From assembly GCF_036373705.1 (NCBI RefSeq), contig NC_089856.1, positions 29,670,298 to 29,734,297 on the forward strand: 64,000 nt of DNA, written 5' to 3'. Shown here piece by piece: positions 1 through 64,000 of this stretch. The translations under genes were made by a program, and so were the position numbers. Below the pieces are notes generated by a model that was given only the letters and a program-made list of their open reading frames with translations, had not been told where the DNA came from and did no database searches. The DNA comes from Amia ocellicauda (Eukaryota; Chordata; Actinopteri; Amiiformes; Amiidae). Position 1 is the first letter of the stretch; each line of letters begins with the position of its first letter.

Positions 1-3000
1 CCATTCCAAACCTGTTCTAAGGGTGTCGACAGAGTGATACAAAGAAGACGAAAAAAGGGGTGCAGAGAAACATTTCAGTTTTCTTTTCCACTCTCTTTTT
101 GGACATTGCCAGCACTGAGTTGGTAGTTGGAAGTCCAGGGCAACTTGGTGCAGGGCTGCTTCTCATCCCAGAGGGGGGGCACAAGGAATGTAAAGCCAAG
201 GTGCGGATATTTATGGATTGTTTTTCGGGCCTCAATGTATTGTTGAACTTTCAGAAATGACATGAAAATAAAAAAACATGCCACGCAAATGATGCAGAGA
301 AGTCGCTTCCGTATTTGTGCAAAGAGGAGCAGGAGGGGTAAAAATCCATTGCCTCGGCTCTGGCTCAGGCCTGGAGGACTGACTCCTCTCGACTCCCAGG
401 TCCATTTCTTTTCCTTTAAACAAAGGCTATGCCACACAGCCAGTGCTATCGTGTGGTTCATGACCGCAAAACACTTTACTGGTCCCATAAGACTTTAAAG
501 GATTCCTCATTGAGGAGAATCAAAATGAAGGAAGCTTCACAAGTGCCACTTTTCATCTTTATAGAGAAACTTGGAGGGAGTCTGTAGGCAAGTGGTAGCT
601 GAAGACTACAAATCAGTCTTTTGTAGGTGTCCCATGGGAATTAACGTCCAATACATATAAACAGGACATTATACATCAATTTTAGTACCCAAGGTTTAAG
701 AAAACAAACAAACAAAAACAATTGCGTTTATACACATAAAAACTGACATTTTCATAACATTACAAACATTTTTAAGACTTCAATTGCTTAGCAGTCCTTT
801 AAACAATAAAAAAATAAACATTAAATAAAGGATTAGCAAAGTAGATATAAAACCTATTATTCAGACAATACAAAAATACAATACACATATATATATATGC
901 AGGAAAAAAAAACATAAATAATGGTCCTGTCAGCTGTAGGCATTCCTGTGTAGTAAATGTGCCCTTACCTCTCAGACTTTTGGCAGTGGTTTCTGCGCAG
1001 TTCTCCCTCTATTTCTCTCCGCAGTATACGGACAGCCTGTGAATGCTAAAGAACAGCTTCTGTCACTTGCTCCACTGTGGGGGGAGAGTGAATTTCTCCT
1101 CCTGTGTCTTTCCACATCCAACCCCACCTCCCACCTCCACCCTCTCCCCATTCCCAGTCCACTGAGACCAGGCTCCCCCCAGCACCCTGCACAGGCCTTG
1201 CACAAACCTGAAATAACGAACCTGATCACTGAACCGCATATTCACTTCTGTCCGTCATCAAATCGGGGGAAAATCCCTCTTAAAATCAAACTATTACAAA
1301 GACTTAAGACTGATCTACTTAGTATTCAAAGCATTAAAAGAGTAACTTCCATATGCGGGACTTGCAATATGTCTTACCCTCCTCTCAGCTTTACATTCAA
1401 ACACAAATGGTCCTAGGTAGTGGGTATGTTTTTAAAGTCTATGCTGCAGTGGAATTACACATTAAATTTAAAAACAGCAGCTCATGGGGCATACCCGATA
1501 GACCTGATGAAGTGACAGTAAATGACCCTGCCGAGGGGCAATGCAGACAATAAAGTGACAGCTCTCTCCCAGAACATATCCTGGGTAAAAATGGCAAATG
1601 AGGGTTCACCAAAGCATAACATCCAGCTGCTTTGAACTGTATTCACTGCTGGCCTTCAGTGACCCCCCCCCCCCCCATCACTACGTCAAACATCAGACCT
1701 GTTAGTTGTCCCCTCACAGCCTGATTCTCCAAACATTACATTCATTCAATAGAACTGAAATTAAGATCCTCCCCTGTACTATAAGGATACATATTCCCTG
1801 AAGTCTGCAACCTGAACTTGGAGCACCTCAGAGCACCTAAGAAACAGAAGCAAGCAGTCTGGCATACCTTCATTTTTCCAGCTTTGTTTTGTTACAGCCG
1901 CAATCACGGGATTTATACAGCAAACTGCAGATTGGAGATCACACGTGGGACTCCGGAGGTTTACGCTAGAGGGAAACGTCGGCGACCCTGATGGCCTCTA
2001 AAAATCTAAAATCGTTAATACGCCTGTGGGGGGCTGAAGACGCTATTGTTAAAGAGGCAATGGCTCAAGGAGTCTGTGTAGAATCCAGTCTCAAACTGGA
2101 TTTTTCCTGCACTATGGATTGGGTCAGGGTGAGAGGGGGCATTAGCAGGATTGCTTCTTATACACGGGAAGAAAAATCAGGCTAGACGGCACATTACAGT
2201 TAATTCCACTTAAGAGACCAAATTCTGATTCCTACACCCTCTGCCAACCTTCTGTCGCAGGAAGATAACACTGGTGTAAGGCTGTGTGGTCTGGTACTTT
2301 TAAGCCGTGTACTGAGGATGACTCTGGTTAATGTGAAGACAGGGCTCTGGATTTGGTTCCAAGGAGACCCTGCAGCAAGGAGTTAATAAAGACAAAGGAG
2401 ATAAATTCACTACGTACCCTGCAGCGGAACAGTGACAGAAGCTCTTCTTGGCAAAGGTGGTGTGTTAAACCTGACACCCGCAGAAAACGCTTTGCCTGAA
2501 AAAATCTTTCACTTTTGCATTTTTCAGGAGAATGTTAATATTAACAACAACAACAAAAAAAACTTACTGACAAAATAGGAAGCTTGGTGTTCTTGCATAA
2601 TTGAATACAAAGGTTAAATTCACAAGGGGAAAAAACAGGAGCAAGTTTCCACCAATGGAAGACTTTTAAAGAAGGAAATAAGCATTGCAACAAAGAAAAA
2701 AAAGAAGCAGCTGTGGTATTCTGATATTTTTGCGGTTGTCACAATCCTACAGTTACCACCAAAAAGCAAAATTACAAAATGGGTTCAGGGCTCTCTCACT
2801 CTATAGAAGAGAGGAGTTCTAAATAATTAGACAAACTGCTCCTCTATGACTCTAAATTATAAGAATGGATCATGAATGAATTATAAAATGTTATTTAAAC
2901 TGTGATGTTACCTGTCGAGAGCCTTCATCGACAAGTACAATTTACTTACCTAAGATAAGAACCCTTGAGATAAACCATCTCATTAACCAGGAGTTTCCTG

Positions 3001-3731
3001 GTAGAATGTAAAGTTACATAATAACAATCAAAGACATTTTAACTATTCAGCTGTTCATAATTACTCTGAATATCAAAGGGAAAGCCTAACATACTATCAG
3101 CATGATCCTTAAAACACCTAAGGAATGAGTAGCCAAGGGATTTAAACAGTTACACTTTACCTTTCACAAACCTGCCCCCCGCTGCCATTTACAAACATAT
3201 TTGCATGATTTCTATAAGTAAACGTGAGGCACTAGTGTAAGGAGTCATTTCGTATAACTTGACTGACTAAGGTACTACTTCAACTGAGCAAAATAATACA
3301 TACAGATTACTTTAAAAATAAAAGAATAAACAAAAAGGAAAAAAAATAAACCAAAAACATCGGAATGGTTTTCTTGATCTAGTTAAACTTTTGCCTTTGC
3401 CTTTAATGCATGAAAGAAGTTAAAATACAAACACGTTGGACTGGAGCATTTAATGATCTACTATTACCCTTACCAAAAAAGTCCATATCTGAATTTAGTA
3501 GTGCAAACACACATTGGTCTCCCAGACCTCGTCAGCGAGGTTTTAACGCCGTTCTGGAGGTGGCGTCAGCAGTGGACCATTGCTCTCCAGGGTCCCCGAC
3601 GCATGCAGCCCATGCACTGCAGACATGCGTTTTGGTAAAGGTAAGCACAGCGAGGCTCCGGTTCCCCACTCACCTTTGACCCCTACAATCTCGGTTTAGA
3701 GTTAGTGTAAAAATGGAATGGTGTTACTTAC
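1..3731. other. abcc5 intron 5 (left end of window), no recognised exon
   Basis: No part of the expected next abcc5 exon (the segment after Gly-Pro in the first membrane domain) was found in any minus-strand frame. The stretch is AT-rich with a run of C at about 1663-1677. A patch at 3520-3660 is more GC- and CpG-rich and contains possible splice-like sites. A retained-intron message would add only about ten residues (VSNTIPFLH and a stop) after exon 5. The open frames here are short and unlike known proteins. Confidence 0.5.
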
Positions 3732-6700
3732 TGGTCCACAGAAGCCTGCGAGCTGTGTGATCATGAGGCAGAATATAGATAGGAGCAGCCTGGTGCGGCA
3801 GAACCTCCAGACCACGCTGTGTAAGGAGGCCTCTTCCCCACGGTTCTTCAGCTCTGCCTGCCACAGCCCCGAAAGCCTGCACACACAGCAACGCACTGTC
3901 AAACTGGGCACTGAATAAGCCATACTTCCCATCTCTTCCTCACACTCGCATTTTTAATACTATTATTTAACTTCCCAGTAAATCTTAAGTTTCATGTGCT
4001 GCAGCACATTTTATTGTCTGGTTCTTATTCATTGAATGCTGTACCAGACATTCTCAGGTCATGACCGGATGAGTTCCTTTCTCTTAAAAGGTAAGCTTGG
4101 TTAAAGAACTCTGCAGTTCCCCAAAAAAGATTAATTGGAGGCTACAGAAATGCAAGGCTCTTGACTAATGCTATTGGCTCAGATGAAAGGTAGAACAAAA
4201 TCTACAAGAAATGCAAACAGTTGTGGAGGTAGTTTGTTAAGAGATATTGTTTCTGGAATGTGGTTGGGTAGGGGTTTGAAAGTGTGTCAAAGGTAATAGC
4301 TGCAATAACATGATCAAGGCACATACGGCCCAGCCCAAGCCCAGGAAACTGACCTCCTGCTGTTGTGCTCTGAGCTCTCCCACTTGGACACTGCCCAGAT
4401 GTCCTCCATGAAGAGCTGTCCTTTCTTATAAGCTTTGATGGCTAAAGGAGTGAGCCAGTTGAAGGTCATGAAGGAGAACAGACCAACATTGTCCACAGGG
4501 TGCACGTGTCTGAAAAAACAAAACACTTATTGGCTTGCACTGAACATGACAACATGCTAACATGAATATCTGCTGACACTTTACAATAATGGGCCCCAAT
4601 TCTTACCGAATTATGTCATATGATTGCTTCACACACTTCCACGAGTTCTGATGTTGATCATATGTGACTTTCCACCACAAAACCAATTTTCAAAAATTAG
4701 ATTACTTTATGCGATTGAGTTACATTATTGCCTTATAATGATCTATAACTTAAGATATGTTAATTCCTCATAAAGTTATAACATTTTAAAGTCCCACTAC
4801 TTTTAGTTAAAGATACGTTCACATTCTCCTCATAACCTCCTTAGCAACATACACTTCTAACCATCCAATTCACATGACATTTGGCATACATATTCCTCAC
4901 AATATAATGTAAATGTAGTTTTAAAGTTAACAGTGTGCCTCAATGGGATTTTGAAAAATCAAAATTTGAAGTATTCATACTATTAAATGCTTTTACTGAA
5001 CTTAAGCACGTGATAGTGTTATATTTTTGTTTAAAATGACACAGCAAAATCTATGGTGTTAAATTTACTGTTAAAATATAGTTTATAAAAACTGTTGTTT
5101 CAACACTTGGGTTAAACTGACACTCTTGAGAGTCACTAATACTGGGTGTCCAAATAAAGAGTGTTGATTTTACACTGTACTGGTGTAAAACCAAATAACT
5201 TACCATTCCCATAATGCATTGTGGTAGTTTCCTGAATCATTTTTTTTTTTCTTAATACTTGTATAAATGTTAATTATTGTAAAGGAATTATTGTTTGATG
5301 GTCAAATGTGTCTTTACCCGCCAATATATGTATATTCGTGTTTTTCTACCCTAATGAGTGCAAACTTATCTCTTTGAGTCAACACCTATCATAATCTTTG
5401 TCTATTTCTCTGCTTGTGGTGGTGCTTGTAAAAACTAGGCATGACCAGTCTGCATGTCTGAATGGGTCTGGGCATTTACTTACTGAAAAATTAATTGTAA
5501 AACCAATGAAATTACTTTGTTTAAGGTTATATACATATATTAAACAAAGGACTGCTAGATTTTACTACACATTATCAGTGCTACACATGCACACATTTCT
5601 GATCATCCAGAGCAGGGGTAGTCAATAGACAGACCACGAGAATAATTGTAATAGATTTTTTTTAAATGTACTGTTACGGAGGTTTGTTGCACTCAGTGCT
5701 TTTTATTGTGTTGTACCTAGTAGCAGCCCTTCCTGGTTATTAGCAGAAAGGATGTAACATATTCATATAGGACGTCCTATATAGACCCCGTGATCCAATT
5801 AGTTAGTGAGTTGATTGCTCGCAGATTCCTGGTTCGGGCGTCTCTATACGCGGTCTGGACTGGGGCAAGAGCGGGACTTTGTACTCGTCAAAAACACAGG
5901 TATTCAGTTTGTTTTCCTGATTTCTATTAATAAATAGCAGATCGTTTGATGTGTGGACATATTTCAACCTCGCCTCCAAAGTATAAAAGTGCATACACAC
6001 GACCAGGGAGGGGGCTCATGGTGCCATAGCTTGTGTTCACCTAGAAACTCCTACATCAGTGGTGCAAACAGCTGATTTCCAATGCAGACGCGTATTTCTA
6101 GCAGGAGCACAAATCGAGAGTTGTGCATCCTCACCCGTTTCAATTACAGAGACCCACCGACATAGATCTAAGATTGACAAGCACCAGCATCCGCGTCTAG
6201 TTTGCATGTATAATGTCGGTTGATTTGTGATTTTTCACTGGTGATATGTGGTTAAGTCCAAATCTGTCTGATTTCATGGAGATTCTCCTCTTTCCATCTT
6301 TTGGGGGAGGACTCCCGAACCCCCCGCACTGAATTTCTCAATCCTCTTTGCCCTCATTTTGCAACATTAATTTTGAACAGTGGACAGTGATAAAGGGAAG
6401 TGGTAAAGACTTTAATCTAATTAATACTTAACTTGCATCTATTTAAATGTTTTCTTTGTGTACTTTGTCAAATTAATGAACTAAATATAAGCAACAGGGT
6501 ATATTACTCTGATCCAGAGTGTAACAGATCCAGAGAAACAAATCCAGTGGTATTGCTACTTATCGTTCAATTGATAAAAGCAGAGTAAACAGGGTTTTAT
6601 CACTTTACTGGAGTAACACAATGAGAATGTTTTAACACTAATGAGAGTAAAATTTGTAAGTGTTAAGTGTTAATTACCCCATAGTGCTAAATGTAATCAA

Positions 6701-9700
6701 CACTGTTGAGAGTAGTGCAGTGTTACATTTATACACGCAATAGAGTGAAAACACTGGAAATTTAACACTGGTGCAAGAGTAACTTAACACTTTTCAGTCT
6801 TTAAGATTGAAATAAATACTGTTTTTTTTTTAGTGTGCTTACAATGGTATAAGTAGTTTTTCTGTATTAAGTAAATACTAGTTTATAAAACATGAATTGT
6901 TATCTAATCGCTGCCTTCACCAGCTGGAGCACTAAACTTTTAAGTATATTTTGTTATGATAATCATACATTTTGCATGCAATACAAAACTTTGGTTTCAA
7001 AAACAAAATCTGTACCTTCAAGTGACATGCACCTGCTTAATGTGGGATTGTAAATGTACAGAAATGTATCTAGAAAACAAAATCATGTGAAATGAATATG
7101 TAATAAGGGAAAATAACAAAGGCAGAGTTAACATATGTGTTTTGACCTTACTCAAGACAATATGCTTGAGTCACAAATGAAACGACCCTCTCCCTCTCGG
7201 GGTTTACATGGTTTTAGTTTATTGTACTCAGGACGAGCTGCTGTTTACCCGACATCATGAAAAGTAAGGGCAAAGGAGTGTCTTGTGCCTTGCATCATTG
7301 TTTAATAATTTGTTTTCCTGATCTTACCAGAATGGTTCTTCACGTCACTGCTAGCAAGCCGTGAAAATAAACATTTTATAAAATTAGGATTACAACACGA
7401 TATACAGTACTGAACAGTGCACAACAGAGCCAAAACTATAGTGAGCATAATAAGAATAGGAAAAAAAGGCATTCCGCATTGCCATTAACCTGAATAATAA
7501 TAAATGGACCAGTTATCTTGCAATTTTAAATGTAATGGTATATACACTTATCACAGACAGTAGCTTCTGCACGTAAACTGTGGGCTTACATGTGGAAATG
7601 GGTGTTTTTCTTGTGTTTTCGTCAATTTTACGCCACTTACTAGAGTATCTGGGATTGACCCTGTCCTTCTCTGTGGCTGTATACCTATATTAAATACCTT
7701 CTGGTTGCTCTGCTTGAGCAAGCAGATTGAAATGACACCGTACATGGCAAGAGGAAAATCTGAGCTTTGTTCTGATACCAAACATCACAGCTTTCGCACT
7801 GGTATGACACACAACTATTAAGCTTAAGTGACTGAACTTACCATTTTTTTGGTATTCTTCAAGAAATGTCCAGTTTATAGCACATACATATTATATTTGA
7901 TAACTTTTTTAACTGAAATTGAAAGTTAAGATGTTCTAGTATATGAACACTGAAAACTCAGAATTGATTATATAGACCCTTTTTGACTACATTTCCCTAT
8001 ATCGAGAATACTGTATTTGTGGTGGTGCGTCATGTATGTAAAATCCCTATACTCAAACCTAGTCTGTAACCCTAACCCTAACCCTGTAATACATGCCATT
8101 AAGAGCAGAACTCAGATGAAGTATTCATGTGTTATGCATACATCAATTAATTATGAATTGTTGCCCATTATTGAAAAATGTAACCGAAAGTCTCCATGAG
8201 TACATGTTTAAGTTCAGGTGTTTTCAGATTGTTCTGCTTGCTTACTTTTTAGTGGTGCGAAAGGGCTTGAGGAGGCCAAGGCTGTGATGATATTTGCCCC
8301 GATGCCTGTCCTCCTCCAGCTCTTTGAGGTAGGAGGGTACCGTGCTGTCCAGGGGCAGGCCCTCGGCCCGTGCTGCGGTCTCCAAGGCATCCTGACACAC
8401 GGAACGCTGCAGAAGAGACAGACGCTTCACTGTAAGCTCAAGGTTTGTCTTTCACAGTTGATGTAAAACATATGCACTACAGGCAAGACAAAAAAAGGAA
8501 TCAATACAGATACCTTTCTTTGGAGTGTAATGTGGCATTGATTAAATAGATATACATTTAAAAATAATTAATTTAATGTAATTTCAGGCATTCTGCCAAC
8601 AGTTACCACACAGAATACAGACTGGCACAGAAGCTCAGGAAGAAATTGCTCAGTAATTCTACACTAGCCTTTCAGATTTTTTTTTTTTTAAAGCTCTCTG
8701 TACCATGTTTTTGCACATTGCATCCGATACACTGGCCGAAAATACATCAAGATGAACACACTTATCTGGGCGTGTCGTCTAGTACCTTGGATTGAAAACG
8801 TAATTTCAGCAAAGCAAAGCATATAACGAGTTCTGGTTGTCTTCACCCAATAACAAGCACATTTTTTCAAGCCTTCATTTCATTACACAGAATACATTAT
8901 CTGCAGGAATTCCATGTGAAACGCAAACAAGATATTTCTGCCCTATCCAACCCTCGTATACACTGGGGTATAGGCTACATGGTTTTACTGCATGTTTTGC
9001 ACATAGATGGCAAGAAGCTGTCTGTTATCAGCATCCACTGTACATGCTGCAATTTAAAACCTGTTCAGGAAATTACAGGGCAGCCAGCTGTGACCTTAGT
9101 CTCCAGGGATTATTATTAGTGATAAAACAAATCTGCTGAACTACACAAGCATTCAGTTTGGATTTTATGGGACACTTTGGCTCTGGAAGCATGCAATAGA
9201 GGGTTTTACTTTTTGGATGTTTTTGCTTCAAAGTAGAACTCACATTAGGGAATGAAAAATGGCAGGGACAGTTTACTCCCAGTCCACAGAAAACAGTAGC
9301 CGGCTTTCCCTCTCTCTTCATAAGAACTGACAGTGGTTTGAATCAAGAAAAGGTTGTGTGGCTGTTCTTTTCTGTGTTTTATATTAACTCAAGAACCTCT
9401 TTAAGCACCCCAGGGCAGTGTGTTACAAAATGAGATGGTGAGATCCAGGCTCATAAAACAGGCACATTAGTAGCATTGACCTCAATCTAATTATAGTGAA
9501 GTCAGCTCATTTTAATTAGTTGTTGGTAGAAAAACCCCAAAAAGCAGATGAAGCTGGCATTTTAAATTAACCCTCTCTCAGCATGAGCATACATGTTATT
9601 ACAAGCAGCATCTCACCAGCACAAGGTTAAAAAGTGACAACTGTGTGCACAAATCAACATTTCCCTCACAAATAAGCAAGCACTTCAGATGCAGTAGAAA

Positions 9701-12154
9701 CAATACTGTTCCCCAAAAAAGACCTTCTTATAAAGAGTATACATTAACATATTTTGTTCTCATGACAGTTATGCTGTATTTGGAATACAATGAAAATAAA
9801 TACAAGATTCCATGCTTGAGAACATATCATGCAGTTGTGGCTTTGAGCGAGAGTCCTCTGCAGCTAATGCAGTGCCCTGGAGCTCATTTGGTTCAGATCA
9901 AGCTCCAGGCTTTCATGTTTGCATTGTCAACTCATGTGAAACACGACAAATGGGAAAACCAAACTTTTGCCTCCAGAGAGAGATTTATGTTCAATCAAAA
10001 GGAATGTATTACAAGCAGCTGCACAGAAGAAGTTCAAGAGGTGATCTCAAGAAGTCTTAAAAAAGTTAAGAAATACAGGCACTTTTATGCAGACCAGACA
10101 GGAGAGGAAGATAACAGGGCAAACGTCTGTCCCGTGATGAGTGGCAGTTTAGTTTCTGCCTGACAACTTGTGAGGAACAACCATATATGGTTGAACAGGG
10201 GCAAATGTAAGGCATATGTAATGTTGAATATTAGGGGGGCTTGGATGATTTATCATGCCCAAATTGCTGTTGAAAACTGGTTCTTATCAGACCCCGTTCA
10301 TCTGGATATCAGGGATGAAATATAGCACAGTAAGACAGTGACATTGTTGAGACAAACGTACAAAAAAGACATTCAGTTCTTCACCTGCCTCACCTTAATG
10401 TTGGTAAAACAGGAACAACTTGTACAGATTTTTATTTACTGCACTTTGTAATGTTTTGAAAAGGTTTCGTACGAGAACTGAAAGTCAACCTGGGTATGGG
10501 TTCCGTTTAATAAATAAATAAATATTATTGTCATAATAACGCAGCTCTAAACTGAACGTGAAAGGCAGAACTATGTAGTATACTGGATTTTAGTTTACTG
10601 AAAACAAATATTCAAAGTATACATACAATTTCAATCTAAATAGTTTTGTCATGAAAACACTTGCCTTCATTCTGTGTATTTTCATAATAGGCTGTGAAAC
10701 CAGCAAAACAACATCAAGAAAATTAGATACCAAAATGGCTGTGAAACAGTCATTGGGCTGACGTCAAGGTAATATATTTTTAATGTTGACACTGAAAATG
10801 CTGTTCTCTTCCTTCCACTCTCTAAATAGAAGATGGAATACTGGTTTCTTTGTTTATTTCTAACAGAGATAGGGAAACCAAGGAGGAACTAGACATCACG
10901 AGTCATTCATTCTGCAAAGGGCTGGTGGAATTCTACTTCCTGCATGCATTCAAGTGAATTAAAAAACAACCAAAAAAAAGCTCCTTATTTAAAGGCTTTC
11001 ATCATGCCTGATTCATAGCAGTAGTCTGCTCTCTAGCTTCTCTCTGTATGTGCTGGGCTGCCAGCCCACAGTCACGTTTTGCTAATGCTCTCACGTTGCA
11101 CAAACACACAGCAAGAGAGAACACTTCAGTGTCAAACAGCCAATTGTGCTTCCAGTGAGAGAGTAAAATCATTGCTGCCTAGACTGCCACTGGTTGTTCA
11201 AGCAGGCCGAGAGCCAATTGGAAAGCTGCAGTTATGTAAATAATTAAACCCAGGCAGAGCAGGCCGCTATTGGTGGAGAGGTTGCCAGTCTGGTAGCCAA
11301 TGGTCACATGGCAGTGTTTAGAGAGGGTCTCCGGGGAAGAGGCAGCAGAGAGGCTCTGTAGGCAGGGAGACCAGTGCAGTCTCAGTCACATCCTGCTGAC
11401 TGTGACAGGATAGATAGCAGTACCCACATAACAACAATAAACCACACTACTCCAGAACCGACTCCAGTAAAACAGCTGAAAAAGGCCAAGATTTCAGGGG
11501 TGGCTAGTTTTGGGCTATGCCCAGATATGTTATGGAAAGCTGATGAAATTCAATACCTTTTCCATCCAGTACAAGACCTGTGCTTTCTCAGTCTCTCTTT
11601 ATCATGCAACTAAACAAAGCATTCCGTTTTTCAAAACACTAATAACTGCAATTGAATTAGATAATGTGTTACATAAAGGTCAAGGAAAATAGTAATTATT
11701 ACAGGATGTATCAAAAAGCATTGATCAAAGTGTACCACATGAAGACCACACAGCAGAACTGAGCACATTGCTGTAGCATTAAGTTTAAGTAAAATTAATT
11801 TATTGTGGTTGATTAGAATACAATAACATACAACATACTGCAATAAATGTAGTCATACTTCAATCACAAAAGCACTATAAATTAAACCACATTTACAATA
11901 CAGGTTTTCATTGAGACTGCAGAAGCTACATATAGTTGGGCCTAAAGGATGCAAATCCATATACACACTGCCTGACAACACTCTATAAAGTACACCCCCA
12001 AAATTTAAAGATTTTTGCTTTACTTTCAAGTTAGACTGACCTTTGAGAGTTTGAACTGGCCATTATCCTTGGGCTGTGGAGTCTCTCTGCTGGGCACTCC
12101 CCTGTATTCAGGGCTGGGGAGCACGTAGTCCTTTTCCAACTCAAGGTCTTTCAT
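3732..12154 (-). CDS. abcc5: abcc5, 5' part: exons 2-5 of ATP-binding cassette transporter C5 (MRP5), partial
   Basis: Coding exons read on the minus strand are 12154-12041 (start ATG, MKDLELEKDYVLPSP), 8406-8246 (CQDALETAARAEG), 4509-4354 (HPVDNVGLFSFMTFNWL) and 3876-3732 (LWQAELKNRGEE, then LSIFCLMITQLAGF). Each is bounded by AG/GT sites and the phases join to 192 codons ending at Gly-Pro. The order and motifs match the N-terminal cytosolic region and first transmembrane helix of vertebrate ABCC5, a plasma-membrane exporter of cyclic nucleotides and organic anions (family knowledge). The start is the family's conserved MKD. A 5' untranslated leader probably begins at the AG at about 12161. 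The transmembrane core and both nucleotide-binding domains must lie left of base 1. Exon 5 ends in a perfect GTAAGT donor, but no recognisable next exon lies between 1 and 3731. Identity is certain; the exact 5' leader is not. Confidence 0.95.
5095..5195. repeat. AACACT/AGTGTT-rich miniature-element remnant (first block)
   Basis: Words such as AACACTTGGGTTAAACTGAC, GAGTGTTGATTTTACACTG and GGTGTAAAACC occur in close succession and in opposite orientations. This composition is typical of old non-autonomous DNA elements in fish. The family and edges are not determined. Confidence 0.4.
6530..6800. repeat. AACACT/AGTGTT-rich miniature-element remnant (second block)
   Basis: Repeated words (AACACTAATGAGAGTAAAA, AACACTGTTGAGAGTAGTG, TTAACACTGGTGCAAGAGTA) occur about every 50-70 bp. 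They look like the block at 5.1 kb and may be a second copy or the other end of a larger element. Confidence 0.4.
8067..8086 (+). repeat. Short telomere-like (TAACCC)n tract
   Basis: Three consecutive TAACCC units sit in the abcc5 intron. The tract is short enough to be chance or a scar of break repair. Confidence 0.6.
8407..12040. other. abcc5 intron 2
   Basis: This 3.6-kb intron has no recognised exon. A 172-codon open frame on the plus strand (9645-10163) has no recognisable motif and is treated as chance. A patch at 11040-11400 is somewhat GC-richer with CCAAT-like words (AGCCAATTG, TAGCCAATGG) and might be a regulatory element, but nothing firm can be said. Confidence 0.45.
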
Positions 12155-13750
12155 TTTCGCTGACCAACATAGGACCACAGATACTCTATATCTGTACACG
12201 TACTCACAATATGACACTGAATGGAAAAAAAAAAAAATCAGAATCAACCACACACACAAAAAGTTTCCATAATGCAACATTTTTTTAACTGCCTGCTGGA
12301 CAGTAACTATTAATTTTTGGTTTCAATTAACTCATTCTTAAATTCTGATATTTCACAATTCCATAACACTAAATTATGATAAACAGAAGCCAAATCAACT
12401 ACAAATGTGCCATACGGAGGACTTGAATACATCTTAATTTATGAAAACAGAATGTAAAGCATTGTCAAAGACTGAAAGGACTTCTTTTAATGACATTGTT
12501 GATGGTCTCCGTCTATAGAAGACCGAAAATCTGCCCATTTCTTGCGAAAAGACCATTCTGGTTATCTTTGTAAAGGTGACCCTGCCTCTGTTTTCTGTAT
12601 GAATTGCAAAGTGCTGCAGTATTTCATCAAACCAGGCCAGGTAAGGTGAGAGACGGGGTTGTATTTGAAATAATTCAGGAGAGGTCTGCACTGCAGTGTC
12701 CGCCTTCACATCCCAGCAATGATGCGCAACTTAACCGGAGCATTAGTGGTTTCCAATACGTAACCCGACTCCATATTCCCAACCAACACACACAAACACA
12801 CAAAGTACTGAAATCGTGGGTTAATATATATAAACAAGCAGATCTGAAATAAATGAAGGAGACACCGAAGAGCAATTTCCTCACACATCGAACTACACGT
12901 GAACAGCTAGTGATGTAAAAGGACGCATCATCGAGTTAAATGATCATGTAAATTTAATTCGCCTGTACTGTAGCTGGTTCCTAGACATGTATAGATCCCT
13001 ATGAGTTCACGCATGACTACTCGCCCCTGCAAGCTTTACACCCCTTTCCGAGAAAACCTTTAGCTTTTGTGGAAACAAAAGCTTGCAGAGACAATGCTCT
13101 TGTGTTATTAAATCTGTATGTTCTGCTGTGCATGTCTCTGCGGAGCTGTCCGGATTCAAATATTACACAAACAGGTACAGGATGTTATGGACACTTTGAC
13201 GGTAAATGCACCCTTCTAAATATCCGTTTAAGTTGTGCATTAGCAAATGGGTATATATTGCAGTACATCTGCAGTACAGAGTGTGTGTACGTTAGCGCTA
13301 CACATACATACATTGGTGTAGTGCAACAGTCATGGTGTATTTGTTCAGATTTTTTCTTAATCCGTCTTGTGACTAAAAACACGCTTACGTTAATACATAT
13401 GTAGATGATGGATAAACAGAGCACATTTTGTTTACAAATAGATTTTTGTTTTAGCTCGATATAATCTAATTTAAAATTAAATTTAAAATAAATAGTTATT
13501 CCAGTAAAAATATCAGTTAAGCATCTTAAAGCTTTATGGTGTATAGTGTATTACCCCACGGTCGTTTTTTTTTTTTTTTTTTTTTTTTTCCCCTCATACA
13601 GGCATCCTTTTATTATAACATAATTGTTTCTTGTAACGGGACTATGCTATAAAAAACAATAGCCTTTAAAATGACAAGCCACGATAATGTTAGAACTTCA
13701 CTATTTGATATGACTTAATGCCCATTTTATTTCCTTAGCAACACATACCT
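12155..13750. other. abcc5 intron 1 with a long poly-T run
   Basis: No coding exon was seen. A run of about 26 T lies at 13565-13590, possibly the A-tail of an old minus-strand retroposon insertion. Confidence 0.45.
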
Positions 13751-13860
13751 GCCGCCCAGCTTTCTCTTGCCGCAGATCCCAATCAACTGCTCGCAGAAAA
13801 CAACCTCTATATAAAGAAGCCGCTGTGAGCTCGCGAACAGGGACTCTCACAGGGAAATGT
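13751..13860 (-). promoter_or_regulatory. abcc5: Probable non-coding first exon and promoter of abcc5
   Basis: On the minus strand a strong donor (GGCAG|GTATGTG) ends a stretch at 13751. It lies about 1.6 kb upstream of the exon that carries the abcc5 start codon. The sequence just upstream (13750-14100) is richer in CpG than its surroundings. This fits the untranslated exon 1 known in ABCC5 genes. The exon's upper limit and the transcription start are guesses. Confidence 0.5.
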
Positions 13861-13914
13861 AGTTTGTTACTAAAAGCTCACAACGGCTTTTGCCTTTACA
13901 TGCATTTAAATAAA

Positions 13915-13933
13915 ACTACAGTTCCCAGAAACC
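13915..13933 (+). promoter_or_regulatory. ZNF143/STAF-type promoter motif near abcc5
   Basis: The bases read ACTACAGTTCCCAGAAACC, close to the vertebrate ZNF143 (SBS) consensus ACTACAATTCCCAGAATGC. The motif lies about 60 bp beyond the likely abcc5 first exon, a normal position for this factor at CpG promoters. Binding itself is inferred. Confidence 0.5.
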
Positions 13934-16590
13934 CTGTCGCGTCTGAAAAGGCTTTTCGTGACGTTTCACATCATCTTCACGTCATGCGGATGCAAGGCTC
14001 TGGTCGTGCGCGCCCCCGACAGACAGCGCTGTAGAATAAAGGCCGCGTGCACGCCGATGCCAAGCACGGGAGCGCGCTCTATACGTGCCACCCGACTGAT
14101 CTGAAATTAATAACTTCGCTTTAATAAGAGCACTTTTAATAACACAACGCCCATACAACAGTTATGGACACCCTTTTTAATGCATATTTAAATACCCTTG
14201 ACCAAGATGTTATTGAATGTACAGTAACAATTCATTTTAAGTCTCTTTCTGGGTAAGTGCAGGGAAGGTTTCTGTTTTTTGGTATTAGCAGGCCATATTA
14301 TAAGTCACTACATTTGAAAGCATGCTGTTAATAATGGGGATCTGTGATTATGTCTTGCCTAATTACCATGGCTTAGTTATAGAACAGCCCATGTAAATAT
14401 TGGGTTTATTTTCTGCACTGGTGAAGTGAAAACGTGTACCAAATCTCACAGGTAAGGAATCCACAGGACCACAGTGAATCAATGACATGTTTATTCTATA
14501 ATGGTAATAAAATCATATAGAGAAACAGGTGACCGAGATACGCCGCATCCCCGGACTCAACATGGGCTCTGAGTCCCGAGTAAATAGGTGCGGTTATTCA
14601 TAGGTCGAGACCTCGAAAGCGAACCAACAAAAGTCTATATATGGGAATGATGAGGAAGAAACAAGGAACATGCATTAAATACCGATAAGCATGCAAAACC
14701 AACAGATTATATTGGCTACTGAATAATCAACAATACATTAGTGGATATGTCCAAACCCTCTGGTACTTTTCCACTGCACCACTTCTGTATCCTTTTGGAC
14801 AGCTCTCAGAAACAACAGGAAGGATCGTAATCAATATGGCCATGTCTACCGCATCCCCAGTGAAAGTGTCAAGGCAGGGAAATCAGGAGTGTCTGTCTGT
14901 TACAGACACACAGAAAGAAAGGCAGACACACACAGGCCCTGTAGGAGCAAAGATATATGAATTGGGATAAGTCCAATAGTTGCTGATCAATACTAGACAT
15001 TCTTACAGAGGTCAAGTAGTGGATTACACAATGAATTGGGACACCATTTCATTTTAAGTGAAAAATGAGCGTGGCAGAGATCATGGAGTTAATTACACAA
15101 TATGATTGAGGATGCATTTAATAAAACACTGTTTAGTGGTACTGCGTGACGTGTTCCTTATTATTATTTTTTTGCAGATGTGTAAAGAAAGGGGTATTAT
15201 TCGTCTATGTATTTTAGGCTGGAGTGTGTCGTACTAACTGCAGATTTTACATACTGCAGCTGTGACCAGCAGCTCTGCAATCACGCAGAAAGCGAAGTGG
15301 TACTTTTCCACTGAATGCGTCGCCAGAGGCTCTCAAAGGAGAAAAAACCCGTGAATTAAATCCAAAAATCAATATTGCAAAGCTTATTACTCGTTTGATT
15401 TTCCCTAAAAGTTATATGATGACATTCATGGATTTGTACTTAACAGTAAAACATTTGCGCTACCGTTAGAATGCCGTTCATATATCGGATTTAATTATGC
15501 GGTAGTTCACATGAAGATGCTCCATGATCAGGTTAAGTTAACTTATCATTTTTAAAGTTTCCTCTCCGATAACTGCACCCTATAAGGTTTTATTTCACAT
15601 ATCAAACGTGTAATCTACTTAATAGATCACCTGCATCGTGTGGAGCGATGAGATCCACAGCACAGGCTTTAGCTAGCTTTGATAGAAAATGTATAAAGGT
15701 TTTGTAAAGGACACTATGACTGCCGGTGTTGTTTTTTTATGGCTCTATACGTCCACTCGCACTATAGATGCGTTTGTGTAGGTAGATATGCGGTCTTCCA
15801 GCCATCTATTCAAGCCTGATTGAATGACAAACATTCAGACATTTTAATAAATGTAAATACAGTATGCAAAACAACGTCCCTAACGCATGTGGGATCATGT
15901 AGGATAACTAGACCAGACTGAAAATATGAATATTGCATATTTTTCACAATTTAAATGCTAGGATAAAAGTGAATGGCTGTTGACTATGGCTGAACAGTCA
16001 TCTACTGGACACAGGCATCATTGCAGCTAGATCCTAACAGACTAACCAGCCTGTTCATTATAACCGTCATTTAACAAAAATATTGCCATCCAACTGAAAA
16101 ATCCACAAATCTATAAACTAGCACACATCTGAACAGAGGCGATGTCTTCAGAAAATGTGTTTTAAAGATGTTGGTTTTGTGCAAGAATTTTCCACAGATA
16201 AGTCATATTTGGCCTTGGCCATATAAAAATGTAACAAACGCGTAGTCTTACAGAAGGGTACAGTCCATCCATAGAGCACATCAACTCAACTGCCACTGAT
16301 CAACACTGTTCCCACGGGTACACGTGCGTTTAACTGCAATCCTCTTCTGCCTCTTGGTTTATTGGAGGAGACCTTTAAATGACCTATGGGCTATGATACT
16401 TCCATGCCTTAGGACTAAGGTCATTTAATAAATTGAACTAGTTAAATAAATCATTTAAGGAGACTTGTTAAAGCAAAATAGTTATTAATAACTACCATTA
16501 CATCTCTTGATCTGTTTCCAGGTCTTTATCCCCATAATGAAAGAATAAGGTTACAAACGTAGAAAAACAATGGACACATTCAGTGTGGAC
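13934..16590. other. Intergenic region between rpl35a (3' end) and abcc5 (5' end)
   Basis: About 2.6 kb without a supported gene. Both flanking genes are transcribed leftwards, so this is upstream sequence for abcc5. The part at 14450-14950 reads differently from its surroundings (more CpG, CA-rich tracts, TGTCTGTCTGTTACAGACAC hairpin) and may be an old mobile-element remnant that I cannot classify. Confidence 0.45.
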
Positions 16591-16596
16591 CAGTCT

Positions 16597-16602
16597 TTTA
16601 TT
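16597..16602 (-). terminator. rpl35a polyadenylation signal AATAAA
   Basis: AATAAA on the minus strand lies 23 bp after the stop codon, giving the very short 3' UTR typical of ribosomal protein genes. Confidence 0.8.
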
Positions 16603-16624
16603 GTATGTACACAACAGCACCACA

Positions 16625-20077
<3,453 letters not shown>

Positions 20078-20111
20078 GTGAAAAGAGTGTCCAGGCACAG
20101 CCAAACCTGCA

Positions 20112-20983
20112 GGTGGGAGAGGACAGGTCAGTAGTGAGGGGAGTCCAGAGCAATAAAAGATACATTTCCATTTAGACACACAACACCAGGATAGCATGAA
20201 GCTCAATGTACAATCTCATAAGATAATGCTCACATAAAACAATGAAAAACAAAGGGATTAATTGCCCAATTTGATATAGACTCAATTGTTTATATACATG
20301 GGGATTCTATAGGGGTGATCTTCGTTAAAATGAAAAAAAAAAATCAAGCCTAAATCGATGCCTATGTAAGTAACTAGTAAATGGTACAATCACATATGAA
20401 GTCGAAGACAGAGGATAGGAATAGAGGGGCTTAAAGCGGGCTTCTACTCATTTATACATTATATACAATGTGCTCTGGGGGGTATTTAGTAAAATCTCAC
20501 AGAACTACTACAATAGTATTCAGACCATCGCATGGAAACGTGGTTGTTGGGGGACATTTAAAGTATGGAGATAACAGGCCGGGTAAGGTCTCACTGACAA
20601 GACCTACGAAGCTACGACAGAATACAAGTTTGTTTTGATGAGAAGGAAGAAGACCTTTTTATAGATGTATACATTTTTCGGAACCGAGGTAACGCCGGTG
20701 TCAACCCTGTTTGAACATCTTTATTTTTCTTAGAAACAACTTTAGCGCTAACAGCCAGCACTCGGTCTACACTCCTATCGAGCAGGAGTTTCCACTCCGC
20801 CGGGAGGACGTCTCCGCAAAATCCGTTAAATATCCTCGCCATCCCAGCTCTAAAAAACACAACTGTTGCACACAAAGCTACACCGAGCTCCCTCTTATTT
20901 GTATCGATGGTAATTATAACTGCCATTTCTTTAGAAAACCATGAAAATCAAATATGATTCTTCACACTGTCTATCACTCTCAC
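20112..20983. other. rpl35a intron 1
   Basis: This intron separates the TOP exon from the exon with the ATG. It is CpG-richer near 20680-20880. No other gene was found in it. Confidence 0.5.
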
Positions 20984-21013
20984 CTGCACAGAAATCCAAG
21001 ATGGAGGAAAAGG
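20984..21013 (-). promoter_or_regulatory. rpl35a: rpl35a non-coding exon 1 with TOP-type transcription start
   Basis: Read on the minus strand, a pyrimidine tract (CCCCCCTTTTCCTCC) runs into a short leader that ends at a GTGAGAG donor at 20983. The matching acceptor (CCACCTGCAG) is near 20111, 34 bp upstream of the ATG. Ribosomal protein genes start in such 5'-terminal oligopyrimidine tracts, which give translational control through mTOR/LARP1 (family knowledge). The exact start base is not fixed. Confidence 0.75.
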
Positions 21014-21025
21014 GGGGCCTTCATA

Positions 21026-21040
21026 GCATGCTGGGAAATT
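21026..21040 (-). promoter_or_regulatory. Partial ZNF143-type motif upstream of rpl35a
   Basis: The minus strand reads AATTTCCCAGCATGC, matching the 3' core (TTCCCAGCATGC) of the ZNF143 consensus but lacking the ACTACA half. It sits about 15-25 bp upstream of the TOP tract. Confidence 0.45.
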
Positions 21041-21657
21041 AACACCATCAACGTCCTGCTGGTGACTAAAAGAGTGCCTGATTAGAAAACAAAAAAGGGA
21101 TAATACATTAATTTCTTGCTGTTATAATATTGTGTATATATATATATATACTATTTAAAATTGAAACTATATATTAATAATGTAGTAGTAGTTGTAAAAT
21201 ATAGACAACAGTATTCGACAGACTACATTCTAGAATAGGACCCTTTGTCGTTGCCCCGGCAACATTGGAGTGTACGGAAACCCAAATGTGTAAGCGTTGT
21301 TCCAGTTTGGTTTTATGTGACAGTATTTCACTCATTACAGTAAGTATACATTTTTGGTAAGTAAATAAAAAAATATATAGTATGACGCTACAATCATGTA
21401 ATTACTGATAAGTTAGTCTACTTGAGATCAATTTGAAATACAAAAAGATTAGGATCAGTCGTTGGACATGATTTAAATTTCATGCACTCGCTATATAGGC
21501 AAGTGAGGACCGTCAGGCACAAGCTTGTACTGCATCACATCATAGAAACACTAGAATATACACTACACTGCACTGCAGTAGAGAGCCGTGTACTCTGAAG
21601 TGTTGTATGGACAGTGCATGTTGGTGTGTACAGTGCTGTTGCTGTGTGTTAGTAGGT
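21041..21657. promoter_or_regulatory. Divergent promoter region between rpl35a and iqcg
   Basis: The rpl35a start (minus, about 21013) and the iqcg ATG (plus, 21658) are about 650 bp apart and point away from each other. A (TA)n run lies at about 21131-21150. The iqcg transcription start and any untranslated first exon could not be located. Confidence 0.5.
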
Positions 21658-24600
21658 ATGGCAGCCCAGCCCGGAGGAGTGGAGGGTCTCCGGGTGTGTA
21701 CAGTCCTGCAGGACTGCTTGGACCAACTGGCTGTGCTCGGACATATCATGCCCGTTACCTATGAGGGCCGCCCCGATGCAGACATGGTACTGCACCACCC
21801 AGGCCCCTATTACTCCGTATGACTGTCTATCATTGTATGCCTGTGTGTCATGAATGCAGCTCTCAGTGTCTCTTTGTTACATTGTGTGTAGCTTTGATCA
21901 GGGTGTGTCTTCCCAATCAGTGTGCTTCCCTGTCTGTCAGACCATGCCTGAATGTGAAGCTCCTGTCACTCTCTCTTACTGATTAAGTCTTTACAGCAGT
22001 GGTAGGTTACTGTGCTCCTAGATTGCTACAGCCACTTCTGATTTTTATTTTCCCCAGTTCCTTTAATAAATCAGTTAATCCAGTGATTGGCTTAGTTGGT
22101 CAGAATTAGCAATTGATGATTAAGAAATACCCACAAATCCCAGGAATGTGATACTCCAGGACTAGAGTTTCTTACCCCTGCTTTGCACTATAACTATTGT
22201 ATGTAAACACTAGTTAAATAAGGACAAGACAAGCGCAGGACTACCAAAATGTGTCATACAGGACAGCCACAATTTCCATTAGGTCTGCGAGTATGTCTGA
22301 GCATTACAGTGTTTGTGTTTCCGTCTGTCAGATTGTGTCCGCTGATGTTGGCCAGGTGCTGCAAGAGCAGCAGGCGGTGGAGATGCGCTTCAAGGAGGTG
22401 ATGTCATCGCGGTGGCGAGATGGGGCGGGGCTTGCGCAGGTTACAGGGGAGCTGCAGAAATCCCAGCTGCAGCTGAGTCAAGTGCTGAAAAACAGCCCTC
22501 TTACACCAGAGAACCTTTCGAAGGTGCAGAGAGACCGGTTAGTCACACGCTAAGTTGGGGGAAAACAGAGATGGTTGGGAGGGCAGGGATAGGATCACGG
22601 TCCAATAAATATTCATCATACAAATAAAAACCTTTTTGAATTGGATTTTGTGAACGTCTACTGATGCATCCTCCTTCCCTCTTTCGCCCTGTCTTAGGCA
22701 GTTTGCATCGCAGGTGATTTCAGAGGTGCTGGCGGAGCTACAGGAAGCGGGCACCATCCAGAGCCTGCTATTGGCTGTCCAGGCACAGAAGGAGAGGAAG
22801 GCCAATCTGCATGACATCATCGTCAGGTTAGTGCCTTCAACTCAACCCTCACGCTTGTCCTTCTGAGAGCCTGCTGTGAAGCACTGCTGATCACTACACA
22901 TTACAGCTAAGTAGTCACTGTGTGTATGTTGGCAGGGAGGAGGAGGGCAGGCACAGAGTCCGAGCTCTGCAGAGACAGCTGGTTGACATCCGCCAAGAAA
23001 AAGAACTGGAGCTACAGGTACAGGAATGGGAACACAGAGGTTGTCGTCAGAACACTAGCAGTATCTATTGTACATAGGATATTGCAATAGACACCCTATC
23101 ACATCTATACATACAGTAATATTCAAAGTTAACACACCAACACACAATGTCATATTACTAAGCGCAGGCTGAAGCAGAGCCAAGTGTCTCACTGGTTTAA
23201 ATACCTCCCCTTTCCCAGCGGCGGGAGGAGATGATTGCCCACCTGAAGGACCAGCTACAGGAAATGAAGGCCAAGACAGGGCTGGAGGGCAAGTATGTGA
23301 AGAACAGTGCAGAGCTGCAGCTGTACCAGGGAAACAAGATCAACACCCACTCTGAGAACGAGCTGCAGGCATCAATACAGGTCTGTGGGCACCACGGCGT
23401 GTGAGTGCATACTTCCTTCTGCGTATCTCCTAATCTGTTGAAATCATTTCCCTCTCTGCCCAGCATGTGCAGGATAAGATTGACAAGGAGACACGTGTTC
23501 ACATTGAGGTGGAGAGTTTTCTGAAAGAGAACCAGAATGTGAGTGTCCTTCTACATTGTTTACATGGTGCCGTACAGCAAAGTCTGCTAATTGATTGGCT
23601 GGTCAGTGATGCAGTGCGAGATGATTGTCAGATGTGGGGTAGCGTCACCAATAGGCACTTCTGGGTAAAGTGGAGGAATCTGCTTGGAGGAGTAATTTTT
23701 GGTCTGGAAGCTGATTGGTTAGGTTATTTTGGCTGTGTGTCTGTGTGCCCCACAGAGACTGGAGGAGAAGCTGGAGATGTGGATGGAGCGCTACGAGAGA
23801 GACACAGAGGCCAAACAGCAGGAGCTCAACTTGCTGAAGAGCACTAAAGCCAATAATCTGACCCACCTACAGGAGCTGGCCAAGAAGGTATGCCATTCCC
23901 CCCAGAAATGTCTGGGAACTTGCAAGTGCCTTGGTAGAAGAGTGGGGTAACATCTCAAAGCAAGAACTGGCAAATCTGGTGCAGTCCATGAGGAGGAGAT
24001 GCACTGCAGTACTTAATGCAGCTGGTGGCCACACCAGATACTGACTGTTACTTTTGATTTTGACCCCCCCTTTGTTCAGGGACACATTATTACATTTCTG
24101 TTAGTCACATGTCTGTGAAACTTGTTCAGTTTGTCTTAGTTGTTGAATCTTTTGATGTTCATACAAATATTTACACGTTACGTTTTCTGAAAATAGAAGC
24201 AGTTGAAAGTGAGAGGACATTTATTTTTTTGTTGAGTATATTTATTTTAGTAAAAAAAACATTGATTTCAATCAAATCATTCCTAATTCTGGAATGTCTA
24301 AATCAGCTTCTTTCATTATCACGTCTAATTCTGTGCTGCTGACCACTGCTGTATTAGGGTACATGGCTCAACTTTTTATAAAATAAGGAGACTTTAATGT
24401 TAATGCAATGCAATGCAATGCAGTGCAATGCAAACATGAATAGCATCGAACCATCTAGTAAGAAGTCGCCCTGTATAACTGATATCTGGTGTAAAAAAAA
24501 AACCTTTTCAACTGTATAGGGTTCGGAGTTATAGGCTACTTCCTTGTACCCAGAATGGAGTGGTGAACCTGTTGATAACATGCAACAATTTCTGAAATTA

Positions 24601-25691
24601 AAGTTTATTCATTTTGTCATGGTTTCCAGTGTTTGTTTGCGGTTTCGTAGTAGGGGTTTAGGCTTAAACCTATACACAATGATGTAGTCCTAAACTAGGA
24701 AAACGAGACATGGAGAAATGTATGCACTGATGACATGTTTAATTATTATTAAACCAAAACATGGCTTGATTGGTGTTGTCAGCAGTCCAAACCCGACTCT
24801 CCTGCTTTGCAGTAGGCAGCCGAATAAAGACCCTGTTGTGCAATTGCACTGCCACGTACAAGCACAATTATATTGATGCAGAATACGCATTTGAAGCCGG
24901 ATACGGCCAAAATAGCTCATGCATTTTACAGCACAAATCAGCACAATCGTAGCATAAAGGACAGAGACCACTGTTAAGTGATTCAAATATAATGTGTAAT
25001 ATCTCAAGAACCATGTTGATACAAACAATTATTTTTGCTGCACAAACCAGCACAAATGTAGCACATACGAATGATACCACTTTGGATCGATTTGGAGTTT
25101 GATGGGGTGCTAGGTGACGTCATTGTTGATAATTAAAAATGAATATCTAAAAAACTATAACTGCACTGATGAATACAAATACGGCACAAACTGGTACAAA
25201 CGTAGCACAAACGAAAGAGACTATTTTGGTACAATTTGGATGTTGATGGGGTGCTGAACACATGGAGTGCAAACTTCACAGAGGTTTTTAGTGTTTAGGT
25301 CTGAAACCAGGATCACTGAGTATATTTTTGTTGTGTTTATCCTTTGTGCTGTATCAGTACAGGGAGTGTGAGCAGCTTGTGATTGAGGACCGCGTGGAGA
25401 AGGAGACAGCCCGGAGACTGAGGGAACAGGAGGCAACAGAGAGCAGCGCTGCAGTCAAGGTCTGCTCATACTGAGGCACTCTCTCATTTTTATAATGTCT
25501 CTCTACTCATTGATTACACTCTCTGTATTAACATGCCCATCTTGGTTAATACCACCCCCCCCACACCTGTCTCTCAGATCCAGTCCTGGTGGCGAGGCAC
25601 TCTGGTGCGACGCGGGCTCGGTCCCTTCAAGAAGGGCAAAAAGGGAAAGGCCAAGGGTAAAGAGAAGGGCAAAAAGAAGAAGAAGAAGTGA
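21658..25691 (+). CDS. iqcg: iqcg: IQ motif-containing G (DRC9), cilium nexin-dynein regulatory complex subunit
   Basis: Nine plus-strand exons keep one frame: 21658-21816 ([27 protein letters not shown]), 22332-22537, 22698-22826 ([16 protein letters not shown]), 22936-23017, 23219-23380 ([13 protein letters not shown]), 23464-23538 ([13 protein letters not shown]), 23756-23887 ([20 protein letters not shown]), 25358-25459 ([16 protein letters not shown]) and 25578-25691. They total 386 residues. The last exon carries the IQ-type calmodulin-binding helix ([15 protein letters not shown]) and a lysine-rich tail. The middle is long coiled coil. Family knowledge places IQCG/DRC9 in the nexin-dynein regulatory complex of motile cilia and sperm flagella. 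The product is about 55 residues shorter than the human protein at its N terminus. The ATG used is the nearest to the conserved VLQD block; an in-frame ATG at 21607 gives an unlikely Cys-rich extension. Confidence 0.93.
21997..22180. mobile_element. hAT-like miniature element in iqcg intron 1
   Basis: The element begins CAGTGGTAGG and ends TTACCCCTG, with imperfect inverted ends (GTGCTCCTAGA against TCCAGGACTAGAG). Flanks CTTTACAG (21989-21996) and CTTTGCAC (22181-22188) look like an eroded 8-bp target duplication. The internal AATTAGCAATTGATGATTAA resembles the host element around 39.5 kb. Confidence 0.5.
24402..24433 (+). repeat. (AATGC)n microsatellite
   Basis: Six consecutive pentamers AATGC, one changed to AGTGC. 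Confidence 0.85.
24931..25257 (+). repeat. Degenerate tandem units with GCACAAAC...GTAGCACA core
   Basis: Three units begin at 24931, 25040 and 25184 with the same core (GCACAAACCAGCACAAATG and TAGCACAAACGAA). Two of them also share a tail (TTTGATGGGGTGCT and GTTGATGGGGTGCT). Spacing is 109 and 144 bp. I do not recognise the family. Confidence 0.55.
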
Positions 25692-25723
25692 AGAAGTTAG
25701 GGGGAAAGGCTGGCACTATATTA

Positions 25724-25775
25724 TTTTGTAAGTTGCCCTGGACAAGGGTGTCTGCTAAGAGATAAATAATAATAT
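25724..25775 (+). mobile_element. L2-type LINE/SINE 3' tail just after iqcg
   Basis: TTGTAAGTTGCCCTGGACAA followed by GGGTGTCTGCTAAGAG and ATAAATAATAATA is the common tail shared by fish L2 LINEs and their SINEs. It starts 33 bp after the iqcg stop, so it is probably part of the iqcg 3' UTR. Confidence 0.65.
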
Positions 25776-26040
25776 ACTGCAGAGAGGAGCGGTGAAATGA
25801 GACCATGTGTGTAAAATGTTTTCCATTGCTTTAAGAAGCCCATTAAATCTGCAGTGATGTGCTTTGCTGGCCTTGGTGTGTGGCTGTATGCTGTGGAGCA
25901 GAAAGATGTGCACTGTTCACTGTGCACTCACTCAGAATCAGCATGAACAAGACCAGTTCAGTTCTTTAGGGCAAAATTAGTTTCCAACTGTTGTCAGGGA
26001 AAGAATATGAAAAAGATTCAAGTTAGGCTTGGAAAACTCT

Positions 26041-26046
26041 TTTATT
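26041..26046 (-). terminator. Candidate distal polyadenylation signal of lrch3
   Basis: AATAAA on the minus strand. If used together with the iqcg signal at 26182, the two convergent messages would overlap by about 140 bases. Nearer lrch3 signals may be used instead. Confidence 0.3.
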
Positions 26047-26181
26047 TAATAATTGTCTTAAATTACACCAAATATTAATTTAATGTGGTCATAAAAAAAA
26101 ATGGTTTTGTTTGTTTACCAGATATATCCTATTGGTGGGTTTTGTTCAGTAAACTCTACAGGAGGGAAAAAAACCAAAAAC

Positions 26182-26187
26182 AATAAA
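26182..26187 (+). terminator. Candidate iqcg polyadenylation signal AATAAA
   Basis: First clear plus-strand AATAAA about 490 bp after the iqcg stop. Not verified by transcript data. Confidence 0.4.
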
Positions 26188-28060
26188 AGGGGCATTTAAA
26201 ATAGTCATACATATAATAAGAAGTACATACTTTTAAACGTATGGAATGTATTTATTTACTGTACAGAGTCACGCAGGGGTCCCTGCAGCCGGGGTCAATA
26301 ACATGATTGCCAACAACACACCCAGGTCAGTTTAAAATATCTATACAGAGAAAAAATAACATTATAAAAATGATAGAAAACACCTTTAACTTCCCTTTTC
26401 AAAGCCCGAAGTCCATAAAAGAGCAAGTTAAAATGCTTAATTATGTTTTCTCTTTCTTTCTATTTTCATTAATTTTTAAATTGTCTCATCCTGCCCGAAA
26501 GGAATCGGCGCTCTGGGCACCGAGGGACTCTGCCGAGAGTCTGTCACATGTGATCTAACGCACACAAATGATGTAGGATTAGAGCTGCAGGCAAACTAAT
26601 AAAAACCCCAACCATGGCATTAAACCCCCAACCCCCTTCACTCCCTCGAGCCCTGCTGCTTTCACACACAGGCTCAGCAAACAAACACTGGCTGGTGCCT
26701 CTACACTTTTGAAGTCTGGAATTTAAATAGAAAAAACATTAAGAAGTTTTACTGTAAACTTTGGTTGTATTTTTTTTTTTTTTCCGGTGTGACAACACCT
26801 GGCCTCTACCTGTCCGATAAAAAACATTTATAAAACAATCCTGTAAGTTTAGTGCTGACGTAAGAAGAGGCACTTTTAGACAAGTACAGGTCAGTAACAT
26901 ATTCATCTTGGCAAGCTGTGCAGACTTGCCGTATATCTGTAACAGTATTGTAAACGCTGAATTCGCATTTGTTTCATTACACAAGGGAAGCTTATATATG
27001 ATTAAAAGAAAAAAACTCCTGATCTTGACAATCAGTCCTTATGAAAGGCAGCTGATGCACTCAAGGCATTTTCATTCCCAAAGGCAATGCATGTTCAAGT
27101 GTTGTTGAACATCCAGGCTTCCCGAAGATGTCCTCTCCCTGGGCAGCTCGGAGCGTCCACAGGGCTCCCCACACCCCCAGCAGAGGCACCACTGATGTCA
27201 GTGAGCCGGCCAATCAGGGACGGCCTGACAGAAAGAGGATCCCACAGCTACAGTCATAGTGTCACGAGTCTGAGGTCTTAAGCTGTGGGGTTTTAGGGGG
27301 AATAATAACTGGAGGATCGTTATTTTCTTAATGCTAAAAACCGTTTTCTACAGGCTTTACAATGTTACCTTTGTCCCCAGGGTGTAACTGGTCATAGATG
27401 TTAGTTTTAAAATGGCCTTGATACACACTGAGGGTGACACACACCTACCTTTAGAGCCGAGGGGGTGGAGCAAGGTAACATTAAATAATGGGAGAGGAAA
27501 AGAAAAACTAATATTAACAAAACAAAATAAATTGTCACAGATTTCTTTTTTGTCAGTTTATCAGCTGGCTCTCCCAGCCCACAAACAACAGACCTTAGAG
27601 ACAGGGCTCTCCTCTCTCGATGATTACCTGGCCAGACGGGTAGGGTCAAAACTTACAGCTTTTTTAAACAGTGCAGGAACACATAACAAAATAGTTTTTC
27701 TCTTAGAGGTACAAGCTTAACAATTTGTCTGCTAGTGATTCAAACCCACCTCGCAGTGCTGCCTGCTCGTTCATGCAATTGCCTTCTGCATGTGTTCCTC
27801 TGTACCAGCTGCAAAAGCTGGAGTCTGTTTGGTGTCATCAGTTGACACCCATACTTACTGTGCATCTGTCCTGCAGTAGTGTCTGTATGACTGTCTGTGG
27901 GCTAAACTGTAAGAATGGCTGTTCTCTCAAAAATAAAGGCTGAACCACACAGCCAGCGGAGAGAACAGAATATAAAACCCCTATAATAGAAAAATCAAGA
28001 ACCCATATCCCCTTCCACACACACAGCACAGAATCACTATAAAAACTCCTGTGACATTAA

Positions 28061-28094
<34 letters not shown>
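28061..28094 (+). repeat. (AAT)n microsatellite
   Basis: About eleven uninterrupted AAT units. Confidence 0.9.
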
Positions 28095-28544
28095 GTACAA
28101 AAGGGACAAAAATCAACCCGAGAGAGAGAGAAAATGGGAATAGTGGAACGAGACATCACAGTGGCCAATAGGTTAGTGACACAGTGACTCCCTCTTTCTC
28201 TCTCCCCCTTCCTCTCCGTTTGTGTCCGTCTCTGTGGCTATCTGTCCGTGTGTTCTGAAGTGGTGCTCTCTCTCTCCAGGCACAGGGGAAGCTGTAATGT
28301 GTGGTGCTCGGGCATCCCAGTCCTCCCCACTCTCTATTTTCTGTTGCATCAGGTAGCTGTGCAGACACAGGTAGGTTCCAGACATGGTTGGGTGGGGGAG
28401 GCGGGGTCTCAGTCTTTGCTAGGTCTTGGGGAAGGCTGGGTGTCAGAGAGTGTCCAGCAAGCGGGAGTTAGGGTGCTGTCAGTCTCTCCAAGTCTGGGGG
28501 GATGGGGGACAGGCAGGGCGTCTTGTCTTGTCAGTGTGTCTGTC

Positions 28545-28670
28545 CTAGACTTGTGAGGGCGAGGGCGGGGGGTGTTTTGGGGGGGCAAGCTCCAGCAGCG
28601 CGCCGACCGTCCCAGCCACCTGGGGCAAGCCTCGCTCCTCCAGGATGTGCAGTGGCAGACATAGCTGGGC
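28545..28670 (-). CDS. lrch3: lrch3 alternative last exon B: soluble CH-domain end
   Basis: After the acceptor CTGTCTTCAG the frame reads [18 protein letters not shown], then [10 protein letters not shown] and stop TAG. This is the C-terminal sequence known from the main human LRCH3 form ([11 protein letters not shown]..., ALLELAPPK). It is in phase with the same upstream CH exon and lacks a membrane segment. It lies 3.2 kb downstream of exon A. Confidence 0.9.
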   Translation of the reverse strand, partial: AQLCLPLHILEERGLPQVAGTVGALLELAPPKHPPPSPSQV

Positions 28671-31438
28671 CTGAAGACAGATGCACAACACAGGGAGACG
28701 CACACAAACACAGCAATGATACAGGGACAGACCAACAAGGTGATGAGATGTGGGGAGAGGAAAAAGGGGGGGAACAAAAGAAAAAAAAAAAAAAAAAAAA
28801 GGCTAGGTCAATGAATAAATAATGATAAAACTTAAAACAATACAAAATAACAGCAACAATGAAATTTACAAATGAAAAATGAAAAATCAAAGCAATGCAG
28901 AAAGTGACATAAGATTGGGGCTTGAATGCTGAGTAGCAGGAGTGTCAGGGAGGTGCACAGCATGGATGAATGTGCTGCACATTCACAAACCGCATCAGTG
29001 TTTCTGTGGTGCGCTTTGTGGTAGAGGCTGCTATTTTAGAAGGACACTGTTTGACAGACGCTTCTGCCATCCATAGGAGTGAGACACACCAAACATTTTT
29101 ATCTCTTTGTATGTTTTTTTTTTTATTATTTTGTTTATTGTTTTTCTTGCGAAAGAGCAGAGCTCAAGGAAGAGAGTCTGTTAGGTAAACCTTACACAGG
29201 ATAAGAGGCACATAGTAAAGAAACAGAGGCCCAGACAGACAGACCGGCACACACACAGACAGACACACAAGCAGGCATAGACAGGAAGGCAGATCCAGAT
29301 CAAAGGCCTTCAGAGACACTCGGATGGCTAGCTGCTGTTAACCAGAGCATGCGAGCCTCAGCTCCTTTCTCTGACACACACTGCAACAATTCCTGCACTC
29401 TCTTATGGCACACTGCACAAGCACGGACAACACTCGTGCTGTCGGCAAACCACAAACTCCTCTGACACTGTACAGCACAACAGACACACTAATACAAAAC
29501 TCTCAGCACTCAACAGCTGAGCCACACACACACACCTATAACACAGAACATCACACTACAGTGCCAGCCACAGAGCACTCTTCTCGCTGCCAAAGGGGCA
29601 GTGTCAGTCACACTGACGGACACACACAGACAGAAACAGTCCCACTCCTGTCAAACTCATTCCCTGATTTCTTTGTTCCTTACATACAAAGCACAGTGCA
29701 ACTATCAATTTACTGTACAGTTATGCTATACCCGGGGCACTTTTCTGTGGGGGGCAGTGACTGACGAGGTTGGCGTGGTCTCTTCTCTGGCTTTGCACGT
29801 GGCACAATGACACATCAGCGGCACGGATGGAGAGGAGAGCGAACATATTCAGAGGAGCCGGGGGGTGAGGCTTTCAAAATGGCACACGGACTTCTACCTT
29901 TCCTGGGCTGCCTGTATGAACTCCCAGTGACATGCATGTATGGAAATCATAGCTTAGACATACCAGAGGAAGATTCTTCAAATGTAAAGAGAAAAATCCC
30001 AAAAGTCTTTGTGGAGTGAAACAATTAATAATCCAGAGTGGTGTATGCTCCCCAAAATATTGAATAAACAAGCAGCACACATGCACAAACACTGGTCTGT
30101 GCAGAGCAGGTGTGGCAGGCCCCTGCAAGCAGTTCCACACATTAAGGCACAGGGGGCAGCAGGGAGACAGTGGGGTCATAGGGATAACACTGTGTACAAT
30201 TGGCTTGCAGTCATTTAGACCTAGGGAATGTTTTTCTTGTACTTCCAGACCCTTAAGGAAGCTGATAACATTAATATTAATAAACATCCTTCATGATTAA
30301 AAGGATCTACCCACCCAAATATAGTGCAATTGTCTAGTTTTCTATACTGTTTGCATTCATGGCATAAATATTCAATGTCTGCATGAGCCCACACGATTAG
30401 ATACTGCTTTGTTGCATACATAGTTTCCTTCAAGGCTGCTCATTTTATAATGGCAGACCTCTAATACCATAGTCCACACGAACCACCCTGTGGCTCGCAT
30501 AAGACATCAGTCATCAGGCATCCTGGATGACAGAGTATCCATCTAGTCATTGCTTCCCAAAAGGTTTCCTCCATGGAGAACCAATGGATCTTTGCTGGTT
30601 TAAAAGTCAATAGACACAGGCAGGACAAATATCTCCTTTCCTGCATATCAATTTTATGAAAACAAAAACATTATATAACTTTTTGGCGGGGTGTAATGGT
30701 ATGTCATCAATCCGATGGTCCAGATTGGCCGAGGCAGCGGCAGATGCTCTATTTAGGTCTGTCTAAATGCAACAGATGACACAAAGGAGTCTAGGCCTTG
30801 GGAGTGCTGAGAGGAACCAGAAGACAGATTGCACAGCACTGGTCAGCCGTGGCAGGGCAGTGCTTCTGGCAGAGCACGTTTCAGTGGGGCAGGGTTTGTT
30901 TTACTAGTAAAAGGCAAGATGCAAGAGGGTGGGCTAGGCCCAACAGGAGCTGGCGGCCCCAGAGGATTGAAGATACACACAGAGGGTGGACTGGAGGGTT
31001 GCACGTTGTGATTTGGTATGGTTGTGCGTGAGGTGGGCCTTGGTTAAGTTTGTGCAGTGTGGTATGTGTGTAGTCCATGTAAGTGTTTTTGTATGTATGA
31101 AAATGTCCACAGGAAAATTGGTCTCTGTCCACTAGTCAAAATCCTTTGTGCTTCTGCTAAGCCATGTTTATGTGAGCAGGATGACTGCGGTTCAGAGAGA
31201 AAGGCAGGAGGCTGCTACTCATTAAGGCTGAGAATCTCAGTCTTTGTGCTTTTAAATTTGATTTCCTTCACTCCATGTCGTGAGCAAGAGAAGGTCAAGA
31301 CAGTCTATATTTTACATCAGCCCAGCAGTGAGTGAATGCAGTAAGTCACTCTAAATGCAGTTAGGCCATGCTGTCCTAACTTAAAGTGTCCATGACCTGC
31401 ACGGACCTCAAACCACACCACACGAATGATGAACCCAC

Positions 31439-31484
<46 letters not shown>

Positions 31485-34400
31485 GGGGGGGTTATTTCCA
31501 GTGAGCTTAACTTACTACAAGTCTCCTTCTAGAACAAATAAATAGGTTGTGGCAATCACTTTACCTCACACTATTGCTGGAAAGCCTGGCAGAAAACATT
31601 TGCCTACACAGCTTTTTTTTTTTTTTTTGAAGACTTCTTTGCAAAAGACTTCAGCCTACTTTTACTTACTGCACAGAGAGGACTGCACACTCCACTGGGG
31701 TAGGCAGTGGCAACGCTGTCAGAGCTCTGGGGAAGACTGCTTGTAGACTGAGTGTAGTCTGTGTGTGTGTGGATTATATCAGTGTGTAGAGACTGTGTGT
31801 GTATATGCAGTGTATACATCGTGTGCGCGTCTCGGCTCAGAAGCGTGGGACCAGGTGGCAGTAGAGGGCACACAGCAGTGACATGATGGAGAGGTAGAAA
31901 AGGGCGAAGCAGGCTATCTGGCCACGGGGGGATGCCATTGGGGACGGCCCGAGAGACAGCAGAGCCTCCAGTGTCCGATACACACACCCCTCCTCACCCC
32001 TCAACACAGCGCTCACTGAGCACAGCTGATCCTAGCCCAGAGAGGCAGAGGGGGAGAGAGTAGCGGGAATTGGGAAAAGAAGGAAGAGGGAGGGAGAGGC
32101 AAGGGGTGAGGGTGTTGAGAAAGAGCATGGAATTGATGGTTTGTGTATGTGTAAAGCAAAAAAGAGTGAAGGAGAAGGAAGAAAAATGACAGGAGGAGGA
32201 GGAGGAAGCAGGGTTAGAAGGCAGGAAAGGAGAGAGAAACAGAGAGACTGTTAGTAGCAAATAACACAGTAGGCTCTGGTTAAGTTACTACAGGTGATTC
32301 ATTCCCACAGTAAAGGTATGCTGACCTAACACACATGCCATATGGGCGAGTACACTTGTATTGCACTCAGTGCCATTTTGTACCGAGCCACACCTCCAAA
32401 AGCTTTCCAGATCCTATAGAAATCGCATGCACATGCACACACATGCAGATTATACCCATGGGCCAGGCTCGTGCTGCTGTTAAAGTCCACTCCTCAGTGA
32501 CTCCTGCCTGTCTTTTTCTATGTATGCCATTCCGTGGGTCAGGCGGCGTCCATCAGTCTTACCTGTGGCACTCCGATCCGGCGACACGCTTCCAGGAAGT
32601 TCTCTACGTTCCGTCGGCACTTTGCCATTGTCAGTTTGGGCTGTTGAGAGGGACAGTCAGTCCGAAAACAAACAGTGAGACAGTCAGAGAAAGAGCAGAA
32701 CATAGCATAGGCAGAGGCATGAAGAGAAAGAGAAAAAACAGACGGATGCAGACTGCACACTGAATAACAGACAGACGGCTAACAAAATGCTAAAACAGGC
32801 CGACAGAGACACCAATGTACAAAGATAGAGAAAAGCAGACAACACAGAGAAAAAAAAACACACAAGGAGTGAGAGATGATCTGACACACGAGACGAAGTC
32901 TTATGCCTCGGTTCCACTGGCTTAAGCTTCCATGCCATGCCGGACATGTCCGTGCTCGGATTGTGGGTTTGGTAGAGCGATAGAGCCTGATGAGGAAAGG
33001 ACTTTTGTGTTAATTTTATTATTTCTGCTTTAAATCTCTGTGGGGCTGTTATACAACAGACCTGCAAAACATCCACAGGACAACAGCCTGAAACACCATC
33101 CAACTGTTGATAAAGTATTAATAAATGCGGCTGCTACCGATCCGATTATTATCCTTCAGTTTATTTTTAACTAGTCACGGCACTGCACGGGGGTCCTGTG
33201 AAAACCGTGTTCGTCAAGTTTTTAATACACCCGGATATTAACTGTAAGCAGTTATTGTTTCTGTACGTGGTTTTCACTCCATGTTGCTAATAATTTCTCC
33301 ATGCTGTAATTTCTTCGTGATCACACACGGCATAATGTAGCTGATCTCTTCCCGGTCTGTCTGCAAGTCAAGCACACATCTCCGCTTCTGAAAGATAAGT
33401 ATTTCCTTGGTGGGCGTGATGGACGCTTACGGCCACGTCTGGCAGCAGATAGTTAACCGGCCACAAAACACAGACGCGTCCAGACGCTTAAGCCAGTGGA
33501 AACGGGGCATAACAGACAGAGCATAGAAATAGTGTAAGAGGCAGACAAAGATGGAGAGACACACAGAAACTGACAGAATGACCAGCGGGACCTACCACAG
33601 CGGGCGAGGGCACATGAATGCTGGGCACTGAGCGCGGCCGCACGTGATTGGCTAGGTGGCACAGCACCACACCGTCCGTCAGCGCTGCCCCCAGGTCACT
33701 CGGCAAGGACACCTTTAGCCGTGACTCGATACTCTGTGGAACACAGTGGAACATTTAAGATGTATGTTCCTCACCTCAACACCGCTCTATTGTAGTGGTT
33801 TCAGTAAATCTCAGAATCCACCGATGAAGAAGTAACAAGTTTATTATACAAAACATAAATACAGGTTAACCCAGAGCTCTCCACATGAAGTGAGGAAAAG
33901 AACTTGCGATGGGAGTTGGAAGAAGCCTTTTTGTATCTTGTGATGAACAATAGGTTACAATTGTTTCTATTAGAAGTGATCTCATTAAAATCCAGTTGTA
34001 CAGGTTTTCAGTTTGCTACATGCATAATAATACAGTCGTTGATTAAGTCTCCAAGAGATTGAAAATAAAAAAAGACTGGTTGGTTGGTTGGTTGGTTAAA
34101 AGTGCCCTCTCAGGCAGCAGTTGGCCAAGTATTCAGAAGATAATGGCATAATACATTTCAAGAAACAATTAACCTTAAGACAGAGAAAGGGTAACATGGT
34201 TTTTGTAGATTTCTGTAGCATTTGGCGTTTGGTATGAAACTACAGATGAAAATGCTTTAACAAACTTAATTAAAGTAGCCCCCAAAAAAGGAGCAAATAC
34301 AAACAAATGATTGATTCATAGGCAAAACTGAAACAATTAATAAGATAAAGAACAAAGTAAATAAAAGTAAATTATCCCACTACACTATAGTACATGCAGT

Positions 34401-37400
34401 GTGTGTACAGTACCCCGAGAGCCTGCGCATTCAGGGTGTGTGAATATAGTTATACTGTGTATGGAGTTTGTGTGAAGTGCTCTAGTGCAGCGAGGGAACG
34501 GTGAGAAGTGCCATCCTCACCTTACGCAGTTGCTCCACCAGCTCAGCCTCTTCCCCCTGGGCGGCACTGCTCTGAGGGATTCCTACCTCGACTGGCTCTG
34601 GGCGCGAGGACGCTGACTCTGCAGGCAGGAGCAAACATTAGGATAGTGAGTTACACACTAACACACTTAGAATGAAAGAGATGGATGCAGAAATGGAGAT
34701 GAACACTCACAGAGAGTGAAAGATTGACACTTAAAGTGTGAAGATAAGAGAAAATGTCACTGCAGCCCTAATTGGTGTCCCAATCAATTTATATTGTAAG
34801 TGTTGGTACACAGTGGCTAAGCAAAGCATGTGCAGAGACCAACACTACTACACCCACAGGAACTGGAATTACACACCCATCCACAAATTAAAACCACCAA
34901 TAAAACACATTCACTACACACAAAAAAGTGCATGCTGGGGCTCAGAGGTTGTGACCTCCTGACCTACCTCTCTTGGTTTCCTCTTTCTGGCTGAGGCGTA
35001 ACAGGAGGCTTTCGGGTCGGAGGGCGGAGACTCTGCAAGGGGGTTGAGCACCGGGGCTGGGGCAGGGAAGTGATTGGAGGACTGCAGGGAGACCAGAAGT
35101 GGTTGCAGTGGAAAGGCAAGGGAAGGAGCAGGGTGAGATTCACACAGACTTGGGTGAAATAGCTAATGCAGGGTGGGGCAGCACCACTGGGGAACAGTCT
35201 CACACAACCACACACTCCCCCTGCTGGCTTAGGGGCACAATGCAGACATTGTGGCCACTGGAGACTTACTATTTTAGCAAATGGCTAGATACAATGAACC
35301 CTTCATTCAAGCAGTATAAATGTAAATCTATTTGGTTTAATTAAAAAGAAAAAAGGCTGAGTCAATTAAAACAATTAGCCACATTCTAAAGTACTCTGTG
35401 ATACAAATCAGTGAATATCAAAGAGGAGGAACAAACCACCAGTCCAGAACTCTTACCTGAGGAGGGCAGATTGGAGCTGGGAGAGAGGGGGGACCGGTCA
35501 TCACTCTGGAGAGACAGGTTAGACAGCAGTTATTCACAGGGTAAAGGCTCCACAGCACACACACACTACCCTCTTGCACACAAGCAACACGCAGAGCGAG
35601 CTTTTATTTCCTGAAATAGCACTACATTTGTGTAGTTAGTACTGGGTGGTGTGCGCACCCGTGTAGGGGGGCTGTATTACCATGTAGGTCTATGTATGCA
35701 GTACTGTGGGTTTCTGTGTGCTGCTCCACAAATGGATGCAGTACCTGCAGTGGGCATAACGGGGCAGCCTCGGACATCTCAGCAACAAAAACATCGGGCG
35801 GAGAGAGAGATGCACAGCTATCATGGGACATCCCAGAGAGAGACTAAGATGCAGAAAGCCAAAGAGAAAAACGGATAGAGAGCAGTATTGCAGAGGGGGA
35901 AGGAAAGCGAGAGAGAGATAAAAGCATATAGATTGTGGAGGGAGGTTTTAGGAAATGAGAAAGGAAAGAAGAATGGGGAAATGGTGAAAGGTGGAGATAA
36001 AGCATTGACAGACGATAAAACAAAACAAACAAACAGGATTCAAAGAGGGGATGAGAGAAAGGAAGAGAGGGAAGAAAAGGTGTTAGTGTCAGTGGTTAGG
36101 TATTGCACAGCAGCACAGTTGCAGTAACAGCAGCAGGTTGTGGTGGTAAAGGCTTCAGTGGGAGGCTGTGACACTCATCACTCAGAGACCAGGCAGGACT
36201 GTGGAAGGCATGCACAGACACGGCTACGCCGGCCCGATCTCTCTGTCCAGGCAGTGGGTGTGTGAATGGTGTGTGTGCTCTCAGTGAGAGTACAGGCAGT
36301 GCGCGTGGTGACTGCAGAGGCATTGCGAACGTGTTGTCCGTGTGCAGACAGTGAGTGTGTTTATGTTGTCTGTTGAGCACCATCACTGTGTGTGCTGGGA
36401 ACTGTTGAGTACAGGCAGTGAATGGGTTTGAGGTGTCTACTGAGCACCATCACTGTGTGCTGTGACTGCTGAGTACAGGCAGTGAATGTATGTGCGACCA
36501 ATGGGAGCACATGCAGGGGTGGGTACAGGCAGAGTCTCAGTCACCTGTTTGTGGGTGCCCGGTCTCCTCTTAATGGTGTTGGTGTTATTGTCTATTTCAA
36601 ACACCATAAGCGGCTGATAGCCGTTCTGCACAGTCCAGGACAGAAGGAAAAACAGACAGACAGACAGGCAAAATAGTGACAGAGAGAGTGACAGAGAAAA
36701 AGAGAAAGAAGCTCTCAGAAGCAGCACACACTGCAGGCAGATTAATTAACAGCAGATCGGGCAGTGGAGCTCTTACATCATCAGCCAGGCCAGCTTGGAT
36801 TGATTAGTGCTGATTAGTACAGAGGCAGATCAAAAACAGAGATCTATTGCTAACACACTGAAGGAAAGTTATTGACCCCCCACACCCCACCAAAGCCATG
36901 CAATGAGTTTGTTCAGGGGTAACCACAAAACAACATAATCAATATCAAAAACAAACAATTGCACAGTGAAAAGAACATTCCTGTCTAGGCTCATAACCTC
37001 GGGCAGGGCTGTGTGTTGAGCAGGGTGTCGAGTCATGTGTTGGAGAGCACTGTACAAACTGAAGAAATGCTGACCACGAACTCAATAATCCTTGCAAAGT
37101 GACTTGTAAACTTGCAAATATTGGTCAATATTCCCCAGTCCTCAAACGCAGATGGGTGATAAGAGGAGGTTACAAACCTTTAGAACATGATCAAACACAC
37201 AGTTCTTTCAGTGCCACCGAGGACAAACTGCCTACTCCACCATTAATTCATTGAAGAGTAATGTAAAAATCAGGCCCATACAGTCTCCCTGACACAGCAA
37301 CACACACAGAGTCAGGATAGTGGGGTAAAACGTCAGCACGAGGCAGTGTCCTGCACTATACATCAGACTGATTATGCAAAATAATAAGAAGAGAGGGAAA

Positions 37401-40400
37401 GGGAGGTAAGGGGAGAGAGACCGAGGTAAAAAAAATAAATCACATGTAAAGAATGGGACAGGGTGAGGGCAGAGACCAGGAAGGGAGGGGGGCATGCACA
37501 GTGCATGCAGCCAGATAGTCCAACACTCCAGACAGGCAGAGAGACAGACTGAGCAACTACAGAACTGCCACTACAATCCAACACTCCTGCCTCCATTAGT
37601 GACAGCCAGGCAGATGGACAAAACAGCAATGGATTCCTTGCACTTGTACTACACTGAAACGTAATACACACAGCACTAGAATACATTTTACAATATGGCA
37701 TTGAGCTGATATCTACTGACATGTACTCTATTGTACTGCACTCTATTGGGTCATCTGAAGTAGCCCCCAAACATCACACTCCACATGTTTCTGTCTGTCA
37801 CTGACACTCCCTTCAGTATCTTTCAGAATAACACCTTTTGTATATATGTTTCACTTCTCCATTTTATTTCACCTCTTACAGGAGAGCTCTGACCTATGGT
37901 ATGGTGCTACACACAGGACTGAAAAAAAAGTATAGATGTACACTAATAATACTATTAATTGTTTTGTCATATTCCCTGTATCTACTGACACCAGATTCTA
38001 CCAGGCAGATTAATCAAATCAATCGTTTTCTTGCACACTTACTATGAGTGTGTTACTACAGACAGACAGACTATAGGCTGTGAGGGATGCTGACTGAAAT
38101 TGATTGGTTATTGATTGGCTGGGGTGGGGTGGGGTGGGGGGTGTCACTCCGTGCAGACTGGCTCTTACCATGAAGAGGGCGGAGTCATCCGTGTGAGTGG
38201 AGCGTCTGGAAGGGAACGGGCTCTGGGGGGGAGCGGGAGACGGAGTGAAGTCAGACAGACAGAGAAGGAGTGAGAGATGGACAGGTGGACAAACAGGGGA
38301 GGTGGAACAGGTAGGCAGGCAGGTTTGCAGGCAGGAGAGGCTGGAGTGCCTCATATAGTGCCATATTCATAAAGCATCTATCAGTTCTGTAACATGGGAA
38401 TGTTCTAAGGATTGTGGAGCTATACACGGCAGAACAAACTGTACTGGAGCACAAGGCTTTGAATGTGATACTGGTAATTCAGATTAGTTCCTCATCAGAA
38501 AACAACACAAAAGAGTTACAAAGTATCACATCAGTCTTCCAAAATGTTCATTTCAAAGTCCCTGCGTCCATTTTGACCTAATCTGTCTTAAATGTTGTTT
38601 CATTTGATGTTTGGTTTCTATTTCACGAAAAACTTGTCAAAGACAGCGTGCTGTATGAATATGGCCAACAGATCAACAAAACACCTGTACCCCAGATGTA
38701 ATCCTTCAAACAGGAGTCAATAAAAAAAACAATAACCTCCTCACTGGCCAGGCAGCGAGGACCGGTCTAAACAGTACACTACACTCTGTAATGCTGAAAC
38801 AGGGAATGAGGTATCTGATGCTTCAGAAAAAAAAAAACTATTACTGTATGACCAGGTGTCAGCCTGAGCAAATAAATGCTCTGCATGCTTTGAGAATGGT
38901 TATTAAGGTTTATAACATCGAGCTACTAACTTCATACCCAAAACAGACACCAGGGAGAGAGAGAAGGGGGGAGATTGAGACAGGATTGAGCAGAAGAACT
39001 GTCCTTGGGGATCCTTCAGGAAATAATTCAGTGAGATTTTGGGGATAAACAAACTACTGGGCAACTGCTTCAGCCATCACTAATCTGTTGGGAGGTCAAA
39101 AGAAACCAGGGTTTTCTAGTTGACTGTGCAAGTCACTTTGACCTCAAGAAAGACTCAAAACAACCACTGAACATTCATTGCATCCAGGATCAAGCTCAAG
39201 TGTCTACTGTACTCCCATTCCTCTCTTCTTCTTGCACATATTTTTCAACAAGTGTTCTCCTATGTACATTGAAAAAAATATGATTAAAAAGAGAAAAAAA
39301 GAGAGAAACATACATACAATTAGAGTACACAGAGCACAGAATAACTCACCTCACTGTCGGTGGGGCTGTGCTTCGTGGGGCTTGTTGCTTTGTGCTGAAT
39401 AAAGAAAAGAATGACAGTTAAACTCATACATGTATTATGCACAGTACCATAACAAATTAATTTGTGCCCCAGTGTGTGTTTTTAGGTATGCTGGTATCCT
39501 CTTCCTTAAGTTTCAACTATCTGGACATTTTCTTATCGAGTGGTTCTCAATCCTGGAGTAATACTGACCCTGCTGGTTTTTGTTCCAACTGAGCTATCAA
39601 TTGCTTAATTGAACCCTTAATTGAAGTAATTTAATTACATTTGAATCTTTAAATTGTCTAACTGATAAAAAGTTGGTTCTTTAATAAGAATTTCCTTATA
39701 CAATTACAGTGAGGGAAAAAAGTATTTGATGCCCTGCTGATTTTGTACGTTTGCCCACTGACAAAGTAAACTTTTTCAACATACACTGCTTTTATTCACT
39801 GTACTTTTTTATTTCAATAAACTTTACTATTTATATTTAGCCTGCATACCTGACAGCTCAGGACAGTCCACGTTTCTCCACTTTCTCTGCATGAGCTCAT
39901 ACCTCACACTGCATTTTGACAGCTCTCTCCAGGTGAACACTTTTACTTCACGAAAATATAGCATTGCAATAAATGCTCCTCCGCTGATAATGTCCATGAA
40001 TCATTATTTTTCATGCAATGTGCCTGCGCTATTGCACTCTGTACTATGTGCAGTAGCAATCACGTATTGATCAGTAGAGTAAATGCACTCGGTGCCACTC
40101 GCAAAGTTTTCACACCACTGGCACAAACCCATGAATGATCTGTCATTCCCGGTATCACTGATAGCCCTGAATCAGTCATGTTCACATAGACGGCATTTCC
40201 AAAACAAGCTTTCTTCAGTCTTCGTTTCAAATTCATGTTTATTTGTGGGGTAATCACTGTATCCACTCAATCTGAGTACAGCTGTAAGAAAACACCTGTA
40301 ATGCTGTACAACGCCTGTGTTTTTCAAGCACATGACGGACTGTAGACAGGTAGAAATCACCACTTGAGCGCCAGACTGACTGTATTGTAAAGGGAAGGCA

Positions 40401-43400
40401 GGATTATACATTTGATTTGATTTATTATTTATATGTACCCGATTTTGGCTATTCTAGGTAAATGTATTTATAACTTATTTATTTTAGCATTTATGCAGCT
40501 AAAACACCGTAGGCATGTTTAATACATATATTTAGGAAAAGTCAGGAATGGGTATGCGCAGTGTATTTAGGAACACAGAGTAATTCAAATTTTAATAACC
40601 AAATTGGTCAAATTGAACGGCTTGGCACTAATTGAACCCTAAATTGAAGTAATAATTTACTAAATGAGAGCCTTTTAATTGTTTAACTGTAGGGGTTCTA
40701 AGTTAAGTATATACAGTGGGGGAAGAAAATATTTGATCCCCTGCTGATTTTGTACGTTTGCCCACTGACAAAGAAATGATCAGTCTATCATTTTAATGGT
40801 AGGTGTATTTTAATAGTGAGAGACAGAATAACAGCAAAAAAATCCAGAAAAACGCATTTCAAAAAAGTTATAAATTGATTTGCATGTTAATGAGGGAAAA
40901 AGTATTTGACCCCTTCGACTTAGTACTTGGTGGCAAAACCCTTGTTGGCAATCACAGAGGTCAGACGTTTCTTGTAGTTGGCCACCAGGTTTGCACACAT
41001 CTCAGGAGGGATTTTGTCCCACTCCTCTTTGCAGATCCTCTCCAAGTCATTAAGGTTTCGAGGCTGACATTTGGCAACTCGAACCTTCAGCTCCCTCCAC
41101 AGATTTTCTATGGGATTAAAGTCTGGAGACTGGCTAGGCCACTCTAGGACCTTAATGTGCTTCTTCTTGAGCCACTCCTTTGTTGCCTTGGCTGTGTGTT
41201 TTGGGTCATTGTCATGCTGGAATACCCACCCACGACCCATTTTCAATGCCCTGGCTGAGGGAAGGAGGTTCTCACCCAAGATTTGATGGTACATGGCCCC
41301 ATCCATCGACCCTTTGATGCGGTGCAGTTGTCCTGTCCCCTTAGCAGAAAAACACCCCCAAAGCATAATGTTTCCACCTCCATGTTTGACGGTGGGGATG
41401 GTGTTCTTGGGGTCATTCCTCCTCCTCCAAACACGGCGAGTTGAGTTGAGTTGATGTCAAAGAGCTTGATTTTGGTCTCATCTGACCACAACACTTTCAC
41501 CCAGTTCTCCTCTGAATCATTCAGATGTACAGGCCCGTCTGAAGTTTGCCAATGAACATGTGCTTTCTTGAGCAGGGGGACCTGCAGGGCGCTGCAGAAT
41601 TTCAGTCCTTCACGGCATAGTGTGTTACCAATTGTTTTCTTGGTGACTATGGTCCCAGCTGCCTTGAGATCATTAACAAGATCCTCCCGTGTAGTTCTGG
41701 GCTGATTCCTCACTGTTCTCATGATCATTGAAACTCCACGAGGTGAGATCTTGCATGGAGCCCCAGACCGAGGGAGACTGACAGTTATTTTGTGTTTCTT
41801 CCATAATCGCACCAACTGTTGTCACCTTCTCACCAAGCTGCTTGGCGATGGTCTTGTAGCCCATTCCAGCCTTGTGTAGGTCTACAATCTTGTCCCTGAC
41901 ATCCTTGGACAGCTCTTTGGTCTTGGTCATGGTGGAGAGTTTGGAATCTGATTGATTGATAGCTTCTGTGGACAGGTGTCTTTTATACAGGTAACGAGCT
42001 GAGATTAGGAGCACTCCCTTTAAGAGAGTGCTCCTAATCTCAGCTCGTTACCTGTATAAAAGACACCTGGGAGCCAGAAATCTTGCTGATTGATAGGGGA
42101 TCAAATACTTATTTCCCTTATTAACATGCAAATCAATTTATAACTTTTTTGAAATGCGTTTTTCTGGATTTTTTTGCTGTTATTCTGTCTCTCACTGTTA
42201 AAATACACCTACCATTAAAATGATAGACTGATCATTTCTTTGTCAGTGGGCAAACGTACAAAATCAGCAGGGGATCAAATATTTTCTTCCCCCACTGTAT
42301 ATACTTAACTTAGAACCCCTACAGTTAAACAATTAAAAGGCTCTCATTTAGTAAATTATTACTTCAATTTAGGGTTCAATTAGTGCCAAGCCGTTCAATT
42401 TGACCAATTTGGTTATTAAAATTTGAATTACTCTGTGTTCCTAAATACACTGCGCATACCCATTCCTGACTTTTCCTAAATATATGTATTAAACATGCCT
42501 ACGGCGTTTTAGCCGCATAAATGCTAAAATAAATAAGTTATAAATACATTTACCTAGAATAGCCAAAATCGGGTACATATAAATAATAAATCAAATCAAA
42601 TGTATAATCCTGCCTTCCCTTTACAATACAGTCAGTCTGGTGCTCAAGTGGTGATTTCTACCTGTCTACAGTCCGTCATGTGCTTGAAAAACACAGGCAT
42701 TGTACAGCATTACAGGTGTTTTCTTACAGCTGTACTCAGATTGAGTGGATACAGTGATTACCCCACAAATAAACATGAATTTGAAACGAAGACTGAAGAA
42801 AGCTTGTTTTGGAAATGCCGTCTATGTGAACATGACTGATTCAGGGCTATCAGTGATACCGGGAATGACAGATCATTCATGGGTTTGTGCCAGTGGTGTG
42901 AAAACTTTGCGAGTGGCACCGAGTGCATTTACTCTACTGATCAATACGTGATTGCTACTGCACATAGTACAGAGTGCAATAGCGCAGGCACATTTCATGA
43001 AAAATAATGATTCATGGACATTATCAGCGGAGGAGCATTTATTGCAATGCTATATTTTCGTGAAGTAAAAGTGTTCACCTGGAGAGAGCTGTCAAAATGC
43101 AGTGTGAGGTATGAGCTCATGCAGAGAAAGTGGAGAAACGTGTCCTGTGTGGACTGTCCTGAGCTGTCAGGTATGCAGGCTAAATATAAATAGTAAAGTT
43201 TATTGAAATAAAAAAGTACAGTGAATAAAAGCAGTGTATGTTGAAAAAGTTTACACGATGTTGAAAAAGTTTACTTTAGTGTACAATTATGTTTTGATAA
43301 ATGCAATAGTTATTTTTGAACTATAAAATATTGCTTTTGAGCATTATTCCAATATTTACATTTACACTTGTTTCATTCTCTTATTGTATGCCGATTTTCG

Positions 43401-46400
43401 AGCTTTTTGCTTATTGTAGGCCATATAGTTATTCATGTTTTGACTGCAGTGTGTACGTTTAGAAAAAAGTGTGTTGTTTTTTATAGCAATAATAATAATA
43501 ATGTTTAATGGTCATATTTCAAGTTAAATACTACATTTGTGCTATGTAAATGTTGGATTTGAAGTTCATGAATAAAACTTCTGAGTTTTATATGATGGTT
43601 TGCCTTTGACTGTCATATTGCAGTTGTTAAAAGAGCTATCGGTTACAATGACCGGCTTTGGCGCTTGTAGGTAGTTCGAAGTAGTGTCGGTGCTTCTAGT
43701 GTTAAGTAATTGAGAGCTCAGTTTGAACAAAAAACAGCAAGGTCAGTGTTCTGCCAGGACCAGGATTAAGATCCACTGTTCTAATCTTGACTATTTCCAA
43801 CTGCTGGCTCCTCTCCTCCTGCTCAGCCCTGGCTCTCCTCCATTCTACCCCCTGACCCCAACAAGCATCTATCGCATCAGTGTTTGTGCGCTATGTCCAC
43901 AGCAGCAGAGTGTTGTCTGACCTTGACGTAGCTGAGCACAGCCTCTCTCTGCAAGTGTCGGGCTCTCTGCCTCTCCTCCTCGTACTGCTGGGCTGCCAGC
44001 TGGGCCTCCCGCCGCATGCGCTCCACACCCCCAGACACCCGCTGGGAATAGAGAAGATCAATAGACAGAGGGGTAGGTGTTTATATTCAACAGCGTCATA
44101 TAAAAATAAACATGCACACACACACACATACAATCAGCATAGAAGTACCTGGCTTTGAGCAGAAGAGAGCGACGTACTGCCACTGTCCAGGAGGTTCCTG
44201 TAGGACAGAGAGCAGGGGAGGGGAGGTTAGGCTGGGGCCTGAAGACGTAAGGGTTTTCCATATGGAGTATATAGTGTGCTGTGTGTATACAGTGTGCTGT
44301 ACCTGCTGTGTAGTGCGAGGTGTCTCCGAGGGTCATCTGTCCGTGCCGAGTCCCTGGAGGGGCTAGACTTCACTGGAGAACCCTGGAACCAGACAGGCAC
44401 CCGTCAGTGTCTCTCTCCCTGCTTCACTCTCAAACTTCTCGCCTCATTCCCCTAGTCAGCCTTCTGTCCCACATGCCTTCCAATGGCCTTTTCCCTAACT
44501 CTCCCTTTGTCACAACCTCTCTTCTTCCCTCCCTCCCCCTCACCCAGCTCTCAACCTGCCCATCTTACCTCTTTGGTGATCCTCTTTTCTATGTAAGCCA
44601 TGAACTGTGTGCTGAGGCTGGCTGGCTCTGCCGCCCGGTGCCGAGACTCCTCCTCTTCCTCCTCGCCTGTGCAGCTGTCAATAAAGTCAATCTGTTCCAG
44701 CTCTGCTTCCACTGAGGGGCAGATAGACACAGAGAAGTGTCAGCGAAACAGGCAGACACACCAATCAGAAAGCCACAGAAACACAAATCTCTCCATCTCC
44801 CTCTCTCTTTATCTCTCTCACCTGTGCCATTGGAAACCAGTGCCCCAGTCCTACTCTCCTCCCTTTCCCTCTCTCTCTCTCTCCGCTGTCTCTGCTCCTT
44901 TGTGATCTCTGCCACTCGTAAAGGAAGATCTGACAATTCATCTGTGGGCTGGGGGGAGAGAGAGGACATGGGAGAGGGGGTAGAGGAGGACATGATGGTT
45001 GGAAGAAAGAAGGGAGATGAGTGAGAGGATACAGAAAGAAAGGGAGAGAAGGAAAAGTAGGGAGAGGGAAAGACAGGATGTGGAGAGGAAAGGGTGAATA
45101 GGAGGATGCAACAAGAATGAGGGGGGGATAGAGGGAAAAGGAGAGGAGTAGGGAGAGTGAAGGGGAAAAACAGGATATATAAGGAATAGGACAGAGAAAG
45201 AGGGGAGAGAGTGGAGAGAAGGGTGAGTTTATTATCTTGATTTGTAAAACTGGGAGTGAAAATCTCAGTGTGTCCGGTTTTATACATGACGTGATACAAC
45301 TACAGACAGTGTTTATAAAGAGAAATATTTAGTGTTGCAGCACTACCCCCTCACCTCATTGCCCGACCACCTCTTGTCCCCGCTGTCCACACTGTTGAAT
45401 CCCGAATCCAGCGCCCCATATGACCGGCCAGGATACAGCTCCTCCACACTGAGGGAGAAGCAATGTGAAGGAAGAGGTGAGGAAGGAACAAGAAAGAGGT
45501 GAATGAGTGAGATGGGGAGAGGGACAGGAAGGAAGAGAATCAGTGGGAGGTCTCCAAAAAATAGAATACCTTGTTTGCACGCTTGTGCGTGGGCGAGGGA
45601 GTGAGGGAGTGTAGTTGCAGGCATCCTAGTCTGTAACCTGACACTCTAGGAGGGAATACAGCCTTCGCACGGCTGCTGGACCACACCTCACAGGCTGTGC
45701 CGGCCTGTCAATCCTCCCTCCCTCCCTCCCTCCCTCTAGTTGTCTGGGCTCACACTTCTGGCCCTTCCTTTTTTGTCGTAGTTTATTTTCCTTCCGTCTA
45801 TACCTGTAGATTTCCAACTCTGTCTGTCTGTCTGTGCCTGTTCCTCCCTCACCCCCTCCGTCTCTCACATCCTCAGAAACTCCGGTACAGTGAGAGAGAC
45901 CCTGTTATTACCCCCCCTCCCCCTCTCCAGCTGTCTCAGTGTGGCACAGCTGTTTCCAGCATGCCCTCTCTTTCATTAGGAGACTGTGGCAGAGACAGAG
46001 GGGTGGGTGTGGGGAGAGTGTCTTTTTCCATTTGTGCAGTGTGTGTATACAGCACACATTTACACATGTGCACACGGTGTCGTTGCCTTGGACACTGTAC
46101 AGTGTGCGCGCACGGACTGGCATGTGCAAATGTGTGTAGTTTCAAGGTTGGAAGGTCCAAGTTCTGAAAAGTCAGACAAGAGACCTGCTGCCTCCTCCCT
46201 GGGTGCTCAGCCTATGAGGGACGGAGATAATCGTGCAGGACAGGTTGCCTTGGTGCTGGGAGACCTGGCCCCACTGTCTAAGATTGCTGTTGCTCCCACA
46301 GTGTAAACAGACTCTCAAGCAAGGGCTCGTATGTAATTGATTCTACTCCTCTAGTACTGTGCAGGGGCGGGGGCTGCCTGAGTGTGTACAGTGCATGATG

Positions 46401-49400
46401 AGGCGTCTCACCAGGAGCCGAAGCCCAGGGGCCGGCGGTCGAAGTCAGGCAACTCGGGCACAGTCTTACACGCCTCTATGTTCAGAAATTTGAATATATG
46501 GATCTTCCCCTTAATACAGATCTGAAGGAGAGGGAAAGACAAAAGCAATGTTATCACAATAAAGAATCAGGGTGGACAGAAAGGGGCGAGTGTTGGTCAG
46601 TGCTGGCCTTACCTGCGCAGGGGGGCACTGTAGTGGGTTGTTGTCCAGGACAATGCTCTGTAGGTGCCTCAGGTTGCGGTAACACACCGGGATGGTCGTC
46701 ACCTTGTTGCAGGAGAAGTCGAGCCGCACCAGGGGCAGCTCTGCCAGCTCTGCATACACAGCACAGCGAGGGTAAACATGCAGCACATCATAGAGGGCAC
46801 TACAATACACAGCACTGTGGTACAGTACAGTGCAATGATTGCTAACTATTTTAAGTGAATCAAAATTGGGATACATTTTGGTCCAGGCTAGGGTTAGAGT
46901 CCCCAGTAAACTTAGGCTTTCAAGTGAAGGACAATACAGAAGAGAGTGTAGTATAGTCATGTGCCCATAGTACGGTACATTTCAGTACCACACAGCAGAG
47001 AGTTCAGAGCTCTGACCTGGGGGAAGCCGGGCCAGGTGGTTCCTGCGGATGTTGAGGTCCCGGAGCACCTCCAGCTGGCCCATTTGAGGAGGCAGAGTCT
47101 GGATCTCATTGCAGCTGACATCCTGAGACATGGGCAGAGAGACACAGAGGGTAGACATCAGACACCGAGAAGCACAGTACATGTACAGTATTGTACATGT
47201 ATGTGACGTACAGTACAATAAATTATTCATTCAATATAGTACATATTAGTTCAGTCTACAAATTATATTATGGTATGGTATATAAACAGCTTGAAGTAGT
47301 ATCGTGATGCATGTTGTGTAGTATAGCATATGGTACGTAGCATAGTAATGAACATACAATGTAACACAAAGACTCACCAGCTCTGTGAGTTGCCGGAGCT
47401 GGCCAATCTCCTCTGGCAGAGACACCAGCTTGTTGTTGCAGGCAATCAGCACCTTCAGGGGCAGACTACAAACTGGAGCCGGCAGTGTGGAAAGCTGGTT
47501 ACGACTGGGAGAGAGGAAAGACAGAGAACAATTAATGGTGGGAGGTTGAAAGACATTGGGGGCCAGATATAGAGAGAGGAAGGGAGAACAACAGACCCAA
47601 CTGAGCAAAAATCCTAGACAGAGTCTGGAGCCACTATGTGGCAGTGCACCACCAGGTTAACTCCAGCACTGGGCATTCAAACAGCAAGGATAAAACACAT
47701 CTGTAGTAATGGTATACATAAGCACACCTGTCCCTCTGACACTCAGAAGTCGATGATCTCGGTGGCTCTGGTTTAACTGATGCTCGGGTACATAACTGGT
47801 GTACTGCCTTGGGTCTCTGGTGCCATTAGGCAGCAGTCTAAGCCAAAGCTCAGGATGTGATGGAGGAGCAGTCCTACCTGATGTTGAGGTACGTAAGGGC
47901 CTGCAAGTTGAGCATGGTCTCAGGCAGAGTGCGGATGCAGTTCTGGTACAGGTTCAAGCTCTCCAGCGACACAAACAGACACACCTCAATGGGCAGCTCT
48001 GACAGTCGGTTTCGTGATAAATCTGTCAGAAACATAGGGGAAATGGTGAGACAATGAACCTGCCTGATACTTTCTAACCGTACACACTATATACATTACC
48101 GGTCAAAATGTTTTATTGAAATTTGCGCAGTTTAATGTCTCAATGTACTCTGAAATTAAAGCACAGAACAAATAAACAATTGGAGATCAAAAATAAATCA
48201 TTTTGTTTAAAAACAAGTAACCCCTTCAGCTGACAAACCCCTATGGTACCCTTAAAAGGGCACCAAATGCATGTGCTTCTCTTTAATCCGATGTGTACTC
48301 TTCAATGTTGTGTTTGCCAAGTGTTTAAAAACAGAGAACACTATAAGCGATACAGCCTGACGTGGAAAGGACTTTGTGTCTATTTTATTCTTTGTGCTTT
48401 ACATGATTGTAAACAGCGTAATAAATACACGTTTCTGTTAAGAGATATTAGGAAGAGCTAAACGTGTATAGACAACATTATATTCAGACAAGCACGTCCC
48501 CATAAGAATACGTTTCCATGCTCAACAATAACACTAAATAGCAAATATGTATTGTTATTATTATCATCATCATTTGTGCTAGTATATATGTATTTTAAAC
48601 GGCACAGCGTGACTCCCTTAATTTATTACTCTTACTACAGAATTATAACTGCAAACAATACTTTTTGCCGTATTATTTATAATTTACTTAACAGATGTCC
48701 TCAACCAGGGCAAGTTACAGTTGAAACAAAATACACACGTTACACAATTAATCATCCAGCTACAGTATAGCAGGTTATAATTTAATTAAAGTGTGCGCGT
48801 CTCAGTCATGGCGTGTATGGACGCATTTATTAAACCAGTCCTTATGTTTTAGAGGAAACCCAGATCTGCTGTATTTATTTATTCATTAATTTAACTTGTA
48901 AATGGTCACACGTTAACTAAATTGTGACCGCCTTCACACTGACTGTCTCTGCGGATTGTGCTGCACGCCATTCACAAAACACAGCCTGAAACAACATCCA
49001 GTTATTCATAAAATATTAAGAATATCGGCTGCTACCGATCTGATTATTATCCTTCAGTTTATTTTTAACTAGTCACAGCATTGCACCGGTCCTGTGAAAT
49101 CCAAGTTTTTAATGCACTCGGATATTAACCGTAAGCAGTCATTGTTTCTGTATGTGGATTTCACTCCATGCTGCTAATAAACTTGTAATTTCTTCGTGAT
49201 CACACACGGCACTTGAGATTATATCTTCCAACACAATGCACCTGATCTCTTCCCTGTCTGTCTCAAGTCCAGTGCACACCTCTCTTCTGAAAGCGAATCA
49301 AGTCCTCAGTGGGCGGGACGGACGCTTATGGACACGTCTAGCACCAGATTGTTAACCGTCCACAAAACACGGATGCTTCCAGACGCTTAGCCAGTGTAAA

Positions 49401-52400
49401 CACCAGTTTAAGCGTCCAGACGTGTCCACCAGTGGAAACGGGGCATAATACACAACAATTTTACATAATTGGATCTGAACTTCTCTGCGTTTGATGTGTC
49501 AAATAAAATATACTGAATTAATTGTTGGGTTGTTCTGAACAAAACAAGCCTATTTGCAAAGAAATATGATCGAAACTGAGTGATCTGTGACTGTCTGAAT
49601 GAGACCCCCCCCGGGAGCAGACTGCTTGTTTACCCCCCGGGCTCTGAATGACGGCGGGCAACACGGAAACTGTAAATCGGATGTGTTTGAGAATGAAATG
49701 CACTCTTAGCCAAGAGAATAAGCTTTCAAATGATATGCACATTGTAGGAATACAGTGTAACTTCTATACAGGATCTGCGTGTAACACTGCCAAATAATGC
49801 TTAAGAGGGTGTAGTAACAGTATATAATTCTGAAATGTACATTATTTTTCTTTTCTTTTCTTAACCTCTGGCAGTTTTCTGCTTACCTCTGTAACATTTC
49901 AAGTTATTCAAGTTAACGGGAAAAATGAGAGTGTTCTAAAACTTTTGACCGGTAGTGTACACGCTATGCAATTCAACCACAGACACATGATGCTATACTA
50001 CTACAATTCAGGCATTATGTCTGCATTTGTTTCACTGTCCTGTAATATGAGATATAAGCCAAGAATATTAAGTTTAAAACATTTAAATAAGACGTTATAG
50101 ACACACAGGCTAAGAACAAGCCCTGCTTGCATGTGACTTCCGCACTTAAAACCTGCACACAAAACTATAAATACCACACACTGGTGAGGAGACATAAAGA
50201 GAAAGGAGAATGCTCAGTTTTGTTTGTCAAAAAATCCTAGACAGATGCTGGATCATCTTTGTAATTGAGGCAGTAATTTACGAGGTTAACTCCAGCACTG
50301 GGCAATCAGGGAGACAGACTTATATTTATGCATTATTTATCTAGTCTCTCCCACCTGTACACTGACAGTTAACAATTAACTCCCAATTGCATAACAGTTT
50401 GAGACATTACAGGTTTTATAATCTGTAAACTGTTATAAAGCGAATGCCAGCCACAGAATATACTGTACATGTAAACTAATTTTAAGGAAATCTTCACAGA
50501 TTTACATGTATTTATTGTCTCCATAATTAAATTCTTGAGCAGACTAAGGCCGGAAACTCATCAAACTGCTACACAAAAGGAAACTTATTTTGAGTCGTGA
50601 ACTAGCTGTAAAAACACCACAGCAGTTGTAATTTGTGTGTCAAGTGTCAGCCAGAGGAAGAGAAAGATAAAGAAAGACGGCCAATGAGAGTGAGAGAGAA
50701 AAAGCGAGTGAGCAAGCAAGACAACAACTTCTGACCACAACGCTGGCCAGGTGTCATGAACACCAGGATGTTAATTAGGGCTTTACTGCCCCGTGTGTCT
50801 GAAGAACTGCACATCAGCATTGTGTGCATCATCACTGTGCTCACTGCAGTCTGTCTAGAAGAGTACGTGTCTCCTTGAAGTGCGTCTAACTGACAGTATG
50901 GTGTGGCAGAGAACAGTGGTGTTTTTGCACTAGACTGTGGTTGTGTGCAGTGCTGTACCCTACAGTGGTGTCCATAAAGTCCAGTGAAGCTGTGTACAGT
51001 GATGGGTTTCCCAGCCTGTGTCTATATTTAACAGTGCAGCTGTGAGAAAGAGGCAGGAAGTGCTGCGCTCAACACAGGCTGCTTCCTCCGGGACAGGCGC
51101 TGTTAGTGGGCTAAGAAATACAGGGAGAATGGGATGCTGAGAAAGCCTGAAACAGAGAGTATGAGAGACTGGGGCAATACAATGATACTGTATCTTGACA
51201 AACTTTGGAAGAAAGTCCAATAAAGCACATACTCGTACTAACACTGCTTGCAGAAATGCTGCTGCTAAAACACTTTGGCAGTAAAAAAAGGTAACATGCA
51301 AGAAGGAATTCATAATGGAATAAATGCCTCTACTGTAGAATAAAAGGTTCTTATAAGAAAGGTTCTCATAATACGACTCATTTTACAGTAAATAACTGAA
51401 ATACCTGTCAATGCACACTTTACACTGCACACATTAAATATTACTGCGATATACACACTCAAATAGATTTAATTCATTACTGGTGTGACACTGCATCCTC
51501 ACTGACTACAGGAGGTATGGCTGTTTAGGTGTATAAAGAGGATCTTATGCCCAGTCTTTTCTACCTATTCGATCTGCAAATATGTTCATGTAAGATTTCA
51601 CTGAAAACATGTGTATAACGTAGGCTATATACTGAACTGGAGTTCCTAGGGGTTCTTTGCAAACTCAAAACATGTACAAAGCAGGGAAATGTGCTCACAA
51701 ATGATTAAAAATCTAATTCAGACAAAGACAAGATGTTCTATTCATTGTTACTGGTGTAGCTTCAGTTGCCATATTAATGACAGACTGTAGGCTTTCTTCA
51801 GCTGTGTGAAGGAGTTATGAATGGTGGCATTATACCATTGAAAATGATGAGATTTGTGCTATGTGAAGGTTTTTTCCCCTTAAAGAATGTATCAGATACT
51901 TCACGAAAGTTCAGTACCTACATTTGTGTGTCAATCAGCCTTCAGGGAACTGAGAAAGATAAGTGACAATGTGACACTGGAAAAGTCACTGGAAAAATGA
52001 GATGGACAGACTGGGTAAAGACAGCACTGAGACTGAGCAGTTCCATACACTTTTCCCTCTCCTATAGACACTCCCTCAATTTCTTTGTATCTTGCATTCT
52101 TCTCTCTCTGTCCTTATCATACGATCAGTTGTAACCATACAGTCTCACTCGGTCACAGTCCTGTCTCAATTCCTTTAATTTCTCTCTCGCTTCTCATCAA
52201 TATGAACAGTCTGTATCACACTGTCCACACAGTCATCATGTGTAACCTACGTCACATTTCTCCCTAGGTGAGTGCTCACAGAGTGAGGACCATATAGTGA
52301 AGTGGTCCATCCACAGAAAGACTAAGAGCAAGGGCATTACATTGTATTATAAACTACTGCACACGAGCTCAATTATAAACACCAATTTTGTGGAATAATT

Positions 52401-54835
52401 ATTTATATAGGTTTGAAAATTGAGTGTAATAAGAGCAGTGTAGTTGTCAAATTGATTAACTGCTATGGTTATTTACAGTATAGAAGACCAATATGCAGAA
52501 CGTATTCAATGCATTTAATTTCCTGGGTTTTATATAATAGCTAGTTGTTTTAATACTGATGTCTGTTTCTCTATGTATTGTTATAGAACTACATAGTTCT
52601 CTTTTTTTGGTGTGTGTTCCTGTTTACTTTGTAATAAAGGTTTTAAAAAAAAAATACATACATAAATAAATGGTCTAATAAACAGCCTTGGATAAAACAT
52701 TTTGTTTAAAGGCTGTCATTCAAAGGACAATAATAATACATCCCAATATCTCTGCACAACCCCCCCACCCCCTTCTCTTACAGCAAGACAGGGGGCCTGT
52801 GCTGTAGTGTGGCACCCACGGTTTGCAGACAGAGACCCAGCGATGACAACGCGCTCCAGTTACTCCTTGAGCACAGCGGACTGACAGAGAGCAGCACAGC
52901 GCCCGGAGCGCGCTGCAGCCACACTACACTGGCACACCAGCCAGGCACTGGAGTCTCATGACTGGCTGATAAAGTATTACATACCATGACATCTCTCTCA
53001 GTTTACCCATTTGCTGTCATGTCCTATGTGCTTTCTTGCAAGATACTGTGGTGCGGAGTGCACTTTTGTAATTATTTAAATACATAATGCAAATGCATGT
53101 GTCTGAAGAATTTCATTTTGAGCAGTGTCACTTTTCTTTTTTAAGTACCAGATTAGAAGAGAGGTCTAGAAAGAGTTTAGTACGTGGCCCAAAGCCCTTT
53201 AACCCACCAATTGCAGACAGCTGCACAACACCGATACAGTACTTGGTTAAGGATTTCATTTATATATTACAAAAAAAAAGTTATACTTCTTAGCAGATGC
53301 CATTATCCAGGGCTACTAACAATTGTTACAATATATCATATTGTAAGCACTGTGCAAGTTATACTTCATTGATCTTGATTTTTAAAAAGGTCACAAAAGA
53401 AGTGAGGGCAATTGGTAATGTTCGTCTGATTTCTAGCAGCAACAGCTTTTAAAAACAGAATAGTGGGAAACAGCTGTCAATCTGATGGATTCCAAGACAT
53501 AGCCCATATATTTAAAAATCTATTATATGTGCATGTACATACTTCTTTTAAACATCACTGTCCCTTTCTCTCACAGACTGTGGGTCTATTTATAAAGTGG
53601 AAGACAGGATTAGGACAGCATAAAGTTGATCAATTGTCTATGTCTGTCTGAACTAAACACACACCACTGACCTAAATTCAGTGGAAAGCTCATGACCATT
53701 AAAAAAAATTAAGAAGAAAAAGAAAATCAAAGGGAATAAGTCTGATCTAAAACTGTCCACAATTTGATAACCCGTCTCAAATGTCAGCATAATATGTTGA
53801 ATAAGTTATTGAAATTATAAAACATGTTTTCACTTAAACCAGTAAGATATTAATTATTAAAGATACAACAACAATTATGGTATGTCGTTCCAATAGGGGC
53901 TGTGTTGTGATCCTGGGGTTTGTAGGTAGTGTTTATACAGGCAGAGCTATCTGGACAGTCGTAACGACCAGGGGAGAGAATGAGGAGCAGGGCGGAGGTC
54001 TCGGGTTCCAGACTGCAATAAATACACTGCATCTCAAAGCAATGCATTTGTCTCTACTGTCTGTCTGTAACTGCACCCAAAGCGACACGAATGCGGCTTT
54101 GAAGAGAGAGACTTGGAACCGACACAAATACAGTCCATTGTAATCCAGTGCGTCAAAACACAACAGCAAGCATAAACAACTCAAAAGTTTACAGCGAAAC
54201 TGGTCTTTACATTTAACATACTATACTAGCTACCAGTACTGCTCTATCAATTGCCACTCACAGGTAACTAGTGAGAAGCTAATAATAAACAAGGATTTCT
54301 ACATTTCTTGCGCTTATTTGTTGTAATCTAGTTAGACGGCGGTGCACTGTTTGCAGATGGTCTCCTTTCAAAACAAGATCCCAGCTGTCTAATACAGCGG
54401 CGAGTAAACATGTCAACCCGCTCACACGCCCGTGTTTACCTCCCTGCCTCCATCTCTCCCTCTGCTAAACACGCAAACCATTCTCCTTCTCTCCACAGCC
54501 CACGTCTGCGTATGGTATTAGGGAGGGTTCGCGTTGTCTTTCTGGCCCCCTCAGCCTGCTCTCTTAGCCCCAGTCTCCCCGGCCCTTTCCCCGACCCTCG
54601 GGCGCTGCCTACCGGCCTGAGTCGTGTCTGTGAGGTCGTGGTTTGCGGCGCTCCTTGGAAATTCCTTCAGTTTCCTGCCACTCAGGTTCAGCGAGCCCGT
54701 GGCCGCCGCCTCGTCCAGGGCCCGGTCCAGCGAGCGATTCCAGGAGGCAGGACCCGCTGCTCCTGGCCCGGTACAGGCACCTCCTGTCGTTCCGGGGCCG
54801 GGGCTCTCCACCGACAGTAAGACCGCGGCCGCCAT
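28545..54835 (-). CDS. lrch3: lrch3: leucine-rich repeat and calponin-homology domain protein 3
   Basis: Minus-strand exons in one frame: 54835-54613 ([27 protein letters not shown]), 48022-47878, 47504-47378, 47122-47017, 46749-46613, 46521-46412 (the LRR block), 45448-45355 ([20 protein letters not shown]), 44948-44822, 44711-44569, 44382-44303, 44197-44149, 44041-43922, 39394-39350, 38222-38169, 36625-36545, 35506-35457, 35032-34968 ([17 protein letters not shown]), 34618-34521, 33733-33596, 32640-32563 ([18 protein letters not shown]). The last exon is either 32031-31837 or 28670-28545. The two forms are 754 and 731 residues. The protein has about nine leucine-rich repeats, a low-complexity middle and a C-terminal type-2 CH domain. 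LRCH3 joins DOCK7 and MYO6 in an actin-septin complex (family knowledge). The start is the conserved MAAA; an in-frame upstream ATG at 54967 is less likely. The 1st intron (6.6 kb) and 12th intron (4.5 kb) are transposon-rich. Confidence 0.95.
28671..31836. other. Between the two lrch3 last exons: 3' UTR of form A and intron of form B
   Basis: No further exon was seen. It contains an A run (28779-28800), a (TG)n microsatellite (31441-31483) and CA-rich tracts around 29220-29640. Polyadenylation of the membrane form must occur somewhere here. Confidence 0.55.
31441..31483 (+). repeat. (TG)n microsatellite
   Basis: About 21 uninterrupted TG units. Confidence 0.95.
31837..32031 (-). CDS. lrch3: lrch3 alternative last exon A: end of CH domain plus a transmembrane segment
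   Basis: After the TAG acceptor at 32032-32034 the frame from the CH exon continues as [15 protein letters not shown] and [12 protein letters not shown] hydrophobic segment follows ([20 protein letters not shown]), then HLVPRF and stop TGA at 31837-31839. The first part aligns with the final CH helices. The C-terminal single-span anchor with a very short tail resembles that of LRCH4 (family knowledge). Phase matches exon 32640-32563 exactly. This exon comes first in transcription order, so using it ends the protein before exon B. Confidence 0.85.
   Translation of the reverse strand, partial: DQLCSVSAVLRGEEGCVYRTLEALLSLGPSPMASPRGQIACFALFYLSIMSLLCALYCHLVPRF
32901..33512. mobile_element. Miniature DNA transposon (Harbinger-like ends), copy A, in lrch3 intron
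   Basis: The ends are inverted: TTATGCCTCGGTTCCACTGG with CTTAAG at the left, and CTTAAGCCAGTGG with AAACGGGGCATAA at the right. The 612-bp interior has no transposase. A diverged second copy is present at about 48.3-49.45 kb. TTA/TAA at the edge suggests the PIF/Harbinger group, but the class is not proven. Confidence 0.65.
33734..34520. other. lrch3 intron between the coiled-coil and CH exons
   Basis: AT-rich with a (GGTT)n run at 34077-34097. No exon seen. Confidence 0.5.
35507..36544. other. lrch3 intron, purine-rich and GTGTGAGTAC-type repeated phrases
   Basis: The part at 36280-36490 repeats the phrase GAGTACAGGCAGTGAATG with GAGCACCATCACTGTGTG at about 90-bp spacing, a short degenerate tandem repeat. 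No exon was seen. Confidence 0.5.
36626..38168. other. lrch3 intron
   Basis: No exon or clear mobile element recognised. A (GGGGT)n run lies at 38118-38139. Confidence 0.45.
38223..39349. other. lrch3 intron
   Basis: No exon or named element was recognised. The sequence is AT-rich with A runs. Confidence 0.45.
39716..39763 (+). mobile_element. Orphan Tc1 terminal fragment at the left edge of the palindrome
   Basis: GTATTTGATGCCCTGCTGAT with TTTGTACGTTTGCCCACTGA repeats the first ~48 bases of the Tc1 inverted end at 40714. It then stops abruptly and joins the palindrome arm. No partner end is present. Confidence 0.8.
40714..42297 (-). mobile_element. Tc1/mariner element with broken transposase
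   Basis: The ends are CAGTGGGGGAAGAAAATATT and its inverse, flanked by TA. Inverted repeats extend over about 210 bp on each side (40714-40926 and 42085-42297). The element is 1584 bp long, a normal full Tc1 length. Coding is leftwards. A second hairpin lies at 41973-42069. Confidence 0.92.
40920..41930 (-). pseudogene. Tc1 transposase, disrupted
   Basis: Three minus-strand frames together cover a fish Tc1 transposase. Starting from ATG at 41930, the helix-turn-helix part ([19 protein letters not shown]) is followed by [28 protein letters not shown] (first catalytic Asp), [18 protein letters not shown] (second Asp) and [15 protein letters not shown] (Glu). It ends at GFATKY and stop TAA. The frame breaks at about 41805, where roughly 8 bases are missing between GCGATTAT and GGAAGAAAC. 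It breaks again at about 41450, where AACTC is present three times. A 30-bp inverted segment lies at about 41530-41561. It cannot make a working enzyme. Confidence 0.92.
43276..43921. other. Right part of the enlarged hAT element and adjoining lrch3 intron
   Basis: Past the palindrome this stretch holds AT-rich unassigned sequence and the right end of the hAT-like element (to 43778). The remaining 143 bases are intron with a pyrimidine tract leading away from exon 44041-43922. Confidence 0.5.
48300..49448. mobile_element. Miniature DNA transposon (Harbinger-like), copy B, nested
   Basis: Long stretches match copy A at 32.9-33.5 kb: CGGCTGCTACCGATCTGATT, TATTTTTAACTAGTCAC, TTCTTCGTGATCACACACGG and the right end AGTGGAAACGGGGCATAA. 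It is longer than copy A, with extra internal sequence including an L2-type tail at 48687-48722. The left end could not be fixed. Confidence 0.6.
48687..48722 (-). mobile_element. L2-type tail, short
   Basis: TTAACAGATGTCCTCAACCA then GGGCAAGTTACAG is the inverse of the L2/SINE 3' tail also seen at 25.7 and 53.3 kb. Confidence 0.55.
49960..54612. other. lrch3 intron 1, right part
   Basis: No exon is supported. At 52790-52960 there is a GC- and CpG-richer patch (GCGCCCGGAGCGCGCTGCAG) that could be a regulatory element or an alternative first exon. The rest is AT-rich. Confidence 0.45.
53284..53350 (-). mobile_element. L2-type tail in lrch3 intron 1
   Basis: CTTCTTAGCAGATGCCATTA then TCCAGGGCTACTAACAATTG matches the inverse of the fish L2/SINE 3' tail. 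Confidence 0.6.
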
Positions 54836-55007
54836 TACACAGCTTACTCCCACTGTTTCTCTCTCTCTCTCGCTGAGACTGGACTCACTCTGCGGCTGCG
54901 CAACAACTGAGGGCAAATTAATGCCAAAGACAGGGGAGAGGCAAGTGTTGGCACTGAGCAGGCGCAATGTGGAAAGCTTGGGTTCAGGCTACAGAACATG
55001 CGCAGTG

Positions 55008-55017
55008 CTTATATAAG
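55008..55017 (-). promoter_or_regulatory. lrch3: Palindromic TATA-like box of lrch3
   Basis: CTTATATAAG reads the same on both strands and lies about 175 bp upstream of the lrch3 ATG. A start about 30 bp downstream would give a leader of about 145 bases. It is an inferred promoter element. Confidence 0.4.
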
Positions 55018-55144
55018 AAGGTATGTAAAGGCTGAAGTATTGGCAAATTGTATTCACTGTACTCCATCTGATATAACGAAGACATAATTGTAGCAAAAAC
55101 AAAGGAAGACAATAGAATGACTGGAGATGTGAAACAACAAAACA

Positions 55145-55150
55145 TTTAAT
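55145..55150 (-). terminator. Candidate fyttd1 polyadenylation signal ATTAAA
   Basis: ATTAAA on the minus strand ends a 3' UTR of about 1.1 kb (56234-55145). It lies only about 130 bp before the lrch3 TATA-like box. Confidence 0.5.
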
Positions 55151-56234
55151 TTTTTTGGTCTTAAAAAAACTTTTTTTTTGCACTTTCAATAAACACCAAC
55201 AAAAATGAAGGAAAAAAAGAAAAAACAGTGCCAGTGTTGAAAACACTTTATGTCCTCCTATAATTCACATCCTTCACAAACTAATACAAAAAAATAATAA
55301 AACCAACATTAAATCCCAACATCGGCAGCTGAAAACGGAAGGGTAGGTAATGAAAATAAACCCAAACTAAAACATGTTTATAAAACAAGAGATGAGTGTT
55401 TAGTGTTTAATTTGTAGACTCGGCATGTTGCAAATTCTTTCTTTCCAGCATGGTTTATACCTAATAAAACTCAGTCAAGGAACCAAGCTTGGACTGGCTC
55501 ACACTGCTTTTACACTAGTCTGCAGCACTTACTGTGGACAGAGACATGCTGGGAAAAGAAATTTAAAATAAAAAAGGAAGCCCTTTTCTGAAATGTATTT
55601 TGTTTTTTAAACTAAACTTAACTTAAAAACATTACATCTACTTTACAACACAATTCCTGACCCTCTGCTATCCTCTCTTCCCAAAGAATGCAAAGAAGCT
55701 GTCATAATGTCCTTCATGGCACCTTTTCTATTTTCACTTCTTGATGCAAATCAATCTTAAAAAACATCACTGGGAACATTCCTGTATAACACACAAAAAT
55801 GTCTGAGTATAATTAATAATCATAATAATAATGACAATAATATTATCCATTTCCAATTCCAACACCCAATTGTTTTCAGATCCAGGAAGAGGGGGGTCTT
55901 TTCTTCTTTTAAAAGTTTTTCCCCTGCCCCACATTTTTCTCCTCCTGCTCCAAATAGAAAAATCACATAGCACCCAGCCATGGGTGGGTGGGTCTGTCTG
56001 TCCTGCCAGACAGGGTTTCTGTCAGCCCATCCTCGGGTTGCTCTGAGGTGATGCCCACGTACTCAGAATCACTGTGTTCAATCCCAGTTCTGTCTGAATG
56101 TCTGAACTCTCCTCTCCCCCTTGGGCAGGTGTGTGTGTGCAAGAGAGTTTGTGTATGTTTTGTGTGTCTTGGGGAGATGGGAGGGGCCAGTGAGTGGGAT
56201 CTCTCTCTCTTCGATTGGCTATCTCCAGGCATTG
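55151..56234 (-). other. fyttd1: fyttd1 3' UTR
   Basis: Continuous sequence after the stop codon without splice-like structure or another gene. It contains GTGTGT and TCTCTC tracts. Its extent rests on the candidate signal at 55145. Confidence 0.5.
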
Positions 56235-59200
56235 TTATCCCACGGTGACAAATCGGCTGCCCTTACTGCTCTGTGTGGCTGCCATACGCTGGTCCTTCAG
56301 GATCCTGAACCGCTCATTCAGTGTCATCGCCGTCTGCAGAGGGGAGAGATCACTGGCATGTAACTTTATCAGCTGAGGAAATGTGGCATGGTGCACTCCT
56401 TTGTCTTGTCTCTTTAACAACCACCCAAACACTGACAATAACACTAGCATACATGCACACACAAACTCCTGCATCAACACACACATAAACACATATCATA
56501 CTGCAACAGATAAATAGAACTCCAGACAGTTCATATCAGCAAACATTCAATTTTCAGTTAAAATACATTTAGAAAAGACTGACCTCTTGTGGTGGAGAAA
56601 GTTTTTTTTTTTTTTATGTGTGAAAGCTATAATGGATACAGCAGGATCTTCTAAGATATAGGATACATATAATAATCAACAATAAATGTATATTCTGGAC
56701 AACAGGATAGATTTAGGAGTATAGAGTAAAAAGTTAATGTGAGGTAGTAATGGACATATTCTGTTGGGAGTCGTTACCTGCTTGCCCACACTGTTGATGT
56801 CAAACTGAAGCGGCACACCCTTGGGGGGCTTCCTTTGCTCTGGCTCCTCCCGCTTCACTGGAGTAGGGGGCAGAGGCGGGCGCAACACTCGGGCTCGAGG
56901 CGGCCTAGGTTATGTGGAACAGGGAGACAGGTGGAGGGCACAATTAGGTGGCAAGAGGCAGGTAGAGCATAAGTGGGAGACAGAAGGATATGCGATGTAG
57001 AGAGTGACGGGAAGGGAAAGGTAGGGGGGAGTAACAGAGGAAGATAAGTGGGGGGTTATATTTTAATTATTTATTCATTCAGCAGGGAGGTGGAGAAAGA
57101 TGTGCTTTTTCGCAGTTTCAGTTTTTAACCCAATGACACTCACTCTGGCTGCGTTCTGGCAGTGGGGTTGTCAATGGAGATGGTCAGTATTCCTCCGCTG
57201 GTCGTCGATGTGCGCCACCTAGAGAAAGGTGTGACACGGCAGACTCTATCACAGTATACAGTATCCTTTGCACAGTATGTATCCCAACACCATACATACT
57301 ACAATGCTATATACCCTGAAGCAGAAAGTACACACACTACAGGACCATAAACACAATGATGATAGCACTCTACACACACACAAAAAATCCTTAACCACAA
57401 CCATTACTGCCCACACTATTCGGATGCATTTGTGTGACTGTGCCTTTGCACGAGTCTGAGCAGAGTGAAGTAGACTTACGGTCGAGTCCGGTGTGTCACT
57501 GGGGGCGGGACAGGGCTCTGCACCTGTGTCTGAACCTGAGAGAAGGAAGAGATTGTCATGAAAAGTCCCACAAGGTGGTTTCCGTATCTGTGCACATCCT
57601 CACCGGTTAAGACAATAGCATTCAAAGCTACCCTTGCAGTCCTCATCTCATTGGGTTTTATTGGCCTTTATGCAGCCACTACCTCAGAATGTAAGGAAAA
57701 AGGAGAATAAGGTGGAGAGAGAAAATGGGGTACTGAAGAAGGTAAAACAATGTAGGAGAAGAGGACTGGGGGTTAAAAAGAAGAGTGGATGAGCAGAGGA
57801 GGATGGATACAGAGGGATAGAGGATTTGTAGGGGTAGAGGAGGGTTTGGATGGTGGGGGGAAGAGGAAGAGGTGCCGAGTACCTTTAGGCCCCGGCGGAA
57901 GAGGAAAGTGGCTTGGCGAGCCTCTCTCTGGGACTGCTGGGGGGGGGGCTTCCAGGCAGGGAGCAAATTCCTACAGAGAGAGACATCAGACAGTGAGAAA
58001 CAGAGAGAGAGATGCTGAAGGGAAGAGCAGGGATAGAAATCAGACTCAAATTACACAGGTTGATGTTTTAGGCATTTCAGGCTCTTGTACACATTGATGT
58101 TGGCCTATATAGCAAAGTCTGTAGTTAGAAGAAACCTAAATGCTGTGCAGACAGTGGGAGAGTGAGTGAGAAAGAACAGAACTGGACACATGTGTCTCGC
58201 TTCTCACCGTCTGCGGAGCTGTATGGGTCTGTGCAGAGATGGGTTTGGGATCCCCTGTAAGTCTGTCTGTCTGTATGGCTGTCTCTGGACATCTGTCTGT
58301 CTGTATGGAACTGGCCTGCGCTGGAGGAGGGGCCGTGGTTTCTGGTGAAAGAAGGAGAGCAATCAAGAGAGAAAAGTAAGAGATGGAAAGAGGGAGGTGA
58401 AGTGAAGAGAGACGTTTATGAACTGCACTGTCCGGGGGGAAGACATCACACTGAACTCACTGCTAATCTATCTGACATGCAAACACAAATTTGACTCACT
58501 GACCGACTTACTTGTTCTCTCTCCCTCAGTACCTGGGTGAGTGGGGGTCGGTTCATTGGGCTGATGCCCTTGCGCAGCGCAGTGCTCCGGCGGGCAGCCA
58601 GCCCCGTGACAACCCCCTGACCTCGCCGACGAAGCACTGGAGGTACCCCTCTTCGGCCTCGCACCCCCAGCCAGCCCACACTGCCTCCTGGGGGGGAAAC
58701 GAGGAGAAGGAGTTGAAAATAGTTAAAATTTGTGGAATAATTAATACTTTTTCCTTAATTTTCAACCTCCATTTTTTCCAGTGATACTGAATAAATTATC
58801 TACTAACTCAGTGTGTCAGTGTATTACATTGAATCCAAATGTATTAGTGTGTATAAAATAGTTCATGTGCATCATTTCAGTATTAGATGAAGCAAGTCCC
58901 CTACCAATTATTATATATTATATTATTAGTTACAGCACTTACCTCTCTGATTTGGGCCCCCAGTCCAGGGAGCCCCTCTCCAGGCTTGGGGGAGCTGGCC
59001 ATTAATTTGGGGTCCACGAGGACTTGATCCAGGCCATTGGGATCGCTGCTCCTTCCTGTTCAATCGGATTATATCATCTGAGAAGAAAAAAGATTTAAAA
59101 AAAAGCACATCATCAAATAACTGCTGTTTATCCATTCAGCTCTATGGGTTCAAGGGTAAAGTCTTTCAGTTTAGTTATGTAATAATCATAATTATGGTTG

Positions 59201-59621
59201 TCCTGCTTTTTATTTGGGGACTTATAACAACTGCTGTACAGATGGACTGATTCACCACACACCCAACAGGATCCCTAGCAAGTGCTCCCTATACACACAC
59301 ACATCCAACAGAATTTCTAGCAAGTGTTCTCTACCATTAATATTAATACTACAACTACAATGTAATTTCTTTACTGATGTAATTATAAATAATAATGATA
59401 ATAATAATTTCCCCAAAAAATGTGAGTTAGCCCACTGCTCTACTGTCTCAGTGCCCCTCCAGGGTACTCTACCTCGGGCTGCCCTTTAATTTAGCTCCCC
59501 GGCTCCAAGCGGCCTTACCCAGTGACATGTCAATCTTATCTAAACCGTCCGCACTGCCGCTGGACCCCGGCCCTTTCCTCAAGCCCGGGCCGCCCCCAGA
59601 CTTGAACCCGATTGCGCTCAT
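56235..59621 (-). CDS. fyttd1: fyttd1: UAP56-interacting mRNA export factor (UIF)
   Basis: Nine minus-strand exons in one frame give 323 residues (human about 318): 59621-59519 (ADGLDKIDMSL), 59077-58943 (DDIIRLNRKEQRSQ), 58687-58533 (VVTGLAARRSTALRKGISPM), 58341-58208, 57970-57883 (REARQATFLFRRGLKV), 57535-57480, 57218-57144 (GGILTISIDNP), 56904-56778 (KGVPLQFDINSVGKQ), 56333-56235 (MTLNERFRILKDQR; RFVTVG, stop TAA). The LDKIDMSLDDII motif across exons 1/2 is the UAP56-binding motif. The Arg-rich middle fits RNA and NXF1 binding (family knowledge). The protein acts in the nucleus to hand mRNA to the export receptor. Exon 58341-58208 is the least conserved and has repeated YRQTD words. An in-frame ATG at 59684 would add 21 residues; the shorter start is chosen tentatively. 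Confidence 0.94.
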
Positions 59622-59868
59622 AGCGTTAATCCGATAGTTATATGTGTTCTTGTTTTTAAGAGCCGATAACACTCTCCGCTGCAACTACCCCCTATCCCCC
59701 TCCTCTTTCTGTCTCCATTCACTGATCCTAGCGTAACTCTGCGCAAGCGTGCTGGCTGCGTCACTGTCACGCACATAAACAATAATAAAGACAGTAGTAT
59801 TGTGGGGATCGTAGTTTTAGGAACATTTTACCTTTTCTCAAATCTTAATATAGAGGAACTATAATAAC

Positions 59869-60022
59869 AATATGTGTGTTTTCTATTGACATATCAAATT
59901 CACTGAAATAAAAACTTATGTACATATCTGACAATATGTAAACATTGACATATTCTTACATATCCGTGTACATCATTATTTATTTCAGTGAATTTGATAT
60001 TTCTTTAGAGAACATACAATTG
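59869..60022. repeat. Perfect-core inverted repeat (miniature element) in the divergent promoter
   Basis: A 22-base arm at 59891-59912 (ATATCAAATTCACTGAAATA...) has an exact inverse at 59979-60000. Looser pairing extends outwards to about 59869 and 60022 and inwards around TATGTACATAT/GTGTACAT. The shape is that of a small hairpin-type transposon. Confidence 0.7.
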
Positions 60023-60126
60023 GGCGATACTAACATCAAAATATTCAGTGTTTGATAGCAATCTCTTCATTAATTTCTTCAAAAGTGTAAACAAATTCAG
60101 TACTTTATTATTAAACATATATACGT

Positions 60127-60127
<1 letters not shown>

Positions 60128-60177
<50 letters not shown>
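60128..60177 (+). repeat. (ATA)n microsatellite
   Basis: About 16 uninterrupted trinucleotide units. Confidence 0.9.
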
Positions 60178-60178
<1 letters not shown>

Positions 60179-60251
60179 CGTTTTGGAAACATGGATTATA
60201 TTTTTATTTCCTGTCTAATAAATGAAACGCTGAAAACCCCTTATTCGCTGA

Positions 60252-60270
60252 GCACTCTGGGTGATGTAGT
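60252..60270 (-). promoter_or_regulatory. ZNF143/STAF-type motif at the rubcn promoter
   Basis: The minus strand reads ACTACATCACCCAGAGTGC, matching ACTACA...CCCAG.RTGC of the ZNF143 consensus. It lies 265 bp upstream of the rubcn ATG. Confidence 0.55.
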
Positions 60271-60313
60271 TCTGTTCTCGACCCCGGAAGGAGGAAGTAG
60301 GCGGTGAGAAAGC

Positions 60314-60316
<3 letters not shown>

Positions 60317-60350
<34 letters not shown>
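60317..60350 (+). repeat. (GA)n tract, probably in the rubcn promoter or 5' leader
   Basis: About 17 GA units; a GAGA-type tract near a likely start site. Confidence 0.9.
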
Positions 60351-60351
<1 letters not shown>

Positions 60352-60534
60352 AGATCGAAAGGAGGGCTGGGCTCTGTGTTGGTGGTGCATTCCAGATCTG
60401 GATGGCTCGGAAGACTGGAGGACGAGGATAGACACGGTGACAGTGGCAGATTGGATCATTAATCCTCGGTCGTTACCCCGCAGGCAGCCGGCGGGGCAGG
60501 TTCGGTTCTCCTTCACGTCGCCGTCCCGGCAAAT

Positions 60535-63500
60535 ATGGAGATTCTGGAGGCGGAGGCCGGGGAGCGCAGGTGAGTGACGATCCAGTTTCTGCGTTTTCCA
60601 GAATAGCAAGGTGTGTGTGTGAATGTGTATATATCTGTGTATGTGTGAATATATGTGTTTATGTATGTATGCGAGAGCTTCTCGCTGTGTGTGTTGAGGG
60701 CAATGGCATGTCATTCGTTTCTGGAAAAAGAAAGCGGCTACTGTGGCTGTGCCGTCTGTAAATGCTCCTTAAAAACAAATGTCGTTTTTCCATCAATATT
60801 GGTAGCATATAAGTTTGTTTTGCCATAAACAACTGAGTGCAAATCAATGTCGTGTATGTGTATTTATATGTATTTTAGCTCTTAAGAGGTAGTTGTGTCG
60901 AGGGTGGAGGGCGACAGTGGTGTCCTGTGGTGTGGTGGTACAGGAGATATAAGCACACACATATCCCTGTGGTTTTGTCGCTGCTGGAAGACTGTAACAC
61001 GTATGTGTGTGTATGAATCTGTATATTTGTTAGAGCATCTGTATGTTTTATGACAGTATTTAATGTAATCGGTGAACACTTAAGTATAGATTTCAAGTGA
61101 CTACCAATTTGTCACAAACAAATGTGTCGTTTGGGAGGGGGGAGCCCCAAGTGCATTTGCATATCATATCAAATCACAACCAACCAGTAACAAAGTGCAC
61201 TATGATTAGTCATAACAGGACTGATTTGAGATCTTTTGGTTTTTGAAGAGCAGATAACATTATTTTTCTAACTGCTGCAATAGAGCAGAAAGCCACTTTA
61301 TTTACATTTTGGATGGGGACATTTCAGCCCTGACACTCTCTATACCGACCCTAAACAACCCTCTTCAAACACTCCCACCACACTGCATTATGTTGTTAAT
61401 AATCACATCAGGGTGGAAGCAAATTGAAGAGCCCTAGAGTAGTGGTGGGTGAACACTGGTCCTGCAGGACTACCGTGTCTTCTGTTATTTGTTTCACGTC
61501 AGCCCTGAATTACTTAATGTATTTGATCAACTCAACAAATTAAGCATTGCTTCAAGGTTATTGGGTTTTAAAGTGGCGTTAAGTGGGGAAAGATTAGATT
61601 AACCCAGACTAATTAAACCACACACTGTTTAATCACTGTAACACAGTTTGATCTCCAGTCGAAAGGAAGCCAGAAGACCTTGTAGGTTCTCTGTATCAGG
61701 CTTACAGAGGCCTGCAGTCTGACCTGTTGGATAGTCTGTCTCTGTAACGGGGTCAGGTGAAGTCAGAACGCCTGGAGATCTTTTATCTTAAACATTCACG
61801 TCATACACTTTCTCTCTGGTACTTCCTCATTGCTCCCACCCTCGACAGGGCAAAGGGCAGCAAGCACTGGGCTTTATGTGCCTTAGTAAAATGGAGGGGG
61901 AATGAGGAAGCTGGCTGGCATGTATTCCAGACTGCAGTGTGTGTTTGGGTTTGTGTGGATGTGCATGCTTAAGTTAGTTTATAACAACAGGAGATGCATT
62001 ATCAGTCAGTATAATTTATACAATACGCTACTTTATAACGTCCTTAACAGCTGTACAGTTTCACGTCACAGACAAGTTTGTATGGCTGTATTTATAAACA
62101 TGTCTGTGTGTGTATATAAGGATAGCCAATCAGACTTCCATTTGCACAGAGGTTTGATCCATTCCAGTCTGTGTGAGCTACAGGCTTTTGTATGTAGGCC
62201 AAGTACCTGAAATCTGTTTCCAATGGGTTTCCTTGTAGCTGTATGTATATTACATACCTATATCATTATATATCATCTCTACTGATTAAATAGTCCACTG
62301 GTGGGTGAACGGCCCCCTCTTCACTAGGGGACGGAGCCATGACTTGGCACACTGGCTAGATAGCTTGGTGAGTGCAAAACCTGAACCCTGGTATTATTTA
62401 CAGTGATCATAAACTAACCAAGCCTCCCATCTCTATGTGTATGTGATGTACAATATGTGTGCCTGTGTTGGAAGGACCCAACATTCCTGGTCCTGCTGCA
62501 GAATGTGTCAGGGCCCTGGAAGAGCTAAACCAGTAATTCAGTTAATCTGTTACTTTATATTCCCTCTTAATTAACCTTTAAGGTGCCTTCTCTATGTCTG
62601 GGAGACAGTGAAATTGTCTTCTGATTTCTAACCTTCTGATCTGATAAGCCTCTATCAGGTGCTGCTTTTGGAAGAGCTGATTGCTGGGAGGGTAGAAACT
62701 AATTTCATTTTATTTGAAATGTAATCTTGTAATAATTTAATCTTATTTTAATGTAATCTTTTTTGTAATTCTCCACTGCCCCCCAGGACTCCTTTATGCT
62801 TAATAACAACAAAACAAAACAATGTTCACTAAAATGCAGGAAAGTAGAACAATGCATATCTCTTTCATATCTGCAGTATCTTTAACTAGATTTTTACCTT
62901 TAAATGTGCAGTTAATGTTGTCTGTTCTTATTGATTAGTGTACTGTGTGTATCCGTTGTATCTGCTATGGCAATACTTGTATAATAGCTGTGACAATGAT
63001 GCAGCTTAAATTGAATTGAAGTGTGTCTGTGTGTGCAAGTGCTGTCTGATATCAGCATGCTTTTTAAAATATTATTATTTACTCTTGTCTGAAAAGGACC
63101 TGTTATAAATGTCATGGCTAAATCAGGTACACACTACTGAGATTGGTCTTACTTGCTGTTATGTGTGGCATCTGTCTCAGGCTTGCATAAGGCACTACAA
63201 ATTCCTTTTAGGAGCTGTGTGTGTGTGTGTGCACAGCGACAGTTTGCTGACTTGGGGGAACACTGGGAAATCCTGGAAGTGAGTCTGCACAAAATCACTG
63301 CGGACTCTGCGCTTTTCTTCCTCTTCTCCTTTAGTGGTTATTTTCTGTTCCTGTGGTGTTTGCACTGTAGATATCATTGTAAAGGGCACAGATACTGTCA
63401 CCCTCATACTTAAGCTCAACCCCTTCCTTGTCTTTCTTGTATTATTTGATTGCAATTTATCTTTTATCTATCTCCTGTTTGGGCAACATTATTCCTGTAT

Positions 63501-63556
63501 GCACGCTCACCCCCCCAGTCCTTTTATCACTGTGCTGTATTGCTTTCTCTGTGATA

Positions 63557-63589
<33 letters not shown>

Positions 63590-64000
63590 ACCATATTCTT
63601 TTTGCTGTGCAGCCTGTCTCTAACTGAGCTGTACCTTCTGTCTCTAATGCTCTGTTGAGCAGTGCTGTGTCTGTTTATCTGTTCTGTATCTCATGACTCT
63701 GCACCCCCTCCCCAGACGAGAGCATTGGAAGCTGCTGTTCAGCCTGAAGACGACCGTGGAGGGGCTGCTATCCACCAATAACCCCAACGTGTGGTCTCGC
63801 TATGGGGGGCTGCAGCGACTGCACAAGGACATGAACTATATCCTCAGTAATGGCCTCAAACACGACCAGGTACAGGGTCGGGCAGGGGTAGCAATCTTGT
63901 CTTCAGTTCTGAAAGTCTCCTGTTACAAAGGCATCTGGCAAATCGAGAATAATTCATTGAGTTTGTGTGTGGCTGTGCTGTGTTCCAGGTGTACTGCAAG
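60535..64000 (+). CDS. rubcn: rubcn: Rubicon, first exons (partial)
   Basis: Exon 1 is 60535-60569 ([14 protein letters not shown]), ending in a GTGAGTG donor. Exon 2 is 63716-63869 ([33 protein letters not shown]), with acceptor CCCTCCCCAG and donor GTACAGG. Exon 3 begins at 63989 with VYCK and runs off the window. Phases agree. Exon 2 is the start of the RUN domain and matches vertebrate Rubicon (RREHW, KTTVEGL, NPNVWSKYGGL in the family). Rubicon is a late-endosomal partner of the UVRAG-Vps34 complex that restrains autophagosome maturation and supports LC3-associated phagocytosis (family knowledge). The Rubicon-homology zinc domain lies beyond the window. Most of this span is intron 1. Confidence 0.95.
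60570..63715. other. rubcn intron 1
   Basis: 3.1 kb without an exon. Stretches at 61440-61640 and 62480-62570 contain CTGGTCCTGCAGGACT and AATTACTTAATG words like the hAT-type miniature elements elsewhere in the window. A (CT)n run lies at 63562-63589. Confidence 0.5.

Follow-up and report, generated by a model that had tools for sequence, protein, structure and literature searches.

How a Tc1 transposon came to occupy the exact centre of a long and nearly perfect palindrome is the question raised by one locus in the window, a 64,000-nucleotide stretch of Amia ocellicauda DNA analysed as a whole. The Tc1 element (40714-42297, minus strand, 1,584 bp) lies between a left arm of 947 bp (39767-40713, minus strand) and a right arm of 957 bp (42298-43254, plus strand). 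Pairing of the arms starts at the first base beyond Tc1 on either side, with a TA on each side. In the self-alignment the arms differ by 5 substitutions and one 9-bp indel, a deletion on the left-arm side; arms and TIRs together span 1,160 columns at 98.4% identity. The original prediction of a Tc1 copy at the exact centre of a young, near-identical palindrome of about 950 bp thus holds, the left arm measuring 948 bp (39766-40713) if base 39766, common to a Tc1 remnant beside it, is counted. The outer ends that it gave, 39764 and 43275, fit a second register in which one 20-bp tandem unit of the right copy is skipped and left 39763-39782 pairs with right 43258-43277 at 20/20 bases. At E < 1e-20, the only inverted repeats in the whole window are this palindrome and a hairpin inside Tc1. 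The evidence for the whole locus comes from one genome assembly.

The site before and after the Tc1 insertion

The block 39530-43786 is one old palindromic MITE with a piggyBac-like element in its right half and Tc1 mid-way. From left to right, it comprises an 8-bp target-site duplication (39530-39537, TTCTTATC); the MITE left half (39538-39706, plus strand), which ends in the TA target and was the original left flank of Tc1; the inner part of the right half (42298-42382, plus strand), the original right flank, which opens with the duplicated TA (42298-42299); the outer part of the right half (43702-43778, plus strand), which begins with TTAA; and a second 8-bp duplication (43779-43786, TTCTAATC) identical to the first at 7/8 bases. 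The MITE has both an 8-bp target duplication and inverted repeat ends, and it is from these that we take it to be hAT-like. Its family is dispersed, and matches often come paired with the inverted other half. The earlier suggestion of a cruciform as the landing site was in part apt, in that the MITE which Tc1 entered near its centre is itself a palindrome, much older and weaker, whose halves are ~77% alike.

When 39706 is joined to 42300, which removes the left arm with its Tc1 remnant, Tc1 itself and one of the two insertion TAs (39705-39706 and 42298-42299), and the piggyBac-like element is taken out as well, the restored site agrees with intact MITE copies. The alignment crosses the joint in 19/20 other copies, hand-picked as top matches and those with both halves rather than drawn at random; in the exception (L058) the best alignment does not cross it by 20 bases. 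Before Tc1 arrived, therefore, the MITE ran straight from what is now 39706 to what is now 42300, so the left arm was absent at the time of the insertion. The 60 bp at 39707-39766 (plus strand) begin with CAGT right after the TA and differ at 1/60 positions from the family consensus and at 4/60 from the TIRs of the central element. Because the joint restores an ordinary MITE centre, we take this stub to be the outer end of the original left TIR, and because the MITE halves join cleanly without the left arm, that arm is best described as the inverted right flank spliced into the left TIR. The left end of Tc1 is consequently double, with the stub outside and a full TIR inside. Within the outer 60 bp no base distinguishes the 5' from the 3' TIR consensus, so the stub is not assignable to the 3' end by sequence alone.

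The rest of the copied DNA belongs to a non-autonomous element (42383-43701, plus strand), presumably of piggyBac type given its TTAA target and its ends. In most of its aligned copies TTAA adjoins ends of type CACTAGAAGCGCC while the flanks differ, and at least 39 further matches to it are dispersed in the genome. The copy in the right half is whole except for ~9 bases at its left end, which are missing alike in both arms. The left arm consists of 862 bp of this element and 85 bp of the MITE including the TA. Beyond the right arm the nearly complete 1.3-kb element continues, whereas the left arm stops inside it, at the 60-bp Tc1 fragment, and this supports copying from right to left over a distance of 1.58 kb, with Tc1 between donor and copy. 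A foldback event that copied one flank to the other side, one of the two origins first proposed, is thereby supported and given a direction. The left arm was rejected as donor, the right arm being continuous with its element and with the MITE end. We likewise rejected the arms as ends of a larger transposon, as the element goes past the right arm and ends at 43701.

The anatomy thus shows that a palindromic hAT-like MITE inserted at the locus, that the piggyBac-like element entered its right half at TTAA, that Tc1 entered near the MITE centre at TA, either before or after the piggyBac-like insertion, and that the left TIR later received, 60 bp in from its tip, an insert of ~1.0 kb consisting of the inverted right flank (947 bp) and then a TIR end. 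That the flank was copied into the left TIR after Tc1 had inserted we regard as nearly certain. Tc1 would then sit at the palindrome centre because ~1 kb of right-hand DNA was copied, inverted, into its left end. The perfect centre emphasised by the original prediction is real, in that pairing runs from the first base outside Tc1; it is not diagnostic of origin, however, because flank copying through a TIR creates it automatically.

The Tc1 ends and the route of copying

The central element has the attributes of Tc1: a TA target duplication, TIRs of ~203 bp, and Tc1-type transposase domains in separate frames (Pfam HTH_Tnp_Tc3_2, 2e-14; DDE_3, 8.6e-12). It has no intact transposase frame, the coding region being split over several overlapping frames, and so it does not qualify as autonomous. 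The exact Tc1 TIR core had 0 matches in viral contig and genome contig collections, and a distant blastn of Tc1 against plasmids gave no match.

If the tip of the left TIR (40714-40916, plus strand) had been recopied from the right, 5' TIR (42095-42297, minus strand), the two should be unusually alike, and the tip should carry marks of the right TIR that the stub lacks. The likeness is apparent. The central TIRs show 0 differences in their outer 100 bp and, beyond these, 2 substitutions and two 1-base gaps; this comparison with the divergence of the arms was one that the original prediction had called for. They differ at 2/195 positions, against 4 to 22 in each of 28 other Tc1 copies, as expected if part of one TIR was recopied from the other. 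The outer 60 bp are identical between both TIRs in 3/28 other copies. With regard to marks, both central TIRs carry G12, found in 1/57 other TIRs, and A16, found in 0/57 (two of the 57 being gapped there). The stub retains the family states A12 and G16, and this, too, is the pattern that recopying of the left tip from the right one would give. One base argues against this simple picture: C76, also present in both central TIRs, lies past stub position 60 and occurs in 3/57 other TIRs, all at 3' ends, one of which (L017) has G12 too. Either conversion past position 76 is needed, or C76 was already present. From position 198 inward the left TIR matches the 3' consensus; therefore the template switch would sit outside position 198.

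We read the palindrome as a repair scar. Near its position 60, the left TIR would have incurred a double-strand break or an equivalent stalled end. On the Tc1 side, the end, which starts with TIR sequence, would pair with the inverted and near-identical right TIR, the putative template, and grow outwards across the final 60 bp of that TIR, then the 85-bp MITE remnant, then 862 bp of the piggyBac-like element. Joining of this new end to the opposite side of the break, with hardly any homology or none, would leave the old TIR tip as the stub, while the new tip, copied from the right TIR, would separate the left arm from the Tc1 body. The left breakpoint (39766-39767) joins TIR position 60 to the inside of the piggyBac-like element with a microhomology of 1 bp (G) or, supposing later loss of a 20-bp tandem unit, of 4 bp (AAAG); either may be chance. 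Had a few TIR bases disappeared at the break, the recopying of the left tip would have hidden it. We consider the explanation as a whole, anatomy together with break repair, very probable; for the particular route of a single break, synthesis templated by the inverted TIR and end joining, our preference is moderate.

Other routes could have led from the same starting point to the same structure. A replication fork may have switched from the left TIR to the inverted right TIR, proceeded outward for ~1 kb and returned near its point of departure, with no double-strand break. This would yield the same product, a fork would naturally come back so near to where it left, and template switching at inverted repeats is described in the available text on yeast (PMC10766183) and on human inverted triplications (PMC4352052). 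Nothing in the sequence tells fork switching from the break model; we consider it an unlikely contender. Alternatively, Tc1 may have excised and the break been refilled from the sister chromatid by abortive gap repair, the left side copying 60 bp of TIR and the right side copying the element and switching at the TIR into the flank, after which the two sides were joined. P elements are known to undergo gap filling once they have excised, and PMC8277862 gives the process as scenario (2) for TIR elements. The Tc1 family has also been recently active, 26/29 sampled copies, chosen by similarity, lying 0.6-1.5% from the consensus body. This sequence of events takes more steps than a single break inside the TIR, and we think it rather improbable.

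Readings that place the palindrome elsewhere in time or origin

Tc1/mariner elements prefer AT-rich palindromic TA targets, and the centre TTAAGTATATACTTAA of a pre-existing 950-bp palindrome would have suited Tc1, whether it landed at the exact tip by chance or by preference. The original prediction offered this as its other explanation, with the tip of a cruciform as target, and it fails at the MITE joint, which puts the absence of the left arm at the time of Tc1 insertion. Nor does it account for the Tc1 stub that terminates the left arm on its outer side, or for the rare substitutions found in both TIRs and missing from the stub. To accommodate them, an earlier Tc1 at the same TA would have to be lost save for 60 bp and another reinserted at the same base pair. 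We regard a landing on a ready-made palindrome as very improbable. Substitution counts also bear on relative age: the Tc1 body carries 8 private ones in 972 bp, judged against 29 sampled copies, compared with 5 substitutions over both arms together (one-sided binomial p = 0.039, on small counts), which hints that Tc1 probably predates the palindrome.

Palindromes are difficult to assemble, and a chimeric fold-back read or a misjoin could in principle have produced the locus. Against such an artefact, each arm departs from the repeat family by derived changes that the other lacks, at 42514 and 42995 in the right arm alone and at 42699, together with the 9-bp deletion, in the left arm alone. Moreover, the left arm ends at the Tc1 TIR remnant, followed by the expected MITE half and target duplication, none of which a simple fold-back would restore. 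An artefact of assembly or library therefore has very little to recommend it. The MITE-Tc1 junction has two exact occurrences in 988 Mb, one per arm, and the left breakpoint junction has one in the same 988 Mb; with all of these at this locus, the palindrome as a dispersed unit was rejected.

The arms consist mostly of a dispersed repeat, and two independent copies of it would have undone the original prediction. Across 856 aligned columns, 35 bases are common to both arms and absent from 13 other copies of the repeat, which indicates that the arms are one repeat copy duplicated rather than a family-level match of two. Independent insertion of two copies in opposite orientation is scarcely credible, given also that the arms are 5 substitutions apart, that 9.4-12.5% of aligned bases differ between the right arm and 11 well-covered copies (26% and 15% for the partly covered copies L044 and L045), and that the arms have in common their MITE remnant and the eroded end of the element.

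Known systems, recurrence and meaning

The nearest relatives of this locus are repair-mediated duplications, in which a TE is interrupted by a copy of DNA from <5 kb away, ascribed to SDSA break repair (Pace et al. 2009, PMC2671141). Their joints show small or no microhomology, and a case in opposite orientation, the ACSBG2 exon, is mentioned (PMC2671141). Here, too, Tc1 is interrupted by a copy of nearby DNA (<5 kb), 947 bp within the left TIR; the maximum stated for the proximal human set is 619 bp (PMC2671141). In contrast to the duplications described in the available text of that paper, the donor is the opposite flank of the element itself, to which the inverted TIR gave access; this is why a palindrome forms with Tc1 at its centre and a TIR tip is duplicated. 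The search of Pace et al. required the second TE piece to begin <=30 bp from the end of the first in consensus positions (PMC2671141). This filter, which is not a mechanistic criterion, would miss the locus, because the inner piece restarts at TIR position 1, the tip having been recopied.

There are also similarities to Pack-TIR gap filling, in which sequence is captured between TIR ends by template switching, near its source and in single copy (Tan et al. 2021, PMC8277862). The present capture shares these three features. It departs from the published description, as far as the available text goes, in that the captured DNA is not non-TE sequence from a source unlinked to the TE but a piggyBac-like element and MITE from the adjoining flank. 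Its break also lies 60 bp from the end, whereas Pack-TIR breaks are skewed towards the inside (PMC8277862). Tan et al. left out any parental copy that had TEs within 100 bp of flanking sequence, and they note that linked cases may be missed (PMC8277862). As in break- and fork-induced inverted duplications (PMC10622511, PMC10766183), inverted repeats would have served as the turning point for inverted copying of a flank. The yeast events in the available text of those papers are hairpin-capped or dicentric chromosomes and inverted triplications (PMC10622511, PMC10766183); here, by contrast, the copy measures <1 kb, and beyond it the original left flank resumes. Lastly, the element resembles other Tc1/mariner elements in its TA target duplication, long TIRs and transposase domains, and differs from those with long TIRs in its doubled left end (stub plus full TIR).

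Inverted flanks starting at both element ends were found in 0/37 other Tc1 copies, comprising 29 chosen by similarity (flanks 954-1,400 bp) and 8 exact TIR pairs (flanks 540-582 bp) out of 14 counted by eye among the matches listed. Short inverted matches in L024, L031, L079 and L081 do not begin at both element ends. Among the titles and abstract openings listed by literature searches, there was no description of a Tc1-centred palindrome. Against that literature, we take the locus to be a previously undescribed variant of repair-mediated duplication; standing alone, it makes a tidy illustration rather than a system of a new kind.

As a record of repair the locus can be read with unusual clarity: the MITE gives the empty site, the TIR remnant the break, and the rare common mutations the direction. 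It demonstrates how a transposon-centred palindrome can form even though no palindrome was targeted, and why the published searches for captured sequence, as the available text of PMC2671141 and PMC8277862 presents them, would miss this class. This genome contains >10,000 exact Tc1 TIR cores, and we tentatively suggest that such abundant inverted TIRs may serve as a permanently available 'fold-back template': one TIR, when broken, would be repaired from its partner, and the far flank would be copied in inverted form. If so, palindromes and chimeric transposon ends could arise repeatedly in this way and go unnoticed, filtered out by the searches in those texts; and if the process is recurrent, it would tie high-copy TIR transposons to the birth of long palindromes.

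The arms of the Tc1 palindrome

The Tc1 copy (40714-42297, minus strand) lies between two mutually inverted arms, left at 39766-40713 and right at 42298-43254, and their alignment bears out the inverted, nearly identical flanks of about 950 bp that had been proposed outside Tc1: they are five substitutions and one 9-bp indel apart (divergence ≈0.5%). The left arm together with part of Tc1 was searched against the whole genome (988 Mb, 385 contigs); besides both arms and a 60-bp Tc1 end outside the left arm (39707-39766, hereafter the stub), there were at least 39 further matches at 81-86% identity, and among the matches listed for this query the further ones all stop by position 40629. The sequence right of the palindrome also returned at least 39 further matches, most extending to about 43705, and the dispersed element of the arms thus continues to the right of the palindrome. 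TTAA is found at the ends, beside inverted CACTAGAAGCGCC-type termini, in most aligned element copies, and the flanks differ (13 copies, two of them partial). Judged from its sequence, the element is non-autonomous, about 1.3 kb long and, as we take it, piggyBac-like. Its first 872 bp are in the right arm and the remainder is continuous beyond; the left arm ends inside the element. At 43238-43277, the right copy carries two adjacent, nearly alike 20-bp units with GTTGAAAAAGTTTAC in both; in most other copies the two units differ in form, and the left arm contains a single unit.

The arms do not behave as two independent copies of a dispersed repeat, the case that the original prediction had set against itself. 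They have in common an eroded element end and 35 bases that are absent from every other aligned element copy (856 columns), and we read them as a single element copy, duplicated.

Elsewhere in the window, which spans 29,670,298-29,734,297 of its contig, a minus-strand frame at 46511-46960, possibly LRCH, gave LRR_8 and LRR_4 (leucine-rich-repeat) matches slightly under the Pfam cut-offs; frames 54551-54967 and 47246-47608 gave no Pfam match. A tandem repeat (period 67 bp, 2.2 copies) occupies 36345-36488.

The host MITE and the pre-Tc1 site

The bases 39538-39706, left of the palindrome, come from a second family of dispersed repeats, and copies of this family are often paired with an inverted second half. 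Here the piggyBac-like element splits the other half into 85 bases that separate it from Tc1 and 77 bases on its far side. An 8-bp repeat (TTCTTATC and TTCTAATC) bounds the whole block, 39530-43786, which fits the expectation for a hAT-like MITE, as we assume it to be. This MITE (39538-39706 and 42300-43778) is itself palindromic, its joined halves being about 77% alike, with the Tc1 insertion near its centre.

When the left half was joined to the inner and outer right remnants, 19 of 20 other MITE copies gave a best alignment that spanned the Tc1 joint; there, typical intact copies read CCTTATACAATTTTATACTTAACTT, whereas the joined site reads CCTTATACAATTATATACTTAACTT. Since MITE copies align across the joint, the bases flanking it were neighbours before Tc1 arrived. 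Given this contiguity, the stub, which comes directly after the TA ending the MITE left half, is the left tip that this Tc1 originally had. Very probably, then, the left arm and the adjoining TIR tip are later additions inside the left TIR. Of the two origins first considered, copying of one flank stands, the right arm being the donor; landing of Tc1 on the tip of a pre-existing palindrome falls, as the MITE bases at the joint were contiguous before Tc1. Changes derived after the event are found at 42514 and 42995 in the right arm and, in the left, at 42699 and as the 9-bp deletion; for the differences at 42505 and 42641 the derived arm is undecided. The Tc1 body has eight private substitutions in 972 bp relative to the sampled copies, which weakly suggests that Tc1 had probably been resident for some time before copying (p = 0.039, a value that depends on the copies sampled).

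The TIRs, the left joint and the proposed repair event

Both TIRs of the present Tc1 (the central TIRs) were compared with 57 TIRs, 28 of them 5' and 29 of them 3' in type, taken from 29 other copies. They share G at position 12, a base that 1 of the 57 also has, and A at position 16, which none of them has (two are gapped there); at both positions the stub has the family base. Between the two central TIRs, 2 of 195 positions differ, fewer than the 4-22 that differ between the TIRs within each of 28 other copies. Identity of the outer 60 bp is by itself little proof, because 3 of these 28 copies show it too; the argument rests on the rare bases shared by the central TIRs. These data agree with later addition of the left arm and TIR tip inside the left TIR. 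From position 198 on towards the inside, the left TIR has 3'-type sequence, so the recopied part would end before that point. C76, which the central TIRs have in common with three other TIRs of 3' type, is situated past the end of the stub; it requires conversion over a longer tract, unless its origin is older.

At the left joint, which occurs once in the genome, TIR position 60 (GACAAAG) abuts TAAACTTTTTCAAC of the piggyBac-like element. At the matching place, the right arm also has G just before, giving 1 bp shared; at the outer of the two repeated 20-bp units in the right copy, four bases (AAAG) are shared, and under this register the left arm would have lost one unit. We favour, with some confidence, a single break near position 60 of the left TIR. 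The inner end, being TIR sequence, would have paired in inverted orientation with the right TIR, been extended across the TIR tip into the flank for 947 bp, and then been joined to the outer end, which keeps the 60-bp tip; overall, homologous repair at one end, templated by the far TIR, and end joining at the other. Such coupling has been described (Richardson and Jasin 2000, as cited in the available part of PMC2671141). Fork template switching would leave an identical product and seems unlikely; gap repair after excision, whose product would also be the same, seems a little less likely still.

Related classes and the Tc1 family

On the available parts of the papers, the nearest known class is repair-mediated duplication (Pace et al. 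2009, PMC2671141), followed by gap-filling Pack-TIRs (Tan et al. 2021, PMC8277862). Unlike in either, the donated sequence here comes from the far flank of the element itself, by way of the inverted repeat, so that the product is palindromic and the TIR tip duplicated. In a search of the literature by title and abstract opening, with subscription journals mostly outside its reach, none of the papers listed describes a Tc1-centred palindrome that arose in this way.

Among 29 sampled copies, selected for likeness to the window Tc1, 26 lie 0.6-1.5% from the consensus body. The window Tc1 and one other genomic copy, L011, lie at about 3.4-3.7% and the other 28 at 0.6-2.3%, a difference that hints at a subfamily of their own. 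At 41973-42069, near the transposase start, Tc1 contains an inverted repeat of 97 bp (96.9%); it is probably a family trait, as several related copies give matching self-inverted hits.

Inverted flanks starting at both ends were seen in none of 37 other Tc1 copies tested (29 + 8). The family here is very large, with 10,687 exact 42-bp TIR cores in the 988-Mb genome (5,289 forward, 5,398 reverse); given thousands of cores against 37 copies tested, the class of Tc1-flank palindromes could still have many members.
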